This document shows, piece by piece, positions 1-64,000 of a DNA stretch of 64,000 bases. Origin of the DNA: Lachnospiraceae bacterium. GTDB lineage: Bacteria > Bacillota > Clostridia > Lachnospirales > Lachnospiraceae. Under the pieces are notes generated by a model, which was not told where the DNA came from, ran no database searches, and was given only the letters and a program-made list of their open reading frames with translations. The stretch's first letter is position 1. Every line of letters starts with the position of its first letter. Position numbers and translations under genes: made by a program. The stretch is taken from contig JAILRA010000024.1 in assembly GCA_024698715.1 (NCBI GenBank), positions 1 through 64,000 of the forward strand, written 5' to 3'.

Positions 1-26
1 TCATCACAAATTAAAATGTTGTACAT
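1..26 (-). CDS. Start of a probable response regulator (partial, runs off the left edge)
   Basis: Only eight codons lie in the window. They read M-Y-N-I-L-I-C-D, followed by a codon beginning GA. This matches the first beta strand and acidic pocket at the N-terminus of a CheY-like receiver domain. A GGGAG ribosome binding site sits about 7 bases upstream of the ATG, which supports a real start. The type of output domain cannot be seen. The call is an inference from a very short match. Confidence 0.45.
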
Positions 27-192
27 TTCTTTTCTCCCAAACCGGTATATAGGTGCCCGTGAAGCAAACTCCTGTCAAAAAAGCTTTCACAAGGCATATA
101 TAAAGGAATTCCTGCAGGTTTTCCGTTCACGTATAATAATAAACATCCAAAGATTAAGAAACAAGTAGACAAAAGTTTAAGATTTTATTAAG

Positions 193-220
193 AAACCACC
201 ATCCGATTGAATGGTGGTTT
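193..220 (-). terminator. Hairpin terminator downstream of the TIR-Sel1 gene
   Basis: AAACCACCAT (193-202) and ATGGTGGTTT (211-220) form a perfect 10-bp stem with an 8-base loop. On the minus strand the stem is followed by a T/A-rich stretch. It lies about 30 bases past the stop codon of the leftward gene at 254-3061, so it probably ends that transcript. Confidence 0.6.
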
Positions 221-253
221 GTGCTATGAGGTGTGCGAAAAATAAATATTAAA

Positions 254-3061
254 TCAGTTTTCAAGCCATGGAGCGATGTATTCCAGGGTTTCGGGTTTAA
301 TTACCATGCCGTCTTTTACCCATTCGTTAATGGTCCCTTTAAGATCGTTATTTCCATCATATCCGTTTTCCAGTGCTTTTCCAAACCATATTGCGGCATT
401 TTCGTAATCATTCATATAAAAATAATTGATGCCTGTTTTGTAAGCTGCCTTCGGATTATGGTTGAATTCAAATGCTTTTTCAAAACATTTTGCCGCCGCT
501 TCATTGTCCTCGGTTTCAAATAAAATTACACCGAACCGGTTCCAGAATTCCTCATCATCCATTCCCATATCCGCGACTTTCTTAAAATACGGCTTTGCAC
601 TGAGATAATTGACGGAAACAACTCCTTCAATTCCTTCATAATAAATCATGCCAAGCCTGTATGCCGCCTCCATGTTTTCTTCCCAGACCTTTTTATAGCA
701 TTCAACGGCTCCTTCATAATTGCCTTCATCATAGTATATTTCTCCCAGATTCAGACAGCTGGAGGGATCGTTAAGTTCCACTCCTTTTCGGTAGTATTCT
801 TTAGCCTTATCAATATCTTTCGGGAGATATCTTCCTTCTTTGCTCATTTCTCCGAGCAGGCCGTATGCCAGTTTTTCCCCGTTTTCGGCTGCTTTTGTAA
901 ACCAGTAATATGCTTTCTCATAGTCCCGTCCTTCGGGTAATCTGCCGTCATAGTAACATATTCCGACCATGAACATTGATGTTTTATTTCCCAGAGAAGC
1001 TCCCTTTTTAAACCATTTGTATGCGGCTTCATTATCAGGTTCGCCGGTTTTTTCCCCGTTATAATACATAAAGGCCAGAGTGTTTATTGCCATTTGGTTG
1101 TCTTCTTCGGCACTGAGCAGATACCATTTCTCCGCTTCTTCGTAACTTTGTTCAACACCCTCTCCGTTTTCATACATTAAACCTATATTTCTTTTGGCTG
1201 TACTCGATCCGTTATAAGAGGCTTTCTTAAACCATTTCATTGCTTCTTCGTAATCAGGCTTGCCTTCATATCCTTTATAGTAATAATATCCCATGGCGTT
1301 CATGGAAGCACCGTTACATTTATCGCACCCCATCTGATAGTATTCTTTGGCTTTCAGATAATCGGTTTCCACACCCATACCATTTAAATACATATCTCCG
1401 AGTTCGCTGTATGAGTCATAATTTCCGTTTTCGGCAGCCTTTTTTAACCACTGAAGTGCCATATTATAATCAGGCTCATCGTCAACAAGTCCGTAATCAC
1501 CGTTACAATACATCAAACCGATGGCTTTCATTGCCTTTTCGTAACCCAGATCCGATGCTTTTTTGTAATACTCATACGCTTTTTCGGTATTTTTCTTAAG
1601 AGGATCATTTCCATGTTCATATAATACGCCCATATTATATAAAGAATAATAATTGCCGTTTTCTGAAGCTTTTTTATAATATTCCATGGCTTTTTCGCCA
1701 TCCTGAATACATCCCCTGCCTCCTTCATACATATATCCCATGCGGTTCATGCTTTCAAGATTTCCGGCCTCAGCAGCCTTTTCGTAATACTCTAAAGCGG
1801 CACGATAATAGTCATCAGCCTTAAGGTCTTCATCGCACGACAAATAAAGAAGGGCTATGCTGAAATATCCCAGACCTTCATTTGCTTCATAGCATTCGAT
1901 GGCCTTCATATAATAATCAAATGACTTGTCAAAATCCTTTTCTACACCTTCAACCCCTTTTTTATATACATCTCCCATATTAATATAGGTCATTGACTTT
2001 ATCTGCAAATCCTTGCATTCAAGTGCTTTTTCATAATATTCAAGTGCCTCTTTTGCATCTGCGTTTTCAAATTTGTCCGACAAACCCTTTTGTACAAGGA
2101 GTCCTTCAAGATAATATGCTTCCACGCAGCCTTTATCCATTGCGTCATTGACAAGTTCATTGGCTTTTTCTATATCAAGAGGTACATCTTTGCCATTCGC
2201 ATAAAGATAAGCCAGACCGTATTCGGAAAGACTGCTGCCGTTTTCAATTCCGGTTTTATAGCATTTTTCGGCATTTTTAAAATCAAACTCCCGTTCATAA
2301 AGCTTACCGAGATAATAATATGCGTCTTCCTTGCCCTTCTTCGCGGCTTTTTCAAAATATTCTCTGGCCTTTTTGTTGTCCTCTTCCCCCAGATACCGGG
2401 TGTTATAGTATTCGAGACCTTTGTTCATCATTTTTGCAGAACCGCCGAATACATTTATCAGAACAATCGACAATCCGCCCGCAAATACGACGACTGCGGT
2501 CAAAATCACGGCAATTAAAACCGCTGCAAGAGAAACAATCAATCCCGCGCAGCTTTTTTTCTTTTTGTTTTGTGGATTATTTTTCGATAATTCGACATTG
2601 TCTTTATAGGAAATATCCTTTCCGTTTTCGAGAAGGCTTTCCACATGTTCGACGAGGCTGTCCGTGCTTTTTTCAAGAGGTATGTTGAACGCATCCAGCC
2701 AGTGAACTCTTGTAAGATAGTATTCGAGCTCATTGTCCATATCGCAGTCCGAAATCTTAAAGGGAACAATTACCTTTCCCTCATTGAATGCAAGTGCAAC
2801 TTCATTTTTTACCTGCTCCGAACTGTTTGATTCCTCGGTATAAATAAGCACAAAAACTCCGGTTTTCACCAGAGCATTTTTAATGGCATTTACCCATTGA
2901 TCGCCGGGTCTTATATCCCTCGGAGCATACCAGCATTTTATATTGTGCTGTTCCATCTTTGCGACAACGACATCGGCTATGTCTTTATTTTTTGAAGAAT
3001 AACTTATAAAAACAACGGGTGTTTCCGTAAGATTATCCGTTTTTTCAATGTTTGCATCCAT
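254..3061 (-). CDS. Membrane-anchored TIR domain protein with a long Sel1-repeat array
   Basis: The 935-residue protein begins with a TIR-type domain at about residues 14-115 (PVVFISYSSKNKDIAD, then a CWYAPRDIRPGDQW segment typical of bacterial TIR_2 domains). A Lys-rich stretch precedes one hydrophobic helix at about 174-205. From about 215 to the C-terminus there are roughly 19 Sel1-like repeats of about 36 residues, each carrying an A-x-x-x-Y-x-K-A-A type signature. TIR domains act as NAD-consuming enzymes or signalling modules, and Sel1 repeats bind proteins. The predicted topology puts TIR in the cytoplasm; with no signal peptide the side of the repeats is uncertain. It is a single-gene unit with its own promoter and terminator. 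The exact function is unknown. Confidence 0.85.
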   Translation of the reverse strand: MDANIEKTDNLTETPVVFISYSSKNKDIADVVVAKMEQHNIKCWYAPRDIRPGDQWVNAIKNALVKTGVFVLIYTEESNSSEQVKNEVALAFNEGKVIVPFKISDCDMDNELEYYLTRVHWLDAFNIPLEKSTDSLVEHVESLLENGKDISYKDNVELSKNNPQNKKKKSCAGLIVSLAAVLIAVILTAVVVFAGGLSIVLINVFGGSAKMMNKGLEYYNTRYLGEEDNKKAREYFEKAAKKGKEDAYYYLGKLYEREFDFKNAEKCYKTGIENGSSLSEYGLAYLYANGKDVPLDIEKANELVNDAMDKGCVEAYYLEGLLVQKGLSDKFENADAKEALEYYEKALECKDLQIKSMTYINMGDVYKKGVEGVEKDFDKSFDYYMKAIECYEANEGLGYFSIALLYLSCDEDLKADDYYRAALEYYEKAAEAGNLESMNRMGYMYEGGRGCIQDGEKAMEYYKKASENGNYYSLYNMGVLYEHGNDPLKKNTEKAYEYYKKASDLGYEKAMKAIGLMYCNGDYGLVDDEPDYNMALQWLKKAAENGNYDSYSELGDMYLNGMGVETDYLKAKEYYQMGCDKCNGASMNAMGYYYYKGYEGKPDYEEAMKWFKKASYNGSSTAKRNIGLMYENGEGVEQSYEEAEKWYLLSAEEDNQMAINTLAFMYYNGEKTGEPDNEAAYKWFKKGASLGNKTSMFMVGICYYDGRLPEGRDYEKAYYWFTKAAENGEKLAYGLLGEMSKEGRYLPKDIDKAKEYYRKGVELNDPSSCLNLGEIYYDEGNYEGAVECYKKVWEENMEAAYRLGMIYYEGIEGVVSVNYLSAKPYFKKVADMGMDDEEFWNRFGVILFETEDNEAAAKCFEKAFEFNHNPKAAYKTGINYFYMNDYENAAIWFGKALENGYDGNNDLKGTINEWVKDGMVIKPETLEYIAPWLEN

Positions 3062-3112
3062 ATATGTTTTGTTTCCGCAAATCTTTTGCCTTGAAAGTCT
3101 TTTAACACCTTT

Positions 3113-3140
3113 ATTATACCAAAAGCTTCCCTTTTTTCAA
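3113..3140 (-). promoter_or_regulatory. Sigma-A-type promoter of the TIR-Sel1 gene
   Basis: On the minus strand TTGAAA (3135-3140) and TATAAT (3113-3118) are separated by 16 bases. The -10 box lies about 50 bases upstream of the ATG at 3061. Confidence 0.6.
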
Positions 3141-3171
3141 TTTATTCAAATATTCATAATAGCGTAGTTCA

Positions 3172-3202
3172 AAAAAGCGACGCCAAATCAGCGTCGCTTT
3201 TT
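3172..3202. terminator. Intrinsic terminator after the anti-sigma gene
   Basis: AAAAAGCGACGC (3172-3183) pairs perfectly with GCGTCGCTTTTT (3191-3202) around a 7-base loop. On the minus strand the hairpin is followed by a T-run, fitting termination of the sigma/anti-sigma operon. The A/T flanks make it potentially bidirectional. Confidence 0.8.
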
Positions 3203-3251
3203 ATGATTGTAAATTTGATTTTCTAAAATTTCAGAAAGGAAGTATTTTTTT

Positions 3252-3851
3252 TCAGTTAAAGTCTGTTGCTTTCGGGTATTTTACCGTATCAATACCGTAT
3301 CCGCCGTTCTTCTTTATGGTCATGTAAAATTCCTTGCCGCCCTCGGATACATGTGTGTAGCAAATATCATTATTATCGAATTTGTCGGTAATATCGATTG
3401 CCTGCGAATGATAGTAAACAATTATCCTGCCGTCATCGAGATAATCGACTTCGGGCATATCCATATGCTCAAGCATTTCCTCTTCATTGACCGATCTCTC
3501 ATTTCCGAACGCATCGATGGCAATGCCGCCGCCCTGGATTGTCCTTTCCTCACCTGCTTCAGTGGTGTATGAAATCGAATATGTACCTTCCGATTCGTCT
3601 ATTTCCATGGTCGCCGTAGTCTGATCTCCCTGCACCCAGATCTGAATCTGTCTCTGAATTCCTCCGACATTGGCTGCATAAGCCGTTGTTCCCAAACCTC
3701 CGACAGCTGCAATTGCCGCACATGCTGCCACGATACCCTTAATTATATTGTGTTTCTTATTTAACTTTGCCATTATTTCTACCTCCGGTGAAAAATTGTC
3801 GGAGGTATGTAATACCGAAAATGCCTGTTTGTATTTTTCTTTATTCGTCAT
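3252..3851 (-). CDS. Probable membrane anti-sigma factor paired with the ECF sigma gene
   Basis: The 199-residue protein has a short cytoplasmic N-terminus (M-T-N-K-E-K-Y-K-Q-A-F), one hydrophobic helix at about 37-60 and a predominantly polar extracytoplasmic C-terminal domain. This is the layout of Lachnospiraceae anti-sigma proteins that follow ECF genes. Its ATG overlaps the stop codon of the upstream sigma gene by 11 bases, so the two are translationally coupled. Regulation of the sigma factor is inferred from this arrangement. I do not recognise the extracytoplasmic domain. Confidence 0.65.
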   Translation of the reverse strand: MTNKEKYKQAFSVLHTSDNFSPEVEIMAKLNKKHNIIKGIVAACAAIAAVGGLGTTAYAANVGGIQRQIQIWVQGDQTTATMEIDESEGTYSISYTTEAGEERTIQGGGIAIDAFGNERSVNEEEMLEHMDMPEVDYLDDGRIIVYYHSQAIDITDKFDNNDICYTHVSEGGKEFYMTIKKNGGYGIDTVKYPKATDFN

Positions 3852-4323
3852 ATTCCCATTCCTCCTTTAATGTTTCCTTGAGAAGGTTTCTTCCACGTGA
3901 TAATCTTACTTTCACATTGCTTTCGGATACTTTTAAGATCTCCGAAATCTCTTTAACGGTGTAATCCTCATAATAGAATAGGTGAATGGCGATACGATAT
4001 TTTTCAGGAAGTTTCATGACCGTTTCAAACAGTTCTTTTGATTCTTCCGTTTCGAAAGCCAGTGTTTCCATCGTTTCGTCCAGAGTCACTTTGTTTTTTC
4101 TCCAAAACGAATTGTTTATATTTTTTGCTTTATTGATTGCCACCCGTATAAGCCATGCTTTTACGTGTTCTTCCGTCTCAAATTCTTTGCGATTCGAAAA
4201 GTACTGTACGAATGTGTCCTGTACGACATCTTCGGCGTCATCAGGATTTTTGCATATGTTAAATGCCACAGCGTACAAATTGTTTTTGTACTTCCCGATC
4301 AGTTCCATAACCTGCGGTCTCAT
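3841..4323 (-). CDS. ECF RNA polymerase sigma factor
   Basis: The protein has 160 residues, the usual length for the ECF family. Region 2 lies at about 15-80 and contains the NPDDAEDVVQDTFVQYF signature used for core binding and -10 recognition. Region 4 at about 104-153 carries a helix-turn-helix (EISEILKVSESNVKVRLSRGR) that reads the -35 element. An AGGAG ribosome binding site precedes the ATG. The downstream overlapping gene encodes its likely anti-sigma factor. Its regulon cannot be told from the window, apart from a possible autoregulatory promoter at 4365-4395. Confidence 0.9.
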   Translation of the reverse strand: MRPQVMELIGKYKNNLYAVAFNICKNPDDAEDVVQDTFVQYFSNRKEFETEEHVKAWLIRVAINKAKNINNSFWRKNKVTLDETMETLAFETEESKELFETVMKLPEKYRIAIHLFYYEDYTVKEISEILKVSESNVKVRLSRGRNLLKETLKEEWEYDE

Positions 4324-4364
4324 GAGTTCTCCTGTTCGGTTGTTTTTTAAGGCCTTTCACCAAT

Positions 4365-4395
4365 AATACAAACGAAAGAAACGAAAGGTTACAAA
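4365..4395 (-). promoter_or_regulatory. Candidate ECF-type autoregulated promoter
   Basis: On the minus strand a TGTAACC motif is followed by two copies of CTTTCGTTT, ending in CGTTTGTAT. A GTAAC-type -35 with a CGT-type -10 is the style recognised by several ECF factors. The spacing (13 bases between AAC and CGT) is shorter than the textbook value, so this is tentative. Confidence 0.3.
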
Positions 4396-4421
4396 AAACA
4401 AAAAATTTTTTCAGAAAACTT

Positions 4422-5336
4422 TTAAAGCCATTTTTTCAGCTTAAATACGATAAGGCTTACGGTGACTATAAGAACACTTATAATGATGACTATCGGGTAT
4501 CCGAGTTTGCTCGAAAGTTCCGGCATGTACTGAAAATTCATTCCGTACCAGCCGGCAATAACGGTCAGCGGCATGAATACCGTGGTCACGATCGTAAGGA
4601 CCGTCATGATCCTGTTCTGTTTGATATCCAGATGTGCCTTGTAAATATCCCTTATCTGGATCGCATGGTCGCTGACGGCGATCGTCTCGTCGCGCATTCT
4701 TTCGATACGGCTCGTAAAAAGTCTGAAATATCTGATGTTTTCATGCAAAAAGAAATTGTTTTCGTTCTCTTCGAGTTCCTGTGAGAAATCCAGAAGCTGT
4801 TCATAATGAACCCTTAAGTCTCTTATCTCGCTTCTTATCTCGTTTGCTCTGTCGGATATTTCCTCTCCGCAGTCCTTTGCGATCAGATCTTCCATTTCGG
4901 TCAGTTCTTTTTCGTATTTTTCAAGAAGTTCCCTGTCGTGCCTTACTATCTCTTCGAGAAAATCGTAAATAAATCTCTCAAGGCTCGGGAATCTCCATTT
5001 TTTGGATTTCTTAATTCTTTCCATGATTTCATTCACATAATTGTGATCGTCTATGAATACTATTCCTTTTTCATCGAGTGCGAACAGAAAATCATAATAT
5101 TTGCTGAAGTCATTACGGTCGGGAATGGAAAAACACCCCGTCAGAGAATCGTAGTTTACAATGGCTTTCGTAGAATATATATCTTTGGGATCGATATCCA
5201 GATCGATACCCATCTCGAAATCCTCTTTCGTATCCTGCCACTCTTCCAGAGTCAGTACCGCTACATACTGGCTTTTTTCTTTTCTGAATTTGTTTCTCGA
5301 CGATTCTTCAAGTTTTTCCTTTATCAAATAGTACAT
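4422..5336 (-). CDS. CorA-type divalent cation transporter
   Basis: The 304-residue protein has a soluble acidic N-terminal domain with long charged helices and two C-terminal membrane helices at about 245-263 and 280-300. The family signature G-M-N appears as YGMNF at residues 264-268 at the end of the first helix, where it forms the mouth of the pore. The C-terminus K-L-K-K-W-L is basic, as in CorA proteins. Magnesium is the usual substrate, but relatives also carry cobalt, nickel or zinc. It is a monocistronic leftward gene. Confidence 0.88.
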   Translation of the reverse strand: MYYLIKEKLEESSRNKFRKEKSQYVAVLTLEEWQDTKEDFEMGIDLDIDPKDIYSTKAIVNYDSLTGCFSIPDRNDFSKYYDFLFALDEKGIVFIDDHNYVNEIMERIKKSKKWRFPSLERFIYDFLEEIVRHDRELLEKYEKELTEMEDLIAKDCGEEISDRANEIRSEIRDLRVHYEQLLDFSQELEENENNFFLHENIRYFRLFTSRIERMRDETIAVSDHAIQIRDIYKAHLDIKQNRIMTVLTIVTTVFMPLTVIAGWYGMNFQYMPELSSKLGYPIVIIISVLIVTVSLIVFKLKKWL

Positions 5337-5472
5337 TTCGTGCCTCCGTTTATGATCTTCTTATATTCAGACTACTTTTATAATACTACATATTTTGATT
5401 TATTTGATATTTTTCCTCGCTCCCGACTTCCTTTTTATTATCCTGTCCTAAAAAAGAATGCATGAACATATT

Positions 5473-5501
5473 ATGACAGTGTTATATGAATATGTTATGA
5501 T
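5473..5501 (+). promoter_or_regulatory. Promoter of the small lipoprotein gene
   Basis: ATGACA (5473-5478) and TATGAT (5496-5501) are separated by 17 bases. They lie 38 bases upstream of the start codon at 5539. Confidence 0.55.
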
Positions 5502-5538
5502 ACTTATTGTGATCATTCGGGATTTCGGAGGAATAAAA

Positions 5539-5925
5539 ATGAAGAACTTAAAAAAGGGATTGGCCGTATTATCCGTTCTTATGGCGGTTTTGATGGCTCT
5601 GACCGCATGTACGACCGGGGAAAAAGTACCTGACAAAGCTCGCGGCGAATACACTTTTGTCTGGGAAAAAGCACCTCTTTTTACCCGTTACGATGTCGAT
5701 TCCAAATTTGTTTTGGACGGATTCGGCGAAGGGGAATATCATAAAGAAGGTAATGTTCACAAGATAAAGTATACTTTCAATGACCCGAATATAGAGATCT
5801 CGGATAAGCTGACCGGAATAAAATACCGGGGTACCGTTATCGACGGAGAACTTGAACTCTACGACGGAAGTCCGGACAGTTCAATGGTCTCACATTTCCT
5901 TTTTGAAAAGAAAAAGCCTTACTGA
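5539..5925 (+). CDS. Small predicted lipoprotein of unknown function
   Basis: I start the gene at 5539 rather than at an in-frame ATG at 5458, because the later ATG has a GGAGG ribosome binding site 8 bases upstream and the earlier one lies upstream of the promoter. The 128-residue product begins MKNLKKGLAVLSV, then has a hydrophobic core and a lipobox ending in A-L-T-A-C at about residue 21, so it should be lipidated and anchored on the outer face of the membrane. The mature part is rich in beta-prone residues. I do not recognise the family. A terminator follows at 5942. Confidence 0.75.
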   Translation: MKNLKKGLAVLSVLMAVLMALTACTTGEKVPDKARGEYTFVWEKAPLFTRYDVDSKFVLDGFGEGEYHKEGNVHKIKYTFNDPNIEISDKLTGIKYRGTVIDGELELYDGSPDSSMVSHFLFEKKKPY

Positions 5926-5941
5926 ACAGCTCATAAAAATA

Positions 5942-5976
5942 AAACTTCCCTTATTTATCCTGACGGGAAGTTTTTT
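5942..5976 (+). terminator. Intrinsic terminator after the lipoprotein gene
   Basis: AAACTTCCC (5942-5950) pairs with GGGAAGTTT (5965-5973), followed by a T-run. It overlaps the 3' end of the convergent gene at 5951-6139. Confidence 0.7.
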
Positions 5977-6139
5977 TGTTGCAGCTGCCGTTCATTGAAC
6001 ATCCTTCGCAACCGCAGCCGCAGGACGATCTGCCGTTTTTCCTGTCTTTTACCAGCTTGACGATGATAAGCGAAACTATGACAAGCAGAACGACGGAGAT
6101 CACTATGGTCCATATATTGCTTAAAAGCCAAGAAATCAT
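5951..6139 (-). CDS. FeoB-associated Cys-rich membrane protein-like small protein
   Basis: The 62-residue product has one N-terminal membrane helix (about residues 3-29), a basic stretch and a C-terminal cluster of cysteines (SSCGCGCEGCSMNGSCNKK). This is the layout of the FeoB-associated Cys-rich protein family. Members usually sit beside ferrous-iron transporter genes, but no feoA or feoB is visible here, so any iron role is an inference. It ends 19 bases before the stop of the next leftward gene region. Confidence 0.65.
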   Translation of the reverse strand: MISWLLSNIWTIVISVVLLVIVSLIIVKLVKDRKNGRSSCGCGCEGCSMNGSCNKKTSRQDK

Positions 6140-6158
6140 GATAAACTCCGTTCTTTAA

Positions 6159-7325
6159 CTATTCTTTGATCTGATCGAGGATGAACTTCTTAACATTTTC
6201 AAGACTGCTGGTCTTCCACTTTCCTTCTTCGGCCTTAAGGGAAAGCGGGTAAATGATCTGGAGATCAAGACATTCCCCGGGTACCCTTCCGCTCCTTAAA
6301 GGTTCGTAGAAATTGTTGTACCAGTCTTCCTCACTCGCGTTCGCAAATTGTTCCGGTTTCAGGAATCGAAGCTGTCTCTTCGTATTTTCTATAAACATTT
6401 TTGACGAAAGCGGGATCAGCTTTTCATACTCCTCTTCCTGTACGTCAGTAAAGATCTGCGGGATCTCGTCCTTAAGGATCCGTTCGTTTTCCCTGTCGAT
6501 CTTTATGCCGAAAGGTTCAAAAGAAAAAGAATCCTCATTCAGTCTGAGTTTAAGGAAAAGTCCCGATTCGGTATTGAACTGCGAACGCTGATAATCGGTA
6601 TCAAATATGAAATTTCCGAGCGAATAAAAGATCGCTTTATCCTCAAAGGTTTCGTAATTCATCGGTACATGGGGATGGTGTGCCACCACGATATCCGCTC
6701 CCATTTCAAGATAATCCATGTATCTTTTTCTGGTATAGGGTGAGGGAAGTGCCGTGAACTCTTCTCCCGCATGTGCAACGATTATGCACCATCTGCAGGT
6801 CTTTTTTATCTCTTTTATTTCTTTTTCGATAACATCAAGGTCGCTCCAGGAAAAACATCCGGGCGTGTCAGGTCCCGCTTTTCTGCAGGCTCTCTGATAT
6901 CCGACACCCATAAGTCCTATTCCGCCGGCTTCATTCAGGATAAGCGGTTTTCTTGCTTCTTCCTCGTTCTTTCCGGCCCCGAGTGTCAGCGCCCCCTGCT
7001 TTGAAGCTATTTCCAAAGTGCTTAAAATACCTTCGCTTCCCGCATCCATGATATGGTTATTGCATATATTCCAGATATCCGCGCCTATTTCTTTAAGAAA
7101 ATCACCCACTTTCGGGTCCATACTGTGAATAAGCGACAAAACACCTGTTGCGGCAGCAGTGTCTTTTTTTTCATAAAGCGGTCCTTCGACGTTTACTATA
7201 AGATGATCACCCGAAGTAAGAAAAGAACGCACTTCGCCGGAGAGAAGATTCTCATCTTCCCATCTTTTATCCATATATTTATCGAATCCGATATCACCGG
7301 TAAATATCAAACTTGTTTCGTTCAT
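6159..7325 (-). CDS. CapA family protein (poly-gamma-glutamate capsule-type metallophosphatase fold)
   Basis: The 388-residue protein begins with the family's first metal motif (IFTGDIGFDKYMDKR) and continues with NVEGPL, WNICNNHIMDAG, IIVAHAGEE and VVAHHPHVP, which are the Asp, Glu, Asn and His ligands of the calcineurin-like CapA/PgsA fold. There is no signal peptide, unlike capsule-linked CapA proteins, so a cytoplasmic location is likely. No other capsule genes are nearby. The substrate is unknown. It lies 34 bases downstream of trmB on the same strand. Confidence 0.85.
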   Translation of the reverse strand: MNETSLIFTGDIGFDKYMDKRWEDENLLSGEVRSFLTSGDHLIVNVEGPLYEKKDTAAATGVLSLIHSMDPKVGDFLKEIGADIWNICNNHIMDAGSEGILSTLEIASKQGALTLGAGKNEEEARKPLILNEAGGIGLMGVGYQRACRKAGPDTPGCFSWSDLDVIEKEIKEIKKTCRWCIIVAHAGEEFTALPSPYTRKRYMDYLEMGADIVVAHHPHVPMNYETFEDKAIFYSLGNFIFDTDYQRSQFNTESGLFLKLRLNEDSFSFEPFGIKIDRENERILKDEIPQIFTDVQEEEYEKLIPLSSKMFIENTKRQLRFLKPEQFANASEEDWYNNFYEPLRSGRVPGECLDLQIIYPLSLKAEEGKWKTSSLENVKKFILDQIKE

Positions 7326-7359
7326 CTGTCATCCTCTGAAAAAGATCTGCCTTAGATCA

Positions 7360-8001
7360 TCATGGTTTCTGAATTATATATTTGTTGATCGGATTGCCGA
7401 GAGCAGAAAATTTTGCCTCGTATTCGGTCATGATATTTCCTTCGCAAAGTTCTTTGTCTTTGTGAAGATCCCTTGTGAATGCGATCATTTTCCAGCCCGC
7501 AGACTCAACTTCTTCGAGTGCAAAATCAAAAAGATCGTTATTGTCGGTCTTAAATTCTATAAGTCCGTCATCTTTTAATATGGTTTTGTAACGGCCGAGG
7601 AACTGCCTGCTCTCAAGCCTTCTTTTGGCATGACGGTCCTTGGGCCAGGGGTCTGAAAAATTAAGGTAGATCCTGTCAATTTCCCCTTCTTCGAAAACTT
7701 CCGTGATATCTTCGGCATCCATTCTTATAAAGATAAGATTCGGCAGGGGTTCTTCTTCCATCTTCTGAATGGCACGTAAAAGAACCGATGAATATTTTTC
7801 GATTCCTACGAAATTAATATCGGGGTTTTGGCGTGCCATCTCGTAAATGAACTGCCCTTTCCCCATACCTATTTCTATCCGTATGGGATTGTTATTCGAA
7901 AAATACTCTCTTATCTTTCCCTTTTTTTCTGTTTCGTCATGTATCACGAATCTGCTTTCGGCTATATATTCTTTTGAGCCGGGTACATTTTTAAGTCTCA
8001 T
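7360..8001 (-). CDS. trmB: tRNA (guanine-N7-)-methyltransferase
   Basis: The 213-residue protein methylates G46 in the variable loop of tRNAs using S-adenosylmethionine. The SAM-binding motif IEIGMGKGQFIYEMA is at about residues 39-53. The TrmB signature NFSDPWPKDRHAKRRL, which positions the tRNA guanine, is at about 114-129. Length and motif order match the bacterial family. It lies 16 bases after the stop of the ATPase gene on the same strand and may be co-transcribed with it. Confidence 0.95.
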   Translation of the reverse strand: MRLKNVPGSKEYIAESRFVIHDETEKKGKIREYFSNNNPIRIEIGMGKGQFIYEMARQNPDINFVGIEKYSSVLLRAIQKMEEEPLPNLIFIRMDAEDITEVFEEGEIDRIYLNFSDPWPKDRHAKRRLESRQFLGRYKTILKDDGLIEFKTDNNDLFDFALEEVESAGWKMIAFTRDLHKDKELCEGNIMTEYEAKFSALGNPINKYIIQKP

Positions 8002-8017
8002 AAAATTTCCTCAATAA

Positions 8018-9067
8018 TTAAATATCAGAGATGGAATTTTGAACGAATTCTTTGAATCGAGGCAGCTTTACTTCAATTTCACCTCGCCTGGAAAGATCTA
8101 TAATTCCTTTTTCAGCCAGACGTTTCCTGGGAATACTCCAATCGGAATGGTTGGTTTTTGTAATATCCAATAGTTCGGCAACAGGCATAATATCTTTTTT
8201 AATTACATAGGAAAGATACCATTTATCTTTTGATGTAAGTTCGTTCCAGATTTTTTTATAAACTTTCTCTGACAAAACATAATCTACTTTTGAAAGCATT
8301 AAATTAGATAAAGTTTTATCTTCCGATTCCCACATATAATAGCCGAAGGTTTGGTAAGCATATGCATAGCCTTTGGTCATTTCGGCCATTTCATTGGCAG
8401 TTTTTTCATCCAGATTCATTGTCTGACGATAGCTCTCACGGATAACGGGTATGCTTAACGGAGACATTTCAAAAGAAGCGGCACGAAGGAAAAAAGTCAG
8501 ACCATCGGTATTTTCCACTTCATGCATATCTTCATATAGCCCGGCAACTAAAAGAAATATTGGAAGATCTTCTCTGATTAAAATCTGAAATTCCTGAATA
8601 AAATCGACAAGAGAAGGGGTTTTTTGAACTTCATCTATTACAACCAGAATACGTTTTTTATATTTTTTTATTTCTTTTATTAAAGTTTTTAAAGCATAAT
8701 CTTCACTGGCAACAGGGCTTTTTTGAGAAAGATTCAAACCGACTCCGAACAAAGATAGATTAAGAGAGGTATCGACAAACTTGGTCAAAAAAGGATCTTC
8801 ACTGTATAAATTGGCTATTAAGTCTTTTGTGATTTCACCGGTTGATTTCAGGTCAACAATAATCCAGTTTTTATCCTTTTTTAATTCGCGTTCTATTGCT
8901 GTTAAAGTTACCGTTTTGCCCGCACCGCGAATTCCGGTAAGTTTAAAAGCATTTTCCTGAGGATTTTCGCTGTTTAAAGAATCCAGAATCTCATTGATTA
9001 CGAGATCACGGCGTATATATTGATTAGGTATTTTTCCAAAACTGAGTGCATATGGATTATCTTTCAT
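8018..9067 (-). CDS. AAA/STAND-type ATPase with C-terminal winged helix
   Basis: The 349-residue protein has a Walker A motif (GIRGAGKT, about residues 45-52), a Walker B motif (RILVVIDEVQK, about 138-148) and a C-terminal winged-helix-like segment at about 270-345. This is the layout of the ATP-binding proteins related to archaeal-type ATPases and STAND NTPases. The family is often mobile and poorly characterised, with possible roles in signalling or regulation. The base composition is more AT-rich than trmB, and an unusual AT-rich stretch lies upstream, which suggests acquisition separate from its neighbours. Confidence 0.75.
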   Translation of the reverse strand: MKDNPYALSFGKIPNQYIRRDLVINEILDSLNSENPQENAFKLTGIRGAGKTVTLTAIERELKKDKNWIIVDLKSTGEITKDLIANLYSEDPFLTKFVDTSLNLSLFGVGLNLSQKSPVASEDYALKTLIKEIKKYKKRILVVIDEVQKTPSLVDFIQEFQILIREDLPIFLLVAGLYEDMHEVENTDGLTFFLRAASFEMSPLSIPVIRESYRQTMNLDEKTANEMAEMTKGYAYAYQTFGYYMWESEDKTLSNLMLSKVDYVLSEKVYKKIWNELTSKDKWYLSYVIKKDIMPVAELLDITKTNHSDWSIPRKRLAEKGIIDLSRRGEIEVKLPRFKEFVQNSISDI

Positions 9068-9089
9068 AAGGCAATCTCCTTAAAGATAT

Positions 9090-9205
9090 ATTAATTATCA
9101 ACTGAATATATAATACCTTCTTAAAATATATAATTCAATATAAAATCGAGGGTTTCTATATAAAACTATATAATTTAATATAATTCGATATAAAAATATA
9201 TAAGA
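9090..9205. repeat. AT-rich stretch with degenerate TATATAAT-type repeats upstream of the ATPase gene
   Basis: This 116-base stretch is almost entirely A and T. It contains several imperfect copies of a TATATAATT-N-AATATAA unit, for example around 9127-9143 and 9169-9185. It lies upstream of the leftward ATPase gene and could hold its promoter and operator sites. No clear hairpin or -35 box stands out. Confidence 0.45.
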
Positions 9206-9253
9206 CAGACAACACAATAAGAATGGGGATTCCGGCGGAAAAAACGGAGATTT

Positions 9254-10114
9254 TCAGCAGTTGCCGGTATATACATGATCTAGATATTCTCTTGCTGCAT
9301 CTGCCAGTCTATAGATCAGAGAAACTTCGGTCGGAGCTTTATCATTCATATGAAACCGCGGGAAGAAGCGGGAAATGTGAAGAGGAACGCTTTGTCCGAT
9401 TTTTTTGCCTTCCTTATCTTTAAGATCACATATCCGGCTGCTTATTGCACGAATTTCGTCTTCGGTATCGTTTTCGCCAGGTACGATCAGTGTTGTCAGT
9501 TCGACATGACAGATCTTCACTGCTTCTTCGATGAAACGCATGGTCATATCAAGGTTGCCGCCGAGAGTTTTTTCGTAATATTCTTTCGTAAATCCCTTCA
9601 GATCGATGTTCATCGCATCTATATAAGGTTCGATCTCCCGAAGTACCGATATTTCCGCCGTCCCGTTTGTAACGAGCACATTTAAAAGTCCCGCTTCATG
9701 CGAGAGCTTTGCGGTGTCGCGAACGAATTCGTAGCCGATCAGCGGTTCATTGTATGTAAAAGCTATCCCTATATTATTTTTCGAACGAAGGGAAAGGGCC
9801 GCTTCAACCAGATTTTCGGGGCTTATTGTTTCCGCATTTTTTTCCCATAAAGATACTTCTTTTCCCCAGGAAATATCCGAATTCTGACAAAACGGGCATC
9901 TTAGATTGCATCCGTAACTTCCTACGGAAAGGATCATTTTTCCGGGATGAAACCTGTTAAGAGGCTTTTTTTCTATCGGATCGAGCGCTATCCCGGTGAT
10001 CTTACCGTAAGCGGCATCGATCACCCTGCCGTCCTTCACCGTTCTTGCCCCGCAGAATCCTTTATTACCTTCTTTAATTTCACAATGTCTGAAACAGACT
10101 TCGCAACGCGGCAT
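9254..10114 (-). CDS. amrS: AmmeMemoRadiSam-type radical SAM enzyme
   Basis: The 286-residue protein has the radical SAM CxxxCxxC motif (C69, C73, C76 within CNLRCPFCQN), which binds the 4Fe-4S cluster that cleaves S-adenosylmethionine. An additional N-terminal Cys set (C4, C7, C11, C21) is typical of the branch related to pyruvate-formate-lyase activating enzymes and called AmrS. The substrate is not known. The usual partners (MEMO and AMMECR1 domain proteins) are not in the window. Divergent transcription from the Nudix gene leaves a 180-base shared promoter region. Confidence 0.8.
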   Translation of the reverse strand: MPRCEVCFRHCEIKEGNKGFCGARTVKDGRVIDAAYGKITGIALDPIEKKPLNRFHPGKMILSVGSYGCNLRCPFCQNSDISWGKEVSLWEKNAETISPENLVEAALSLRSKNNIGIAFTYNEPLIGYEFVRDTAKLSHEAGLLNVLVTNGTAEISVLREIEPYIDAMNIDLKGFTKEYYEKTLGGNLDMTMRFIEEAVKICHVELTTLIVPGENDTEDEIRAISSRICDLKDKEGKKIGQSVPLHISRFFPRFHMNDKAPTEVSLIYRLADAAREYLDHVYTGNC

Positions 10115-10294
10115 TTTTTCTCCGTTTTTTATATCTGAAATATCCGCATTAAGTATAACAATTATTTCTTTTTTTTCATATCCGTTATGGTAAAATATAA
10201 TAATGATTCTTCAAACCGGCCGACATCAAAATATAATGAAAGAATAAAAAAATCGGCACTCTTATAAACACACATAATTATTTCGGGAGAAAAT

Positions 10295-10831
10295 ATGGAA
10301 ATTTGGGATGTCTACGACATAAACAGAGTAAAAACGGGAAAGATGGAACGCGGTGCCGAATTTGCCGAGGATGCCTATACATGCGTGATGCATATCTGCA
10401 TTTTCAATTCAAAAGGCGAGATGCTTATCCAGCAAAGACAGTCTTTTAAGAAGACCTGGCCGAATCTCTGGGACATTTCGGTCGGAGGACATACCGAAGC
10501 AGGCGAAACTTCTCAGGGAAGTGCCGAGAGGGAACTTTTCGAAGAACTCGGTCTGAAGAGGGATCTTTCCGATAACAGAGCACATTTTACGATAAATTTC
10601 GTCCACGGATTTGATGATTATTATTTTATTGAAGAAGATCTGGATATCAAAGATCTCAAACTCCAGGAAGAAGAAGTTCAGGCGGTAAAATGGGCTTCGA
10701 GAGAAGAAATAAAGAAGATGATCGAAAACGGAGAATTTATCTTTTATTATCCGAGCCTGATCGATTTTATATTTGATTCAAGAAACAATTACGGGGCGCA
10801 TGTTAATGAGTCCAATAAATATCTCAGATAA
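10295..10831 (+). CDS. Nudix hydrolase, IPP-isomerase-like subgroup
   Basis: The 178-residue protein carries a full Nudix box at about residues 68-90 (GHTEAGETSQGSAERELFEE then L-G), which binds the divalent metal and hydrolyses a nucleoside diphosphate-linked bond. The N-terminal half (EIWDVYDINR, then QRQSFKKTWPNLWDIS) resembles the isopentenyl-diphosphate-isomerase-like Nudix branch. Its substrate cannot be assigned from sequence alone. Its stop codon directly abuts the ATG of the next gene, so the two form an operon. A GGGAG ribosome binding site precedes the start. Confidence 0.85.
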   Translation: MEIWDVYDINRVKTGKMERGAEFAEDAYTCVMHICIFNSKGEMLIQQRQSFKKTWPNLWDISVGGHTEAGETSQGSAERELFEELGLKRDLSDNRAHFTINFVHGFDDYYFIEEDLDIKDLKLQEEEVQAVKWASREEIKKMIENGEFIFYYPSLIDFIFDSRNNYGAHVNESNKYLR

Positions 10832-12436
10832 ATGAAAAAAACGATAGCTATAATCGGCGGCGGTGTTTCCGGATTGTCTGCGGGCATTTACGGACAGCGT
10901 GCCGGATATGAAACAACAGTATATGAAAAAAACTCCGTTCCCGGAGGAAGTTTAAGCGGATGGTACAGGAACGGCTTTGCCATAGATAACTGTCTTCACT
11001 GGCTGACCGGTACTTCCGAAGGCACTCCGACCAATCTTATGTGGAAAGAACTCGGAGTACTTAACGAAGAGTCAAAAATAGTTGAAAGACCTTATCTTAT
11101 CTCATCGGAAACGGACGGAGTCAGGGTAACTTTATGGAGAGATGTCGAAAGGACAAGGCAGGAGATGCTAAAGCTTTCTCCCGAAGATGCAACGGAGATC
11201 AATCTTTTTTTGGACTGCGTTAATGTTGCAACCGACATTACGGCCAATCTTTCACATATCATGAAACTCGCAAAGACGGTTTCCGAAGCAGAAACCGTGC
11301 TTTCGCATTTTGATTTTGCCAGACGTGCGGTTCTTTTTGCGGGACTGGATATCGAACACTGGGCACAGAAATTCAAGAGCAGAGCAATCCAAAATCTCCT
11401 GCTCGATTTCAGCGCAAAAGAGTACGAATCCTACTGGCTTATCGTGGTTTACAGTTTCTTCGCCTGCGGAAATGCCGATATTCTCGAAGGCGGATCGATC
11501 AAAATCGCCGACAATCTCATTAAAACCTATCTTGAAGAGGGTGGCAGGATCGTAAGCAATATGCCTGCGAAGCAGATTTCGATAAAGAAACGCAAAATTC
11601 CCAAAATCGAGAAAAAAGCGAAAATCAAGACAAAATATGCAGAAAAAATCCTGTTCGAAAACGGCGAGGAAATATCGGCCGATTATATAATCTGTGCATG
11701 TGACATCAAATATGTTTTTTCAAAACTGATAAGGAAGAAAGAGCATAAAACCAAGATCATGCGATATGTTTTCAGACATAAAAAGGATTTTCCGATGTAT
11801 TCTTCATTCCAGGCTGCATTCAGTGTGGACGGCCTGTTCGAAGAAATAGGTGATTCACTCGGATTCGAATGCGAACCGATCGAAGTCGGAATGCAGAGGA
11901 TCAACAGGATTTATCTGAAAAACTACCGTGCTTACGGAGATTACATCGCACCCGAAGGAAAAACCGTGGTTCAGTGCATGGTCATCCAGTATAACAAGGA
12001 CTTCAGATTCTGGCGAAGATTGAAGAAAACAAACGAAACACGATACAAAGAGATCAAGACAAATATCGCAAATGCCATGGTCTCCGAGATTGTCAGAAAA
12101 TTTCCGAAGTATGACGGAAAGATCAAAGTCCTTGATACCTGGACTCCGTATACTTATGCCAAAAGGAATAATGACACCAACGGTGCATATATGAGATTCA
12201 TTACCACCGCTTTCAGCAGGAAAGCCAATATTTCCTGTGAAGTAAAAGGCATGGACAATGTATTCCTTGCAAGTCATTGCCTGAGATACCCCGGCGGACT
12301 TCCGATGGCGGCCGTCAGCGGAAAAACGGTTATCGATGTCATTCAGGAAAAGGAAAAACCCCTCATTCCGTTCGTAGGCGGACTTGTGGAAAAAGTTACC
12401 GAAGTTGTGGATAAAAAGACCGGTAAAGAGGCGTAA
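10832..12436 (+). CDS. FAD/NAD(P)-dependent oxidoreductase, phytoene-desaturase-like
   Basis: The 534-residue protein starts with a dinucleotide-binding Rossmann motif (IAIIGGGVSGLSAG, about residues 5-18), then an acidic residue that binds ribose (VYEKN) and a P-G-G-S loop. The C-terminus has the FAD-contacting region (YPGGLPMAAVSGK). This is the architecture of the CrtI/retinol-saturase-like flavoprotein family. No carotenoid genes are present, so a role in pigment synthesis is not supported; it more likely acts on an unidentified lipid or other substrate. It begins at the base after the upstream Nudix stop codon. Confidence 0.8.
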   Translation: MKKTIAIIGGGVSGLSAGIYGQRAGYETTVYEKNSVPGGSLSGWYRNGFAIDNCLHWLTGTSEGTPTNLMWKELGVLNEESKIVERPYLISSETDGVRVTLWRDVERTRQEMLKLSPEDATEINLFLDCVNVATDITANLSHIMKLAKTVSEAETVLSHFDFARRAVLFAGLDIEHWAQKFKSRAIQNLLLDFSAKEYESYWLIVVYSFFACGNADILEGGSIKIADNLIKTYLEEGGRIVSNMPAKQISIKKRKIPKIEKKAKIKTKYAEKILFENGEEISADYIICACDIKYVFSKLIRKKEHKTKIMRYVFRHKKDFPMYSSFQAAFSVDGLFEEIGDSLGFECEPIEVGMQRINRIYLKNYRAYGDYIAPEGKTVVQCMVIQYNKDFRFWRRLKKTNETRYKEIKTNIANAMVSEIVRKFPKYDGKIKVLDTWTPYTYAKRNNDTNGAYMRFITTAFSRKANISCEVKGMDNVFLASHCLRYPGGLPMAAVSGKTVIDVIQEKEKPLIPFVGGLVEKVTEVVDKKTGKEA

Positions 12437-12533
12437 TTCGATATACATCTTTATATATAAAAATCTTTATATAATTATTGATAAAGATACGAAAAACACC
12501 TTGAAAAAATTATATTACCTAAAAGGATATCTT

Positions 12534-13250
12534 ATGAGAAAAATACTTATTACAAATGATGACGGAATAGATGCAAAAGGAATAATCAGACTGGCGGAAG
12601 TCGCAAAAGAATACGGTGAGGTTTGGGTGATCGCTCCTGCTCATCAAAGAAGCGCGGCATCCCACTGCATCACATTAAGAGAACCTATAGAACTAAAAGA
12701 GTATGATTTTCCGGTTGAAGGCGTAAAAGCCTTTGCCTGCAGCGGAACTCCGGCTGACTGCGTCAGAGTCGGCAGCTTGAGCGTAATGCCTTACAAGCCC
12801 GATGTTGTGCTTTCCGGGATCAATTACGGATACAATGTTGCATCTGACATTCAGTATTCCGCAACATGCGGTGCGGCTTTTGAAGCTTCTTTTCAGGGAT
12901 TCATCTCGATCGCACTGTCCGAGAACGCACATGAATGCCATGATATAACCGATGCTTACATAAAGGAACTTCTTGATGAGTATATAGACGTTAAGCTGGA
13001 AAGAAATCAGATATTAAACATCAATTTCCCGAGCGGAAAGATCGAAGAATGTAACGGTATCCGCCGTAATGTCGTCACTTCGGAAGATTCGTTCTTCCAT
13101 GACCGCTACAAAATGCTCGAAGAAAAAGAAGACGGAACCAGACTATACATGGTGGACGGGATATACAATGAAGATGCCGAAGAAGGTACGGACTTCAGAG
13201 CTGTGGTTGAAAAGTATATCTCCGTCGGTGTTGTAAATAATATACGATAG
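12534..13250 (+). CDS. surE: 5'/3'-nucleotidase SurE
   Basis: I choose the ATG at 12534, which follows an AAAGGAT ribosome binding site and begins with the family's metal motif (ILITNDDGIDAKG). An in-frame upstream start at 12384 would overlap the previous gene. The 238-residue product also shows HQRSAASHC and SGINYGYN motifs, which complete the divalent-metal active site. SurE dephosphorylates nucleoside monophosphates and short polyphosphates, and is linked to stationary-phase survival in other bacteria. It lies about 97 bases after the flavoprotein gene on the same strand. Confidence 0.93.
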   Translation: MRKILITNDDGIDAKGIIRLAEVAKEYGEVWVIAPAHQRSAASHCITLREPIELKEYDFPVEGVKAFACSGTPADCVRVGSLSVMPYKPDVVLSGINYGYNVASDIQYSATCGAAFEASFQGFISIALSENAHECHDITDAYIKELLDEYIDVKLERNQILNINFPSGKIEECNGIRRNVVTSEDSFFHDRYKMLEEKEDGTRLYMVDGIYNEDAEEGTDFRAVVEKYISVGVVNNIR

Positions 13251-13344
13251 TCATTATTTTCAATAAAAACGGAATGTACAAAAATACTATTCAATATAAT
13301 CAATTAAAGATTACGATTTGAAATGTTTCGTTTAATTGCAATGA

Positions 13345-14163
13345 TTATATTTTATTCTCTCTAAACATTCTCATCATTTCGTTTGTAAGACTCAGATTGT
13401 TGGGTTGAAGTTCAATATCTTCTCTTTTAACCCATTCGGCATATTTGAGTTCGCTTTCGTCCATATGGATCTCGCCTTCGCCGTCAGCTTCACAGAAAAA
13501 TCCTGCCAGAATATCCTGTGCCATGCCCCAGGGCTGGGATTTGTAATACCTGATATTCTTAACTTTTACGCCGGTTTCTTCCATAACTTCCCTGGCCACG
13601 GTTTCCTCAAAAGTCTCTCCTATTTCGGTAAATCCCGCTACCAGAGCATTATGGCCGTAACCCCTGCGGTATTTCGTGAGCAGGAGGCAGTCGCCCTTAA
13701 TGACTCCCACGATAACGGCCGGATTGATCCTCGGGTAGATGATATTGCCGCATTCCGGGCATCGAAGCGCTCTTTCCTTTTCATCAGGAACAAGCTTTTT
13801 ACCGCATTTTCCGCAATATTTATTGTCCGCATACCATTTCCATAAATGATATCCCGTAAATACAGCAAATACTTCTTTTCCTGAAAATTTATCCCTGACA
13901 TCCCTGATCGAAAAATATTGAAAACCATCTTTTATAAAATCAGAATCCTGTCTTAACAGAAAATAGCGTGTTTCATCCAAAGAAAAAAGATAAATCGCAT
14001 CCTTTTTATCCGTTTCGTTTCCTGAAAGAAAACGGATTTCACCATCTTTTTCCCCAACAAGGATTTTTCCGTCTTTGTCAAATGCAAGCAATGCATCGTT
14101 ATCTTTTATTTCACAGCTGAAAAACTCATTGTTCAATCTGCTCGGATATATATCCTGAATCAT
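13345..14163 (-). CDS. nudC: NAD(+) diphosphatase (NADH pyrophosphatase)
   Basis: The 272-residue protein has a four-Cys zinc ribbon at about residues 117-140 (CGKCGKKL and CPECGN), a Nudix box (GFTEIGETFEETVAREVMEE) at about 176-195 and the NudC-specific S-Q-P-W motif about 15 residues later. It hydrolyses NADH or NAD into NMN and AMP and also removes NAD caps from RNA in other bacteria. It converges on surE from the right and lies 25 bases downstream of the flagellin gene on the same strand. Confidence 0.92.
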   Translation of the reverse strand: MIQDIYPSRLNNEFFSCEIKDNDALLAFDKDGKILVGEKDGEIRFLSGNETDKKDAIYLFSLDETRYFLLRQDSDFIKDGFQYFSIRDVRDKFSGKEVFAVFTGYHLWKWYADNKYCGKCGKKLVPDEKERALRCPECGNIIYPRINPAVIVGVIKGDCLLLTKYRRGYGHNALVAGFTEIGETFEETVAREVMEETGVKVKNIRYYKSQPWGMAQDILAGFFCEADGEGEIHMDESELKYAEWVKREDIELQPNNLSLTNEMMRMFRENKI

Positions 14164-14187
14164 TTTTTTCTCCTAAAACCGTACTGT

Positions 14188-16170
14188 TTACTGTAACAGA
14201 CTCATAACTGCGTCCGATGAATGATTGGCCTGCGACATCATCGAAGTTCCGAACTGTGCGATAATATTAGCCGTGGAAAAATCAACCATTTCGGTTGCCA
14301 TATTGGTGTCACGAATCTGACTCTCCGCTGCCTGTGTATTTTCAACAGTATTTTTATTTGCATTATAAGCATGCTCCAAACGATTCTGATAAGAACCGAA
14401 ATCAGAACGCTGACTGCTTACTACTTCCAAAGCTCCTTTAACATCCTCTATGGATTGTAACGAATCTTCTACGGTAAGAATATCACTTCCGCTTACCCCG
14501 AGTCTGCTTAATGTAAGACATTCATATCTTATATCTATCTGATCCGAAAGATTAAATCCGGCCTGAATAATAACATCCTGATAAGTATCGTCAGGATATC
14601 CGAATATTGGAACATCTATTTTATCGGGTGAAGAGGGATTATATAAATATCCGTATTCATTGGTTCCCGATGGCGTCTGAAGATCCAAAATCGTATTCTC
14701 ATTCAAAGCAGCATTAATTTTATCCAAAACTGACTGCTCGGTATCGGTATTAGAAACGGAAATATTGATACTGAATGAAAAAGGATTGGAACCCGATACA
14801 CTTCCGGATGAATACGGGGTAGTTGCTATTGCATCAAACATTAATGTTATAGTTCCACCAAAATCCGCATCGCCACCGTTTGTATTATTTAATAATCCCG
14901 GGGTACCGCTTCCTTTGGAACCGGTAAGCGCATCCATAACCGAACCGAGACTCCCGTCTATTCTTCTGGAAATAGTATTTTTAGTATAATGCGGATTATA
15001 CTTACCATTTATGGTCGCTCCCAACCAATTCCACCAAAAGCCCTCATCATCATCCGCTTTATCATTCGGAGCCGAATAGGATGATTTCGAATTTGAAGTT
15101 GCAGTCACTTCACCTATTCCGGACATGTAAAATTTAAAAGTCCATTTATCCGTACTTGTTCTGGCTGTTTCGACATCAGTTGTATTAGGAAAAGAAATAA
15201 GATTCGGTCCACCGGCTTCAATAAACGGATCATCTGCAGCATCAAATATATGATCCCCTTTTTTATATGAAACATACGATGCACCATAACTTGAATTTCC
15301 AAAAACCACATTTAATCCCGGATAAGATTTTGATGCTCCCGTTGAATCTTCAAATTTTATATTATAATAACTGCCACTTGAAACAGTCATTGATGTATTA
15401 TTTATGGCAGATATTATCTGGTCCTTTGTAGCATATTCGTTTGGTTTGAATGAAAAACGATAATCAAACATCGGATTATCAGAAGAATCTCTAAGGGGTG
15501 CTGACATATAATCCCCAAGATTGAATGTATAATTTGATGCTTCCAATGTATCCCAGTCAATCGGCGAAGTTGAATAAGTATTCCCGTCATAACCTTTCCA
15601 AGATACACTTACCCCGTTTGCATCAGCTTCAAAATCCAAAGAAGAATACGGAAGATAATCTGCATTTTCATTTGTCGTATCAATGCTTTTTGATGAAGAA
15701 TAAAACTGAACTGTCGGCTTTTTCTCGACTCCTATCTGAATCATTTCTTCATCGCTTGGAACCCAAATCAGTTTTTCGTTAAAAGATGTGGTCTTAAAAA
15801 CACGCTCTGTTTCTTCCTTTAAATGCTGAAACTCAGAGTCCAGATACTCTCTGTCTATATCGGAATTGGTTCCGTTTGCGGACTGAACAGCCAGTTCATT
15901 CATTCTCTGAAGCATATCGGTTACTTCTTCAAGTGCACCGTCAGCTGTCTGAACATATCCTATTCCCTCCATAACATTCGCAGCTCCACGATCAAGCCCT
16001 CTTATCTGTCTTCTCATTTTCTCGGAAATGGCCAGACCTGCGGCATCATCAGCCGCCCGATTAACGCGAAAACCGGAAGAAAGCTTCTCTGTCGATTTTG
16101 CCTTCTTCCTTTCCGTCTTGTTATATTGATTTTGAGCATTCATTGCAAGAATGTTATGCTGAATAACCAT
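14188..16170 (-). CDS. Flagellin with an enlarged central domain
   Basis: The 660-residue protein is the flagellar filament subunit. The conserved N-terminal D0/D1 coiled-coil region spans about 1-165 (start MVIQHNILAMNAQNQ, then KLSSGFRVNRAADDAAGLAIS). The C-terminal D1/D0 region spans about 570-660 and ends in Q-A-N-H-S-S-D-A-V-M-S-L-L-Q. The central part, about 165-565, is a large variable surface domain rich in Ser, Asp, Asn and Thr. Many flagellins have 270-500 residues, so this is a long one. No other flagellar genes lie nearby. A sigma-28-like promoter precedes it. Confidence 0.95.
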   Translation of the reverse strand: MVIQHNILAMNAQNQYNKTERKKAKSTEKLSSGFRVNRAADDAAGLAISEKMRRQIRGLDRGAANVMEGIGYVQTADGALEEVTDMLQRMNELAVQSANGTNSDIDREYLDSEFQHLKEETERVFKTTSFNEKLIWVPSDEEMIQIGVEKKPTVQFYSSSKSIDTTNENADYLPYSSLDFEADANGVSVSWKGYDGNTYSTSPIDWDTLEASNYTFNLGDYMSAPLRDSSDNPMFDYRFSFKPNEYATKDQIISAINNTSMTVSSGSYYNIKFEDSTGASKSYPGLNVVFGNSSYGASYVSYKKGDHIFDAADDPFIEAGGPNLISFPNTTDVETARTSTDKWTFKFYMSGIGEVTATSNSKSSYSAPNDKADDDEGFWWNWLGATINGKYNPHYTKNTISRRIDGSLGSVMDALTGSKGSGTPGLLNNTNGGDADFGGTITLMFDAIATTPYSSGSVSGSNPFSFSINISVSNTDTEQSVLDKINAALNENTILDLQTPSGTNEYGYLYNPSSPDKIDVPIFGYPDDTYQDVIIQAGFNLSDQIDIRYECLTLSRLGVSGSDILTVEDSLQSIEDVKGALEVVSSQRSDFGSYQNRLEHAYNANKNTVENTQAAESQIRDTNMATEMVDFSTANIIAQFGTSMMSQANHSSDAVMSLLQ

Positions 16171-16206
16171 TGTCAGTCTCTCTGTTTTTCAACGCATCCG
16201 CTTTTT

Positions 16207-16233
16207 TTATCGGTCAAATATTTTATTATCTTA
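16207..16233 (-). promoter_or_regulatory. Sigma-28 (FliA/SigD)-type promoter of the flagellin gene
   Basis: On the minus strand TAAG (16230-16233) is followed after 15 bases by ACCGATAA (16207-16214). The consensus is TAAA-N15-GCCGATAA, so there are two mismatches with exact spacing. It lies about 37 bases upstream of the flagellin ATG. Confidence 0.6.
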
Positions 16234-16234
16234 A

Positions 16235-16633
16235 TTATTTTATAAATTTTCCGATTTTCCTAAAATAATCCTCTGTTTCATCTTCCCGAACCTTGCCGAA
16301 TACGTCAAAAATCACCAGTCCGTTCAGATTTTCCGCATCCATAATTCCTTTAAGATAAACCTGCGCTATATGATTGGCGCATACCCTGCAGTCAAACAAA
16401 TCCTTTAAAATATATGCTTTGGAAATATCTTCTTCATCCTTTTCTTTCAGGACAATTCTCAAATAATTGTGCAGAATTCTTGCGACGTTTTTTCTGTCAA
16501 TCAGCTCGTTTTTATCAAGAAAATCCCCTGTTTTCAGAACACCCTTTTTTAAAAGCTCATCTTCACTGATGCCCGAAAACCGAACTGTTTCTTTTATGAA
16601 TTTTTCTTTGCTTAAATATTCCGAATTATCCAT
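16235..16633 (-). CDS. Uncharacterised 132-residue protein, weak S-layer-homology-like pattern
   Basis: I do not recognise this gene. The product has no signal peptide or membrane helix. The middle part (IDRKNVARILHNYLRIVLKEK, then ILKDLFDCRVCANHIAQVYLKGIMD) loosely follows the spacing of an S-layer-homology motif: helix, aspartate region, A-x-x-I-x-x-x-Y-x-x-G-I. Two cysteines lie close together at about residue 80. It lies directly upstream of the flagellin gene but ends before the flagellin promoter, so a functional link is uncertain. Confidence 0.55.
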   Translation of the reverse strand: MDNSEYLSKEKFIKETVRFSGISEDELLKKGVLKTGDFLDKNELIDRKNVARILHNYLRIVLKEKDEEDISKAYILKDLFDCRVCANHIAQVYLKGIMDAENLNGLVIFDVFGKVREDETEDYFRKIGKFIK

Positions 16634-16704
16634 GTTACTGTTCTTTTAAAATCTGAGTATTCCGTATTTTCGTATAATCTGATACCGAATCCGAACGGCT
16701 CAGA

Positions 16705-18507
16705 TCACAAAGGTTTTATCCTGATTGTCAGATTGTCGCAGGCTTTAAGTTCATTGCAGGAAAATCCTTTTTCTTCCGAGATCTTTTTCTCTTTGGTCCA
16801 AAGATCCGTTATTTCAAACTTATCCGCATTGAAGAATCTGTCCGGATCGGCCATTTTTTCGGACATATAGTGTTTTATAAGATCCGTTCCTATATATACA
16901 CTGTCCTTTCTGTCCCCGAGGCTGACATTGATGAATGAAAGTGCTATGCTTCCGTCAGCCAGGGGCTTACAGAGGACATCGATTCTGTCATTGTCCCTTA
17001 AATATGTCGTATCGGGTGAAACAGCCTTTGTTGTATAAATTCTCTTAGCCTGAATTCCGAGCGGATCCTGATCGAGCGCTATTACGTCCTCATTGCTTAT
17101 CACAGAACAGATAAAATCGTCTTTTTTCACATTTCTTAAATCCATTCCGAGCATAAGCGGCGAGTTCATCATGCACCACATGGTCATATGCGTTTTGCAC
17201 ATGGTTTCGTTAAGACCGTCCATTCCTATCATCAGCATATCAGGGTCGTTGTATCCTTTGCCGGGTCCCGAAAATGAATCCATTATGACCGCTTTGTTGT
17301 ACTGTGCTGTTACGCTTGTCGTATATGCTCCTTCCCAGGACGCATGACCGCTGTCACCGTCCGAGCCGACCTGAAATGTTATATCATTAAGTATTCTCCA
17401 AGAATCTCCGACTTTGTAACCCCAGTTCTGAGGCTGGGTTTTGCCCCACTCGCAAATGGAAAATACTATATCCTTATCGGGATTGATCTTTTCAAAATTT
17501 TCTTTTATCTTTGCATAGGACAAAAGGGTATTTTCCTGGCGTCTGTGATTCATAAGACGAAGTCTGTTTTCGCCCGCTTTAAGAGATATTTTTATGGAAG
17601 GCGACTCTTTGAAAGAATCCTGATTCTCGGTAACAGAAAGAAAATCATCATAATAGTATTCTCCGTTTTCTCCCACCGTTACCTGAAGCCATGCTCCCGC
17701 TCCTTCAAAAGAACCTGTCGCATAAGTCACATACAAATCATACTCCCCGTCTTCGGGAACATTTACATTAAACACAAGCTCACTGCTTAACTCTCCGAGC
17801 GGAGTCGAATCGGGACCTGTGCCATCAAAAGTGCCTATTCCCGTCACATAGTCTCTTTCGATAAATGCCCTGTTTCCGGTAATCTCGCCGTCTTCAACTG
17901 CTGACAAGTTTATCTGGAACACAGATTTTCCACTGTCATTTGTTTTATTAATCCGTATCGATCTGATATTCGGTGCAAATGTAAATCTTGCATTTTCTGG
18001 ATTGGAAAAAGTTGCATTATCCCACACGTTATAACAGTTATCAACTTTTATGTAATCAATATCCCATTTTATATAGTCTTTCGCATCGGTTTCTTCATAT
18101 CCGCAGGTTCCGACCTCAAGCCCCGAGCACAGTTTCGAACCGATATCGTTATACATGCCGAATTTAAGCCGTTTCGAATGAACAAAATCCGACATTCCCT
18201 GAAATCCTGACGGAAACTTAACGGGATCGCTCTCAAGATGTCCGTCGACTCTCTTCGCATTGTAACATCCGTCATCAAGCACAACGTATTTATATCCGAT
18301 CTTATCCAGACCCAGTTCAACGATCTTTTCGCACATGGCCTTTGTCAGTGCTTCGGTATTGCCGCTCCCGAACGCATTCCAGCTGTTCCAGCCCATTGTG
18401 GGAAGCCTTTTCTTTTTATTGAACAGTGCCTTTCCGTTTTTAAATGCATCAAAACCGTATTTTAAATCTGTTATTTTATCCGGATTTTCAAAATTTTTTT
18501 CGCCCAT
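16705..18507 (-). CDS. GH27 alpha-galactosidase with an inserted carbohydrate-binding-like domain
   Basis: The 600-residue enzyme removes terminal alpha-galactose (or related sugars). The GH27 barrel starts with PTMGWNSWNAFG at about residue 36. The likely nucleophile is D156 (YIKVDNC) and the likely acid/base is D375 (SWRILND). Between them, at about 165-330, lies an extra beta-rich segment with features of a CBM6/35-type module (YDLYVTYATG, then ISLKAGENRLRL). Typical compact GH27 enzymes have about 400 residues, so the insert explains the length. No signal peptide is present, so it should act in the cytoplasm on imported oligosaccharides. An AAGGAG site precedes the ATG. Confidence 0.88.
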   Translation of the reverse strand: MGEKNFENPDKITDLKYGFDAFKNGKALFNKKKRLPTMGWNSWNAFGSGNTEALTKAMCEKIVELGLDKIGYKYVVLDDGCYNAKRVDGHLESDPVKFPSGFQGMSDFVHSKRLKFGMYNDIGSKLCSGLEVGTCGYEETDAKDYIKWDIDYIKVDNCYNVWDNATFSNPENARFTFAPNIRSIRINKTNDSGKSVFQINLSAVEDGEITGNRAFIERDYVTGIGTFDGTGPDSTPLGELSSELVFNVNVPEDGEYDLYVTYATGSFEGAGAWLQVTVGENGEYYYDDFLSVTENQDSFKESPSIKISLKAGENRLRLMNHRRQENTLLSYAKIKENFEKINPDKDIVFSICEWGKTQPQNWGYKVGDSWRILNDITFQVGSDGDSGHASWEGAYTTSVTAQYNKAVIMDSFSGPGKGYNDPDMLMIGMDGLNETMCKTHMTMWCMMNSPLMLGMDLRNVKKDDFICSVISNEDVIALDQDPLGIQAKRIYTTKAVSPDTTYLRDNDRIDVLCKPLADGSIALSFINVSLGDRKDSVYIGTDLIKHYMSEKMADPDRFFNADKFEITDLWTKEKKISEEKGFSCNELKACDNLTIRIKPL

Positions 18508-18645
18508 GTTTTTTGCAACTCTCCTTATACCGTCTGTAACGGACTCTCAATTATACCCATATCTTAATTATACATATGCTTCAAAGCAATTAAAGAAAAA
18601 GAATGCACAACCGTAATTCTTCAAGCATAAATCTGATAATCATGA

Positions 18646-18674
18646 TTTACTAATTACACCTGTGGATGTATAAT
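18646..18674 (+). promoter_or_regulatory. Promoter of the toxin/antitoxin-like pair
   Basis: TTTACT (18646-18651) and a perfect TATAAT (18669-18674) are 17 bases apart. Transcription would start near 18681, downstream of the in-frame ATG at 18677, so the first gene must start at 18716. Confidence 0.75.
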
Positions 18675-18695
18675 ATATGTACACCTACAGATGTG
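18656..18695. promoter_or_regulatory. Direct-repeat operator around the -10 box
   Basis: ACACCTGTGGATGTA (18656-18670) and ACACCTACAGATGTG (18681-18695) are two copies of ACACCT-N3-GATGT spaced 25 bases apart. They flank the TATAAT box, so a bound HTH protein would block transcription. The antitoxin at 19362-19994 is the obvious candidate. Confidence 0.55.
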
Positions 18696-18715
18696 GTAAT
18701 TTGAGGACAAAGGTT

Positions 18716-19378
18716 ATGATACTGTATCACGGTTCAAAATTTAAAATAGAAAAACCGGAATATCATAAAGTCAAACCCATTAATGATTACGGTTATGGCT
18801 TTTATTGCACGGAATATCCTGATCTTGGTCGTGAATGGAGTGTTGGAATTAATCATGACGGTTGTTTAAATATTTATGATTTGGATACAACCGGTTTAAG
18901 TCTTCTTGACCTGAACGAATACGGAATCCTTACATGGCTAAGTGTTCTGCTTGAAAATCGTAAATTTGAATTGGATACTCCTTTGGCAAGAGAAGCCGTG
19001 AAATATATAAAAAATGAATTTGGCATAGATTATAAAAAATATGATTTAATCAAAGGATATCGTGCTGATGACAGTTATTTTTCATTTGCCTGGGATTTCA
19101 TAAATGGTGTTATATCCTTCAACCAATTATCGGATGCAATGTATTTGAGAAATTGGGGTAACCAGATTGTATTAAAAAGTCTCAAGTCATTCGAACACAT
19201 TAAATGGATCAGTTCGGAAACCGTTGAAAAAGAAATCTGGCTTCCTCAAAGGGAAAAAAGAGATTCCATTGCCAGAAATGCATATCATTCAATAAACAGA
19301 GAATACATTAAGGGAGATTTATATATAGTCAAAATTATTGACGAGGAGATTAAAAAAGACGATGCGCGCTTACAATGA
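18716..19378 (+). CDS. DUF3990 protein, probable ADP-ribosyltransferase-like toxin
   Basis: I start at 18716 (GAGG site 10 bases upstream), giving 220 residues. The N-terminus reads ILYHGSK, followed by YGYGFYCTEYPDLGREWS, and a later KEIWLPQ. A histidine in Y-H-G-S, a tyrosine in G-F-Y-C-T and a late glutamate are the H-Y-E pattern of PARP-like ADP-ribosyltransferases. This fits the DUF3990 family, whose members often sit beside small or HTH partner genes. Toxicity and target are inferences. The stop overlaps the start of the HTH gene by 17 bases, so the two are coupled. Confidence 0.65.
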   Translation: MILYHGSKFKIEKPEYHKVKPINDYGYGFYCTEYPDLGREWSVGINHDGCLNIYDLDTTGLSLLDLNEYGILTWLSVLLENRKFELDTPLAREAVKYIKNEFGIDYKKYDLIKGYRADDSYFSFAWDFINGVISFNQLSDAMYLRNWGNQIVLKSLKSFEHIKWISSETVEKEIWLPQREKRDSIARNAYHSINREYIKGDLYIVKIIDEEIKKDDARLQ

Positions 19379-19994
19379 ATTATATCTGAATAATGCTCAG
19401 AGAAATCTGGGATTTATGCTTCATTATGCGGTGCATGATTTGAAATATGATCCGGATGTTTTTTTTGATATGTTCATAAAATCCGGAATTGCTCATGCAT
19501 ATGGTCTTGGTGAACCGAAATATGTCGTCGGAATGTCAGGAGCAGAACTTGCTTTGGAAACAATATATAAGTTAACCAACAATTTCCCTGATATAGAACC
19601 GGCTTATTCACCCAATAAAACACGCGAATACTGGGCAGGCTGGGCATTGGCATATTATGAATGGTACTCGGCAAAATCCTTTAAATCCATTATTTCTAAA
19701 GTACCTGTTTCGGATATTATTTCAATGTACATTCCTTATCATGAAATGGATGTCAGACAATTATGTGATGAAATGGATTCTTTGATGACTTCAAAAGAAG
19801 ATAAGCAGGCACTGGCAAGGCTTCGTTCATATGCAGGTTTATCTCAAAAAATGCTCGCCGAAAAATCCGATGTATCCGTGCGTATGATAGAACAATATGA
19901 ACAGGGTAAAAAAGACATTAAAAAGGCATCGGCAGAAACACTTTATCGTCTATCTAAAGTATTACACTGTACCATTGAAGATATTATCATGTAG
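19362..19994 (+). CDS. Probable antitoxin with a C-terminal XRE-type helix-turn-helix
   Basis: The chosen ATG at 19362 has a GAGGAG site 13 bases upstream; an alternative TTG start at 19338 adds 8 residues. The 210-residue product has a helical N-terminal part (LYLNNAQRNLGFMLHYAVHD, then KYVVGMSGAELA) that may be the toxin-contacting domain. A C-terminal XRE/Cro HTH (LRSYAGLSQKMLAEKSDVSV, residues about 147-205) should bind the repeats at 18656-18695. An HTH at the C-terminus and overlap with the toxin-like gene fit autoregulated antitoxins. The pairing is inferred from context. Confidence 0.65.
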   Translation: MRAYNELYLNNAQRNLGFMLHYAVHDLKYDPDVFFDMFIKSGIAHAYGLGEPKYVVGMSGAELALETIYKLTNNFPDIEPAYSPNKTREYWAGWALAYYEWYSAKSFKSIISKVPVSDIISMYIPYHEMDVRQLCDEMDSLMTSKEDKQALARLRSYAGLSQKMLAEKSDVSVRMIEQYEQGKKDIKKASAETLYRLSKVLHCTIEDIIM

Positions 19995-20009
19995 GATATT
20001 ATTATAAAA

Positions 20010-20912
20010 ATGATTAAAAAGATTCCTATTACAGATTTAACAGATCAACAAATATCCATATACAATTCCCGTTCGGAAACAGCATTGTTCAGAATGAATG
20101 AGCCGGCGCCCGGTGTTTTTATCGCGGAAACGGAACTGGTGATAAGACGTGCTCTCGATGCCGGTTTTGTTCCTCTTTCAATGCTTTGTCTGGAAGATCA
20201 GATTGAGAATCTCTCGGATCTTATAAAGAAATGTGAGAATTTATTTTTTTCACGCTGTTCAAATAATATATATACCGCAGAAAATGAAAATGTCCGCATA
20301 AACGAACATAATTCAATCTTATCAGATATTAATTGCGGATTCCCCGTGTATTACGCAAAGAATGAGACTCTCAAAAACCTTATCGGCTTTCCGTTAACAC
20401 GGGGAGTTTTGTGTGCAATGAAAAGGAAAATACTTCCCGACACTGATACCGTTCTTGCCGATGCGAAAAACATCGCCGTTCTTTGCGAAATAGAAAATCC
20501 TACAAATATCGGAACCATATTCCGTAATGCAGCAGCTTTGAATATTGATGCGGTCATCCTTTACGGAAACTGTTCGGATCCGCTTTACAGAAGGTCACTT
20601 CGTGCGGGAATGGGCTGTCAGTTCAGTATCCCGTGGACCTTTTCGGACAATCTTTTATCCATAAAAGAAAAAGGATTTTCTCTCGCAGCCCTGGCCCTAT
20701 CCGATGAGTCCGTGACTCTGTCAGAATTTTCCGAATCAGATATCGCCAAAAAAGCAATTCTTCTCGGTAATGAAGGCAAAGGTCTCTCTGAGGAAATCCT
20801 TAAAATATGTGATCATGTTATCAAAATACCGATGCGCGAAGGCATTGATTCATTAAATGTCGCTGTCGCAAGCGGTATCGCTTTTTATGAGATCTGCTTA
20901 AAGAACCGGTAA
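20010..20912 (+). CDS. TrmH/SpoU family RNA methyltransferase
   Basis: The 300-residue protein has an N-terminal substrate-binding domain and a C-terminal SPOUT domain. The three SPOUT motifs are visible: ENPTNIGTIFRNAAAL (about 165-180), LLGNEGKGLSEEI (about 251-263) and IPMREGIDSLNVAVASGIA (about 273-291). Enzymes of this type 2'-O-methylate ribose in tRNA or rRNA. The exact target base cannot be assigned. It begins 16 bases after the antitoxin gene, although it is probably a separate function. Confidence 0.88.
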   Translation: MIKKIPITDLTDQQISIYNSRSETALFRMNEPAPGVFIAETELVIRRALDAGFVPLSMLCLEDQIENLSDLIKKCENLFFSRCSNNIYTAENENVRINEHNSILSDINCGFPVYYAKNETLKNLIGFPLTRGVLCAMKRKILPDTDTVLADAKNIAVLCEIENPTNIGTIFRNAAALNIDAVILYGNCSDPLYRRSLRAGMGCQFSIPWTFSDNLLSIKEKGFSLAALALSDESVTLSEFSESDIAKKAILLGNEGKGLSEEILKICDHVIKIPMREGIDSLNVAVASGIAFYEICLKNR

Positions 20913-21003
20913 TGCACTGAATCGTTTCTTTTATCAAAATGAGGAGTGTCGGTAAACATATTACCGAACAATGGTAATGTATTAAATCGTTTCTTTTATC
21001 CAA
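20908..21003. repeat. 31-base direct repeat with a hairpin between the copies
   Basis: GGTAATG-N5-AATCGTTTCTTTTATC-N-AAA occurs at 20908-20938 and again at 20973-21003. The second copy contains the 3' end and stop codon of the leftward FMN gene; the first copy starts inside the end of the rightward methyltransferase gene. Between them TCGGTAA (20949-20955) and TTACCGA (20961-20967) form a 7-bp hairpin without a T-run. It looks like a small local duplication. Confidence 0.65.
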
Positions 21004-21893
21004 AGCGCCGAATCATCGATATCTTCAGTTTTTTCAAAACCGGTCGAACTCATCGCAAATCTCAATTCGTCCCTGATCTTCGTGAAGAATCTCTCCATTC
21101 CCTCAGTTCCGTCCTTTTCGAGTGAAGGCAGCATCGAACGTCCGGGACAGGCTGCATCGGCACCGAGTGCCAGTGCTTTGTAAACATCGTATCCGCTCGC
21201 TATTCCGCAATCCACGATTATCTTTACATCCGTTTCAACCAGTGCTTCTTTTATTTCGGGTAAGATCATCATCGGAGGGATTGCATAAGGAAGTCTTCCG
21301 TGATGGTGGCTAACTATGATTCCCTTTGCTCCGAGTTTCGCACATTTCTCTGCATCTTCCACACTTAAAACACCTTTTACAAAGAACGGAAGTTTGGTCG
21401 ATTCAATATAGGAAGCAAGCATTTCCTCGGTCTGAGCCGCCATTTCTTCTCCGATAACGATATCGTATCCCGTTTCTCCGAAAATATGGTCTATATCCAT
21501 TCCGATTCCGAATGCACCGACCTCTTCGGCAAATTTCATTTGATCCCTGACCTTTCCGTTATCGGCATACGGCTTTACGAACCTGACGGTTTTGGCACCC
21601 GTATCGATGATCTTCTTAAACATATCGTTTTCCATCATTCCGCAGAAATTCAGTATGTTCAGATTCCTTGCACCGATCGAATACTCTTCCAGACCTGTAA
21701 GTTCTCTGCCCGAATAGTTTCCGAGATGTGAAAAAGCCGGCGTCATCACGGGCATACTCCATTTTTGTCCGAATAACTCGCATTCGGTACTTGCAAGCTT
21801 TGTTCCGATCAGATGCTCTTCAAAAAGAATCGAATCCATATACTGCTCATTTATTATGTTGGCATCGCTTAATCTCTTGTATTCCATCCCCAA
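20982..21893 (-). CDS. FMN-dependent alpha-hydroxy-acid oxidase-like protein
   Basis: The 303-residue protein has the TIM-barrel fold of the lactate-oxidase/glycolate-oxidase family. Visible motifs are PVMTPAFSHLG near the start, a Lys in FFVKGV (FMN contact), the catalytic-site region IIVSHHHGRLP (the family usually has S-N-H-G-G-R) and the phosphate-binding end VDCGIASGYDVYKALALGA. It is about 50 residues shorter than typical members. The changed active-site loop means the substrate is uncertain. It follows the isomerase gene by 12 bases in the same operon. Confidence 0.78.
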   Translation of the reverse strand: MGMEYKRLSDANIINEQYMDSILFEEHLIGTKLASTECELFGQKWSMPVMTPAFSHLGNYSGRELTGLEEYSIGARNLNILNFCGMMENDMFKKIIDTGAKTVRFVKPYADNGKVRDQMKFAEEVGAFGIGMDIDHIFGETGYDIVIGEEMAAQTEEMLASYIESTKLPFFVKGVLSVEDAEKCAKLGAKGIIVSHHHGRLPYAIPPMMILPEIKEALVETDVKIIVDCGIASGYDVYKALALGADAACPGRSMLPSLEKDGTEGMERFFTKIRDELRFAMSSTGFEKTEDIDDSALWIKETI

Positions 21894-21905
21894 TAACCTC
21901 CGTGA

Positions 21906-22715
21906 TCATAGTTTTTTCAGATATTCCATGTATTTGATATAATCTTCATCCGTACTCAGATGTTCCAGGATGATCGGCATTTCCGGATCAAGTTCATCAA
22001 TCTTTTCCATATAGTATTTCAGAGGGAACTCACCGAGCCCGGGTGCGCATTCTTCAAGCTGAAAAGTATATTCTTCCTTAAGATGCACGTCTTTAATATG
22101 ACAGCTTCGAATTTTGTCCCCCAGTAAAGATATGCATTTATCAAGAAATTTCTCAATATCAAAATATCTTTCGGCTGAGTTGATCATATTGATCGGATCC
22201 AGGTGTACCGCGAATTTTTCCCTGTTGATATCCCCGATCAGACGAAGATACTCTTCGGGGCCTGTCGGAAACATCCATGGCATAGGCTCAAGTGTGAAAA
22301 ATGTCTTCTCCGGTTCGGCTTTATCGATTATCTCCTGTGTTTTCGACACGATCATTTTCCGGGTTTCTTCGGTAAAATTGGCCTTATAATGGCCGTCCCA
22401 TCTGGGCCCGATCGCTCCCGCTACATTAACGGCGCATCTTGCATTCAGATAATCTGCAAGTTTCAGCTGCTTAACGCAGTATTCGGTATTTGCTTTTCTT
22501 TCCTCTTCATCCAAAGACATGGCATTTCGCCAGATTCCGACTTCGGCTATCATAAGACCTGCTTCTTCGGCAGCATTTTTGTATCTGTCTATCAGCTCTT
22601 TCGGAGCGTTGCAGTCAAGAGGAAAATTAACCGCTCTGCATCCCAGTTTGATCTGATTCCCTGCCCATTCTTCAGGTGTTGAATGACCAAGCGGCGATGA
22701 TGTTCCTAATCTCAT
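21906..22715 (-). CDS. Sugar phosphate isomerase/epimerase (xylose-isomerase-like TIM barrel)
   Basis: The 269-residue protein shows the four metal-ligand positions of the AP-endonuclease-2/xylose-isomerase-like family: Glu in FFTLEPMPW, Asp in VHLDPINM, His in CHIKDVHL and Glu in IILEHL. Such enzymes isomerise or epimerise keto-sugars, inosose or related compounds. The neighbours (an MFS transporter upstream and an FMN oxidase downstream on the same strand) suggest uptake and catabolism of a sugar or sugar acid. The substrate is not evident. Confidence 0.82.
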   Translation of the reverse strand: MRLGTSSPLGHSTPEEWAGNQIKLGCRAVNFPLDCNAPKELIDRYKNAAEEAGLMIAEVGIWRNAMSLDEEERKANTEYCVKQLKLADYLNARCAVNVAGAIGPRWDGHYKANFTEETRKMIVSKTQEIIDKAEPEKTFFTLEPMPWMFPTGPEEYLRLIGDINREKFAVHLDPINMINSAERYFDIEKFLDKCISLLGDKIRSCHIKDVHLKEEYTFQLEECAPGLGEFPLKYYMEKIDELDPEMPIILEHLSTDEDYIKYMEYLKKL

Positions 22716-22813
22716 ATTTTATCCTTTCAGTAATTTAAAAAATCCGAAAATCCAAACTGTATTTATATTGTCTTCAATCTTTTTTACACTTAAATCTTAA
22801 TGTTCGTGGAATT

Positions 22814-24019
22814 TTATCCGGAATTCCTTTTTCTCGGAAGCCCTTTTATTGCAAAAACGGCAATTACCACTCCCAAAAGACATACCGCGGTTCCGGTTAT
22901 CAGCATTATCTTAATTCCAAGATGGTCGAGAATGTAACCGCTTATCAGGTTGGAAAAGACTCCTCCTATCGTTATCGCGCTGGTTACAAATGCCTGACCT
23001 TTAACCTGATCGAGTTCATCCATGGTCTCATTTACGTAGTAAGCCGCTGCCGGAATGAAGACTGCATAAGCAAACAGCTGGAATGACTGGCTTACATACA
23101 TCATCAGCATGTTCGCTGCAAAGATCAGAATCAGTATTTTTATGAAAAATGCGACTCCCGAAAAGATAAGCATTTTTTCCGAAGATATCTTTTTTAAAAC
23201 AAAACCTATTACCGCCATTACGGGAAGTTCCAGTATCGCCTGTAAGAAATTGGCATATCCGAGCTGTTTTTCCGTTCCTCCCAGATTTCTTATTATCTGG
23301 ATCATAAAGTCATTTATCATATTGTGGGCGAAAAAGAAACAGATAACAGCGATCAGGAATACACAAAAAGCAGGGTAGTCATGAATAAAATCCTTAAATT
23401 TCCTTTTCTTTTTGATTGTCGTTTTTTCTTCGCCGGAAACCGGATTATCTTCACCCCGGGGCTTTTTGAACGTAAATATGAGGATAGCCGACAAAAGCAT
23501 CAGCGCCATATTGATGAACATGAGGATACCGACGCCCTTTTTTTCGACCAGACTGCCTATAAATGCGGAAGTTACGGCAAAACTCGCGGATCCCAGTCCC
23601 CTGGCAAGACCGTAATAGATATTGCAGCCCGCTTTTTGATATTCAAAGCAAAGTGCCGTCATTACGGGCTGATAAGCGAACTGGATCATATATATGAAGG
23701 CATAGATTATAAATACCGATATTTTGTAATTGTGGGTAAATATAAGAATAAAAGAACCCAAAAGGATCGTTAAAACCGAGATCAGAATGAACCGACGGTT
23801 ACTTAACCACCCTCCGCGGTCAATGATCCCTGCTATCACAGGCTGAATTATCGCGGACGAAATATTGGCGACTGCCAGAAGAATGCCTACTTCGGTATTG
23901 GTAAACCCGTTTGCGAGAAGGTATACCGCCGCAAGTGCATGTACGGTGCAAAACGCAGAAAAATAAAGCGCATTTAAAAGCGTATATCTCAATGTCCATA
24001 ACTTAATGCCTTTACCCAT
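22814..24019 (-). CDS. MFS transporter, LacY/nucleoside-symporter-like
   Basis: The 401-residue protein has about twelve hydrophobic helices with a central charged cytoplasmic loop (about residues 185-215, KKPRGEDNPVSGEEKTTIKK). The first half contains ALAAVYLLANGFTNTEVGIL, and the family-type loop after helix 2 (AGIIDRGGWLSNRR) is present. This is the MFS_1-like subgroup that includes LacY-like and nucleoside symporters. It is the first gene of the leftward group that includes the isomerase and the FMN oxidase, so it probably imports their substrate. Confidence 0.82.
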   Translation of the reverse strand: MGKGIKLWTLRYTLLNALYFSAFCTVHALAAVYLLANGFTNTEVGILLAVANISSAIIQPVIAGIIDRGGWLSNRRFILISVLTILLGSFILIFTHNYKISVFIIYAFIYMIQFAYQPVMTALCFEYQKAGCNIYYGLARGLGSASFAVTSAFIGSLVEKKGVGILMFINMALMLLSAILIFTFKKPRGEDNPVSGEEKTTIKKKRKFKDFIHDYPAFCVFLIAVICFFFAHNMINDFMIQIIRNLGGTEKQLGYANFLQAILELPVMAVIGFVLKKISSEKMLIFSGVAFFIKILILIFAANMLMMYVSQSFQLFAYAVFIPAAAYYVNETMDELDQVKGQAFVTSAITIGGVFSNLISGYILDHLGIKIMLITGTAVCLLGVVIAVFAIKGLPRKRNSG

Positions 24020-24174
24020 TTTTCACCGTTTAAAAATTATCTGCTCAAAGTACCGATGCTGTTTTTAATTATATCAGAAATCTGTGAAAAAAAAGAAAAA
24101 TTATCCGATAAAAAACTGCTGCTCCATTAAATATATAAATGTTTAAATCTAAGAGCATTCAGACAAAAACCGTC

Positions 24175-25356
24175 TTACTCCGCCTCTTCGGGCCATTTTG
24201 CGTACAATACCTTAAGTAAGATCGGGGTAAGTACCGAAGATGTGATGATAAGCAGGATAACGGAAGTAAAATAAACAGGGTCGAGAAGTCCGACATTCAT
24301 TCCTTTTTGTGACACGATAAGTGCAACTTCTCCTCTGGTCATCATACCGACACCAATTTTCAAGGCGTGTTTCATCGGTATTTTGCAGATTTTCGCAAAA
24401 ATACCGCATCCTATTATTTTTGTCAGAAGCGCAACCGCCACAAAACAGAGAGAGAACAAAAGGATCTCGATATTGATATTCTTAATATTTGTTTTAAGAC
24501 CGATACTTGCAAAGAAGATCGGACCGAAAAGCACATAGGAATTGATATCCATTCTTCTTGCGATATATTCCGAATCATGAATATTGCAAAGTATGATTCC
24601 GGCAAGATAAGCACCCGTGATGTCCGCAATCCCGAAATACTTTTCCGCACAGTAAGCCATTATCAGACAAAATGCGAGTCCCGCAATAGTAATTCTTCTT
24701 GAATGCGGATACCTCTGATCGATCTTCTTGAAGATCCTGTAAGCAAAGAATCCTCCGACTATCGCAAGACATGTAAACAGAACCGTGTTGCAGACAACAG
24801 TAATCGGTTTTGCCGCGGAATCGTAAAATCCTATGACTACGGTCAGCACTATCATACCGATAACATCGTCTATGATTGCCGCATTTAAGATTGTGGTTCC
24901 GATCTTTCCCTTCAAATATCCCATTTCTCGAAGGGATTCCACGGTAATACTCACACTCGTTGCAGTCATTATGGTTCCGATAAAAAGAGCCCTGAAGAAA
25001 TGTTCGGTACCCACCTCGGAAAATCCGTAAAAGAGCATATAAAGAAGAGTTCCGCCCACAAGCGGTACTAACACACCCGAACAGGCTATGCCGAATGCCA
25101 TCGGTCCGGTCTTAACCAGATTCTTAAGATTGGTTTCCAGTCCCGCCGAAAACATAAGAAGAATAACACCGATTTCTGCCATCTGCAAAATAAAATCGTT
25201 GGTTTGAACCCAGCCTAAAAGACATGGACCTATCACAAGACCGGCTATTATTTCTCCGACAACCTGCGGTGCCTTGCATTTTCTGGCAATTATACCGAAT
25301 AATTTTGCTGCGACTATGATTATCGCAAGATCTTTAAATACACTGTATGCTTCCAT
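24175..25356 (-). CDS. Cation:proton antiporter (CPA2, KefB/NapA-like)
   Basis: The 393-residue protein has about twelve membrane helices. The N-terminal helices carry PQVVGEIIAGLVIGPCLLG, the half-site typical of CPA2 exchangers. The ion-binding region NAAIIDDVIGMIVL contains the paired aspartates that carry the transported sodium or proton. No C-terminal TrkA-N domain is present, so it is the short NapA-like form and not a KefB/C channel with a regulatory tail. It probably exports sodium or potassium in exchange for protons. It is monocistronic. Confidence 0.88.
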   Translation of the reverse strand: MEAYSVFKDLAIIIVAAKLFGIIARKCKAPQVVGEIIAGLVIGPCLLGWVQTNDFILQMAEIGVILLMFSAGLETNLKNLVKTGPMAFGIACSGVLVPLVGGTLLYMLFYGFSEVGTEHFFRALFIGTIMTATSVSITVESLREMGYLKGKIGTTILNAAIIDDVIGMIVLTVVIGFYDSAAKPITVVCNTVLFTCLAIVGGFFAYRIFKKIDQRYPHSRRITIAGLAFCLIMAYCAEKYFGIADITGAYLAGIILCNIHDSEYIARRMDINSYVLFGPIFFASIGLKTNIKNINIEILLFSLCFVAVALLTKIIGCGIFAKICKIPMKHALKIGVGMMTRGEVALIVSQKGMNVGLLDPVYFTSVILLIITSSVLTPILLKVLYAKWPEEAE

Positions 25357-25525
25357 AACTGCTCCGAACTAAATCATTTCGAATCATTATATTAATGAGT
25401 TATTTCCTATATTATCTACAAATTTATTATTTTCAACGTTTTTATAATAAACTATTTTGGGTTTTTTTCAAGGATAAATTATCTTTAAGAAATTTTGATG
25501 GATAATTTATTATGGAAATACAGTC

Positions 25526-25624
25526 TTTTGACCTTTTTCGTGATTATTCACAAAAATGATTTTCAGATATAAAAAGAATATAAGACTACGACAACTTCTT
25601 TTAGAAAATAATATTCATATTTGA
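25526..25624 (+). pseudogene. Internally deleted remnant of an Rpn/PD-(D/E)XK transposase-family element
   Basis: Bases 25526-25562 repeat, with a single mismatch over about 36 bases, the minus strand of 30034-30069, which lies upstream of the intact Rpn-family gene. Bases about 25571-25624 then encode RLRQLLLENNIHI plus a stop, nearly identical to the last residues of the intact protein (RLRQLLLENNIKI). The differences in the codons are mostly synonymous. So a 5' flank and a 3' end are joined with everything between lost. It has no coding capacity and is inverted relative to the intact copy. The rest of the gap 25357-25702 shows no gene. Confidence 0.7.
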
Positions 25625-25702
25625 ATTAACAACTATTTGATGAAAATAGATAAGTTAATAAAGATAGCGTTTTTGAAAAGATTGTGTATTAAATTTTAGA
25701 CA

Positions 25703-26182
25703 TTACAACCACAAAACTTCACTTAAAAACTGTCTGATAGCTTCATCGTTAATAACAACCATTTTAGCAAGGAATCGGGCTCTTTCGTCATCACTCATTT
25801 CTTTGAGACGGTCGGCTTCGGTTCCTTTTTTTATGTTTTCTTTTATGAGGGAAAGTTCTTTTATCTTGGCTTCAAGTTGAAAGATACGTTCCTGAAGAAG
25901 GGTTTCTTTTTCAGCAAACATATCGGCTACTTCTTCTTTGGAACAGTTTCCTGACAGGATTTTGGAAATCTCATTTAAAGAAAAACCCATATCCTGAAGT
26001 TCGATAAGTGCCTCAACGAAACGAAACTGATCCGGGGAATAGTAGCGATAACCCGTAAATTCATCAATTTTTACAGGTTTTATGATATTCTTTTTCTCAT
26101 ATACGTGAAGTGCTTTAACGGAAACACCCGACAGTTTTGCAAGTTCACCTATTCTTAAAAGTTTTTCTTCGTTGTTTTCCAC
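25703..26182 (-). CDS. MerR family transcriptional regulator of the ABC exporter operon
   Basis: The 159-residue protein starts with a MerR winged helix-turn-helix (LLRIGELAKLSGVSVKALHV, then TGYRYYSPDQ) followed by a long dimerisation coiled coil at about 80-125. The remaining C-terminus is short, with no large drug-binding domain. It is the last gene of a leftward operon whose promoter has the 19-base spacer and dyad that MerR proteins act on. Its ATG directly follows the stop of the TMD gene. It probably autoregulates the exporter in response to an unknown ligand. Confidence 0.88.
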   Translation of the reverse strand: MENNEEKLLRIGELAKLSGVSVKALHVYEKKNIIKPVKIDEFTGYRYYSPDQFRFVEALIELQDMGFSLNEISKILSGNCSKEEVADMFAEKETLLQERIFQLEAKIKELSLIKENIKKGTEADRLKEMSDDERARFLAKMVVINDEAIRQFLSEVLWL

Positions 26183-27154
26183 TTATTTTTTCCCTTCAGA
26201 ATCTAAAATTTCTTCAATACGTGCGGCACCGGCCAGATTTGTTTTCATTCCGTTTAATCCTGCATTTACAATGAAGCTGCCTTTCATCATTTCCGCACGG
26301 TACTGGGTGATTTTTAAAAGTTCGGCATAATCCTTCACTCCTTCTCCCATCATACTATTTCCGTAAAGCAGTAGCAACACGTAACCGAGATTGCCGGAAA
26401 TAATATTGAAAAATGAAGACCAGGCTGTGAGAGTATGTGCTTTAAAGTTTTGACGAAGTATCTCTTTGCTTGCCTCCTCAACTTTTTTAAGTACGATTTC
26501 CTCGCCGTCGAAAACATTTATCGAATCATTTGCATTAACTATCGGCTCGATCCAGTTGGTATAATCCGCATACGCTTCCTGGGATTTTTTCCTGTAATAA
26601 GGGATTTTTCTTATGATAATGATGCTGCTTAATATAAAGAAGGGCACCGTTACCAAAATGGTCAGAAGGTAAAGTCGAGAGTTTAAAATAAGCAGAATTA
26701 CGGATGAAAAAACAATATTAAAGGTCGCAATCGCGGTATGCATAAAGTTTACAGGTGTTGTAAGATAGTCATTTACACGATCGACATCATTGTTTAATCT
26801 CGTAATCAGATCACCTGCGGAGTATTGTTCCATTTCCCGTCCGTTATTGGATAAAATATGATTAAGAAGTCTGTTTCTTAGCCTTTTTTGCAGGAGCATA
26901 TCCGCTTTTACAGAAACTGTGGCCCAGATTGTGACATTATATCCAAACAGAAGAACGGTAAAAAGAAGGAAAGTGCCAAAGGTTTTTAAGAGATTTTCGC
27001 TTTGTCCTTTTTCTGCTAAGCGGATAAAAGATTCAAGCATATTGGCGGAAAGGACTCCGTTTAAAAAATCAAAAGGAAGGCGCAGTAAAAGAATGGGAAT
27101 GAATACTCTTAATAATCCAAGTTCTTTTAAAATTTTCCACACTTTTTTGTTCAT
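26183..27154 (-). CDS. ABC exporter transmembrane subunit 2 (TMD only)
   Basis: The 323-residue protein has the six-helix type I exporter membrane domain (LLQKRLRNRLLNHIL, then AGDLITRLNNDVDRVNDYL). It stops after AARIEEILDSEGKK, exactly at the linker where a nucleotide-binding domain (NBD) normally begins, and no NBD follows: the next gene is merR. It should pair with the TMD encoded at 27842-28759 and share the separately encoded NBD. The substrate is unknown; a lipid, peptide or drug is possible. Confidence 0.82.
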   Translation of the reverse strand: MNKKVWKILKELGLLRVFIPILLLRLPFDFLNGVLSANMLESFIRLAEKGQSENLLKTFGTFLLFTVLLFGYNVTIWATVSVKADMLLQKRLRNRLLNHILSNNGREMEQYSAGDLITRLNNDVDRVNDYLTTPVNFMHTAIATFNIVFSSVILLILNSRLYLLTILVTVPFFILSSIIIIRKIPYYRKKSQEAYADYTNWIEPIVNANDSINVFDGEEIVLKKVEEASKEILRQNFKAHTLTAWSSFFNIISGNLGYVLLLLYGNSMMGEGVKDYAELLKITQYRAEMMKGSFIVNAGLNGMKTNLAGAARIEEILDSEGKK

Positions 27155-27192
27155 GTTTTAATTCCTTTAATATCTTTTTAAGTAGTGTTTTC

Positions 27193-27828
27193 TTAGATTT
27201 CAGATAATTTTCCGTTTTGCATAAGGAAAACTCTGTCGTATCCTTCAAGATGTTCCCTTCTGTGAGTCACGTGAACCACGGTTTTTCCGGAAGTGAAGTG
27301 ATTTATGGCTTCAAGAACCGATGCGGAATTTTCGCCGTCAAGTGCGGAGGTCGGCTCGTCGAGTAAAAGGATTTTCGTATCCTTAAACATAGCTCTGGCG
27401 ATGGCTATACGCTGGGCCTGTCCGCCTGAAAGTTCATCGGCACTGTCTCCGATATAGGTATTAAGCCCTTCGGGCAAAGAATCAATCCATTTTTTAAGAT
27501 TTGCCGAATCGATGATTTTTTCTATTTTAGAATCCTCATAATCGTTGCCCATTGTGATGTTTTCGATGATTGAAAGCGGAAGGAGCATTGGAGACTGCAT
27601 TACAACAGATACTTTTTTTATAATCTCTTCGGGAAGCCTTTCGCCGTCGATAATTATTTCGCCGGATGCAGGCACATAGAGTCCCGCCATCAGTTTAAGC
27701 AACGTACTTTTTCCGCATCCGCTTTCGCCGACGATACCTATTTTTTCGCCTTCAGTTACAAAAAGGGAAAGGTTTTCAAATATGGATGCATTTTCGTAAT
27801 TAAATGATACATTTTTAAGTTCAATCAT
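27193..27828 (-). CDS. ABC exporter ATP-binding subunit (separately encoded NBD)
   Basis: I start at 27828 (ATG with a GGAG site), giving 211 residues; a longer in-frame reading would overlap the upstream gene. The NBD is complete: Walker A GESGCGKST, Q-loop VVMQSP, signature LSGGQAQRIAIARA, Walker B ILLLDEPTSALD and H-loop VVHVTHR. It sits between two TMD-only genes of the same operon, so it presumably works as a homodimer with both of them. The upstream TMD stops 14 bases before this start. Confidence 0.88.
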   Translation of the reverse strand: MIELKNVSFNYENASIFENLSLFVTEGEKIGIVGESGCGKSTLLKLMAGLYVPASGEIIIDGERLPEEIIKKVSVVMQSPMLLPLSIIENITMGNDYEDSKIEKIIDSANLKKWIDSLPEGLNTYIGDSADELSGGQAQRIAIARAMFKDTKILLLDEPTSALDGENSASVLEAINHFTSGKTVVHVTHRREHLEGYDRVFLMQNGKLSEI

Positions 27829-27841
27829 ATTTTTCTCCGTT

Positions 27842-28759
27842 TTATTCAATATCAATACGTGAAAGGTTGGTCGTAAATACCTTAAAATTGGCAATCCAGT
27901 TTGGCAGGTTCATAATTGACTCCGACAGGCTTCCCTGCATAATTACAAAAACAATGAGTGTCCCCATCAGAATATTGCCGCGAATAACCATAAAACCTCC
28001 GACTAATAACAAAAGAAGCAGCGGAACCCTTGATAAAACACCTGAGAGAGTGTTGTATAAAGCCGAAAGGCGCCCCATTTTTACCCACTGTTTTTTCCAG
28101 ATGTCAAAACTATCGTTATATGCATTAAGGCAAAGCTTTTCACCGCCGAAGATCTTTACGGAAGGAAAGGCATGAATCATGGAATAAGCGGTTTTATTCA
28201 TTTTATTTTTTTCGTTTTGGGCGAGCGAGACTATGCCGGAAAGACGCCTGCTTGAAAAAAAGACGTAAATCAGTATAAGAATCGACGGAACAATAATGAC
28301 AAGTGTTAAAAGCACATTTTGTAAAAGAAGATAAGCAGTTACAAGCACAGCCATAATAAGCATTCCCACAATGTCAAAAAAGGTATTTGAAAGATAGCTG
28401 TTTGCCTGGGCGAGCTCATTCTGCGCTGCGGACATAGCTTTGGAAGCGCTTGTTTTTTCTTTTACGGTGCTTTTAATCAGTCTTTTGGCATAGCCCATAC
28501 GAAGCGAGTGAGCCATTTTTTCGGTCGAAAGTCTTCCGATGTACTGCTTTAAAAGAAGCGTAAATGCGTTTGATGCCATAAGGCATGCTATAAGAAGGAT
28601 AAAAGAAATTGTTATCGAAGAACGGTTCTCAATATGGTTGACCAGTTTTCCGATTAAATATACGAAGGTCATCTGCGACAGGTTAGATAAAATCGTCATA
28701 AGAATTCCTGCAGCAACCCATAATTTGTTTCGTTTTATCAATAAAAGAAGATTTGCCAT
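27842..28759 (-). CDS. ABC exporter transmembrane subunit 1 (TMD only)
   Basis: The 305-residue protein has six predicted membrane helices of the type I exporter fold (MANLLLLIKRNKLWVAAGIL at the start, TEKMAHSLRMGYAKRL in the coupling region). It ends in TTNLSRIDIE, at the linker position where most members fuse to an NBD. It is the first gene of the operon, preceded by an AAAGGA site and the MerR-type promoter. Together with the NBD at 27193 and the second TMD at 26183 it should form one exporter. Confidence 0.85.
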   Translation of the reverse strand: MANLLLLIKRNKLWVAAGILMTILSNLSQMTFVYLIGKLVNHIENRSSITISFILLIACLMASNAFTLLLKQYIGRLSTEKMAHSLRMGYAKRLIKSTVKEKTSASKAMSAAQNELAQANSYLSNTFFDIVGMLIMAVLVTAYLLLQNVLLTLVIIVPSILILIYVFFSSRRLSGIVSLAQNEKNKMNKTAYSMIHAFPSVKIFGGEKLCLNAYNDSFDIWKKQWVKMGRLSALYNTLSGVLSRVPLLLLLLVGGFMVIRGNILMGTLIVFVIMQGSLSESIMNLPNWIANFKVFTTNLSRIDIE

Positions 28760-28812
28760 TTTTTATCCTTTAAAAACAATCTTTTTAACGTTCAGAATCA
28801 TTTGTTAAGGAG

Positions 28813-28843
28813 AGTATAAACTCGGTCCCAAGGGACGAGTCAA
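28813..28843 (-). promoter_or_regulatory. MerR-type promoter and operator of the ABC exporter operon
   Basis: On the minus strand TTGACT (28838-28843) and TATACT (28813-28818) are separated by 19 bases, two more than optimal. The spacer holds an imperfect dyad, ACTCG at 28820-28824 against CGAGT at 28836-28840 with TCCC and GGGA inside. This is the layout of promoters that MerR proteins untwist to activate, close to BmrR/Mta-type sites. The operon's last gene encodes a MerR protein. Confidence 0.8.
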
Positions 28844-28940
28844 TCCTTCTTGAAATAAAAATTTTGAATATCAAATCAAAAAAGAGCCAAACAGTCGGTT
28901 TTCCGCTGCTTGACTCGTAAATTATTACAACAATTGAATT

Positions 28941-29795
28941 TTATATTTTGATATTATTTTCTAATAGAAGTTGTCGTAGTCTTTTATTCTCTTTTTCTGC
29001 ATTATCAGCACGTTGTCTTTCGGAATCCGCTCGTTGTTTCTCGGCATCAGCCCGCTGTTCTGCTTTTTCAAGTTTTTCCTGCTGTTCTTTTTTTCCAATG
29101 GCTATACCTTCCTGAATATAATCATCTTTTATTAATCTCTCTTTCATATATTCAGACCTCCATCTTTCATTCTTTCTTCCGTTTTCAACTGCCGTTTCTA
29201 TTTTTTCTGTCAGCTTATCCGTTGCTTTTCCGGTTCTTATATAATTGTAAAAATCGGACAGTTCCTTTGATATTTCTTCCCCATGATAAGCACAGTTAAA
29301 GAAATATTTATATGTTCCGTCTTTTAACGGAATTACTTCTCTCCCCTTATGATAATTTTCAAACAGATAGAACGGTTCATTCTTTCCGAACGGATCGAAA
29401 GTACAGATAAATATTACATTATTCTCCGGTAACGACCGATATGTCGCACCTTTATAAAGAAAATCCGCATCAATTTCGCTTTGGTAAAATCTGCTTCGTC
29501 TGGGTAAATTAAGGCTGTCTATTGACATATTTCCCAGGTTTTGCATTTCCGCATCGTATACTGCTTCATTGTCTTTTGTGTAAATATCAAGCCTTATCTC
29601 TTTTCCGTCAGATGTCTGTTTGAACTTCTTTTGAGGAATAACTTCTTTTAACTCTCCTATTGGACGATTCAAGAGTCTTTCTATAACTTCTCTGCAAAGA
29701 TTTGAATCTTCCATTATCTTACCGAACATAAAATCATTGGTAAAATCAATTTCCTCATACGATTTCGCACTATTTAATTGTTTTTCATTTGCCAT
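28941..29795 (-). CDS. Rpn family / PD-(D/E)XK nuclease family transposase
   Basis: I start at 29795 because AGGAGG lies 4 bases upstream; an in-frame ATG at 29873 is possible. The 284-residue protein shows DFTNDFMFGKIMEDSNLC at the start, then IRLDIYTKD and VYDAEMQNLG, the conserved region carrying the PD-(D/E)XK metal-binding residues. A coiled-coil tail rich in Ala, Glu, Gln and Arg (AEQRADAEKQRADSERQRAD) spans about 240-275. Such proteins are annotated as recombination-promoting nucleases and are found in many near-copies in Lachnospiraceae. A decayed relative is at 25526-25624. Confidence 0.85.
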   Translation of the reverse strand: MANEKQLNSAKSYEEIDFTNDFMFGKIMEDSNLCREVIERLLNRPIGELKEVIPQKKFKQTSDGKEIRLDIYTKDNEAVYDAEMQNLGNMSIDSLNLPRRSRFYQSEIDADFLYKGATYRSLPENNVIFICTFDPFGKNEPFYLFENYHKGREVIPLKDGTYKYFFNCAYHGEEISKELSDFYNYIRTGKATDKLTEKIETAVENGRKNERWRSEYMKERLIKDDYIQEGIAIGKKEQQEKLEKAEQRADAEKQRADSERQRADNAEKENKRLRQLLLENNIKI

Positions 29796-29800
29796 GTAAC

Positions 29801-29863
29801 CTCCTGTCTGCAGGAGATTTGGCTTTCTCCTGCTAAATAATAATTCAATTCTGTTAAGCAGGA
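29801..29863 (-). promoter_or_regulatory. Leader with four alternately pairing segments over the Rpn ribosome binding site
   Basis: In the mRNA sense the order is TCCTGCT (29863-29857), AGCAGGAGA (29834-29826), TCTCCTGC (29817-29810) and CAGGAGG (29806-29800). Segment 2 can pair with 1 or 3; segment 3 can pair with 2 or 4. Segment 4 contains the ribosome binding site, so the 3:4 hairpin would hide it. This resembles translational control that prevents expression from read-through transcripts. The pairing is seen in the sequence; regulation is inferred. Confidence 0.5.
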
Positions 29864-30033
29864 AAAATTTCAAGATAAATTCTTTGGGGTCGGGAATCCG
29901 ACTTGAAAATCCTGATTAGGAATAATTTTCGAAAATGCCTTAAACGGGGAAAAAAAGCATTTCTGTTTATGTATGAATAATAACATCCTGAATTTACAAA
30001 TACAATGGAGTATCTTAGATTTTTATATCAAAG

Positions 30034-30069
30034 AATCATTTTTGTGAATAATCACGAAAATGGTCAAAA
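30034..30069 (-). repeat. Outer repeat of the Rpn element, intact copy
   Basis: On the minus strand this starts TTTTGACC and ends ATGATT. It matches 25526-25562 with one mismatch. It lies about 240 bases upstream of the Rpn gene start and marks the likely 5' border of the element. Confidence 0.65.
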
Positions 30070-30071
30070 AA

Positions 30072-30125
30072 TGACATCCAAAAAAGCCTGCTAAGTACTG
30101 CAATTACTGACTTTTTTGGATGTCA
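30072..30125. repeat. Perfect 15-bp inverted repeat outside the Rpn element
   Basis: TGACATCCAAAAAAG (30072-30086) and CTTTTTTGGATGTCA (30111-30125) are exact inverted copies around a 24-base loop. It lies 3 bases outside the shared outer repeat. It may be a terminator or a trace of an insertion. Confidence 0.6.
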
Positions 30126-30400
30126 AAAGAATTATAATATGCTGTAAACATATATTTACGATTACCATTTAGCACGGACTGTTTAACCAATCTTGCGGAT
30201 TGAATGTTCCGTTCGAGCGTAATCTGCACAAAAATATTTAATTGAAACTCTTTTGGATAATCCTCTTTAAATCCGTTAGTTCCCATATGATATTTCATAT
30301 TAATTATTATCGTCTATTGATAATGAACAATAAAAAATACATTTGATAATATTATTATATAATACTCAAAATAAATTTTTTTTATAACATTCATAGAAAC

Positions 30401-30462
30401 AAAAATCTCCTGCCTCTTCAATGAATTTTGATTTCACTGCAACAAAGGGCAGGAGATTTTTT
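30401..30462 (-). terminator. Likely gyrA transcription terminator
   Basis: AAAAATCTCCTGCC (30401-30414) pairs with GGCAGGAGATTTTT (30448-30461) around a 33-base loop. On the minus strand the stem ends in a T-run. It lies about 40 bases past the gyrA stop codon. The large loop lowers confidence. Confidence 0.5.
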
Positions 30463-30504
30463 TATTAAAAGTCTCAAGTAAAAAATTTTAAGTTATATAG
30501 AATC

Positions 30505-33066
30505 CTATTCTTCCTCTTCCTCAACAGGGAAAATCAGATTTTCGTTTTCATCCACGATCTCCTCCGCTTCGGGGATATCTTCGAGTGCATCGTCAATCTC
30601 ATCATATTCGACATTTCCATCGCTTATCTTTTCACGAACCTTCGCAATCTTGGCAACTTTGACTCCTTTTTCGAGGTTGATGAGTTTAACGCCTGACGTA
30701 TGTCTTCCTATTATCGAAACATCTGCCATCGGAATCTGAATGATTATGCCCTGTGACGTGATCATCATGATCTCATGATCGTCGTTAACGGCTTTAACAC
30801 CTACAACATAACCGGTCTTTTCGGTTATCTTGTAACATCTTACACCCTTACCGCCACGTCTTTGTACATTGAACTCTTCAAGTTTTGTTCTCTTGCCCAT
30901 ACCGAGTTCGGAAGCTATAAGGAGTGTTCCGCCCTGATGATCGAGCTGCATTCCGATGATTTCATCACCGTCCGCAAGGTTCATACCTCTTACACCCATT
31001 GCGGTTCTGCCCATGCATCTGACATCGGTTTCTTTAAAGCAGATACACATACCCTGCTTTGTTACAAGGTAAATCAGAGTATCCTTGTCAGTGGATTTAA
31101 CTTCAATAAGTTCATCGTCATCTCTTAAGCTTACTGCAAGAAGTCCGTTCTTTCTGATGTTGGAGAAGTCCGTAATATGGCACTTCTTAACGGTACCCTT
31201 CTTTGTAACCATAAAAAGATTTCTGGATTCGTCGTATTCCTTGATGGGAATGATAGCCGAAATCTTTTCTCCGGGATTTAACTGTAAGAGGTTAACGATT
31301 GCCACACCTCTTGAAGTTCTTCCGGATTCGGGAATTTCGTAAGTCTTAAGTCTGTATGCACGGCCCATGTTAGTAAAGAACATGATGTAATGATGCGTCG
31401 TGGTCATCAGAAGATCTTCGATATAGTCATCTTCTATCGTATTCATTCCCTTGATTCCGCGACCGCCTCTGTGCTGGGACTTAAAGTTGTCGACTGTCAT
31501 TCTCTTGATATATCCGAGTGAAGTCATTGCAACTACGGTATTTTCGTTGGGAATCAGATCTTCATTTGTGATATCGTAAATATCGTATCCGATCTTTGTA
31601 CGTCTGTCATCGCCGTATTTTTCTGCGATAAGGAGGATTTCGTCCTTGATCACTCCGAGGAGAACCTTTTCATCTGCAAGGATGCTCTTCAAGTAAGCGA
31701 TCTTCTCAAGAAGTTCCTTATGCTCATTTTCAAGCTTTTCTCTTTCCAATCCGGTAAGAGTCTTAAGTCTCATATCGACTATAGCCTGTGACTGAGCTTC
31801 GGATAACTCGAATCTTTCGATCAATCTCTGTTTAGCTTCCTGAGTATTGGCACTCGATCTGATGATATTGATAACTTCATCGATATTATCGAGAGCAATT
31901 AAAAGACCCTGTAAGATATGATCTCTCTCTTCTGCTTTGTTAAGATCGTATTTCGTTCTTCTTGTAACTACATCCTTCTGATGCTCGAGATAATATTCAA
32001 GCATTTCAAGGATATTAAGTACTTTGGGCTCGTTGTTAACGAGTGCAAGCATGATCACACCGAAAGTATCCTGAAGCTGTGTATGCTTGAAAAGATTGTT
32101 AAGCATGATGTTTGGGTTAACATCTTTTCTGAGTTCAATAACAACTCTCATACCTTCACGGTTTGTCTCGTCGCGAAGATCCGTGATACCGTCGAGTTTT
32201 TTATCTTTTACAAGTTCGGCAATCTTTTCGATAAGTCTTGCCTTATTTACCATATAAGGAAGTTCGGTAACGATGATACGATTCTTTCCGTTGGGAAGAG
32301 CTTCAATATCCGTTACGGCGCGTACTCTTATCTTTCCGCGTCCGGTTCTGTATGCTTCTTCAATGCCTCTTGTTCCGAGGATCATTGCACCGGTAGGAAA
32401 ATCCGGTCCTTTTATGATATCGAGGATCTCATCTATTTCGGTTTTTCTGTCCTCTTCTACCTGATTATCTATGATCTTTACTACAGCATCTATCGTTTCG
32501 CGAAGGTTATGAGGCGGAATATTGGTTGCCATACCAACGGCAATACCCGTAGTACCGTTAACCAGAAGGTTAGGATATCTGGAAGGAAGAACCGTGGGTT
32601 CTTTTTCGGTCTCGTCAAAGTTGGGAACAAAATCTACCGTATCTTTGTAAATATCGGCAAGAAGTTCCATTGAAATCTTGGAAAGTCTGGCTTCGGTATA
32701 ACGCATTGCAGCTGCACCGTCGCCGTCGACGGATCCGAAGTTTCCGTGACCGTCTACAAGAGGAGCTCTCATTGACCAATCCTGTGCCATGTTTACCAAA
32801 GCACCGTAGATTGATGAATCGCCGTGAGGATGGTATTTACCCATTGTATCACCGACGATACGGGCTGACTTACGATGAGGCTTATCCGGTCCGTTGTTGA
32901 GTTCTACCATTGAATAAAGAACTCTTCTCTGAACAGGCTTAAGACCGTCTCTTACATCCGGAAGCGCACGTGCCGCGATTACGCTCATCGCATAATCTAT
33001 ATAGCAGTCCTCCATCGTCTTTTTAAGGTCAACTTCTTCAATTTTATCAAAAATATTATCTTCCAT
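30505..33066 (-). CDS. gyrA: DNA gyrase subunit A
   Basis: The 853-residue protein is the breakage-rejoining subunit of gyrase, which introduces negative supercoils. The active-site tyrosine lies in [10 protein letters not shown] at about residue 124. The quinolone-resistance region ([20 protein letters not shown]) precedes it. The C-terminal beta-pinwheel has repeated GIKGMN, GVAIVNL and GVRGMNL blades, and the gyrase box region ([11 protein letters not shown]) is present, which separates it from ParC. The C-terminus is very acidic (VEEEEE), typical of GyrA. It follows gyrB in the leftward origin operon. Confidence 0.98.
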
Positions 33067-33103
33067 TTTGCCTCCGTGTTAAAAACACTTCATCATTTTT
33101 TTA

Positions 33104-33277
33104 TTATGGAGCAGCTTGTAAAAAATCTTTTATTGCCCAATAAGCTAAAAATTCAAGAGCTATACTTCCGAGTAAAATTACTCCCAAAACAATTGCCGGT
33201 TTAACATTTTTCTCAACAATTGCCAAAATTAAAAAGTATAAAATTACCACTTGAAAGAATATGTATAAAATTCCCAT
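33104..33277 (-). CDS. 57-residue membrane protein between gyrB and gyrA
   Basis: The reading frame starts with ATG at 33277, 11 bases after the gyrB stop codon, and ends with TAA at 33104-33106, 38 bases before the gyrA ATG. The product has two hydrophobic segments, about residues 2-20 (ILYIFFQVVILYFLILA) and 28-47 (AIVLGVILLGSIALEFLAYW), separated by VEKNVK, giving a hairpin topology. The ribosome binding site is weak, so translational coupling to gyrB is likely. I do not recognise the family. Continuous coding with a sensible membrane composition supports a real gene, but it is small. Confidence 0.5.
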   Translation of the reverse strand: MGILYIFFQVVILYFLILAIVEKNVKPAIVLGVILLGSIALEFLAYWAIKDFLQAAP

Positions 33278-33288
33278 GCATTTTTCGG

Positions 33289-35238
<1,950 letters not shown>

Positions 35239-35345
35239 TTAATTCTTAAATTTATATTTTTACTTTGATATTTTATTTTTTTATATGATTATTAATATAA
35301 TTTTATAATCAACAAAAATTAATCTTTAAAATATATTAAAAATTT

Positions 35346-36428
35346 TTACACAACTTCAACAATTCCGTCATGTACTTCAAACACTCTGTTTATCGTAAAT
35401 CTTTCATTAATAAAATCATCCAGTCCGGTACATGTGATTATTGTCTGAATATTGCTTATACTGTCCAAAAGCATATTTTGTCTGTTCGAATCAAGTTCAG
35501 ACAAAACATCATCCAGTAAAAATATTGGATTGTCTTTTGTATTTCTTTTAATTATTTCTATTTCGGCAAGTTTTAAAGATAAAGCCGCCGTTCTCTGCTG
35601 TCCCTGCGAACCGTATTTTCTTGCATCCATACCGTTTATGTTTATAACATAATCATCTCTGTGAGGACCTGCGGAAGTTGCTTTACTTCTTAAATCTCTT
35701 TCAGCATTTTGTTTAAGAGTATTTTCTATTTCATCCTCAAGAGTATCCGGTTCGTATTTAATATCCAAAAATTCTTTCTGATTGGTTAATTTATAATGGA
35801 TTTCCTTAACTATCTCATTTAATTCGTTAACAAACTCTCTTCTTTTCTTAATTACCTGACTTCCGTAACTCTGAAGCTGGGAATCCCAGATGAAGAGAGT
35901 TTCTTTTAAAGCAGGCTGAAAATAAATATCTTTAAGAAGTTTGTTTCTCTGATCTATTATCTTATTGTAATTGCTGAGATTGAAAACATAGGACGAATCC
36001 AGTCTGCAGATCTGCATATCTATAAAAGTTCTTCTGTATGAAGGACCGCCTTTTATGATATTAAGATCTTCAGGAGAAAATAAAACTACATTAAGAATTC
36101 CTATCAGTTCCGAAGTTTTTTTAAGTTTTTCAAGATTGAGAGCTATTACTTTAGATTTGGATTTTCTTAAATGAATATCTATTCTTATATCTTCTTCTTT
36201 TTTATTTAATATTGTTCTTAAATGACCTTCTTCCGAGTCAAAATTTATAATTTCGGAATCTTTGCTTCCTCTGTGTGATTTTGTGGTTGAGCACAAATAA
36301 ACAGCCTCAAGGATATTTGTTTTTCCCTGAGCGTTTTCACCGGTTAAAATATTTGTTCCTTTATCAAATTCCAATGATAAATTCTTATAATTTCTGTAAT
36401 TTTCAAGTTCGAGTGATTTAATAATCAT
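35346..36428 (-). CDS. recF: DNA replication and repair protein RecF
   Basis: The 360-residue SMC-like ATPase loads RecA at single-strand gaps together with RecO and RecR. Walker A is GENAQGKTN (about residues 31-39), the signature region is KYGSQGQQRTAALSLKLAEI, and Walker B is PIFLLDDVLSELD. The length is typical. It lies between the S4-domain gene and gyrB in the origin cluster. Confidence 0.97.
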   Translation of the reverse strand: MIIKSLELENYRNYKNLSLEFDKGTNILTGENAQGKTNILEAVYLCSTTKSHRGSKDSEIINFDSEEGHLRTILNKKEEDIRIDIHLRKSKSKVIALNLEKLKKTSELIGILNVVLFSPEDLNIIKGGPSYRRTFIDMQICRLDSSYVFNLSNYNKIIDQRNKLLKDIYFQPALKETLFIWDSQLQSYGSQVIKKRREFVNELNEIVKEIHYKLTNQKEFLDIKYEPDTLEDEIENTLKQNAERDLRSKATSAGPHRDDYVININGMDARKYGSQGQQRTAALSLKLAEIEIIKRNTKDNPIFLLDDVLSELDSNRQNMLLDSISNIQTIITCTGLDDFINERFTINRVFEVHDGIVEVV

Positions 36429-36483
36429 ATTTTATTAAAATCATTTATAAATTCATTTGTTTAAATAACCATTTATAAAATAA

Positions 36484-36693
36484 TCATATTTTACAAATGA
36501 TCACTTCCTGACCTTTATAAGAAACTTTATCTCCTTTAACAAGCTTTTTGCCTCTTTGAATTTCAACTTCACCGTTAACCTTAACTTTTCCGCTTTGAAT
36601 CTCAAATTTGGCATCAGCTCCGTTTTCAACAAGTGAAGCCGCTTTAAGAAGTTGTCCCAGTTTTATAAAATCATCTTTTAAATAAAATTCCAT
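36484..36693 (-). CDS. yaaA: S4-domain RNA-binding protein YaaA
   Basis: The 69-residue protein is a single S4 domain (IKLGQLLKAASLVENGADAK, then GKVKVNGEVEIQRGKKL), the small RNA-binding fold. It is conserved between dnaN and recF in Gram-positive bacteria, and that is its position here. Its role is not well established, though binding to ribosome or RNA is expected. It begins 13 bases after the dnaN stop codon. Confidence 0.88.
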   Translation of the reverse strand: MEFYLKDDFIKLGQLLKAASLVENGADAKFEIQSGKVKVNGEVEIQRGKKLVKGDKVSYKGQEVIICKI

Positions 36694-36705
36694 TTTTATG
36701 ACCTT

Positions 36706-37815
36706 TTATCCCAATATGGGAAGAACAACATAGTTATATGTATCTTCTTTTCTTATAAAGCAAGGGAATTTCTTTCCGAGAAGATAAATGGTAACTGTTT
36801 CATCATCTATAGCTTTAAGAGCATCTATAAAAAGCTTGGGATTGAAACTTATTTCAATATCTTCACCTTCTTTAAAGATTTCTATATTTTCATTAATACT
36901 TCCGTATTGTGAAACAACACTTATATTTACATTATCATTGGTAATTACGAATTTAACCGACTTTTTATCTCCTTCTTTTGCAAAAAGAGTAGTTCTGTCC
37001 AGACATTCGTAAAGACTCTTTTTATTAACTTCAACTTTTGTAATGTAATCATTGTATTTAAGATTTGAAGAATCAAAGAAATTGCCTTCCAGGAGTCTCA
37101 TAACTATAATATAATTATCAAATTCGAAAACTACATTATCTTTCATAAAATACATATCAACAAATGATTCCGTATCATCTGAAATGATCTTGATAAGTTC
37201 ATTAAGTCCGGAACCTTTGATAATAAGTTTTTCATTTATATCATTATTGTTTATTTCAATCTGTCTTATGGCAACTCTGCTCTGTTCAACGGCTTCAACT
37301 CTTAAAATACCGTTATTTATAACAAAAAGTTCGCCTTCAAGGATCTTATTTATCGAATTCAATGAAGTACAGAAAATCGTTCTTCTTATGATATCTTTTA
37401 ATGCATACTGACTTATTTCAAGTTTTACATCTCTTTCAATCTCAGGAAGATCGCTGAATAAATATCCGAACTTTCCGGGAATTACAGCTTTTATATTATT
37501 GCTTTCTATAAGAACATTAACAGCATCTCCATCTTCTTTTTCATTGTAAAAAACATTTATAAAACCTTCCGGAATCTTTCTGATAAGATCTGTAAGCTGT
37601 CTTGCATCAAGACCAACCATACCTTCTTCAATGATCTCACCTTCAACTATTCCCTGGATGGCCATGTCTTCATTGCTTGCCAGAAGTCTTATATAACTTT
37701 TGGTTGCATCTATAAGAATGCATCCGCTTGTATTTAAATTCGGTTTTGTTGAAATTGCTTTTCCCACTACCGATAAAGCATTTAAAAATTTTTCCTTTTC
37801 AATGGAAACACGCAT
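36706..37815 (-). CDS. dnaN: DNA polymerase III beta sliding clamp
   Basis: The 369-residue protein forms the ring-shaped dimer that tethers DNA polymerase III to DNA. Three repeated domains of about 120 residues are visible, and the C-terminus ends in NYVVLPILG, close to the usual P-I-R/L-G ending at the protein-binding cleft. It is transcribed leftward just after dnaA. An AGGAG site precedes the ATG. Confidence 0.97.
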   Translation of the reverse strand: MRVSIEKEKFLNALSVVGKAISTKPNLNTSGCILIDATKSYIRLLASNEDMAIQGIVEGEIIEEGMVGLDARQLTDLIRKIPEGFINVFYNEKEDGDAVNVLIESNNIKAVIPGKFGYLFSDLPEIERDVKLEISQYALKDIIRRTIFCTSLNSINKILEGELFVINNGILRVEAVEQSRVAIRQIEINNNDINEKLIIKGSGLNELIKIISDDTESFVDMYFMKDNVVFEFDNYIIVMRLLEGNFFDSSNLKYNDYITKVEVNKKSLYECLDRTTLFAKEGDKKSVKFVITNDNVNISVVSQYGSINENIEIFKEGEDIEISFNPKLFIDALKAIDDETVTIYLLGKKFPCFIRKEDTYNYVVLPILG

Positions 37816-37880
37816 TTTGAGCTCTCCTAAATAAATAATATTTATAAATATAATATAAATATTAATAGTATATGTTTAAA

Positions 37881-37889
37881 TGTTGATAA
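37881..37889 (-). promoter_or_regulatory. DnaA-box-like site between dnaA and dnaN
   Basis: TGTTGATAA is the reverse complement of TTATCAACA, the same 9-mer as the two boxes upstream of dnaA. It overlaps an AT-rich region with a TATAAT element upstream of dnaN, which suggests DnaA control of dnaN or a second part of the origin. Confidence 0.5.
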
Positions 37890-37938
37890 CTTATATATTA
37901 TACCATAAATAAGCAATTTTTTAAAGGAATAAACCTGT

Positions 37939-39300
37939 TTATAAAGATGTAATTATTTTTATTAATGAGTCTATTTTTTTCTCAAATTCAGGATCGTTTT
38001 CTATTAATTCTTTTACTTTATTAATATTGTGAATGACCGTTGAATGATCTTTATTCATTCTTTTACCTATATTGCTCTTTGAATCTTCGGTAAGTTTGTC
38101 GCAAAGATACATTACGGTCTGTCTGGATATGGCTATTTCCTTGTTTTTCTTTGAAGAAACAATATCATTAATGGAAATATTAAAATATTTTGATACTTCT
38201 TCTATAATTACATCGAAGTTTATAACTTTGGTCTTATTGGGATTTATGATATCCTTTAAGCTGTTTTTGGCCATTTCCAGAGTTATTTCATCAGAAGAGA
38301 TCCTTGATAAAGCTATAAGTTTGTTATAAGCTCCTTCAAGTTCTCTTATATTTGAACTGATATTATCGGTAATATAATTCAAAATATCATCATTTATCTT
38401 ATCACCGTGATTCTGATTTAACTGAATGAGGATTGCTTTTCTTGTTTCATAGTTGGGTGGCTGAACATCAACCTGAAGTCCCATCTGGAAACGTGTTAAA
38501 TATCTTTCATCCAGAATTTCCATATATTTAGGATGTTTATCGGAAGAAATGATTATTGATTTTCCGTTTTCATATAAAGAATTGAAAGTATGGAAAAATT
38601 CTTCCTGAGTTGCATCTTTTCCTATAATAAACTGAATATCATCTATCAGAAGAACATCAACATTTCTGTATTTTTCTCTTAAAATGGTCATGGATTCGGT
38701 ATTGTCTTTTTTACCGGATCTTATCGATTTAATAACTTCATTGGTGAAGTTTTCACTGTTTACGTATAAGATCTTAAGTTTAGGATTGTGCTCGTTAAGA
38801 TAATTTCCTATGGCATGCATAAGATGAGTCTTGCCGAGTCCGGATCCTCCGTAAATATATAAAGGGTTATATGCGTTATTATCCGTTCCGGCGGTTTCGG
38901 CAACAGCCAGGCAGGCACTTACCGCAAATGAGTTATTTCCGGTAACGAAATTATCAAAAGTATATTTTTTAATGAGACTTGAATTTGTAGATTCTTTTTC
39001 CTGATTATTGGATTGAGTTGAGCCGTTTTCCTGAGGTTTAACATTATCAACTATGAAATTGACATCATAATCGTTATTTAATGTTTCGGAAATTGCAATT
39101 ATAAAGATATCTTTGTATTTATCAGTTATTAGATCCAGTATTTTGGCTTTATTGTTGGGTAACATTATTGTTACGCTGTCTTCCGTTTCGCTGTAATATT
39201 CCATGGGATCAATCCATGTTTTTACGGCTATGGGAGATATATCATATTCGGTGATAACCGAATTTTTAATAATTTCCCATTTTTCTTCAACTGGTTTCAT
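37939..39300 (-). CDS. dnaA: Chromosomal replication initiator DnaA
   Basis: The 453-residue protein has an N-terminal interaction domain (1-90), a linker rich in Asn, Gln and Ser (about 92-110), the AAA+ domain with Walker A GGSGLGKTHL and Walker B DVLLIDDIQFI, and a C-terminal domain with the DnaA signature KDHSTVIHNINKV that binds DnaA boxes. It opens the origin at 39301-39783. It is the first gene of the leftward arm, with an AAGGAGG site and its own promoter. Confidence 0.98.
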   Translation of the reverse strand: MKPVEEKWEIIKNSVITEYDISPIAVKTWIDPMEYYSETEDSVTIMLPNNKAKILDLITDKYKDIFIIAISETLNNDYDVNFIVDNVKPQENGSTQSNNQEKESTNSSLIKKYTFDNFVTGNNSFAVSACLAVAETAGTDNNAYNPLYIYGGSGLGKTHLMHAIGNYLNEHNPKLKILYVNSENFTNEVIKSIRSGKKDNTESMTILREKYRNVDVLLIDDIQFIIGKDATQEEFFHTFNSLYENGKSIIISSDKHPKYMEILDERYLTRFQMGLQVDVQPPNYETRKAILIQLNQNHGDKINDDILNYITDNISSNIRELEGAYNKLIALSRISSDEITLEMAKNSLKDIINPNKTKVINFDVIIEEVSKYFNISINDIVSSKKNKEIAISRQTVMYLCDKLTEDSKSNIGKRMNKDHSTVIHNINKVKELIENDPEFEKKIDSLIKIITSL

Positions 39301-39324
39301 TTCAAAGCCTCCTTCGCTTACTAT

Positions 39325-39353
39325 ATTATATTTTATTGAAGGAATAAAATCAA
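39325..39353 (-). promoter_or_regulatory. dnaA promoter
   Basis: On the minus strand TTGATT (39348-39353) and TATAAT (39325-39330) are 17 bases apart, 25 bases from the dnaA ATG. Confidence 0.7.
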
Positions 39354-39546
39354 ATTTTTGAAGGGTTTAAAAAGGATTTTTGAAAATTTTCTTATGTCAA
39401 CTTTTAGCTGTTTTTAGGAAATTTTATGGGTTTATTTTGTGGTTAAAAAATATATACATTGAAAAATCCTTAATTTTAGGGAATAAAATTTAATAAATAT
39501 CGGTTATAAAACAAAAAAAAACATGAAATAAACCATTAATAAACAG

Positions 39547-39566
39547 TTATCAACAAGTTATCAACA
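39547..39566 (+). promoter_or_regulatory. Pair of DnaA boxes
   Basis: TTATCAACA occurs at 39547-39555 and 39558-39566 in the same orientation. Both differ from TTATCCACA at one base. Confidence 0.7.
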
Positions 39567-39713
39567 TATAGTGTATAATTTATGTAAATTTATTATTTTA
39601 ACTGTAAAACAGGCATTTTTCCATATTTTGTTATGTGTTTTGGATTTTTTACTATATCTTGAATAAAACTTTTTTGAATTTTTTTTTCTTATTTATAATA
39701 CATTTTTTTTTTG

Positions 39714-39742
39714 TTGACTTAAAAAAATACTTCTTATATAAT
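39714..39742 (+). promoter_or_regulatory. rpmH promoter
   Basis: TTGACT (39714-39719) and TATAAT (39737-39742) are exactly 17 bases apart, followed by a GGAGGT site at 39770-39775. Confidence 0.85.
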
Positions 39743-39783
39743 TTATGGTGTTTTCGACGTATAGGAAATGGAGGTAAGCTTTT

Positions 39784-39918
39784 ATGAAAATGACATTTCA
39801 GCCTAAGAAAAGACAGAGATCGAAAGTTCACGGCTTCAGAGCAAGAATGAGTACTCCCGGCGGAAGAAAAGTTTTACAGGCAAGAAGAGCTAAGGGAAGA
39901 AAAGTTTTATCAGCATAA
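39784..39918 (+). CDS. rpmH: 50S ribosomal protein L34
   Basis: The 44-residue protein is a small, very basic ribosomal protein of the large subunit. It starts [18 protein letters not shown] and contains the family signature [13 protein letters not shown]. The length is exactly the usual one. A strong GGAGGT ribosome binding site lies 8 bases upstream. It is the first gene of the rightward arm from the origin, upstream of rnpA as in most bacteria. Confidence 0.97.
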
Positions 39919-39931
39919 AGTTGAAATAAGC

Positions 39932-39957
39932 AGGCCGCAGATATGTGGCCTTTTTTT
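39932..39957 (+). terminator. Terminator or attenuator between rpmH and rnpA
   Basis: AGGCCGCA (39932-39939) pairs with TGTGGCCT (39944-39951), one G-T wobble, around a 4-base loop, then a T-run to 39957. It would limit read-through, keeping L34 more abundant than RNase P protein. Confidence 0.75.
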
Positions 39958-39975
39958 CGCTTATTATTTTTTATT

Positions 39976-40329
39976 ATGATATTCACACAATCATTAAAAA
40001 AAAATTCCGATTTTGAAATTGTTTACAAATCCGGCAAATCATATGCAAACAAATATCTGGTAATATATACGTTGAAAAATAACACGGATGAGAACAGACT
40101 CGGAATCTCGGTAAGCAAGAAAGTCGGAAACAGTGTTGTAAGACACAGGATCAAAAGACTTATCAAAGAAAGTTACAGACTGCACGAAAAAATGTTTAAT
40201 AGCGGTTTAGACATTGCAGTCATCGCGCGAAAAGGATCTGACGCTTGCGATTTTGCAAGTATTGAGAGTGCGCTTTTACATTTAATGAAATTAAACGGTA
40301 CACTGGATACCAATAAAGGTAATCAATAA
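39976..40329 (+). CDS. rnpA: Ribonuclease P protein component
   Basis: I start at 39976 (MIFTQSLKKNSDFE), the normal N-terminus; the longer in-frame start at 39943 would lie inside the terminator hairpin. The 117-residue basic protein binds the catalytic RNase P RNA and helps remove 5' leaders from tRNA precursors. The signature RLGISVSKKVGNSVVRHRIK with its conserved arginines is present. The start has no strong ribosome binding site, which fits low expression. Confidence 0.95.
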   Translation: MIFTQSLKKNSDFEIVYKSGKSYANKYLVIYTLKNNTDENRLGISVSKKVGNSVVRHRIKRLIKESYRLHEKMFNSGLDIAVIARKGSDACDFASIESALLHLMKLNGTLDTNKGNQ

Positions 40330-40349
40330 ATATTCATTGAATATTAATA

Positions 40350-40559
40350 ATGAAAACAATTCTTATTTTTATTATAAATTTATACAGAAAATATTTATCA
40401 CCTTTAAAATCTACACGCTGCCCTTATTATCCGTGCTGTTCTCAGTATGGTCTTGAAGCCATACAAAAACACGGTGCCATAAAAGGCAGCGCTTTAGCTG
40501 CCTGGAGAATATGCAGATGCAATCCTTTCTCAAAAGGCGGTTACGATCCCGTACCGTAA
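40350..40559 (+). CDS. yidD: Membrane protein insertion efficiency factor YidD
   Basis: The 69-residue protein has an N-terminal hydrophobic segment (LIFIINLYRKYLSPL) and the conserved Cys-rich core (CPYYPCCSQYGLEAI, then RICRCNPFSKGGYDPVP). YidD assists YidC in inserting proteins into the membrane. Length and position between rnpA and yidC match the family. Confidence 0.95.
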   Translation: MKTILIFIINLYRKYLSPLKSTRCPYYPCCSQYGLEAIQKHGAIKGSALAAWRICRCNPFSKGGYDPVP

Positions 40560-40571
40560 CAGGAGGCAGAA

Positions 40572-42014
40572 TTGTACGATTTGTTATTGACGAAAAATAC
40601 CACGTTCATTATCGGTCAGGTTGCCTGGGTACTTGGCAAGTTAATGCAGGGTATATTCTTTATTCTTGATAAGATCGCAGCTTTGTGGGGCGGAACAGCC
40701 AATATCGGTGTAGCGATCATTATCTTCACAGTTATCATTTATCTTTTAATGTTACCCCTTACAATCAAACAGCAGAAATTCTCTAAAATGTCTGCTATCA
40801 TGAATCCCGAGATTCAGGCTATTCAGGCAAAATATAAGGGAACAAAAGATCCGGATCTTATGCAGCAAATGCAGCAGGAAACAAGCGCTGTATATGCAAA
40901 ATACGGAGTTTCTCCTTCAGGATCATGTGTTCAGCTCCTTATCCAGATGCCTATCCTGTTTGCTCTTTATCGTGTTATTTATGCAATTCCCGCATATGTT
41001 CCCATGGTAAAGAACGAATTTATGAATCTTGTAAATGCTCTTATGGGTGTAGATTCAACCGGAATTGTAGGAGATGCCAACATTTTTAAGAATTCAGCAA
41101 CATTTATTCAGACTCTTTCATCTGCAGGTGCTTACAAAAGACAGTTTAAACTTGATTATTTAAATACGGAAACAATTTCCATTGATAATATCACATCAAA
41201 TCTTATTAACAATCCCGATGCACTTGCAAATGTTGAAACCACAAGAAATACTTTTATCGATGTTTTAAACAGAGCAAGTTCAAAAGACTGGAATGCACTT
41301 GCAACTCAGTTTCCCAATTTTACCGATCTGGTACACAGCACCAATGCTGCACTTGAAAAATACAATCTTTTCCTCGGAATCAATATAGGTTATTCACCTC
41401 TTGATACCATTAAAAGTTCATGGGCAGAAGCACATGCTACAGGAGATTTTGCATTTTCATTAACCTGGGTTCTTCCGATTCTGGTAGCTGTAATGATCCC
41501 TTTACTTGCAGCTCTTACACAGTGGATCGGTGTTAAACTTGCTCCCAACGCAAATAATAATGCGACTCAGGGACAGGAAGAAAATCCCATGATGTCATCA
41601 ATGAAGATGATGAACACATTCATGCCGATAATGTCTGCAGTATTTTGTTTCTCACTTCCCGCCGGTATGGGTATTTACTGGATAGTCGGTGCGGTTGTAA
41701 GAAGTGTTCAGCAGATTGCCATCAACAAATACATCGACAAGATGGATATTGATAAGGTAATCGAAAAGAATACCGCAAAATACGAAGAAAAACTCAAAAA
41801 GAAAGGTGTTTTCGCACAGGGAATTAACAACAAGGCAAAGAGCAATACAAAATATGTTAATCCTTACGCAAAGACAAAGAGCGAATCAAACACCGCTAAT
41901 TATAATAAGAACAATACCAGAGCAAATGCCAAGAATGATAAGATCTCATCATCCGGAAGCATAGCTTCAAAGGCAAGAATGGTTAAGGACTTTAACGAAA
42001 AAAACAATAAATAG
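40572..42014 (+). CDS. yidC: Membrane protein insertase YidC/Oxa1 family
   Basis: The 480-residue protein inserts membrane proteins with or without the Sec translocon. The start is a TTG codon at 40572, preceded by a good AGGAGG site. Five or so membrane helices with the core motifs AIIIFTVIIYLLMLPLTIKQ and SCVQLLIQMPILFALYRV are visible. A region of about 100 residues between the first core helices and the C-terminal ones is longer than in many relatives. The C-terminal tail (about 405-480) is basic and rich in Asn and Lys, which can bind ribosomes. Confidence 0.95.
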   Translation: MYDLLLTKNTTFIIGQVAWVLGKLMQGIFFILDKIAALWGGTANIGVAIIIFTVIIYLLMLPLTIKQQKFSKMSAIMNPEIQAIQAKYKGTKDPDLMQQMQQETSAVYAKYGVSPSGSCVQLLIQMPILFALYRVIYAIPAYVPMVKNEFMNLVNALMGVDSTGIVGDANIFKNSATFIQTLSSAGAYKRQFKLDYLNTETISIDNITSNLINNPDALANVETTRNTFIDVLNRASSKDWNALATQFPNFTDLVHSTNAALEKYNLFLGINIGYSPLDTIKSSWAEAHATGDFAFSLTWVLPILVAVMIPLLAALTQWIGVKLAPNANNNATQGQEENPMMSSMKMMNTFMPIMSAVFCFSLPAGMGIYWIVGAVVRSVQQIAINKYIDKMDIDKVIEKNTAKYEEKLKKKGVFAQGINNKAKSNTKYVNPYAKTKSESNTANYNKNNTRANAKNDKISSSGSIASKARMVKDFNEKNNK

Positions 42015-42047
42015 TTAAAATATTCAGACTCGTGGGAGGGTATATAA

Positions 42048-42896
42048 ATGGAATATATGGAATTCAGTGCTAAAACGGTTCAGGACGCGATAACCGAAGC
42101 ATGCACACATTTTATAGTAACAAGCAGTTCACTTGAATATGAAGTAGTGGATGAAGGTACCACAGGATTTCTCGGAATCGGATCAAAGCCTGCAGTGATC
42201 AAAGCAAGAGTAAAAAGTGAAGAAATAGAAGATGCTAAATCAGTATTTACTCAGGAAGCTGCACCCGATAAAAAGGAAGTAAAAGAAGTTAAGGCTGAAG
42301 CTAAGAAAGAGAACAAAAAAGAAAACAAACCCAATCAGGCTAAAAAAGAAAACAACGTAAAGAAAGAAAATGTTCAAACTTCAGAAAAAGCCGAAGTAAA
42401 AGAAGAAAACACGAAAAAACGTGAGATCAACGTAAATGCCGAAGAAGTAGAAAACAAAGCAGTTCAGTTTTTGAAAGACGTTCTTTCAAAGATGGAGATC
42501 CAGAACGAAGTTAAAGCTAAATATGATGCTGAAGAGAACTGCCTTAATATCGAGATCGCAGGTGAAGACATGGGTGTTCTTATCGGAAAGAGAGGACAGA
42601 CACTCGATTCTTTACAGTATCTTGTTTCTCTTGTTGTTAATAAAGGTACAAAAGAATACATCCGTGTAAAAGTTGATACCGAAAACTACAGAGAGAGAAG
42701 AAACAAAACACTCGAAAATCTCGCTAAAAACATGGCATTCAAGGTAAAGAGAACCAGAAGAAGCGTAACTCTTGAGCCAATGAATCCTTATGAAAGAAGA
42801 GTTATTCATTCAGCACTTCAGAATGACAGCTATGTAACCACTCATTCCGAAGGAGAAGAGCCTTATCGTAAGGTAGTAATCACATTAAAGAAATAA
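42048..42896 (+). CDS. jag: RNA-binding protein Jag/KhpB
   Basis: The 282-residue protein has a Jag N-terminal domain (1-55, GFLGIGSKPAVI), a Lys/Glu-rich linker (about 65-130), a KH domain with the GIGKRG-type loop (VLIGKRGQTLDSLQYL) and a C-terminal R3H domain (ERRVIHSALQ). It binds RNA and influences cell division and cell elongation in other Firmicutes. Its place after yidC is conserved. A GGGAGGG site lies upstream. Confidence 0.94.
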   Translation: MEYMEFSAKTVQDAITEACTHFIVTSSSLEYEVVDEGTTGFLGIGSKPAVIKARVKSEEIEDAKSVFTQEAAPDKKEVKEVKAEAKKENKKENKPNQAKKENNVKKENVQTSEKAEVKEENTKKREINVNAEEVENKAVQFLKDVLSKMEIQNEVKAKYDAEENCLNIEIAGEDMGVLIGKRGQTLDSLQYLVSLVVNKGTKEYIRVKVDTENYRERRNKTLENLAKNMAFKVKRTRRSVTLEPMNPYERRVIHSALQNDSYVTTHSEGEEPYRKVVITLKK

Positions 42897-42902
42897 AACC
42901 TT

Positions 42903-42929
42903 AAGGCTGCTTCGGCAGCCTTTTGTTTT
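42903..42929 (+). terminator. Terminator after jag
   Basis: AAGGCTGC (42903-42910) and GCAGCCTT (42915-42922) form a perfect 8-bp stem with a TTCG tetraloop, followed by a T-rich tail. Confidence 0.85.
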
Positions 42930-42937
42930 CTGAGCAT

Positions 42938-43005
42938 GGCGGATGAAAAATGATTCCATCCGCAACGGCAAAAGGTTGATTGATGGAAAACATTTTTCAT
43001 CCGCC
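42938..43005. repeat. Long near-perfect palindrome upstream of mnmE
   Basis: GGCGGATGAAAAATG (42938-42952) and CATTTTTCATCCGCC (42991-43005) are exact inverted copies. Inside them TTCCATC (42954-42960) pairs with GATGGAA (42982-42988). The whole can fold into a stem of about 22 bp with small bulges and a 21-base loop, ending 24 bases before the mnmE ATG. It could be a leader structure or a small palindromic mobile element. Confidence 0.75.
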
Positions 43006-43029
43006 TTATAAAAAACAAGAGGAAGCAAT

Positions 43030-44412
43030 ATGGATACGATTGCTGCTATATGCACTGCTTTATCGCCTTCCGGAATTGGTATAATCAGGATTTCGGGCGA
43101 AGAAGCGATTACAATTGCAGATAAGATTTTCAAAGGTGCGGATAAGAAGAAGCTTAAAGAGTCTGATTCGCATACAATTCACTATGGTCATATTGTTGAC
43201 GGCAACGAGATAGTTGATGAAGTTCTTGTGATGCTTATGAAGGCTCCGAGATCTTATACCATGGAAGATGTGGTTGAGATTGACTGTCATGGAGGAATAC
43301 TGGTATTAAAGAAAGTTTTCAATCTTTTGATCGAGAACGGATGCCGTCCTTCCGAACCCGGTGAATTTACGAAAAGAGCCTTTTTAAACGGACGAATCGA
43401 TCTTACGAGTGCCGAAGCAGTAATGGATCTGATCTCTTCCAAGAGTGAAATGGCTAGAAAGAATTCCGTTTCGATGCTGAACGGAAAAATGTATGAGCTT
43501 ATTAAGAATTTAAGAGAAGAAATTCTTTATTATATAGCAAAAATTGAAGCTGCTTTGGATGATCCCGAGCATATGTCACTTGATGGATTTGAGGAAGAAC
43601 TTCAAGAAAAGATAAATAACATCCAGGAAAAGATCAATCAGCTAATTAAATCATATGATTCCGGAAAGATTTTAAAAGAGGGTATCAATACTGCAATAGT
43701 AGGAAAGCCCAATGCAGGTAAATCTTCCATATTAAATATGATATTAAATGAAGAAAGAGCGATCGTTACTGAGATAAAAGGAACTACCAGAGATACTTTG
43801 GAAGAGTCCTATGATATCGGAGGAATTACTCTTAATCTTATTGATACCGCAGGAATTCATGAGAGTGATGATGTGGTTGAAAAGATCGGAATCGAGAGAG
43901 CAAAGTCTGCAATTGAAAAAGCCGATCTGGTTTTATATGTTGCTGATTCTTCAACCGAAACAGATGTTTTTGACGATCAAATAATTTCATTAATTGACGG
44001 TAAAAAATCAATCTGTCTTTTGAATAAATCCGATCTTCAAAGAGAAACAACAAAGCAGGAATTGAATGCACATTTCGAAGGATGTTTAATCAAACCCGTA
44101 ATACTATATACCAGTGCTAAAAACGGTGAAGGAAAAGAAGAATTATTTGAAATGATCAAAGAGATGTTCTTTGCCGGAGAGATCTCATTTAATGATGAAA
44201 TTATGGTTTCAAATTTAAGACAGAAAAACGATCTTGTCATAGCAAGCGACAGTCTTAAAAAGGTTAGTGAATCAATAGAAAATTCCATGCCCGAAGATTT
44301 TCTTTCGATCGATCTGATGAGTGCATATGCCGCACTCGGCGAGATAATCGGTGAAGAAGTTAGTGATGATCTAGTTGATAAAATTTTCTCAGAATTTTGT
44401 ATGGGAAAATAA
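43030..44412 (+). CDS. mnmE: tRNA modification GTPase MnmE (TrmE)
   Basis: The 460-residue protein works with MnmG to place carboxymethylaminomethyl groups on wobble uridines. The N-terminal folate-binding domain begins TIAAICTALSPSGIGIIRIS. The G domain has GKPNAGKSS, DTAGIHESDD and NKSDL motifs. The protein ends in F-C-M-G-K, the C-x-G-K active-site motif of the family. Length and position match. Confidence 0.97.
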   Translation: MDTIAAICTALSPSGIGIIRISGEEAITIADKIFKGADKKKLKESDSHTIHYGHIVDGNEIVDEVLVMLMKAPRSYTMEDVVEIDCHGGILVLKKVFNLLIENGCRPSEPGEFTKRAFLNGRIDLTSAEAVMDLISSKSEMARKNSVSMLNGKMYELIKNLREEILYYIAKIEAALDDPEHMSLDGFEEELQEKINNIQEKINQLIKSYDSGKILKEGINTAIVGKPNAGKSSILNMILNEERAIVTEIKGTTRDTLEESYDIGGITLNLIDTAGIHESDDVVEKIGIERAKSAIEKADLVLYVADSSTETDVFDDQIISLIDGKKSICLLNKSDLQRETTKQELNAHFEGCLIKPVILYTSAKNGEGKEELFEMIKEMFFAGEISFNDEIMVSNLRQKNDLVIASDSLKKVSESIENSMPEDFLSIDLMSAYAALGEIIGEEVSDDLVDKIFSEFCMGK

Positions 44413-44458
44413 TTATCAGTAAATTGATATTAACCGGTTTAATAAAGAGAAGATTAAC

Positions 44459-44908
44459 ATGAATTTTACTACCAGAAAAGCAAACAAAAAAGATGAAAAA
44501 ATCATATGTGATTTATTCTTTGAAATGCTTAGAACAATTTACAATACAGATGATGTTCAAGGATATGAAGAAGGTTATTTAGACAACTTTTTTTCCGATG
44601 GTGAAAATGTAATTTATGTTGCAGAAATTGAAGGAGAAATTGTTGGTTACATATCCGTAGAAGTTCATCGTGAAGACAGAGTATTTATATACATAGATGA
44701 TTTCAGTGTATCAAAAGAATACAGAGGAAACGGAATAGGAAATGCTCTTCTTAATGAAGCAGAAAAATATGCTTCTTCATTAAGTATTCATGTCAGCAGT
44801 CTTCATGTAGAAAAGTCTAATGAAAGAGCTTTAAATTTTTATTCAAGAAACGGATATAAAGTATTCGAAGATCAGGAAAACAGATTGTTATTAATCAAAG
44901 AATTATAA
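44459..44908 (+). CDS. GNAT family N-acetyltransferase
   Basis: The 149-residue protein has the GNAT fold. The central acetyl-CoA pyrophosphate loop appears as SKEYRGNGIGNALLNEAE (about residues 79-96), and the C-terminal NERALNFYSRNGYKV motif is typical. The substrate is unknown. It is placed between mnmE and mnmG, which are usually adjacent, and is likely an insertion of an accessory gene into the conserved cluster. Confidence 0.85.
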   Translation: MNFTTRKANKKDEKIICDLFFEMLRTIYNTDDVQGYEEGYLDNFFSDGENVIYVAEIEGEIVGYISVEVHREDRVFIYIDDFSVSKEYRGNGIGNALLNEAEKYASSLSIHVSSLHVEKSNERALNFYSRNGYKVFEDQENRLLLIKEL

Positions 44909-44931
44909 AAATATTTTTACGGTTTTAGAAA

Positions 44932-46833
44932 ATGGAAAATAACAGGAATAATCTGACAATTGAAACTGATGTATGTGTTATCGGAGCAGGTCATGCAGGC
45001 TGCGAGGCCGCTTTGGCATGTGCAAGACTCGGACTTAATACGGTTATTTTTACGGTATCGATAGAAAGTATTGCCCTGATGCCATGTAATCCCAATGTCG
45101 GCGGAACGAGTAAAGGTCATCTTGTAAGAGAACTTGATGCACTCGGCGGGGAGATGGGAAAGAACATCGATAAGACTTTTATCCAGTCAAAGATGCTTAA
45201 CCTTTCAAAAGGTCCTGCGGTTCATTCTTTAAGAGCACAGGCAGACAAAGCAAATTATTCTCATGAAATGAGAGAAACGCTTGAAAATCAGGAGAACCTG
45301 ACCATCAAGCAGGGTGAAGTCTGCGAGATCCTTTTTGATGAAGACGGTGATAACAAAATTATAAAAGGCGTAAGGATATTTACAGGAACGACTTATCTTT
45401 GCAAGGCAGTGATCATCTGTTCCGGAACATATCTTAATGCAAGATGTCTTTGCGGAGAAGCCATTACCTACACAGGTCCGAACGGTCTTCAGGCAGCAAC
45501 ATATCTTTCGGAATCTTTAAATGCGATGGGTGTGACTTTAAGAAGATTTAAAACCGGAACACCCGCAAGAATGGATAAGAGAAGCCTTGATTTTTCGAAG
45601 ATGGAAGAGCAGAAGGGTGATGAGAGGATCATTCCTTTTTCATTCTCCACGAATCCCGATGATATCCAGAAGGATCAGGTTTCCTGCTATCTTACATATA
45701 CCAATGAAGAGACTCATAAGATCATAAAAGCAAATCTTGATCGTTCACCGATCTATGCAGGTATTATTGAAGGTACAGGTCCGAGATACTGTCCTTCGAT
45801 CGAAGATAAAGTAGTTAAGTTTGCAGATAAAGAAAGACATCAGGTATTTATTGAACCTGAAGGATTATATACAAATGAAATGTATGTCGGAGGAATGAGT
45901 TCTTCACTTCCCGAAGATGTACAGCTTGCAATGTATCGAACAGTTCCCGGACTTGAGAATTGTAAGATCGTAAGAAACGCATATGCGATCGAATATGATT
46001 GCCTGACACCCGGACATTTAACTTTATCACTTGAGATAAAAGGTGTTTCCGGACTTTTCTCAGCAGGTCAGTTTAACGGATCTTCAGGATATGAAGAAGC
46101 TGCTGCACAGGGTTTAATTGCAGGTATAAATGCCGCAAGAAAAATCCAGGGAAAAGAACCTGTTATCTTAGACAGAAGTGAAGCTTACATCGGAGTTTTG
46201 ATTGACGATCTCGTTACAAAAGAAAATCTTGAGCCTTACAGAATGATGACTTCAAGAGCAGAGTACAGATTACTTCTTCGTCAGGATAATGCGGATTTCA
46301 GACTTCGTAAAATCGGTTACGAAGTTGGACTTGTAACAAAAGAACAATATGATTATGTTCTTTATAAAGATGAAAAAATTACTGCTGAAGTAGACAGACT
46401 TAAAAATACTTTTGTAGGTAGTGCAACCAAGAATCAGGAGTATCTTGAGTCACTTGGTTCTGCTCCTCTTAGAACCGGAACTTCACTTGCAGAATTACTT
46501 TGCAGACCTGAAATCACATATGAGAATCTTTCATTTTTTGATAAAGAAAGAGAACCTCTTTCAGAAGATATTATTGAACAGGTTTGCATCAGAATAAAGT
46601 ACGAAGGTTATATTGAAAGACAGGAAAGACAGGTTGCCGCTTTCAAAAAAATGGAGAAAAAATTAATACCTGATGATATTAATTATGATGATGTTTCTTC
46701 ACTTCGACTTGAAGCAAGACAGAAATTAAAACTTTTCAGACCGCTTTCCGTCGGACAGGCATCAAGAATCAGCGGAGTAACACCTGCAGATGTATCGGTT
46801 CTTTTGATATACCTTGCATCGATAGGAAAATAA
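44932..46833 (+). CDS. mnmG: tRNA uridine-5-carboxymethylaminomethyl modification protein MnmG (GidA)
   Basis: The 633-residue FAD protein partners MnmE in wobble uridine modification. The FAD-binding motif is [20 protein letters not shown] near the start. Further motifs are [31 protein letters not shown] and [17 protein letters not shown]. Length and motifs match the family. The gene is preceded by the GNAT and has a weak ribosome binding site. Confidence 0.97.
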
Positions 46834-46869
46834 ATTTTTTCGCTTTCTGACATTTTTGAAAGGTATTAT

Positions 46870-47328
46870 ATGAAAAAATTTTTTAGTATTTTACTTGTTG
46901 CTTTTTTGTCACTGTCCGTTTTGTCCGGTTGTTCCCGCAAACAGGTTGAACTGATTGATTATCACTCTGACAAAGCATTTACAAATAAATACGTGAAAGA
47001 TCTTGATGTTGAACACTGCGAATATGAAACTATAAGAATCGGATACGGTCTGAGAGGGAATCTGTCTTTGGGACCGACCGATCCGAGATACCGCGGAATC
47101 ATTACGATCAGTGAAGATGAAGCGAAAGAATTATTTAAATCATATAACTGGATTGAAGTTAATGATTTTGCCGATATAAATCTCGGTAATATATATCTTC
47201 CGGATATGGAAGCTGAAAAATGGTATTCCAGTTTTGAGTTTTCAAATGATTATATGTATATGGTTCAAACATATTACTGTTTGTTTAACGGAAAAGATAC
47301 TATAATTTTTGATGTTCAGACCTTTTAA
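46870..47328 (+). CDS. Predicted lipoprotein of unknown function
   Basis: The 152-residue product has a signal peptide (MKKFFSILLVAFLSLSV) and a lipobox L-S-G-C with the Cys at about residue 21, so it is lipidated and outside the membrane. A GAAAGG site lies upstream. The mature domain contains several Tyr and Trp residues and one later Cys. I do not recognise the family. It follows mnmG by 36 bases. Confidence 0.75.
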   Translation: MKKFFSILLVAFLSLSVLSGCSRKQVELIDYHSDKAFTNKYVKDLDVEHCEYETIRIGYGLRGNLSLGPTDPRYRGIITISEDEAKELFKSYNWIEVNDFADINLGNIYLPDMEAEKWYSSFEFSNDYMYMVQTYYCLFNGKDTIIFDVQTF

Positions 47329-47331
47329 TAC

Positions 47332-47349
47332 TGTCCGATTTATCGGACA
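47332..47349. repeat. GTCC/GGAC hairpin, copy 1
   Basis: TGTCCGA (47332-47338) pairs with TCGGACA (47343-47349) around a 4-base loop, between the lipoprotein and S41 genes. It is a looser member of the hairpin family also found at 48757 and 49614. Confidence 0.6.
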
Positions 47350-47403
47350 TATAAATTATAAACTTTTTACTGAATATTTTTACTTGAAATGAGGATTTTT
47401 TAA

Positions 47404-48714
47404 ATGAATAAAAAAATAATAAGAAATATTATTATAATTGTTTTTCTTATTGTCGTTTTAATTGCTTTTCCTTTTGTTGTTTATAATTTGTGTTTAAATC
47501 CGAAACGATTTTGTACTAAAGAATTTGCTGAATCTCTTCCTCTGGATACCGTTCTGACAAAACAACAGGTCAGGGAAGATATTGATTATACAATGAAGAT
47601 GATCCGGAAGCGTCACCCGGCATGGCTTGAAGAAAAGAATGCCAACGTTGATGCAGTTGAAGCAAAGTACCTCGAGGAAATTGCTGATCTTTCATCTTAC
47701 AGTGAGATTACTGTTCTTGATGAATGGATAATTATTTCTCGGATAATGCATGAAATGTATGACGGTCATACTTCTGTTTTTGCTTCTTCAGCGAAAAAAT
47801 ATATAAATGATTTTTCGGCACTTAAGGAATATGGTCCTCCGAAAAGTATTAACGGTGAAGATTCCGAAGATGTTTTTCAAAAGTTTCTTTCGGTTTACCA
47901 GTATGAAACCGAGAGATATGCAGAAAAAGTTTTTGTTAATAATGTGATCATTAATGAAGCCTATCTGACCTGGATCGGCTTAGACGTTTCAAACGGAGTT
48001 GATTTTGTTTTTGAAACTCCTGAAGGTGATAAAGAATTTCATTATGATTTTGTTCCTATAAGTGAAGTTACAGGTTTTGATAAAGCTGCTTCTGAAGAAT
48101 GGGTTCATTATGAAATAGATGAAGAAAACGGGATCGGAATATTTACATTAAACGACTGTTCCTATAATTCAGAATACAAAAAATGCGTTAAGGAATTTTT
48201 TGAATCCGTTGACGCTTCAGGAGTTGAAGATGTGATCGTTGATCTTCGTTATAACGGCGGAGGATCTTCAATGGTAGGTGATGAGTTCATCCGTTATCTG
48301 AATGTAGATAAATACAACGGATGGGACTCTGATGTACGATACGGTAATTTTCTTTATAAAAACAGAAATGTAGTTAATCATAATAATAAAGCAAATCCAC
48401 AGTTTAACGGTAATGTTTATGTTCTTACAAGCAGTTCGACATATAGTGCCGCAATGGATTTTACGATGTATATTCTTGATAACAATATCGGAGAAGTTGT
48501 CGGTGAAGCTTCGGGAAACATACCTGATTCATACGGTGATGTCGGCTATTTTACAGTTCCCAATTCGAAACTGACTATCGGTATTTCTGTTAAGAGATGG
48601 TACAGGATCGATCGCAGCAAAGCAGGTGAACTTCTTGAACCCGATCATCCCTGTGATCCCGAAGAAGCAGTGGAAAAGGCTTACGAAGTTATCAGGGAAA
48701 AAAGAAGTCAGTGA
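47404..48714 (+). CDS. S41 family peptidase, membrane-anchored
   Basis: The 436-residue protein starts with an uncleaved membrane helix (about residues 7-32), placing the rest outside the cell. The C-terminal half has the S41 tail-protease fold: VDLRYNGGGSS and YVLTSSSTYSAAMDFTMY, where the second motif holds the catalytic serine, then GEASGNIPDSYGD. The PDZ domain usual in C-terminal processing proteases is not evident. It probably processes or degrades extracytoplasmic proteins. The upstream lipoprotein may be co-expressed. Confidence 0.8.
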   Translation: MNKKIIRNIIIIVFLIVVLIAFPFVVYNLCLNPKRFCTKEFAESLPLDTVLTKQQVREDIDYTMKMIRKRHPAWLEEKNANVDAVEAKYLEEIADLSSYSEITVLDEWIIISRIMHEMYDGHTSVFASSAKKYINDFSALKEYGPPKSINGEDSEDVFQKFLSVYQYETERYAEKVFVNNVIINEAYLTWIGLDVSNGVDFVFETPEGDKEFHYDFVPISEVTGFDKAASEEWVHYEIDEENGIGIFTLNDCSYNSEYKKCVKEFFESVDASGVEDVIVDLRYNGGGSSMVGDEFIRYLNVDKYNGWDSDVRYGNFLYKNRNVVNHNNKANPQFNGNVYVLTSSSTYSAAMDFTMYILDNNIGEVVGEASGNIPDSYGDVGYFTVPNSKLTIGISVKRWYRIDRSKAGELLEPDHPCDPEEAVEKAYEVIREKRSQ

Positions 48715-48756
48715 TTATTTTTAAAAAAACTGCTGACGAAAAAACTAATGATATTT

Positions 48757-48782
48757 TATATGTCCAATAAAAAGGACATGTA
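48757..48782. repeat. GTCC/GGAC hairpin, copy 2
   Basis: TATATGTCC (48757-48765) pairs with GGACATGTA (48774-48782), one wobble, around the loop AATAAAAA. It lies between the S41 and GNAT genes and is almost identical to copy 3 inside rsmG. Confidence 0.75.
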
Positions 48783-48840
48783 AATATATAATAGAATTTC
48801 TTCATACTTACTTAATTATTTACATTACAGAGGAAAAAAT

Positions 48841-49299
48841 ATGTTACAGGAAATCAATAATATTGAAGAAAAGATGCGCATAGCAAGAAATATACTTGAA
48901 GCTCTTTTTAACTGGTTTGAAATTCCGGAAACCAGAGAACAGTATATTTCAGACAGTGCAAATATGATCATGGTAGCTGCATACGAGGATGACAAACCTA
49001 TAGGTTTTCTCTGCCTTAAAGAAACAGGAAAGGAAACCGTAGAACTTGCTGTCATGGGAGTATTGCAGGAATACCACAGAAAAGGTGTCGGAAAATCTCT
49101 TTTCAAAAAAGCCAAAGAGATCGCAATAGAAAAAGGTTATTCATTCATGCAGGTTAAGACAGTTAAAATGGGTGTGTATGATGACTATGACAAAACCAAT
49201 CTTTTCTATTTAAGTCTTGGCTTTAAGGAATTCGAAGTATTTCCTTTGTTATGGGATGAGGCTAATCCCTGCCAGGTTTATTTTATGTCTTTAAAATAA
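48841..49299 (+). CDS. GNAT family N-acetyltransferase
   Basis: The 152-residue protein has the acetyl-CoA loop region EYHRKGVGKSLFKKAKEIA (about 80-98) and a later KTNLFYLSLGFKEFEVFP motif, both typical of GNAT enzymes. An AGAGGAAAAAAT region precedes the ATG. The substrate is unknown. Its stop codon is 4 bases before the rsmG start, so the two are co-transcribed. Confidence 0.85.
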   Translation: MLQEINNIEEKMRIARNILEALFNWFEIPETREQYISDSANMIMVAAYEDDKPIGFLCLKETGKETVELAVMGVLQEYHRKGVGKSLFKKAKEIAIEKGYSFMQVKTVKMGVYDDYDKTNLFYLSLGFKEFEVFPLLWDEANPCQVYFMSLK

Positions 49300-49303
49300 T
49301 TTT

Positions 49304-50188
49304 ATGGAACAGTTTATCAAAGATTTACAAGAATGGAATATAGAAGTATCGGATGAACAACTTGGTATGTTTGAAAAATATACCGGGCTTTTACTTGATT
49401 GGAATGAGAAAATAAATCTCACGGCAATTACGGATATCAATGATATTTATAAGAAACACTACCTTGATTCCGCATCATTGATCAATTGCAAAATTCCTTT
49501 AAGTAACGGTGTTCTGCTTTCGGATCTTCTTATCAAAGATATCAATATTTGTCGTAATGAAAATGAATCGGATCATCTGACTGACGCAGATAATTCATGT
49601 ACATCAAATATAATTGATATGTCCAATAAAACGGACATATCAAATTCTGAAATTAATTCGTCAATATTAAATGATGCACATCCGATAAGTGTTCTCGATC
49701 TTGGTTCCGGCGCAGGTTTTCCGGGTATACCATTAAAGATTCTGTTTCCTTCACTGAATATAACTTTGGCAGACTCTCTTAATAAACGGATCGGATTCCT
49801 TAATCTTGTTATCGATGAACTGGGTCTAAAAGGTATAAAGGCTGTTCATACCAGAGCCGAGGAAATTGCTCATGATAAAGAATATCGTGAACAATATGAT
49901 CTGGTAGTATCGAGAGCTGTAGCCAATCTTTCTGTTTTATCTGAATACTGTATTCCTTTTGTAAAAGAAGGCGGATATTTTATATCATATAAATCAGGTA
50001 ACAGTTCAGATGAGATTTCCTCTGCTAAAAATGCTATAGGTATGCTTGGCGGAAAATATATCGGTTGTTTTGATTTTAATTTACCGAATTCTGATTATTC
50101 ACGCAGTAATATTTGTATAAAGAAAATAAAGAATACGGAAGATCGTTTCCCGCGTAAATCGGGAACTCCTTCAAAGAAACCTTTATAG
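49304..50188 (+). CDS. rsmG: 16S rRNA (guanine-527-N7)-methyltransferase with an extra internal segment
   Basis: The 294-residue enzyme methylates G527 of 16S rRNA. The N-terminal LLDWNEKINLTAIT (about 30-43) and the SAM motif VLDLGSGAGFPGIPLK (about 130-145) are typical. Between KKHYLDSASL and the SAM motif, residues about 70-127 form a segment rich in Asn, Ser and Asp that is absent from the usual protein of about 240 residues. An 11-bp perfect palindrome is coded within it. The frame is maintained, so the enzyme is probably active. Confidence 0.93.
   Translation: MEQFIKDLQEWNIEVSDEQLGMFEKYTGLLLDWNEKINLTAITDINDIYKKHYLDSASLINCKIPLSNGVLLSDLLIKDINICRNENESDHLTDADNSCTSNIIDMSNKTDISNSEINSSILNDAHPISVLDLGSGAGFPGIPLKILFPSLNITLADSLNKRIGFLNLVIDELGLKGIKAVHTRAEEIAHDKEYREQYDLVVSRAVANLSVLSEYCIPFVKEGGYFISYKSGNSSDEISSAKNAIGMLGGKYIGCFDFNLPNSDYSRSNICIKKIKNTEDRFPRKSGTPSKKPL
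49614..49643. repeat. GTCC/GGAC hairpin, copy 3, inside the rsmG coding sequence
   Basis: TTGATATGTCC (49614-49624) and GGACATATCAA (49633-49643) are exact 11-bp inverted copies around AATAAAAC. The core matches the intergenic copy at 48757. It codes for residues about 104-114 of RsmG, inside the extra segment. Confidence 0.85.
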
Positions 50189-50196
50189 GTTTTTTC
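50176..50196 (+). terminator. Terminator after rsmG
   Basis: AAACCT and AGGTTT form a 6-bp stem with a TTAT loop, followed by a T-run. It overlaps the last codons of rsmG. Confidence 0.55.
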
Positions 50197-50240
50197 GGAC
50201 ATAATTTTTTGATTGAAAGTGTTGTTATACGGAGGTTTGT

Positions 50241-50840
50241 ATGTTTTGGGATTCAGCTTCTCTCTTATATGATCTGTTCGAACATATTTATAATCATAAG
50301 TCGTATGTCGGAACCGGATTAATGGTTGAGCGCGAAATAGAATATGGTGACGATGTACTTGAATGTGCATGCGGAACCGGAGGCATCAGTGTTTATATCT
50401 GTAAGAAAAGCGGTCATCTTGTAGCAACGGATTTTTCTGTAGGTATGTTAAAACAGACTGCATGGAAACTGAGACATAATCATAATTCCATTGTAAGAAA
50501 AGCCGATATGACAAATCTTAAATGCAGGGATGATCGTTTTGATAAAGTTGTTGCCGGTAATGTTATTCATCTTTTGGATGATCCTGAATCGGCTGTAAGA
50601 GAACTGGTCAGAGTTTGCAAAGTCGGTGGCAAAGTAATCATTCCGACATACATAAATATGTATAACGGAAAGACAGGTTTTATTGTAAAGTTTATCGGAA
50701 AAGCCGGAGCAAAATTTAAAAGACAATTTGATCTCAGATCATATATGAAGTTTTTTGAAGATGCGGGATATACCGATGTAGAATACCATGTTGTAAAAGG
50801 AAGAATTCCCTGCGCGATAGCTGTTATTACAAAACATTAA
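50241..50840 (+). CDS. Class I SAM-dependent methyltransferase
   Basis: The 199-residue protein has the SAM-binding motif DDVLECACGTGGISVYI (about 36-52), an acidic residue after the second strand (VATDFSVGML) and the motif GNVIHLLDDPESAVRELVRV, which are typical of UbiE/Methyltransf_11 enzymes. The substrate is not known. A CGGAGG site lies upstream of the ATG. It sits between rsmG and the first parS cluster. Confidence 0.82.
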   Translation: MFWDSASLLYDLFEHIYNHKSYVGTGLMVEREIEYGDDVLECACGTGGISVYICKKSGHLVATDFSVGMLKQTAWKLRHNHNSIVRKADMTNLKCRDDRFDKVVAGNVIHLLDDPESAVRELVRVCKVGGKVIIPTYINMYNGKTGFIVKFIGKAGAKFKRQFDLRSYMKFFEDAGYTDVEYHVVKGRIPCAIAVITKH

Positions 50841-50955
50841 TTCCTGTAATTATATCAGTAATTGTTTCTTTAAATTGTTCTTTTTATTCTCGGATTATGT
50901 CTGATGAATTTATAGTTCTTCTATATATTGTTTTTCAGATAGATCTATATCTTGA

Positions 50956-50971
50956 TGTTTCACGTGAAACG
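50956..50971. promoter_or_regulatory. parS site 1
   Basis: TGTTTCACGTGAAACG matches the ParB binding consensus TGTTTCACGTGAAACA with one mismatch at the end. Confidence 0.9.
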
Positions 50972-50993
50972 TTTTTCAGAAAATGGCAGATAA

Positions 50994-51009
50994 TGTTTCA
51001 CGTGAAACA
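50994..51009. promoter_or_regulatory. parS site 2
   Basis: TGTTTCACGTGAAACA is an exact parS consensus and perfect palindrome, 38 bases from site 1. Confidence 0.95.
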
Positions 51010-51071
51010 TTTTATACAATATTTTGAGTTGAAAATGTGAAACTGATTTTAGTATATTTATATATATAGTA

Positions 51072-51087
51072 TGTTTCACGTGAAACA
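51072..51087. promoter_or_regulatory. parS site 3
   Basis: TGTTTCACGTGAAACA is an exact parS consensus, 78 bases from site 2. Confidence 0.95.
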
Positions 51088-51158
51088 TTTTGATATGTAT
51101 TATCTATATTTAGTATCACCATATACATTTATTTATAAAAGGTTATTGGGGCAATCGG

Positions 51159-51671
51159 ATGGATAAGGGCAGAATTATTTTTTTAAACGGAGTTACAAGT
51201 TCGGGAAAAACTACAATAGTTGAAGCATTGCAGGAACAAAGAGATATATTCTTTTACGTTGTTGCAAATGATCTTTTTCAGGAGATGGTCGGTGAACAAT
51301 ATCTGCAGGAAGACTATTGGAAGTATCTGTCAGAAGTAATAATCATGATGTATCATACTGCAAAATTGTATTCCGATATGGGAAAAAATGTTTTGATTGA
51401 CGGAATCCTTGTGGAACGTGAAGAGATAAAACCACATTATCAGAAACTTCTGGAAATTTTAAAAGATAACCCGCTGGATATTGTAGAAATATACTGTCCT
51501 CTTGATATCTGCAGACAAAGAAATATCGAACGCGGTGATCGTTATGAATCTCAGTCTGAAGAACAGTCCGAGATCATGTCCAAAGATATCTCATATACTT
51601 TAAGTGTAGATACTAGTAAGAATACACCGGAAGAATGTGCAAAGCAGATAATTGATAGGATATTTAAATAA
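51159..51671 (+). CDS. Chloramphenicol-phosphotransferase-like P-loop kinase, paralogue 1
   Basis: The 170-residue protein has Walker A GVTSSGKTT at about residues 11-19, a central DGILVERE motif and an end region CPLDICRQRNIERGDR with arginines for a lid. This pattern fits the CPT-like family of small-molecule kinases, which includes the chloramphenicol phosphotransferase of Streptomyces. A role in antibiotic modification here is only a possibility. It lies just after the first parS cluster and is followed by a paralogue. Confidence 0.7.
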   Translation: MDKGRIIFLNGVTSSGKTTIVEALQEQRDIFFYVVANDLFQEMVGEQYLQEDYWKYLSEVIIMMYHTAKLYSDMGKNVLIDGILVEREEIKPHYQKLLEILKDNPLDIVEIYCPLDICRQRNIERGDRYESQSEEQSEIMSKDISYTLSVDTSKNTPEECAKQIIDRIFK

Positions 51672-51793
51672 CAAATCGACAAGTATAACAGATAAAGGTT
51701 ACTTAGTCCCAAAGTATTAATAGTTCTATATGGAATGTCACCGGAAAATATAAATAAGAAAATAGAAAAGAAACAGGAATACATTTATATCAG

Positions 51794-52303
51794 ATGAAAA
51801 AACATGTAATACTGCTTAACGGTCCTTCAAGCAGCGGAAAGTCTACATTGTCAAGATCCCTGAAAAAAATAATTGAGTACGGATGCAATAAAATATATGA
51901 GATAATCTCCATCGATGATTTTATGAAGATAGAAGAAGATGAAACTATCTATGAGGATGATGTTTTTGAAATATCCGGAGATATGTGCAATGAACTTCAA
52001 AAACTTCTTCAATCTAAAGATGGGGTTATTATTGATCATGTGATCACAAGTGAAAGAATTTACGAGCAGTTATTGGAAGCGGTCAAAGAATTTGATCTTA
52101 TAAAGGTTCATGTAACATGTCCGGTGGAAATTCTTATTGAAAGAGAAACTGCAAGAGGTAACAGATGTAAGGGATCTGCAGAAGATTCTTTTAATTATCT
52201 TTATCCGAAAAACGGTTATGATTTAACAGTCGATACATCGGTATTGACTTCCGAAGAAGCGGCAAGTATTATATACGAACATATTATTGAATTAAATATT
52301 TAA
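51794..52303 (+). CDS. Chloramphenicol-phosphotransferase-like P-loop kinase, paralogue 2
   Basis: The 169-residue protein has Walker A GPSSSGKST at about residues 10-18, an acidic SIDDFMKIEEDE region and the lid motif CPVEILIERETARGNR, in the same order as in the preceding gene. The C-terminal LTVDTSVLTSEEAA matches LSVDTSKNTPEECA of that gene, so they probably arose by tandem duplication, followed by strong divergence. The substrate is unknown. Confidence 0.7.
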   Translation: MKKHVILLNGPSSSGKSTLSRSLKKIIEYGCNKIYEIISIDDFMKIEEDETIYEDDVFEISGDMCNELQKLLQSKDGVIIDHVITSERIYEQLLEAVKEFDLIKVHVTCPVEILIERETARGNRCKGSAEDSFNYLYPKNGYDLTVDTSVLTSEEAASIIYEHIIELNI

Positions 52304-52327
52304 GTATTCTAAAGGAAACATCAGATA

Positions 52328-52369
52328 ATCAAACTGATATACAGATTATTAAACCATGATCAGTTTGAT
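52328..52369. promoter_or_regulatory. Inverted repeat upstream of the Nudix gene
   Basis: ATCAAACTGAT (52328-52338) and ATCAGTTTGAT (52359-52369) are exact inverted copies 20 bases apart, just upstream of a TATAAT at 52384-52389. It may be an operator or a weak hairpin. Confidence 0.4.
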
Positions 52370-52419
52370 CAGGTTGTCTGATATATAATGATCAGAATAA
52401 AAGATTACGGAGAAACAAT

Positions 52420-52884
52420 ATGACCGGATATATGTCTGAAATGAGAAAACTGGTTGGACATAAAACGATAATCCAGTGTGCGGGAAGCATAATCTGTGTT
52501 GATCAAAACGGAAGACTTTTACTTGGAAAAAGATCGGATAATCATCTCTGGGGTTATTCTGGCGGTGCAGTTGAAATCGATGAAAATGTAGAAGACACTG
52601 CCAGAAGAGAATTGTATGAAGAGATGGGGCTTACCGCAGGAGAACTCGAATTCTTTTGTGTTAATTCCGGACCGGAAGCTCATTACATATATCCTAACGG
52701 AGATGAAGTATCCAATTTTGAGATCGTATATATCTGCAGAGATTGGGGCGGAGAACCAAGATCGAACGACGGAGAGATGGAAGAAATCAGATTCTTTACA
52801 CCGGATGAGATAGATTTATCGGAAATATCTCCGCCGATAAGACCTGTAATGAGAAAGTATATTGAAGAGAAAATTACGAAATGA
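52420..52884 (+). CDS. Nudix hydrolase
   Basis: The 154-residue protein has the Nudix box GGAVEIDENVEDTARRELYE (then EMGL) at about residues 47-70. The N-terminal strand (VCAGSIICVDQNGRLLLGKR-like arrangement) is typical of the fold. The substrate is unknown. The stop codon overlaps the next gene by 4 bases (ATGA), so it is co-translated with the hydrolase. A GGAGAAA site precedes the ATG. Confidence 0.85.
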   Translation: MTGYMSEMRKLVGHKTIIQCAGSIICVDQNGRLLLGKRSDNHLWGYSGGAVEIDENVEDTARRELYEEMGLTAGELEFFCVNSGPEAHYIYPNGDEVSNFEIVYICRDWGGEPRSNDGEMEEIRFFTPDEIDLSEISPPIRPVMRKYIEEKITK

Positions 52885-53684
52885 CAGAAAAAATCCTAAA
52901 GACAGAATCCGGAAATATTCATTATTGGATAACGGAAAAGATCGATACAAATAAAATATCCATATTTTTCTTACATGGACTGACGGCAAATCACAATCTG
53001 TTTGTTAATCAGATTTCCTATTTTTCGTCCGAATATAATGTGATCGCATGGGATGCACCGGCTCACGGAAGTTCGAGACCTTTTAATGAATTTACATACG
53101 AGAAAGCAGCAATCGCCGCAAAGCAGATACTCGTAGAAAACAATATAGAAAAGGCTGTATTTGTCGGACAGTCTTTGGGCGGATATATCACACAGTCAAC
53201 CATAAAGAGATTTCCGGAAATCGTGCAGGGATTCGTATCGGTTGACAGTACACCGTACGGAGAAAAATATTATAAAAAATCTGATATCTGGTGGCTCTAT
53301 CAGATAGAATGGATGTCCAAACTCTATCCGGACAAAGCTTTAAGAAAAGCAATAGCCAAACAGAATACCTTAACCGAACATGCATATCAGAACATGTTTG
53401 AAATGCTTAAAGATTATGAGAAGAATGAACTCTGTCATTTAATGTCAGTCGGATATGCCGGATTCCTGGAAGATAACTGCGATATGGAAATTAAATGTCC
53501 GATCCTTCTGCTTCTTGGAAGAAAAGATAAAACAGGAAAAGTTCGACAGTACAATAAGGCTTGGTCGGAAACGATCGGAGTCACGATTACATGGATAGAA
53601 AATGCAGCTCATAATTCCAATGAAGATCAGCCTGAGCAGGTAAATGAGGAAATAGAAAAATTTCTAAGATCGTTGAGTAGATAA
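52881..53684 (+). CDS. Alpha/beta hydrolase
   Basis: The 267-residue protein has the oxyanion motif FFLHGLTAN (about 31-39), the nucleophile elbow VGQSLGG (serine at about residue 97) and the catalytic histidine in ENAAHNSNEDQPEQV near the C-terminus. It hydrolyses an ester, amide or related bond. There is no signal peptide. It overlaps the Nudix gene by 4 bases. Together they form the end of the cassette between the two parS clusters. Confidence 0.87.
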   Translation: MTEKILKTESGNIHYWITEKIDTNKISIFFLHGLTANHNLFVNQISYFSSEYNVIAWDAPAHGSSRPFNEFTYEKAAIAAKQILVENNIEKAVFVGQSLGGYITQSTIKRFPEIVQGFVSVDSTPYGEKYYKKSDIWWLYQIEWMSKLYPDKALRKAIAKQNTLTEHAYQNMFEMLKDYEKNELCHLMSVGYAGFLEDNCDMEIKCPILLLLGRKDKTGKVRQYNKAWSETIGVTITWIENAAHNSNEDQPEQVNEEIEKFLRSLSR

Positions 53685-53736
53685 AATATCTTAACAACAA
53701 TCTATATATTGATTTTTAGTACTTTCTATATATAGA

Positions 53737-53752
53737 TGTTTCACGTGAAACC
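53737..53752. promoter_or_regulatory. parS site 4
   Basis: TGTTTCACGTGAAACC matches the parS consensus except for the last base. Confidence 0.9.
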
Positions 53753-53786
53753 CAATTTAACGGAATTATATAAAAGTCATACATAA

Positions 53787-53802
53787 TGTTTCACGTGAAA
53801 CA
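53787..53802. promoter_or_regulatory. parS site 5
   Basis: TGTTTCACGTGAAACA is an exact parS consensus, 50 bases from site 4. Confidence 0.95.
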
Positions 53803-54194
53803 TTGGACACAATATTTGGTAAAAAAAGTGTGAAACATTTTTTCACGGGTCATATATATAGTAAGGAAAATGTGAAACAAAAAATCCTGAAAATCCATAT
53901 TTAGTGTTAAGTAAAAATTCCAATTTGCCTTAGAAAGATTTTTCGAAAATATTATATGATTTTTGAATCCGTAAATCAGTACGAAACACATACAATTTTC
54001 AAAGTATTGGTGGAATCAAACACTGGTTTCGGAAAATAAAAAATTCAAATAAAGAATCCAAAAGAAATAAAAATTGGTAATTATTTTGGTAGATAAAGAA
54101 GTACAAGAGTGATATTATGATAAAGGTGCCAAAGTCACATATTGTTTGCGCTTGGCAAATACTATGTGAAATCGGAATATACAGGAGAGTGTAA

Positions 54195-54959
54195 ATGGGC
54201 AGAGTAATAGCAGTAGCCAATCAAAAGGGCGGAGTCGGAAAGACGACAACGGCCATCAATCTGTCAGCGGCATTAGCACATAAGGGCAAAAAAGTGCTTT
54301 TGATAGATATGGATCCGCAGGGAAATGCAACCAGCGGTTTCGGTATTGAGAAAAATGAAATCGAAAATACGGTATATGAACTGATGCTTGGAGAATGTTC
54401 CATAAAGGAATGTATCATTCCCAATGTATATGAATCTCTTTCGCTGATACCTTCCAATGTAAATCTGGCGGCAGCGGAAATCGAGCTTATAGATGTGGAC
54501 AGAAAAGAATATGTCCTGAAAAACGAAGTGGACTGGATCAAGGATCAGTATGATTATATTTTCATTGACTGTCCTCCTTCACTCAGCATGCTTACGGTCA
54601 ATGCGATGACGACGGCCGGAAGTGTCCTCGTTCCGATCCAGTGTGAATACTATGCAATGGAAGGATTGAGCCAGTTGATCTACACTATCAATCTGATCAA
54701 GAAAAAACTTAATCCCGCGCTGGATATGGAAGGCGTGGTATTTACGATGTATGATTCGAGAACCAGACTTTCACAGGATGTTGTGGACAGTGTAAAGAGC
54801 GATCTGGTCGATCAGAGAATATTCGAAACAAACATTCCGAGAAATGTCAGACTTGCAGAGGCACCCAGTTACGGATTGCCCATTATAGCATATGACGAAA
54901 AATCGGCGGGTGCGGAAGGCTACAACAAACTTGCGGATGAACTCATGAAAATCCGTTGA
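54195..54959 (+). CDS. parA: Chromosome partitioning ATPase ParA (Soj)
   Basis: The 254-residue ATPase has the deviant Walker A motif KGGVGKTTT at about residues 11-19 and the downstream VLLIDMDPQGN and IFIDCPPSLSMLT motifs. It works with ParB and parS to segregate the origin and, as Soj, to control DnaA in other Firmicutes. No N-terminal DNA-binding domain is present, as for chromosomal ParA. A GGAGAG site precedes the ATG. It is followed by parB. Confidence 0.96.
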   Translation: MGRVIAVANQKGGVGKTTTAINLSAALAHKGKKVLLIDMDPQGNATSGFGIEKNEIENTVYELMLGECSIKECIIPNVYESLSLIPSNVNLAAAEIELIDVDRKEYVLKNEVDWIKDQYDYIFIDCPPSLSMLTVNAMTTAGSVLVPIQCEYYAMEGLSQLIYTINLIKKKLNPALDMEGVVFTMYDSRTRLSQDVVDSVKSDLVDQRIFETNIPRNVRLAEAPSYGLPIIAYDEKSAGAEGYNKLADELMKIR

Positions 54960-55022
54960 AATTAATTACAAAAATGACCGATGCGGTCAAAATGATTATA
55001 ATATTTTCCAGGGGGAAGAAGA

Positions 55023-55898
55023 ATGAGCGTAAAAAAGGGCGGTCTAAATAAAAAAGGAAAAGGTCTTAGTGCACTTATAGATTCAAATGGTGAACAGCCC
55101 ACAGTTAACGAAAAGATCAAAGACAGCTTAAGAATGGTCAATATATCCAAGGTTGAGCCCAATAAGTCTCAGCCGAGAAATAATTTTAATGAAGATTCAC
55201 TCAATGAACTGGCTGAATCCATTAAAGAGATCGGAATACTTGAACCGCTTATTGTTCAGGACAGAAAGTCATATTACGAGATAATCTGCGGCGAGAGAAG
55301 ATGGAGAGCTGCAAATATTGCAGGCATTACCGAAGTTCCCGTGATCATCAAGGACTTAACCGACCAGGAAATCGTTGAAATAGCTTTAATAGAGAATATT
55401 CAGAGAGAAGATCTCAATCCCGTTGAAGAGGCACGTGCATATAAAAGACTGATCGAGGAGTTCAATCTTAAACAGGATGAAGTGGCAAAAAGGGTTTCAA
55501 AGAGCAGAACAACAATAACCAATGCCATGAGGATCTTAAAACTCAGCAGTCCGGTTCTGCAGATGCTTATAGACGAGATGATCACCGAAGGACATGCGAG
55601 AGCACTTCTCGGAGTTGAAGACGAAGAAGTTCAGTACAATCTGGCTCAGAGAGTATTCGATGAAAAGATGAGTGTCCGCGAGGTTGAGAAGGCTGTAAGA
55701 AATCTCGGCAAGGAAAAGATCTCAAAAGTCAAAGTCAATACACAGATTGCGGATGCATACAAGAAATACGAAAACACGCTCAAGGATAAACTCGGTACCA
55801 AAGTAAGCGTCAGTACAAAAGAAAACGGAAGCGGAAAAATCGAGATCGAGTTTTATTCCGGCGATGATTTTGAAAGAATAATGGATTGTTTCAAATAA
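55023..55898 (+). CDS. parB: Chromosome partitioning protein ParB (Spo0J)
   Basis: The 291-residue protein has the N-terminal ParB/Srx CTPase region (QPRNNFNEDSLNELAESIKE, then ICGERRWRAANIAG) and a central helix-turn-helix (EVAKRVSKSRTTITNAMRIL) that binds parS. The motif GERRWRA is the nucleotide-contacting signature. The C-terminus is a dimerisation region. It should bind the five parS sites upstream and load condensin near the origin. Confidence 0.96.
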   Translation: MSVKKGGLNKKGKGLSALIDSNGEQPTVNEKIKDSLRMVNISKVEPNKSQPRNNFNEDSLNELAESIKEIGILEPLIVQDRKSYYEIICGERRWRAANIAGITEVPVIIKDLTDQEIVEIALIENIQREDLNPVEEARAYKRLIEEFNLKQDEVAKRVSKSRTTITNAMRILKLSSPVLQMLIDEMITEGHARALLGVEDEEVQYNLAQRVFDEKMSVREVEKAVRNLGKEKISKVKVNTQIADAYKKYENTLKDKLGTKVSVSTKENGSGKIEIEFYSGDDFERIMDCFK

Positions 55899-55994
55899 GG
55901 AAACAGTCAAAGACAGAACGGGTCATAAACAGCGAACTGAATTATTTTGTGACAGATCGATTGAAATACAGCTTATGATCCGACGGAGAGATTG

Positions 55995-56546
55995 ATGAAC
56001 AGTAATTTTTTAAGCAGAATAGGTCTCGGAAACATAGATACAGGATATCTGTTTTTGATTATTTTTATACTTTTGATTATAATCATAGCAGGTATTGCCT
56101 ATATTATTTACGAAAACATTAAATTCAGAAAAGCATACAAAAAATTTATGAAGGGCTCCACCGCAGACAGTCTGGAAGACAAGATCTTTCAGATGTGCGA
56201 GGAACAGGATTCCCTCAGAAAACTCGGACTCAAACATTCAAGAGAGATAAAGGAACTGTATGCCAAGCACCAGTCGGCATTTCAGAAAGTCGGTCTGGTC
56301 AAATACGACGCATTTAAGGAAATGGGCGGAAAACTCAGTTTTTGTCTTGTTCTTCTTGATGAAAACGATACGGGAATCCTGATCAATTCCATTCACAATA
56401 CTTCCGGTTGTTACTGTTATTCGAAGAGGATAAAGAACGGCAAATGCGATATAGTTCTCGGTGAAGAAGAACAGCTTGCGGTTGACAAGGCGACCAGAAG
56501 AAAGATGAAAGTTGCCAAGAGTTCGGATGTCGAAGCGGAAGAATAA
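55995..56546 (+). CDS. DUF4446 family protein
   Basis: I start at the second Met (ATG at 55995, GGAG 8 bases upstream). The product of about 183 residues has one N-terminal membrane helix (about 20-43), a coiled region and a C-terminal domain (DAFKEMGGKLSFCLVLLDEN, then GILINSIHNTSGCYCYSK). This matches the DUF4446 family, conserved beside parB in Clostridia. Its function is unknown; the position suggests a role linked to the chromosome origin or cell envelope. Confidence 0.88.
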   Translation: MNSNFLSRIGLGNIDTGYLFLIIFILLIIIIAGIAYIIYENIKFRKAYKKFMKGSTADSLEDKIFQMCEEQDSLRKLGLKHSREIKELYAKHQSAFQKVGLVKYDAFKEMGGKLSFCLVLLDENDTGILINSIHNTSGCYCYSKRIKNGKCDIVLGEEEQLAVDKATRRKMKVAKSSDVEAEE

Positions 56547-56617
56547 TTCCGGGCAGGAAAAATCATTTGTTAAAAACGGAGTGATCCGTGACATATAAAT
56601 TATAACAAATTGGAAAA

Positions 56618-56644
56618 CAGCCGAAGGATGAATCCTAATGGCTG
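56618..56644 (+). promoter_or_regulatory. Leader hairpin before serS
   Basis: CAGCC (56618-56622) pairs with GGCTG (56640-56644), and AGGAT (56625-56629) with ATCCT (56632-56636) inside. It ends just upstream of the AAAGGAG ribosome binding site. No T-box sequence is visible, so this is not tRNA-dependent antitermination of the usual kind. Confidence 0.4.
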
Positions 56645-56659
56645 AAAAGGAGAAAAAAC

Positions 56660-57940
56660 ATGATTGACATTAAGTTTTTAAGAGAAAATCCGGAAATCGT
56701 TAAGAAAAATATCGAAAACAAGTTCCAGTTTGACAAACTGCCTCTGGTTGACAAAGTTATTGAACTTGACGAGCAGAGAAGAAAGACCCAGCAGGAAGCT
56801 GATAACTTAAAAGCCGAGAGAAACAATATTTCCAAGCAGATCGGTGCATTTATGGCAAAGGGTGACAAGGAAGCTGCCGAAGATGCCAAGAAGAAAGTTG
56901 CCGAGAATGCAAAGAAGCTCGAAGAACTTGATGCTAAGCAGAAGGAACTCGAAGAAGAGACCACAAAGATCATGATGGTAATTCCCAATATCATTGATCC
57001 TTCGGTTCCTATCGGTAAAGATGATACAGAGAACGTTGAAGTTACAAAGTACGGCGATCCCGTTGTTCCCGATTTTGAGATCCCTTACCATACAGAGATC
57101 ATGGAAAGATTCAACGGTATCGATCTTGATTCCGCCAGAAAGGTTGCCGGAAACGGTTTCTATTATCTTCAGGGAGATATCGCAAGACTTCATTCGGCAG
57201 TTATTTCCTACGCGAGAGACTTTATGATCAACAGAGGATTTACATACTGCGTACCTCCTTTCATGATCAGAAGTAATGTAGTTACAGGCGTTATGAGCTT
57301 TGCCGAAATGGATGCCATGATGTACAAGATTGAAGGTGAAGACCTTTACCTGATCGGTACTTCCGAGCATTCAATGATCGGTAAATTTATAGATACGATC
57401 ATTCCCGAGGAAGAACTTCCCAAGACTCTCACAAGTTATTCGCCCTGCTTCAGAAAAGAAAAAGGTGCACACGGTATCGAAGAGAGAGGTGTTTACAGAA
57501 TCCATCAGTTCGAGAAACAGGAAATGATCGTTGTCTGCCATCCCGACGATTCCAAGATGTGGTTCGACAAATTGTGGCAGAACACCGTAGATCTTTTCAG
57601 ATCAATGGATATTCCCGTAAGAACACTTGAGTGCTGCTCGGGAGATCTGGCAGATCTTAAGGTTAAATCATTTGACGTAGAAGCCTGGTCGCCCAGACAG
57701 CAGAAGTACTTTGAAGTAGGAAGCTGTTCAAACCTCGGCGATGCACAGGCAAGAAGACTTAAGATCCGTGTAAACGGCAAAGACGGAAGCAAGTTCTTCG
57801 CACATACCTTAAACAACACGGTTGTTGCTCCTCCCAGAATGCTCATCGCATTCCTTGAAAACAACCTTCAGGCAGACGGTTCGGTAAGAATTCCCGAAGT
57901 GCTTCGTCCTTACATGGGAGGAATGACTGAAATAAGATAA
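56660..57940 (+). CDS. serS: Seryl-tRNA synthetase
   Basis: The 426-residue class II synthetase charges tRNA-Ser. The N-terminal long coiled coil (about 30-110) binds the tRNA variable arm. The class II motifs are visible: CFRKEKGAHGIEERGVYRIH (motif 2) and AFLENNLQADGSVRIPEVLR (motif 3). Length and order are typical. It has an AAAGGAG site and sits downstream of the DUF4446 gene. Confidence 0.97.
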   Translation: MIDIKFLRENPEIVKKNIENKFQFDKLPLVDKVIELDEQRRKTQQEADNLKAERNNISKQIGAFMAKGDKEAAEDAKKKVAENAKKLEELDAKQKELEEETTKIMMVIPNIIDPSVPIGKDDTENVEVTKYGDPVVPDFEIPYHTEIMERFNGIDLDSARKVAGNGFYYLQGDIARLHSAVISYARDFMINRGFTYCVPPFMIRSNVVTGVMSFAEMDAMMYKIEGEDLYLIGTSEHSMIGKFIDTIIPEEELPKTLTSYSPCFRKEKGAHGIEERGVYRIHQFEKQEMIVVCHPDDSKMWFDKLWQNTVDLFRSMDIPVRTLECCSGDLADLKVKSFDVEAWSPRQQKYFEVGSCSNLGDAQARRLKIRVNGKDGSKFFAHTLNNTVVAPPRMLIAFLENNLQADGSVRIPEVLRPYMGGMTEIR

Positions 57941-57955
57941 CTTATCGGTGATTAT

Positions 57956-58831
57956 ATGAACAGATATTTCAGAGCCATTGGCTTTTTGAATAATTTCACA
58001 ATACAGGAATACGAGAAGATAGTCGAAGACATAACATTCCGTCCGGAAGGCTCGGCCATTGCGGATCATCCGCAGGCAAAATATTTTATTCTGGACAAAA
58101 GCCTTGATTGTGGAGAAAATATAGGTATCTGCGTCAGAATAATCAAAGATACAAAAGGCAATATTCACAGGGACACGGTATTTCCCTATTTAAGAACCAC
58201 AAATTACGTTGAGCACAAAACATGTTCATTTGAAAAAAAGATAAGCGGAGAAGAATTCTTAGGAGTATATGAGGATGCGAATCTCGGCGAAAATATTTTC
58301 TTTTATGTTCAGAATGTTGATGAGCTTTATAAAAAAAATGTGCTCAAGGAAATTGAGAGTTCGGTTTCGATTTCCGGTCTTTCGATAGCCGGGAATGTCA
58401 TCCTTCCTATCAAGAAAGACGATATTCAGAAGCAGAATGCCAGTGAATACAACAAAAATCGTGCAAATCTTTTGAATAAAGCAAGCAATGGTGACAGAAA
58501 TGCATTTGCTGCAGTCAGATATGATGATATAATGACTAATGTGACGGTTTCCGAACAGGTTTTTGTTGAGTCGATGGATATCTATACCGTAGTGGATTCG
58601 TCATTTATTCCCTGCGGCGCCGAATGCGATCTTTATTCCGTACTCGGCGAGATCGTTGATTTTAAAATGATACACAATAATGTCAGCGGCGAGAATATCT
58701 ATGTTTTGAATGTTCTTGTAAAGGGTACCGTAATTCCTGTCTGCATAAATGAAAAAGATCTGTTTGGTGAGCCACAGATAGGTTTTCGTTTCAAAGGAAC
58801 CGTTTGGTTGCAGGGCCGGATAAAGTTATGA
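57956..58831 (+). CDS. DUF3881 family protein
   Basis: The 291-residue protein begins MNRYFRAIGFLNN, the common start of a family annotated as DUF3881 and found mainly in Lachnospiraceae. It is soluble, with mixed alpha and beta content, and has no signal peptide or membrane helix. The function is unknown. It starts 15 bases after serS, so the two are co-transcribed. Confidence 0.8.
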   Translation: MNRYFRAIGFLNNFTIQEYEKIVEDITFRPEGSAIADHPQAKYFILDKSLDCGENIGICVRIIKDTKGNIHRDTVFPYLRTTNYVEHKTCSFEKKISGEEFLGVYEDANLGENIFFYVQNVDELYKKNVLKEIESSVSISGLSIAGNVILPIKKDDIQKQNASEYNKNRANLLNKASNGDRNAFAAVRYDDIMTNVTVSEQVFVESMDIYTVVDSSFIPCGAECDLYSVLGEIVDFKMIHNNVSGENIYVLNVLVKGTVIPVCINEKDLFGEPQIGFRFKGTVWLQGRIKL

Positions 58832-58862
58832 CCGGCAGGTGAATAATTTCATATGTTAAGCA

Positions 58863-58880
58863 AAGAATATTTATATTCTT
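58863..58880 (+). terminator. Weak hairpin before the tRNA gene
   Basis: AAGAATA (58863-58869) pairs with TATTCTT (58874-58880) with loop TTTA. The T-tail is short. It may end the serS-DUF3881 transcript. Confidence 0.35.
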
Positions 58881-58891
58881 CGTTTATAAAT

Positions 58892-58965
58892 GTCCACGTA
58901 GCTCAGCTGGATAGAGCACTCGCCTCCTAAGCGAGGGGTCGGAGGTTCAAATCCTCTCGCGGACG
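58892..58965 (+). tRNA. tRNA-Arg (anticodon CCT)
   Basis: The 74-base gene folds into a standard cloverleaf: acceptor GTCCACG with CGCGGAC (one A-C mismatch), D arm GCTC-AGCTGGATA-GAGC, anticodon arm CTCGC-CTCCTAA-GCGAG and T arm GGAGG-TTCAAAT-CCTCT. The anticodon is CCT, which reads AGG. The CCA end is not encoded. A perfect terminator hairpin follows 3 bases later. Confidence 0.93.
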
Positions 58966-58968
58966 TAG

Positions 58969-59010
58969 AAATACAGGAATACCCGGAATAATCCGGGTAT
59001 TTCTGTATTT
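58969..59010 (+). terminator. Terminator after tRNA-Arg
   Basis: AAATACAGGAATACCCGG (58969-58986) pairs with an 18-base arm at 58993-59010 with one G-T wobble, around loop AATAAT. Confidence 0.8.
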
Positions 59011-59013
59011 AGC

Positions 59014-59110
59014 GTCGCGGATGATACGAACCTGGAGGTTCGATCTCCGCTCCGCTCCGGTCGGTGCTAGACCAACGTCCACCGGACGTTGAGCACCCTC
59101 TCGCGGACGT
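59014..59110 (+). repeat. GC-rich stretch with pieces of the upstream tRNA-Arg
   Basis: The stretch is clearly more GC-rich than its surroundings. Bases 59097-59110 (CCTCTCGCGGACGT) repeat the 3' end of the tRNA at 58953-58966 exactly. GTCCAC (59077-59082) and GAGCAC (59091-59096) match the tRNA 5' end and D-arm in the same order, with the rest deleted. GGAGGTTCGATCTCC (59034-59048) resembles its T arm. An 8-bp hairpin CAACGTCC/GGACGTTG lies at 59073-59091. It looks like decayed tRNA copies. Confidence 0.6.
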
Positions 59111-59112
59111 CG

Positions 59113-59136
59113 GGAGCCTGTGAAGGCTCCTTTTTT
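59113..59136 (+). terminator. Intrinsic terminator after the tRNA-like stretch
   Basis: GGAGCC (59113-59118) and GGCTCC (59125-59130) form a 6-bp stem with loop TGTGAA, followed by six T bases. Confidence 0.8.
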
Positions 59137-59240
59137 GAGAAAAAACAAATAAAAATGTGATAATGCTTCAGAGTCTGATATGATATATATATAGCGTGAA
59201 AAAATAAGGGTATGAAATAATTTTATTTATGGGGGTATTT

Positions 59241-59822
59241 ATGGGAAAAAAAAGTTTAAAACCAAACAACGACTATTGTCCGCAGACTTTGTTTTTATAC
59301 GGAACTTATGATGAAAACGGGAATCCGGATTTCGGCTTGTTCTGCTGGTTCAGCTATATCTGGGATGGGGAAATGGGAGTAATGTGCTGTATAGGCGGAA
59401 ATAAAACTACAAGGGAAAACATAGAGCGAAGCAGGGTTTTCTCTGCGAATATCGTGACAGAAGAAATGCTGCCGGTTGCGGATTATCTCGGAACTGTCAG
59501 CGGAAAGAATCCGGATAAGATGAAGATCGAACTTGATATGGGTAAGGGCGAAGTCCTGAACGTTCCGATCTTAAACAACTCTCCGGTAAACTTTGAGCTG
59601 GAGGTAACGGATCTCATCCAAAAACATGACGGTGAGGTTATTCTTTGTAAAATAAGGAACGTCCTTCAGGATGAGTCCCTGTCTTCCGACGAAAGCGTTG
59701 ATCAAAAACTCTCCCGCATCTCTCCTGTAAAGACAACGGCAAAAACTTATTTAAGCTATGACGGAAGAAACTTAGGCGCATGGGGAGAACCCATGAAAAA
59801 GCTGTCTTTGCAGAGCAGATAA
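59241..59822 (+). CDS. Flavin reductase-like FMN-binding protein
   Basis: I start at 59241 because a GGGGG site lies 5-10 bases upstream; an in-frame ATG at 59229 is possible. The 193-residue product has the flavin-reductase-like split-barrel pattern: YCPQTLFLYGT, then MGVMCCIGGNKTTRENIERS (FMN contact region), FSANIVTEEM and NNSPVNFELEV. It resembles proteins annotated as flavin reductase family or Pnpox-like. It might reduce a flavin or simply carry FMN. Confidence 0.75.
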   Translation: MGKKSLKPNNDYCPQTLFLYGTYDENGNPDFGLFCWFSYIWDGEMGVMCCIGGNKTTRENIERSRVFSANIVTEEMLPVADYLGTVSGKNPDKMKIELDMGKGEVLNVPILNNSPVNFELEVTDLIQKHDGEVILCKIRNVLQDESLSSDESVDQKLSRISPVKTTAKTYLSYDGRNLGAWGEPMKKLSLQSR

Positions 59823-59914
59823 CATCCGGTTAAGATAAATTTTTGAACATTTTACAGTTCAAAAAAAACAGACGAACGAGACAAAAATGGTTTGCACGGT
59901 TTTGCCCAAAATAA

Positions 59915-59985
59915 GTGCAATAATTGCACCTCGCTTGACAAAGAGGTGCAATTATTGCATAATTTGTTTTAGTGAGGTGCAATTA
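59915..59985. promoter_or_regulatory. Three-site operator of the HTH-nucleotidyltransferase gene
   Basis: GTGCAATAATTGCAC (59915-59929) is a perfect palindrome. GTGCAATTATTGCAT (59946-59960) is a near-copy, and GTGCAATTATG (59977-59987) is a half-copy that reaches the start codon. The first two also form a long inverted repeat around the -35 box. The HTH domain of the gene itself is the likely binder. Confidence 0.65.
59935..59963 (+). promoter_or_regulatory. Promoter of the HTH-nucleotidyltransferase gene
   Basis: A consensus TTGACA (59935-59940) and CATAAT (59958-59963) are 17 bases apart. The -35 lies in the loop between two operator copies. Confidence 0.75.
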
Positions 59986-60461
59986 TGAGTGATTTAAAAG
60001 AGATAAGAACAGAAAAAAAACTTACTCAGAAACAAGTTGCGGATTATGTAGGTATATCTTTAAGATCATATAAATCCTATGAAAATGATAAGGGAAAAAA
60101 GGGAACTATAAAGTATAATTACATACTGGAAAAACTTCAGCAGATAAATCCCATAGATGAAGAACATGGAATACCTGATTTGGATTATATAATCGAAAAA
60201 TGCAAACTTGTTTTAGATGAATACCCGGTTCATTATTGTATTCTTTTTGGTTCGTATGCTAAAGGAAAAGCCGTGGAATCCAGTGATGTGGATCTGTTGA
60301 TCTCATCTGATGTAAAGGGTCTGAAATTTTACGGAATGGTAGAAAAACTAAGAAATGCACTTCATAAAAAAGTTGATGTTCTAAATTTAGAACAACTTAA
60401 AGACAACCTTGAAATAACAGATGAAATAATGAGGGACGGAATCAGAATATATGGTAAGTAA
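59985..60461 (+). CDS. XRE HTH fused to a minimal nucleotidyltransferase (MNT) domain
   Basis: The 158-residue protein has an N-terminal XRE-type HTH (about 1-50, LTQKQVADYVGISLRSYKSY) and a C-terminal MNT domain with GSYAKGKAVESSDVDLL (about 87-103), the G-S-x10-D-x-D motif that binds metal and nucleotide. MNT antitoxins normally pair with a HEPN toxin encoded next to them. Here only an 18-codon ORF follows (60451), which may be a truncated HEPN gene. The start is overlapped by an operator half-site. Confidence 0.8.
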   Translation: MSDLKEIRTEKKLTQKQVADYVGISLRSYKSYENDKGKKGTIKYNYILEKLQQINPIDEEHGIPDLDYIIEKCKLVLDEYPVHYCILFGSYAKGKAVESSDVDLLISSDVKGLKFYGMVEKLRNALHKKVDVLNLEQLKDNLEITDEIMRDGIRIYGK

Positions 60462-60507
60462 AAACGACGATTATTATGTTGAGGAACTGTTGGAATTATT
60501 TAAATAG
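60451..60507 (+). pseudogene. Possible truncated HEPN partner gene
   Basis: ATG at 60451 overlaps the stop codon of the MNT gene, and the frame reads MVSKNDDYYVEELLELFK before TAG at 60505. The overlapping start is what a coupled HEPN toxin would have, but the frame ends after 18 codons. It may be the N-terminal remnant of such a gene or chance. Confidence 0.35.
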
Positions 60508-60556
60508 ATTAATGAATTTAGGAAGTACTTTCAATCATAAATTTTTGGAGGAATAA

Positions 60557-61018
60557 ATGTTAATCAGAAAAGCGGATCGGAATGATATCAAGGAATTACA
60601 AAAACTATATGCTGAGCTTGAAGAAGATGCGGTTATATTCCAGCCGGAACATTTTGTGATGGGAAATCGTGATGAGAATTTTTTTGATTCCATATTCAGT
60701 AGCGATAATCAGGATATCCTGGTTGCGGAGATGGATAAGAAAGTTGTCGGATTTGCCCATGTTGTAATGCTGGAACAGAAAAAGGTTCCCTGCTTGAAAC
60801 CGGAAAAAGTGGTTTATCTGCAGGATCTTGATGTTTCGAAAGAATTAAGGAGCAGGGGAATAGGCGCTCAACTGATCGATGCCTGCAAAGATTACGGAAA
60901 AGAGCACGGCGCTGATTTTATGAGAACACAGGTTTTTCCTCAAAATGTCAGAGGAATGAAGTTCTATGAAAGATGCGGTTTTTCCGAGAAAATGAAAACG
61001 ATAGAAACCTATTTGTAA
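60557..61018 (+). CDS. GNAT family N-acetyltransferase
   Basis: The 153-residue protein has the GNAT acetyl-CoA motif VSKELRSRGIGAQLIDACKD (about 94-113) and the C-terminal NVRGMKFYERCGFSE segment. The region KPEKVVYLQDLDVSKE just before it is typical. The substrate is unknown. A GGAGG site lies 9 bases upstream of the ATG. Confidence 0.87.
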   Translation: MLIRKADRNDIKELQKLYAELEEDAVIFQPEHFVMGNRDENFFDSIFSSDNQDILVAEMDKKVVGFAHVVMLEQKKVPCLKPEKVVYLQDLDVSKELRSRGIGAQLIDACKDYGKEHGADFMRTQVFPQNVRGMKFYERCGFSEKMKTIETYL

Positions 61019-61108
61019 AAATATGACATAAATGCCATACGCTTATTTCAGGTCTTCTTTGTTTGGCTCGAAAATGGCGGGAAGAAAATATGAGTTGATA
61101 AAAACCGG

Positions 61109-61717
61109 ATGACAGATATGAAGTTAATTGCAGATATTGTTCTTAACCTGACAGTTGTTTTGAACATGATCTTGTTTACGATCATGTCTTTTAAACGAGA
61201 CGGGGAGTGGAATATTAAAAACATAAAACGTGCGCTTAAGTTCTTTACTTATTTAAGTAATGTTCTTTTGGCGGTTTCTTCCCTTCTGATCATTGTTTTT
61301 CCGAATTCTTTTATCGCATGGATGATAAAATACACCGGAACGGCGGCGGTTTCCGTGACTATGGTCACGGTACTGGTATTCTTAGGTCCCACCATAGGAT
61401 ATAAAAAAGTCCTTGCCGGCCGCGAGCTCTGGATGCATCTTTTAAATCCGCTTATCGCGATAATCACATTTGCAATTCTGGAAAGAAGAAGTCTTTCTTT
61501 TTTGAATTCGCTTTTCGGAATGATCCCGGTGATCTTATACGGCACAATGTATTATTACAAAGTCCTGGTTGCAAAAGAAGAAAAAAGATGGGACGACTTC
61601 TACGGATTTAACAAGGGCGGAAAATGGTATCTGGCAATATTCTTTATGCTGGCAGGTACATTTGCGATCTGTATGGCGTTCTATTTTACGGGACGTATAG
61701 GATTTATTGTGATATGA
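61109..61717 (+). CDS. Uncharacterised multi-pass membrane protein
   Basis: The 202-residue product has about six hydrophobic helices (starting LIADIVLNLTVVLNMILFTIM) with short loops. A basic segment KRALKFFTYLSNVLLAVSS follows the first helix. An alternative start is the second Met at 61118. I do not recognise the family. The weak ribosome binding site makes the start uncertain. It is followed by a second membrane protein 36 bases later. Confidence 0.65.
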   Translation: MTDMKLIADIVLNLTVVLNMILFTIMSFKRDGEWNIKNIKRALKFFTYLSNVLLAVSSLLIIVFPNSFIAWMIKYTGTAAVSVTMVTVLVFLGPTIGYKKVLAGRELWMHLLNPLIAIITFAILERRSLSFLNSLFGMIPVILYGTMYYYKVLVAKEEKRWDDFYGFNKGGKWYLAIFFMLAGTFAICMAFYFTGRIGFIVI

Positions 61718-61753
61718 TATAAGAGCAGAAAAACACTTACGAAAGAGTATTTT

Positions 61754-62293
61754 ATGAAGTCCGACTCCGTCAATCCGGATTTAATTCCGATCTTGGAAAA
61801 CAAATTCATATTCACCAAATCGATGAACCGTCAGTATGCCAGGGTCACTTACGGAAGATATCATTCCAAATGGCAGAAGATCACGTTTATCATCGCTTTG
61901 GTTCTTTTTGCATTGGGGTTCGGCTTTGTCTTTTTAAGACTTATCATTCCTTTCGTGATACTCATTCTGGTCGGACTCTATGTATTTTTTATGTCATGGT
62001 TCGGTTATCTTTATCAGGCCATGGTCAATTACAGCCAGCTGACACAGTATTTCGGAAGTCCGGTCGAAATGCATATCATTTTCTATTCAAAATTTTTCCG
62101 TGTCGTAGGTCCAAAGAACAATTTCGATTTTCTTTACTCCCAGATCACGGATATCATCGAACTTGAAGATATGACGATCCTTACCGTGTCGGGTAAGGGG
62201 ATCATCACTCACGGCCAGGTCATAGATAAAAAAGCATTTACAAAAGATGAACTGAGAAAATTTTACAATCTGATCTGTAAAGGAGCCAAATAA
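61754..62293 (+). CDS. YcxB-like membrane protein
   Basis: The 179-residue protein has a short N-terminal soluble part, two close membrane helices (about 36-82) and a C-terminal domain of about 90 residues (MHIIFYSKFFRVVGPKNNFD, then LEDMTILTVSGKGIITHG). This is the layout of the YcxB-like family, whose C-terminal domain has a beta-rich PH-like pattern. The function is unknown. It is in an apparent operon with the preceding membrane protein. Confidence 0.72.
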   Translation: MKSDSVNPDLIPILENKFIFTKSMNRQYARVTYGRYHSKWQKITFIIALVLFALGFGFVFLRLIIPFVILILVGLYVFFMSWFGYLYQAMVNYSQLTQYFGSPVEMHIIFYSKFFRVVGPKNNFDFLYSQITDIIELEDMTILTVSGKGIITHGQVIDKKAFTKDELRKFYNLICKGAK

Positions 62294-62407
62294 ACGAAGG
62301 ATCGTTGAACAGGTAAAACGAAAAATAATTTCATAAATATTTCAGGTAATAAAATTGAAAGTCGAAAACCGTTTTTTAGGCGGATATTAAAGAAAGAGGG
62401 GGCAGAC

Positions 62408-63037
62408 ATGAACGAAAACATCGAAAAGAGAAACGCACTTTTGGCAGACAAGGTTATCAAAGGTCTTGAATCGAGAAATATGACCGGGTACTATGCAAAA
62501 GATAAAGAGGAAGCTCTTAAGATCGCACTCGATCTTATTCCCAAGGGCAGCAGTATCGGCATGGGCGGCGCGATGAGTGTGCATGAGATCGGCCTTTCCG
62601 AAGTTCTTAAAGGAAGCGATTTCAATTTTATAGATCGCGATGCGACCGATGACAAGAGAGCGGCCATGCTCGAAACCTATGATGCGGATATCTTTCTTTC
62701 AAGTGTCAATGCAATGACGGATGACGGCGTACTCGTTAATATCGACGGAAATTCCAACAGAGTATCGGCCATTGCACAGGGTCCGAAGAAAGTTATTTTC
62801 ATAGTCGGAATGAACAAGGTATGCAATGATGTCGATTCGGCAATGAAGCGTGCCAGAAACGTGGCCGCACCGATCAATGCTCAGAGATTCGGTCTTTCAA
62901 CACCCTGCTCATCAAAAGGAACCTGCTTTAACTGCAAATCCCCCGACACGATCTGCTGTCAGATTCTGATTACAAGATATTCGAGACACAAAGACAGAAT
63001 ACATGTGATACTTGTTAATGATAATCTTGGATTCTGA
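62408..63037 (+). CDS. LUD domain protein (LutC/YkgG-like)
   Basis: The 209-residue protein has the LUD domain signature (GSSIGMGGAMSVHEIGLSEV, about 49-68), then DIFLSSVNAMTDDGVLVNID and VIFIVGMNKV. LUD proteins are linked to lactate utilisation or a related oxidoreductase. A Cys-rich C-terminal part (CSSKGTCFNCKSPDTICC) is present, as in clostridial stand-alone members. The gene is not beside LutA or LutB. The substrate is unknown. An AGAGGGGG site lies upstream. Confidence 0.85.
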   Translation: MNENIEKRNALLADKVIKGLESRNMTGYYAKDKEEALKIALDLIPKGSSIGMGGAMSVHEIGLSEVLKGSDFNFIDRDATDDKRAAMLETYDADIFLSSVNAMTDDGVLVNIDGNSNRVSAIAQGPKKVIFIVGMNKVCNDVDSAMKRARNVAAPINAQRFGLSTPCSSKGTCFNCKSPDTICCQILITRYSRHKDRIHVILVNDNLGF

Positions 63038-63211
63038 TCGAGTACATATCAGAGACCGCATTTAACAACAACTATGATTACGGATCGCTTTTTGTTTTGC
63101 AATTCTCGCAATCCTGTCTTATTTTATTTGTTTATTGTTGCAGATTATTGTAATATATAGGGGTTGGAATAATTTAAAAATATTTTAAAAAAGTTTTATA
63201 TCGGAGGGATC

Positions 63212-63940
63212 ATGGAATCGGTTTTTGAGACAGAACAGACAATACTACCCAGCATATGCGATAACAATGCTCATCTTTCTATTTCTTCAATCGCGAATCT
63301 TTTTTTGGATATTGCGCTTAATCATGCGGAATCTCTGGGAGTCGGATTTACGGGATTTAACGAAAGAGGTCTTTTTTGGATAACTTCCAAAACAAAGATC
63401 AAAATACTTAGAAAAGCCGATATGACCGACGTCATAAAGATAAAGACCTGGCCGGAAGAGGCGGGAATACTCAAATGTAACCGTGACTATGAGATCACGG
63501 ATGACAAAGGTGTCATTGCGGTCGGAAAGACAGAATGGGCAATAATCGATTCGAAAAGTCATGTACTGCAAAAGGCTAAAGGAGTTTATCCCGAAGGTCT
63601 GGTCATTTCCGATAAGATATCCATAGAAGAGCCTTTCGCCAAACTTAAGGACGATTTTGAAGGTGAACTGCTCGGTTCCTACAAAATAAGAAGTGTGGAT
63701 ATCGACTACGGAAAACACATGAACAACGTAGCATATATCAGGGCGGTTGAAGGTCTGTTTTCGTGTGAAGAACTTGAAAAACGCGATTTCAACGATTTTG
63801 AGATTCATTACAGAAATTCGAGTTTTGAGGGAGAAACCCTTTCGTTCTATGCGACGGAAAATGAAGATCATATGGATATTAAGGCCGTAAAAGAGGACGG
63901 AAGTACGGCCGTTCTGGTTCGTCTCAAGCATACCGCATGA
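63212..63940 (+). CDS. Acyl-ACP thioesterase
   Basis: The 242-residue protein consists of two hot-dog domains. It matches the bacterial acyl-ACP thioesterase family related to plant FatA/FatB: WITSKTKIKILRKADMTDVI in the first half, and the conserved DIDYGKHMNNVAYIRAVEGL in the second half, with the Asn and His of the active site. It releases free fatty acids from acyl carrier protein. A GGAGG site precedes the ATG. Confidence 0.85.
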   Translation: MESVFETEQTILPSICDNNAHLSISSIANLFLDIALNHAESLGVGFTGFNERGLFWITSKTKIKILRKADMTDVIKIKTWPEEAGILKCNRDYEITDDKGVIAVGKTEWAIIDSKSHVLQKAKGVYPEGLVISDKISIEEPFAKLKDDFEGELLGSYKIRSVDIDYGKHMNNVAYIRAVEGLFSCEELEKRDFNDFEIHYRNSSFEGETLSFYATENEDHMDIKAVKEDGSTAVLVRLKHTA

Positions 63941-63992
63941 TCGTAAAAAACGGTAAGATGAACCGTAAAAATATGTATTATCGAGGAAATAA

Positions 63993-64000
63993 ATGAAGTT
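63993..64000 (+). CDS. Start of a further rightward gene (partial)
   Basis: An ATG at 63993 is preceded by a GAGG site 7 bases upstream. Only two codons and part of a third are visible, so the product is unknown. Confidence 0.35.

Follow-up and report, generated by a model that had tools for sequence, protein, structure and literature searches.

Three hairpins around rsmG in the window, a 64,000-nt stretch of a Lachnospiraceae bacterium genome (contig JAILRA010000024.1), are probably (we estimate about 0.7) copies of an 18-bp putative binding sequence, TGTMC-RATAAANN-GKACA, recognised by a dimeric protein of the Lachnospiraceae clade to which the genome belongs. The computational analysis revealed the family itself, a fixed 8-bp spacing between the half-sites, the limits of the family to the clade, the retention of sites before rsmG and at carA and dapF, and a -10-like box at about half of the intergenic copies. 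The putative protein would bind the two half-sites as a dimer. Where a promoter follows, the bound protein would cover the -35 region and most likely repress transcription, while copies within genes would also be bound but serve another role, such as chromosome organisation, road-block or titration.

Three hairpins with a common core in the window

The earlier note on this DNA had described three GTCC-loop-GGAC hairpins within 2.3 kb, one of them intergenic near 48757 and one with an 11-bp perfect stem inside rsmG, and all three were found again, at 47332-47349, 48755-48784, and 49614-49643 (Table 1). Its statement that two of them share the loop was correct but overlooked the third, since site 1, on the minus strand, is of the same type, GTCC-GATAAATC-GGAC. 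The 18-bp core TGTCC-RATAAANN-GGACA is common to all three. Allowing up to two mismatches, the pattern GTCCAATAAAANGGAC matched three times in the window compared to 0.19 expected matches, and none of 100 shuffled sequences reached three. The chance that 3 of 14 random sites in the 2.93-Mb genome fall within 2,306 bp is 0.0007, as calculated post hoc.

Table 1. Hairpin sites, neighbouring genes and parS-type sequences in the window
Feature	Position	Strand	Remarks
Lipoprotein-like gene	46870..47328	+	In front of site 1; named by eye, no Pfam match
Site 1, TGTCCGATAAATCGGACA	47332..47349	-	Directly after the stop codon of the lipoprotein-like gene, ahead of the S41 peptidase gene
S41 peptidase gene	47404..48714	+	Between sites 1 and 2
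Site 2, TGTCCAATAAAAAGGACA	core 48761..48778	+	S41 peptidase/GNAT intergenic region; extended hairpin 48755-48784, 10/11 pairs
GNAT acetyltransferase gene	48841..49299	+	Between sites 2 and 3; Pfam Acetyltransf_1
rsmG	49304..50188	+	294 aa; 4 nt between the GNAT stop codon and its start
RsmG extra segment	49496..49684 (borders approximate)	+	About residues 65-127; carries site 3
Site 3, TGTCCAATAAAACGGACA	core 49620..49637	+	Inside rsmG, reads M-S-N-K-T-D; hairpin 49614-49643, 11-bp perfect stem (11/11 pairs), 8-nt loop
parS-type cluster	50956..51087	+	Exact matches to the parS consensus at 50994 and 51072, and one copy with 1 mismatch
Further parS copies	53737, 53787		1 mismatch and exact, respectively

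Copy number and clade limits of the family

The genome search that the earlier note had proposed identified 12 exact copies of TGTCCRATAAAN{1,3}GGACA in the genome of the window (reversed control, 0) and 14 copies of a shorter core. We then extended the comparison to 61 genomes, comprising this one, 30 others of its genus, and 30 from the family and order. The pattern GTCCRATAAAN{1,3}GGAC was present in 18 of them (17 of the 31 genus genomes and 1 of the 30 outside the genus), and its reversed control matched once in each of three genomes. Among the 114 matches listed, four had a spacing other than two N, and none of the four belonged to the clade; from the 110 listed with two N, 104 distinct copies were kept, including one (locus L040) from outside the clade. 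The form TGTMCRATAAANNGKACA occurred in 15 of the 31 genus genomes, with 4-23 copies in each of 14 genomes and a single copy in G001, and its control gave 0 matches in all 31.

A usable LexA was available from 12 of the 14 genomes with at least four copies, and these 12 form one clade with a support of 100/100 in a tree of 22 rows that also includes 10 other genus genomes; G015, with a split frame, was left out, and G029 and seven other genomes gave no lexA match and hence lie outside the tree. The LexA proteins of the clade (L359-L370) have strongly diverged from the rest of the genus, with inner branches of 0.84 and 0.89 changes per column.

Half-site pairs and stem pairing

At least 24 of the 52 TGTCCN{2,20}GGACA pairs in the genome of the window have exactly 8 bp between the half-sites, compared to 2.4 expected from the reversed control (46 pairs over 19 spacings). 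The fourth stem pair is broken in 47 of the 150 listed copies, a set that includes a minority of the G008 copies and none from G015, and four of these broken copies are intergenic. The two positions of this pair are associated over all 150 rows (odds ratio 2.9, p = 0.016), but the association vanishes without the ten dapF rows (odds ratio 1.09, p = 1). The feature that is kept is the half-site pair at fixed spacing rather than the stem. The RATAAA centre is asymmetric, an asymmetry that would not be required in a simple symmetric dimer site and that counts against the recognition-site reading.

These data bear on the explanation of the hairpins as functional RNA structures that act in transcripts as terminators, processing sites or regulator sites. 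Such a function would agree with the stems of sites 2 and 3 and with the longer outer stems observed in some copies of other Clostridia. In contrast, the broken fourth pairs (four of them in intergenic copies), the dependence of the pair association on the dapF rows, and the occurrence of both orientations argue against it. As read from the sequence, no T-run of the kind that marks an intrinsic terminator follows the window hairpins, and an Rfam search of positions 46500-50500 up to E = 1 returned only SNORD50, below the gathering score and off the hairpins. We consider an RNA function of this kind highly improbable.

Placement of the copies within and between genes

Based on mechanical ORF calls, 61 of the 98 classified copies lie within open reading frames and 37 are intergenic. 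The flanking genes could be called on both sides for 36 of the intergenic copies, and they are co-directional in every case. Forward copies account for 45 of the 61 coding copies and share a single frame of the two that are free of stops; the other 16 are antisense. The forward copies read (M/V/L)S(D/N)K(T/S/P/A)D and similar, and thus the peptide of site 3 is found again in other proteins; a hairpin family dispersed both between and inside genes had been anticipated in the earlier note, and the in-gene forward copies additionally use one preferred frame. The recurrent host genes, named by eye, encode AroA, CarA, a U32 peptidase, a GT2 protein, a PfkB-type fusion (in its linker), an activase, and HemW, so that in-frame copies occur in unrelated genes, and many copies sit in genes with housekeeping functions. 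In total, coding copies amount to approximately 4 per clade genome (61 in 14 genomes) compared to approximately 0.05 expected under a codon Markov model.

A mobile palindrome resembling the Rickettsia palindromic elements, inserting between genes and in frame within genes to become a peptide insertion, was the mechanism favoured at the outset. Rickettsia palindromic elements are mobile insertions of 100-150 bp that, like the present family, place a palindrome in frame within genes as well as between them. The dispersal of the copies, the single forward frame, the frequent location in variable-length loops and linkers, and the position of the RsmG copy in a 57-residue insertion are all in line with this mechanism.

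The RsmG protein of this genome has 294 residues, compared to 236-244 in 10 aligned relatives, and in the alignment the extra segment replaces a 6-residue loop of the relatives with a net gain of 57 residues. The segment of about 58 residues said to be absent from normal RsmG is therefore real, with 57 extra residues that none of the 10 aligned relatives has, and the alignment also bore out that the insertion is genome-specific and carries one hairpin copy. These alignments represent 11 of 30 loci, the rest having been removed by a motif filter; among the other 48 genomes giving RsmG matches, no match covers residues 71-91. When the insert DNA was searched in the genus, the best non-self matches were 25-42 nt long and fell within query positions 114-164, i.e. 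the hairpin region, while the remainder gave scattered weak matches (best 6e-4 in G017). The repeated unit is thus not the whole inserted segment, as it would be for a Rickettsia palindromic element. Among the loci compared (carA, aroA, and RsmG), a clean insertion was seen in RsmG alone.

The other two loci differ from RsmG in this respect. In carA, genes with and without the site differ by substitutions at equal length, and no empty site of the kind left by an inserted element was observed. In aroA, the site lies at one fixed place beside a variable-length loop, and the lengths vary both with and without it; 5 of the 11 clade genomes examined lack the aroA site, and 6 of the 11 genes were chosen because they carry it. 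The present sites are also shorter (approximately 18-40 bp) than the Rickettsia elements and whole copies are retained at matching places, while stem pairing is not. The proposed mechanism was therefore not upheld: what recurs is a stretch of approximately 25-40 nt rather than the 57-aa insert, the length of carA is unchanged by the site, the aroA site keeps one place, and the half-site pair rather than the stem is preserved. We regard a mobile palindrome, whether of the Rickettsia or the REP type, as very unlikely. As a more general caution, a palindrome that lies in frame and yields a recurring peptide is not necessarily a mobile element.

Retention of sites at matching places

The recognition-site reading is supported by sites that recur at corresponding positions in the clade. 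In 10 of 13 clade genomes, selected by rsmG and not by the site, a copy lies 540-820 bp upstream of the rsmG start, mostly before the GNAT gene, in a scan that required TGTMC and GKACA. In G029 this copy precedes the lipoprotein-like gene instead of the GNAT gene, and in G007 its orientation is reversed. The arms are identical in 10 of 10 copies under that scan, while identity is 76% in the centre, 47% in the 20 nt before, and 68% in approximately 10 nt after the site. A copy with a similar flank is present in G009 (L090) at the position matching site 1. Sites 1 and 2 would accordingly belong to a set kept by many clade genomes round the mnmG-rsmG segment beside oriC. The 4-nt gap between GNAT and rsmG in the genome of the window leaves no room for the site that the 10 clade genomes have before rsmG. 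Site 3 probably arrived with the genome-specific insertion, its lineage lacking the usual pre-rsmG site, and could stand in for the missing one.

Codon-level comparisons were made for the two coding loci. Six-codon windows of carA were compared with the genome of the window as anchor: those on the site are preserved in 8 and 7 of 10 relatives, whereas 351 of the 379 are preserved in no relative. Another carA window, KIILED, is likewise unchanged in 7 of 10 relatives, and no six-codon window is identical throughout all 11 carA genes compared. In dapF, where the site has the form TGTAC-GTACA, the windows on the site are preserved in 9 of 9 other genomes, the next separate window is unchanged in 2 relatives, and 259 of 281 windows are unchanged in none. 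The retention figures are too favourable, because the pattern served to select all 9 of the dapF genomes and 7 of the 10 used for carA. Among the three carA genomes picked independently of it, the site has one base change in G003 and is missing from G026 and G029; the fully listed genomes G010 and G016 lack the dapF form.

The 18 bp seem to be under selection at the DNA level, given that 7-8 of 10 relatives preserve the carA site intact whereas none preserves any of the 351 windows (of 379) noted above. Our confidence in the recognition-site reading is reduced by the wholly pattern-picked dapF set and by the second carA window, which is nearly as well kept. Few bacterial sites have been shown to be selected at the DNA level within protein-coding sequence, and carA and dapF point that way; together with the clear species clade available for comparison, they make a direct hunt for the binding protein worthwhile.

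Promoter geometry

A -10-like box, TA[TC]NNT, is located at +10/+11 after the palindrome, read with TTTAT forward, in 18 of the 37 intergenic copies, compared to a background of 0.82 per position elsewhere. Nine of these promoter-type copies precede a small membrane protein gene whose product has no Pfam match, six precede GNAT genes, and three are at single loci; this origin mainly from two orthologous groups counts against the recognition-site reading. Coding copies mostly lack the box, which is found at +10 in 6 of 61. A TATAAT with no more than one mismatch stands at +10 in 15 of 67 copies from records not assigned to the clade (80 of the 110 stretches in this sample were used, 14 of them being set aside as clade members).

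In other Clostridia, the palindrome lies approximately 10 bp upstream of a -10-like box before recA (L253), a UvrD helicase gene (L213, weaker box), and genes for a PARG-like protein and for a membrane protein apparently bearing LysM, as judged by eye (L236, L388); in these Clostridia it is perhaps an SOS-type operator. A relaxed promoter pattern matched in 19 of 391 Clostridia genomes, the genome of the window included, compared to 7 for the reversed control, and this search carries little by itself. In viral contigs, three stretches matched the promoter pattern and gave no clear lead.

The promoter geometry could also be explained by a classical operator of one transcription regulator, with the coding copies arising by coincidence from S-(D/N)-K-x-D or other protein constraints. 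As in operators at -35 bound by repressors, LexA boxes included, the palindrome stands 10-11 bp upstream of TATAAT-like boxes, and the copies before recA, UvrD helicase, and small membrane protein genes in other Clostridia suggest an SOS-like regulon. Conserved protein motifs also coincide with the dapF and hydF-like copies. However, the coding copies, 61 of the 98 classified, number approximately 4 per clade genome where approximately 0.05 are expected, and the codons at the carA and dapF sites are conserved in contrast to those of almost every other window. We thus find it unlikely that a classical operator alone accounts for the family.

The oriC neighbourhood and candidate binding proteins

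oriC is placed in the window by dnaA (minus strand) and rnpA, both by eye, and by the parS copies and parA-parB (37939-40329 and 50956-55898), and the three sites are approximately 8-10 kb from the dnaA start. The identity of the palindrome with parS was rejected, as the window has its own parS copies of a different sequence (Table 1). This parS-type cluster falls outside the motif family, and ParB thus has its own site here.

The palindrome with up to two mismatches was absent from all 22 of the 24 lexA loci in which a frame was found; the other two, including that of the clade genome G016, gave no frame. The lexA genes of the clade bear other boxes by eye, CGAAAATATGTTTG and GAAAATATGTTCG, and the palindrome is seemingly not the LexA box of the clade, being missing at the lexA loci read.

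A ParB-family protein of 283-285 aa is encoded behind rplM-rpsI (by eye) in six clade genomes (L317:2980-3828, L318-L322). This orphan ParB is 98-100% identical in five genomes and 76% identical in G009, and the surrounding stretches contain no ParA gene. It appears unlikely to be the binder, as all six carriers are clade members but 8 of the 14 clade genomes, mostly drafts and including the genome of the window, lack it; the palindrome with up to two mismatches occurred in none of 12 loci round ParB paralogues. No protein tracking the sites was found with this one candidate tried, which is evidence against the recognition-site reading.

Dispersed sites that organise bacterial chromosomes include matS (bound by MatP), SBS (SlmA), NBS (Noc), and parS (ParB). 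The present family resembles them in being a short palindrome with about ten to a few dozen genic and intergenic copies per chromosome and in having a cluster beside oriC and parS, the one grouping along the ori-ter axis that the unordered draft contigs show. Unlike them, it has half-sites set apart by an asymmetric, AT-rich centre, and 18 of its 37 intergenic copies are coupled to a -10-like box. Many copies were found in and between genes at matching places, though some of the comparison genomes were picked by the pattern. A lineage-specific chromosome-organising system, in which one putative protein would use 10-30 dispersed 18-bp sites, several of them near oriC, and also repress promoters, is a tentative and on balance doubtful proposal. 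If true, the in-gene sites would have arisen by point mutation in housekeeping genes and been kept against synonymous drift, and the system would have arisen independently as a counterpart of matS/SBS/NBS, possibly from an SOS-type repressor.

Copies in other genomes

A literature search for the exact palindrome strings found no paper. Among named records, Lachnospiraceae bacterium G41 and numerous MAGs from gut and rumen match TGTCCGATAAAWCGGACA exactly. The Lachnospiraceae MAG Red_deer_4_mag_23 has five exact copies (L197, L211, L221, L231, and L233), all within reading frames and sharing one frame, M/V-S-D-K-x-D. Similar proteins with the same in-gene palindrome are encoded at L177 and L181, in MAGs labelled Bacteroidales and Oscillospiraceae. 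WOR-3/Stahlbacteria MAGs also carry copies (L227, L219, L224, and L251), two of which are adjacent at L227:2575-2612.
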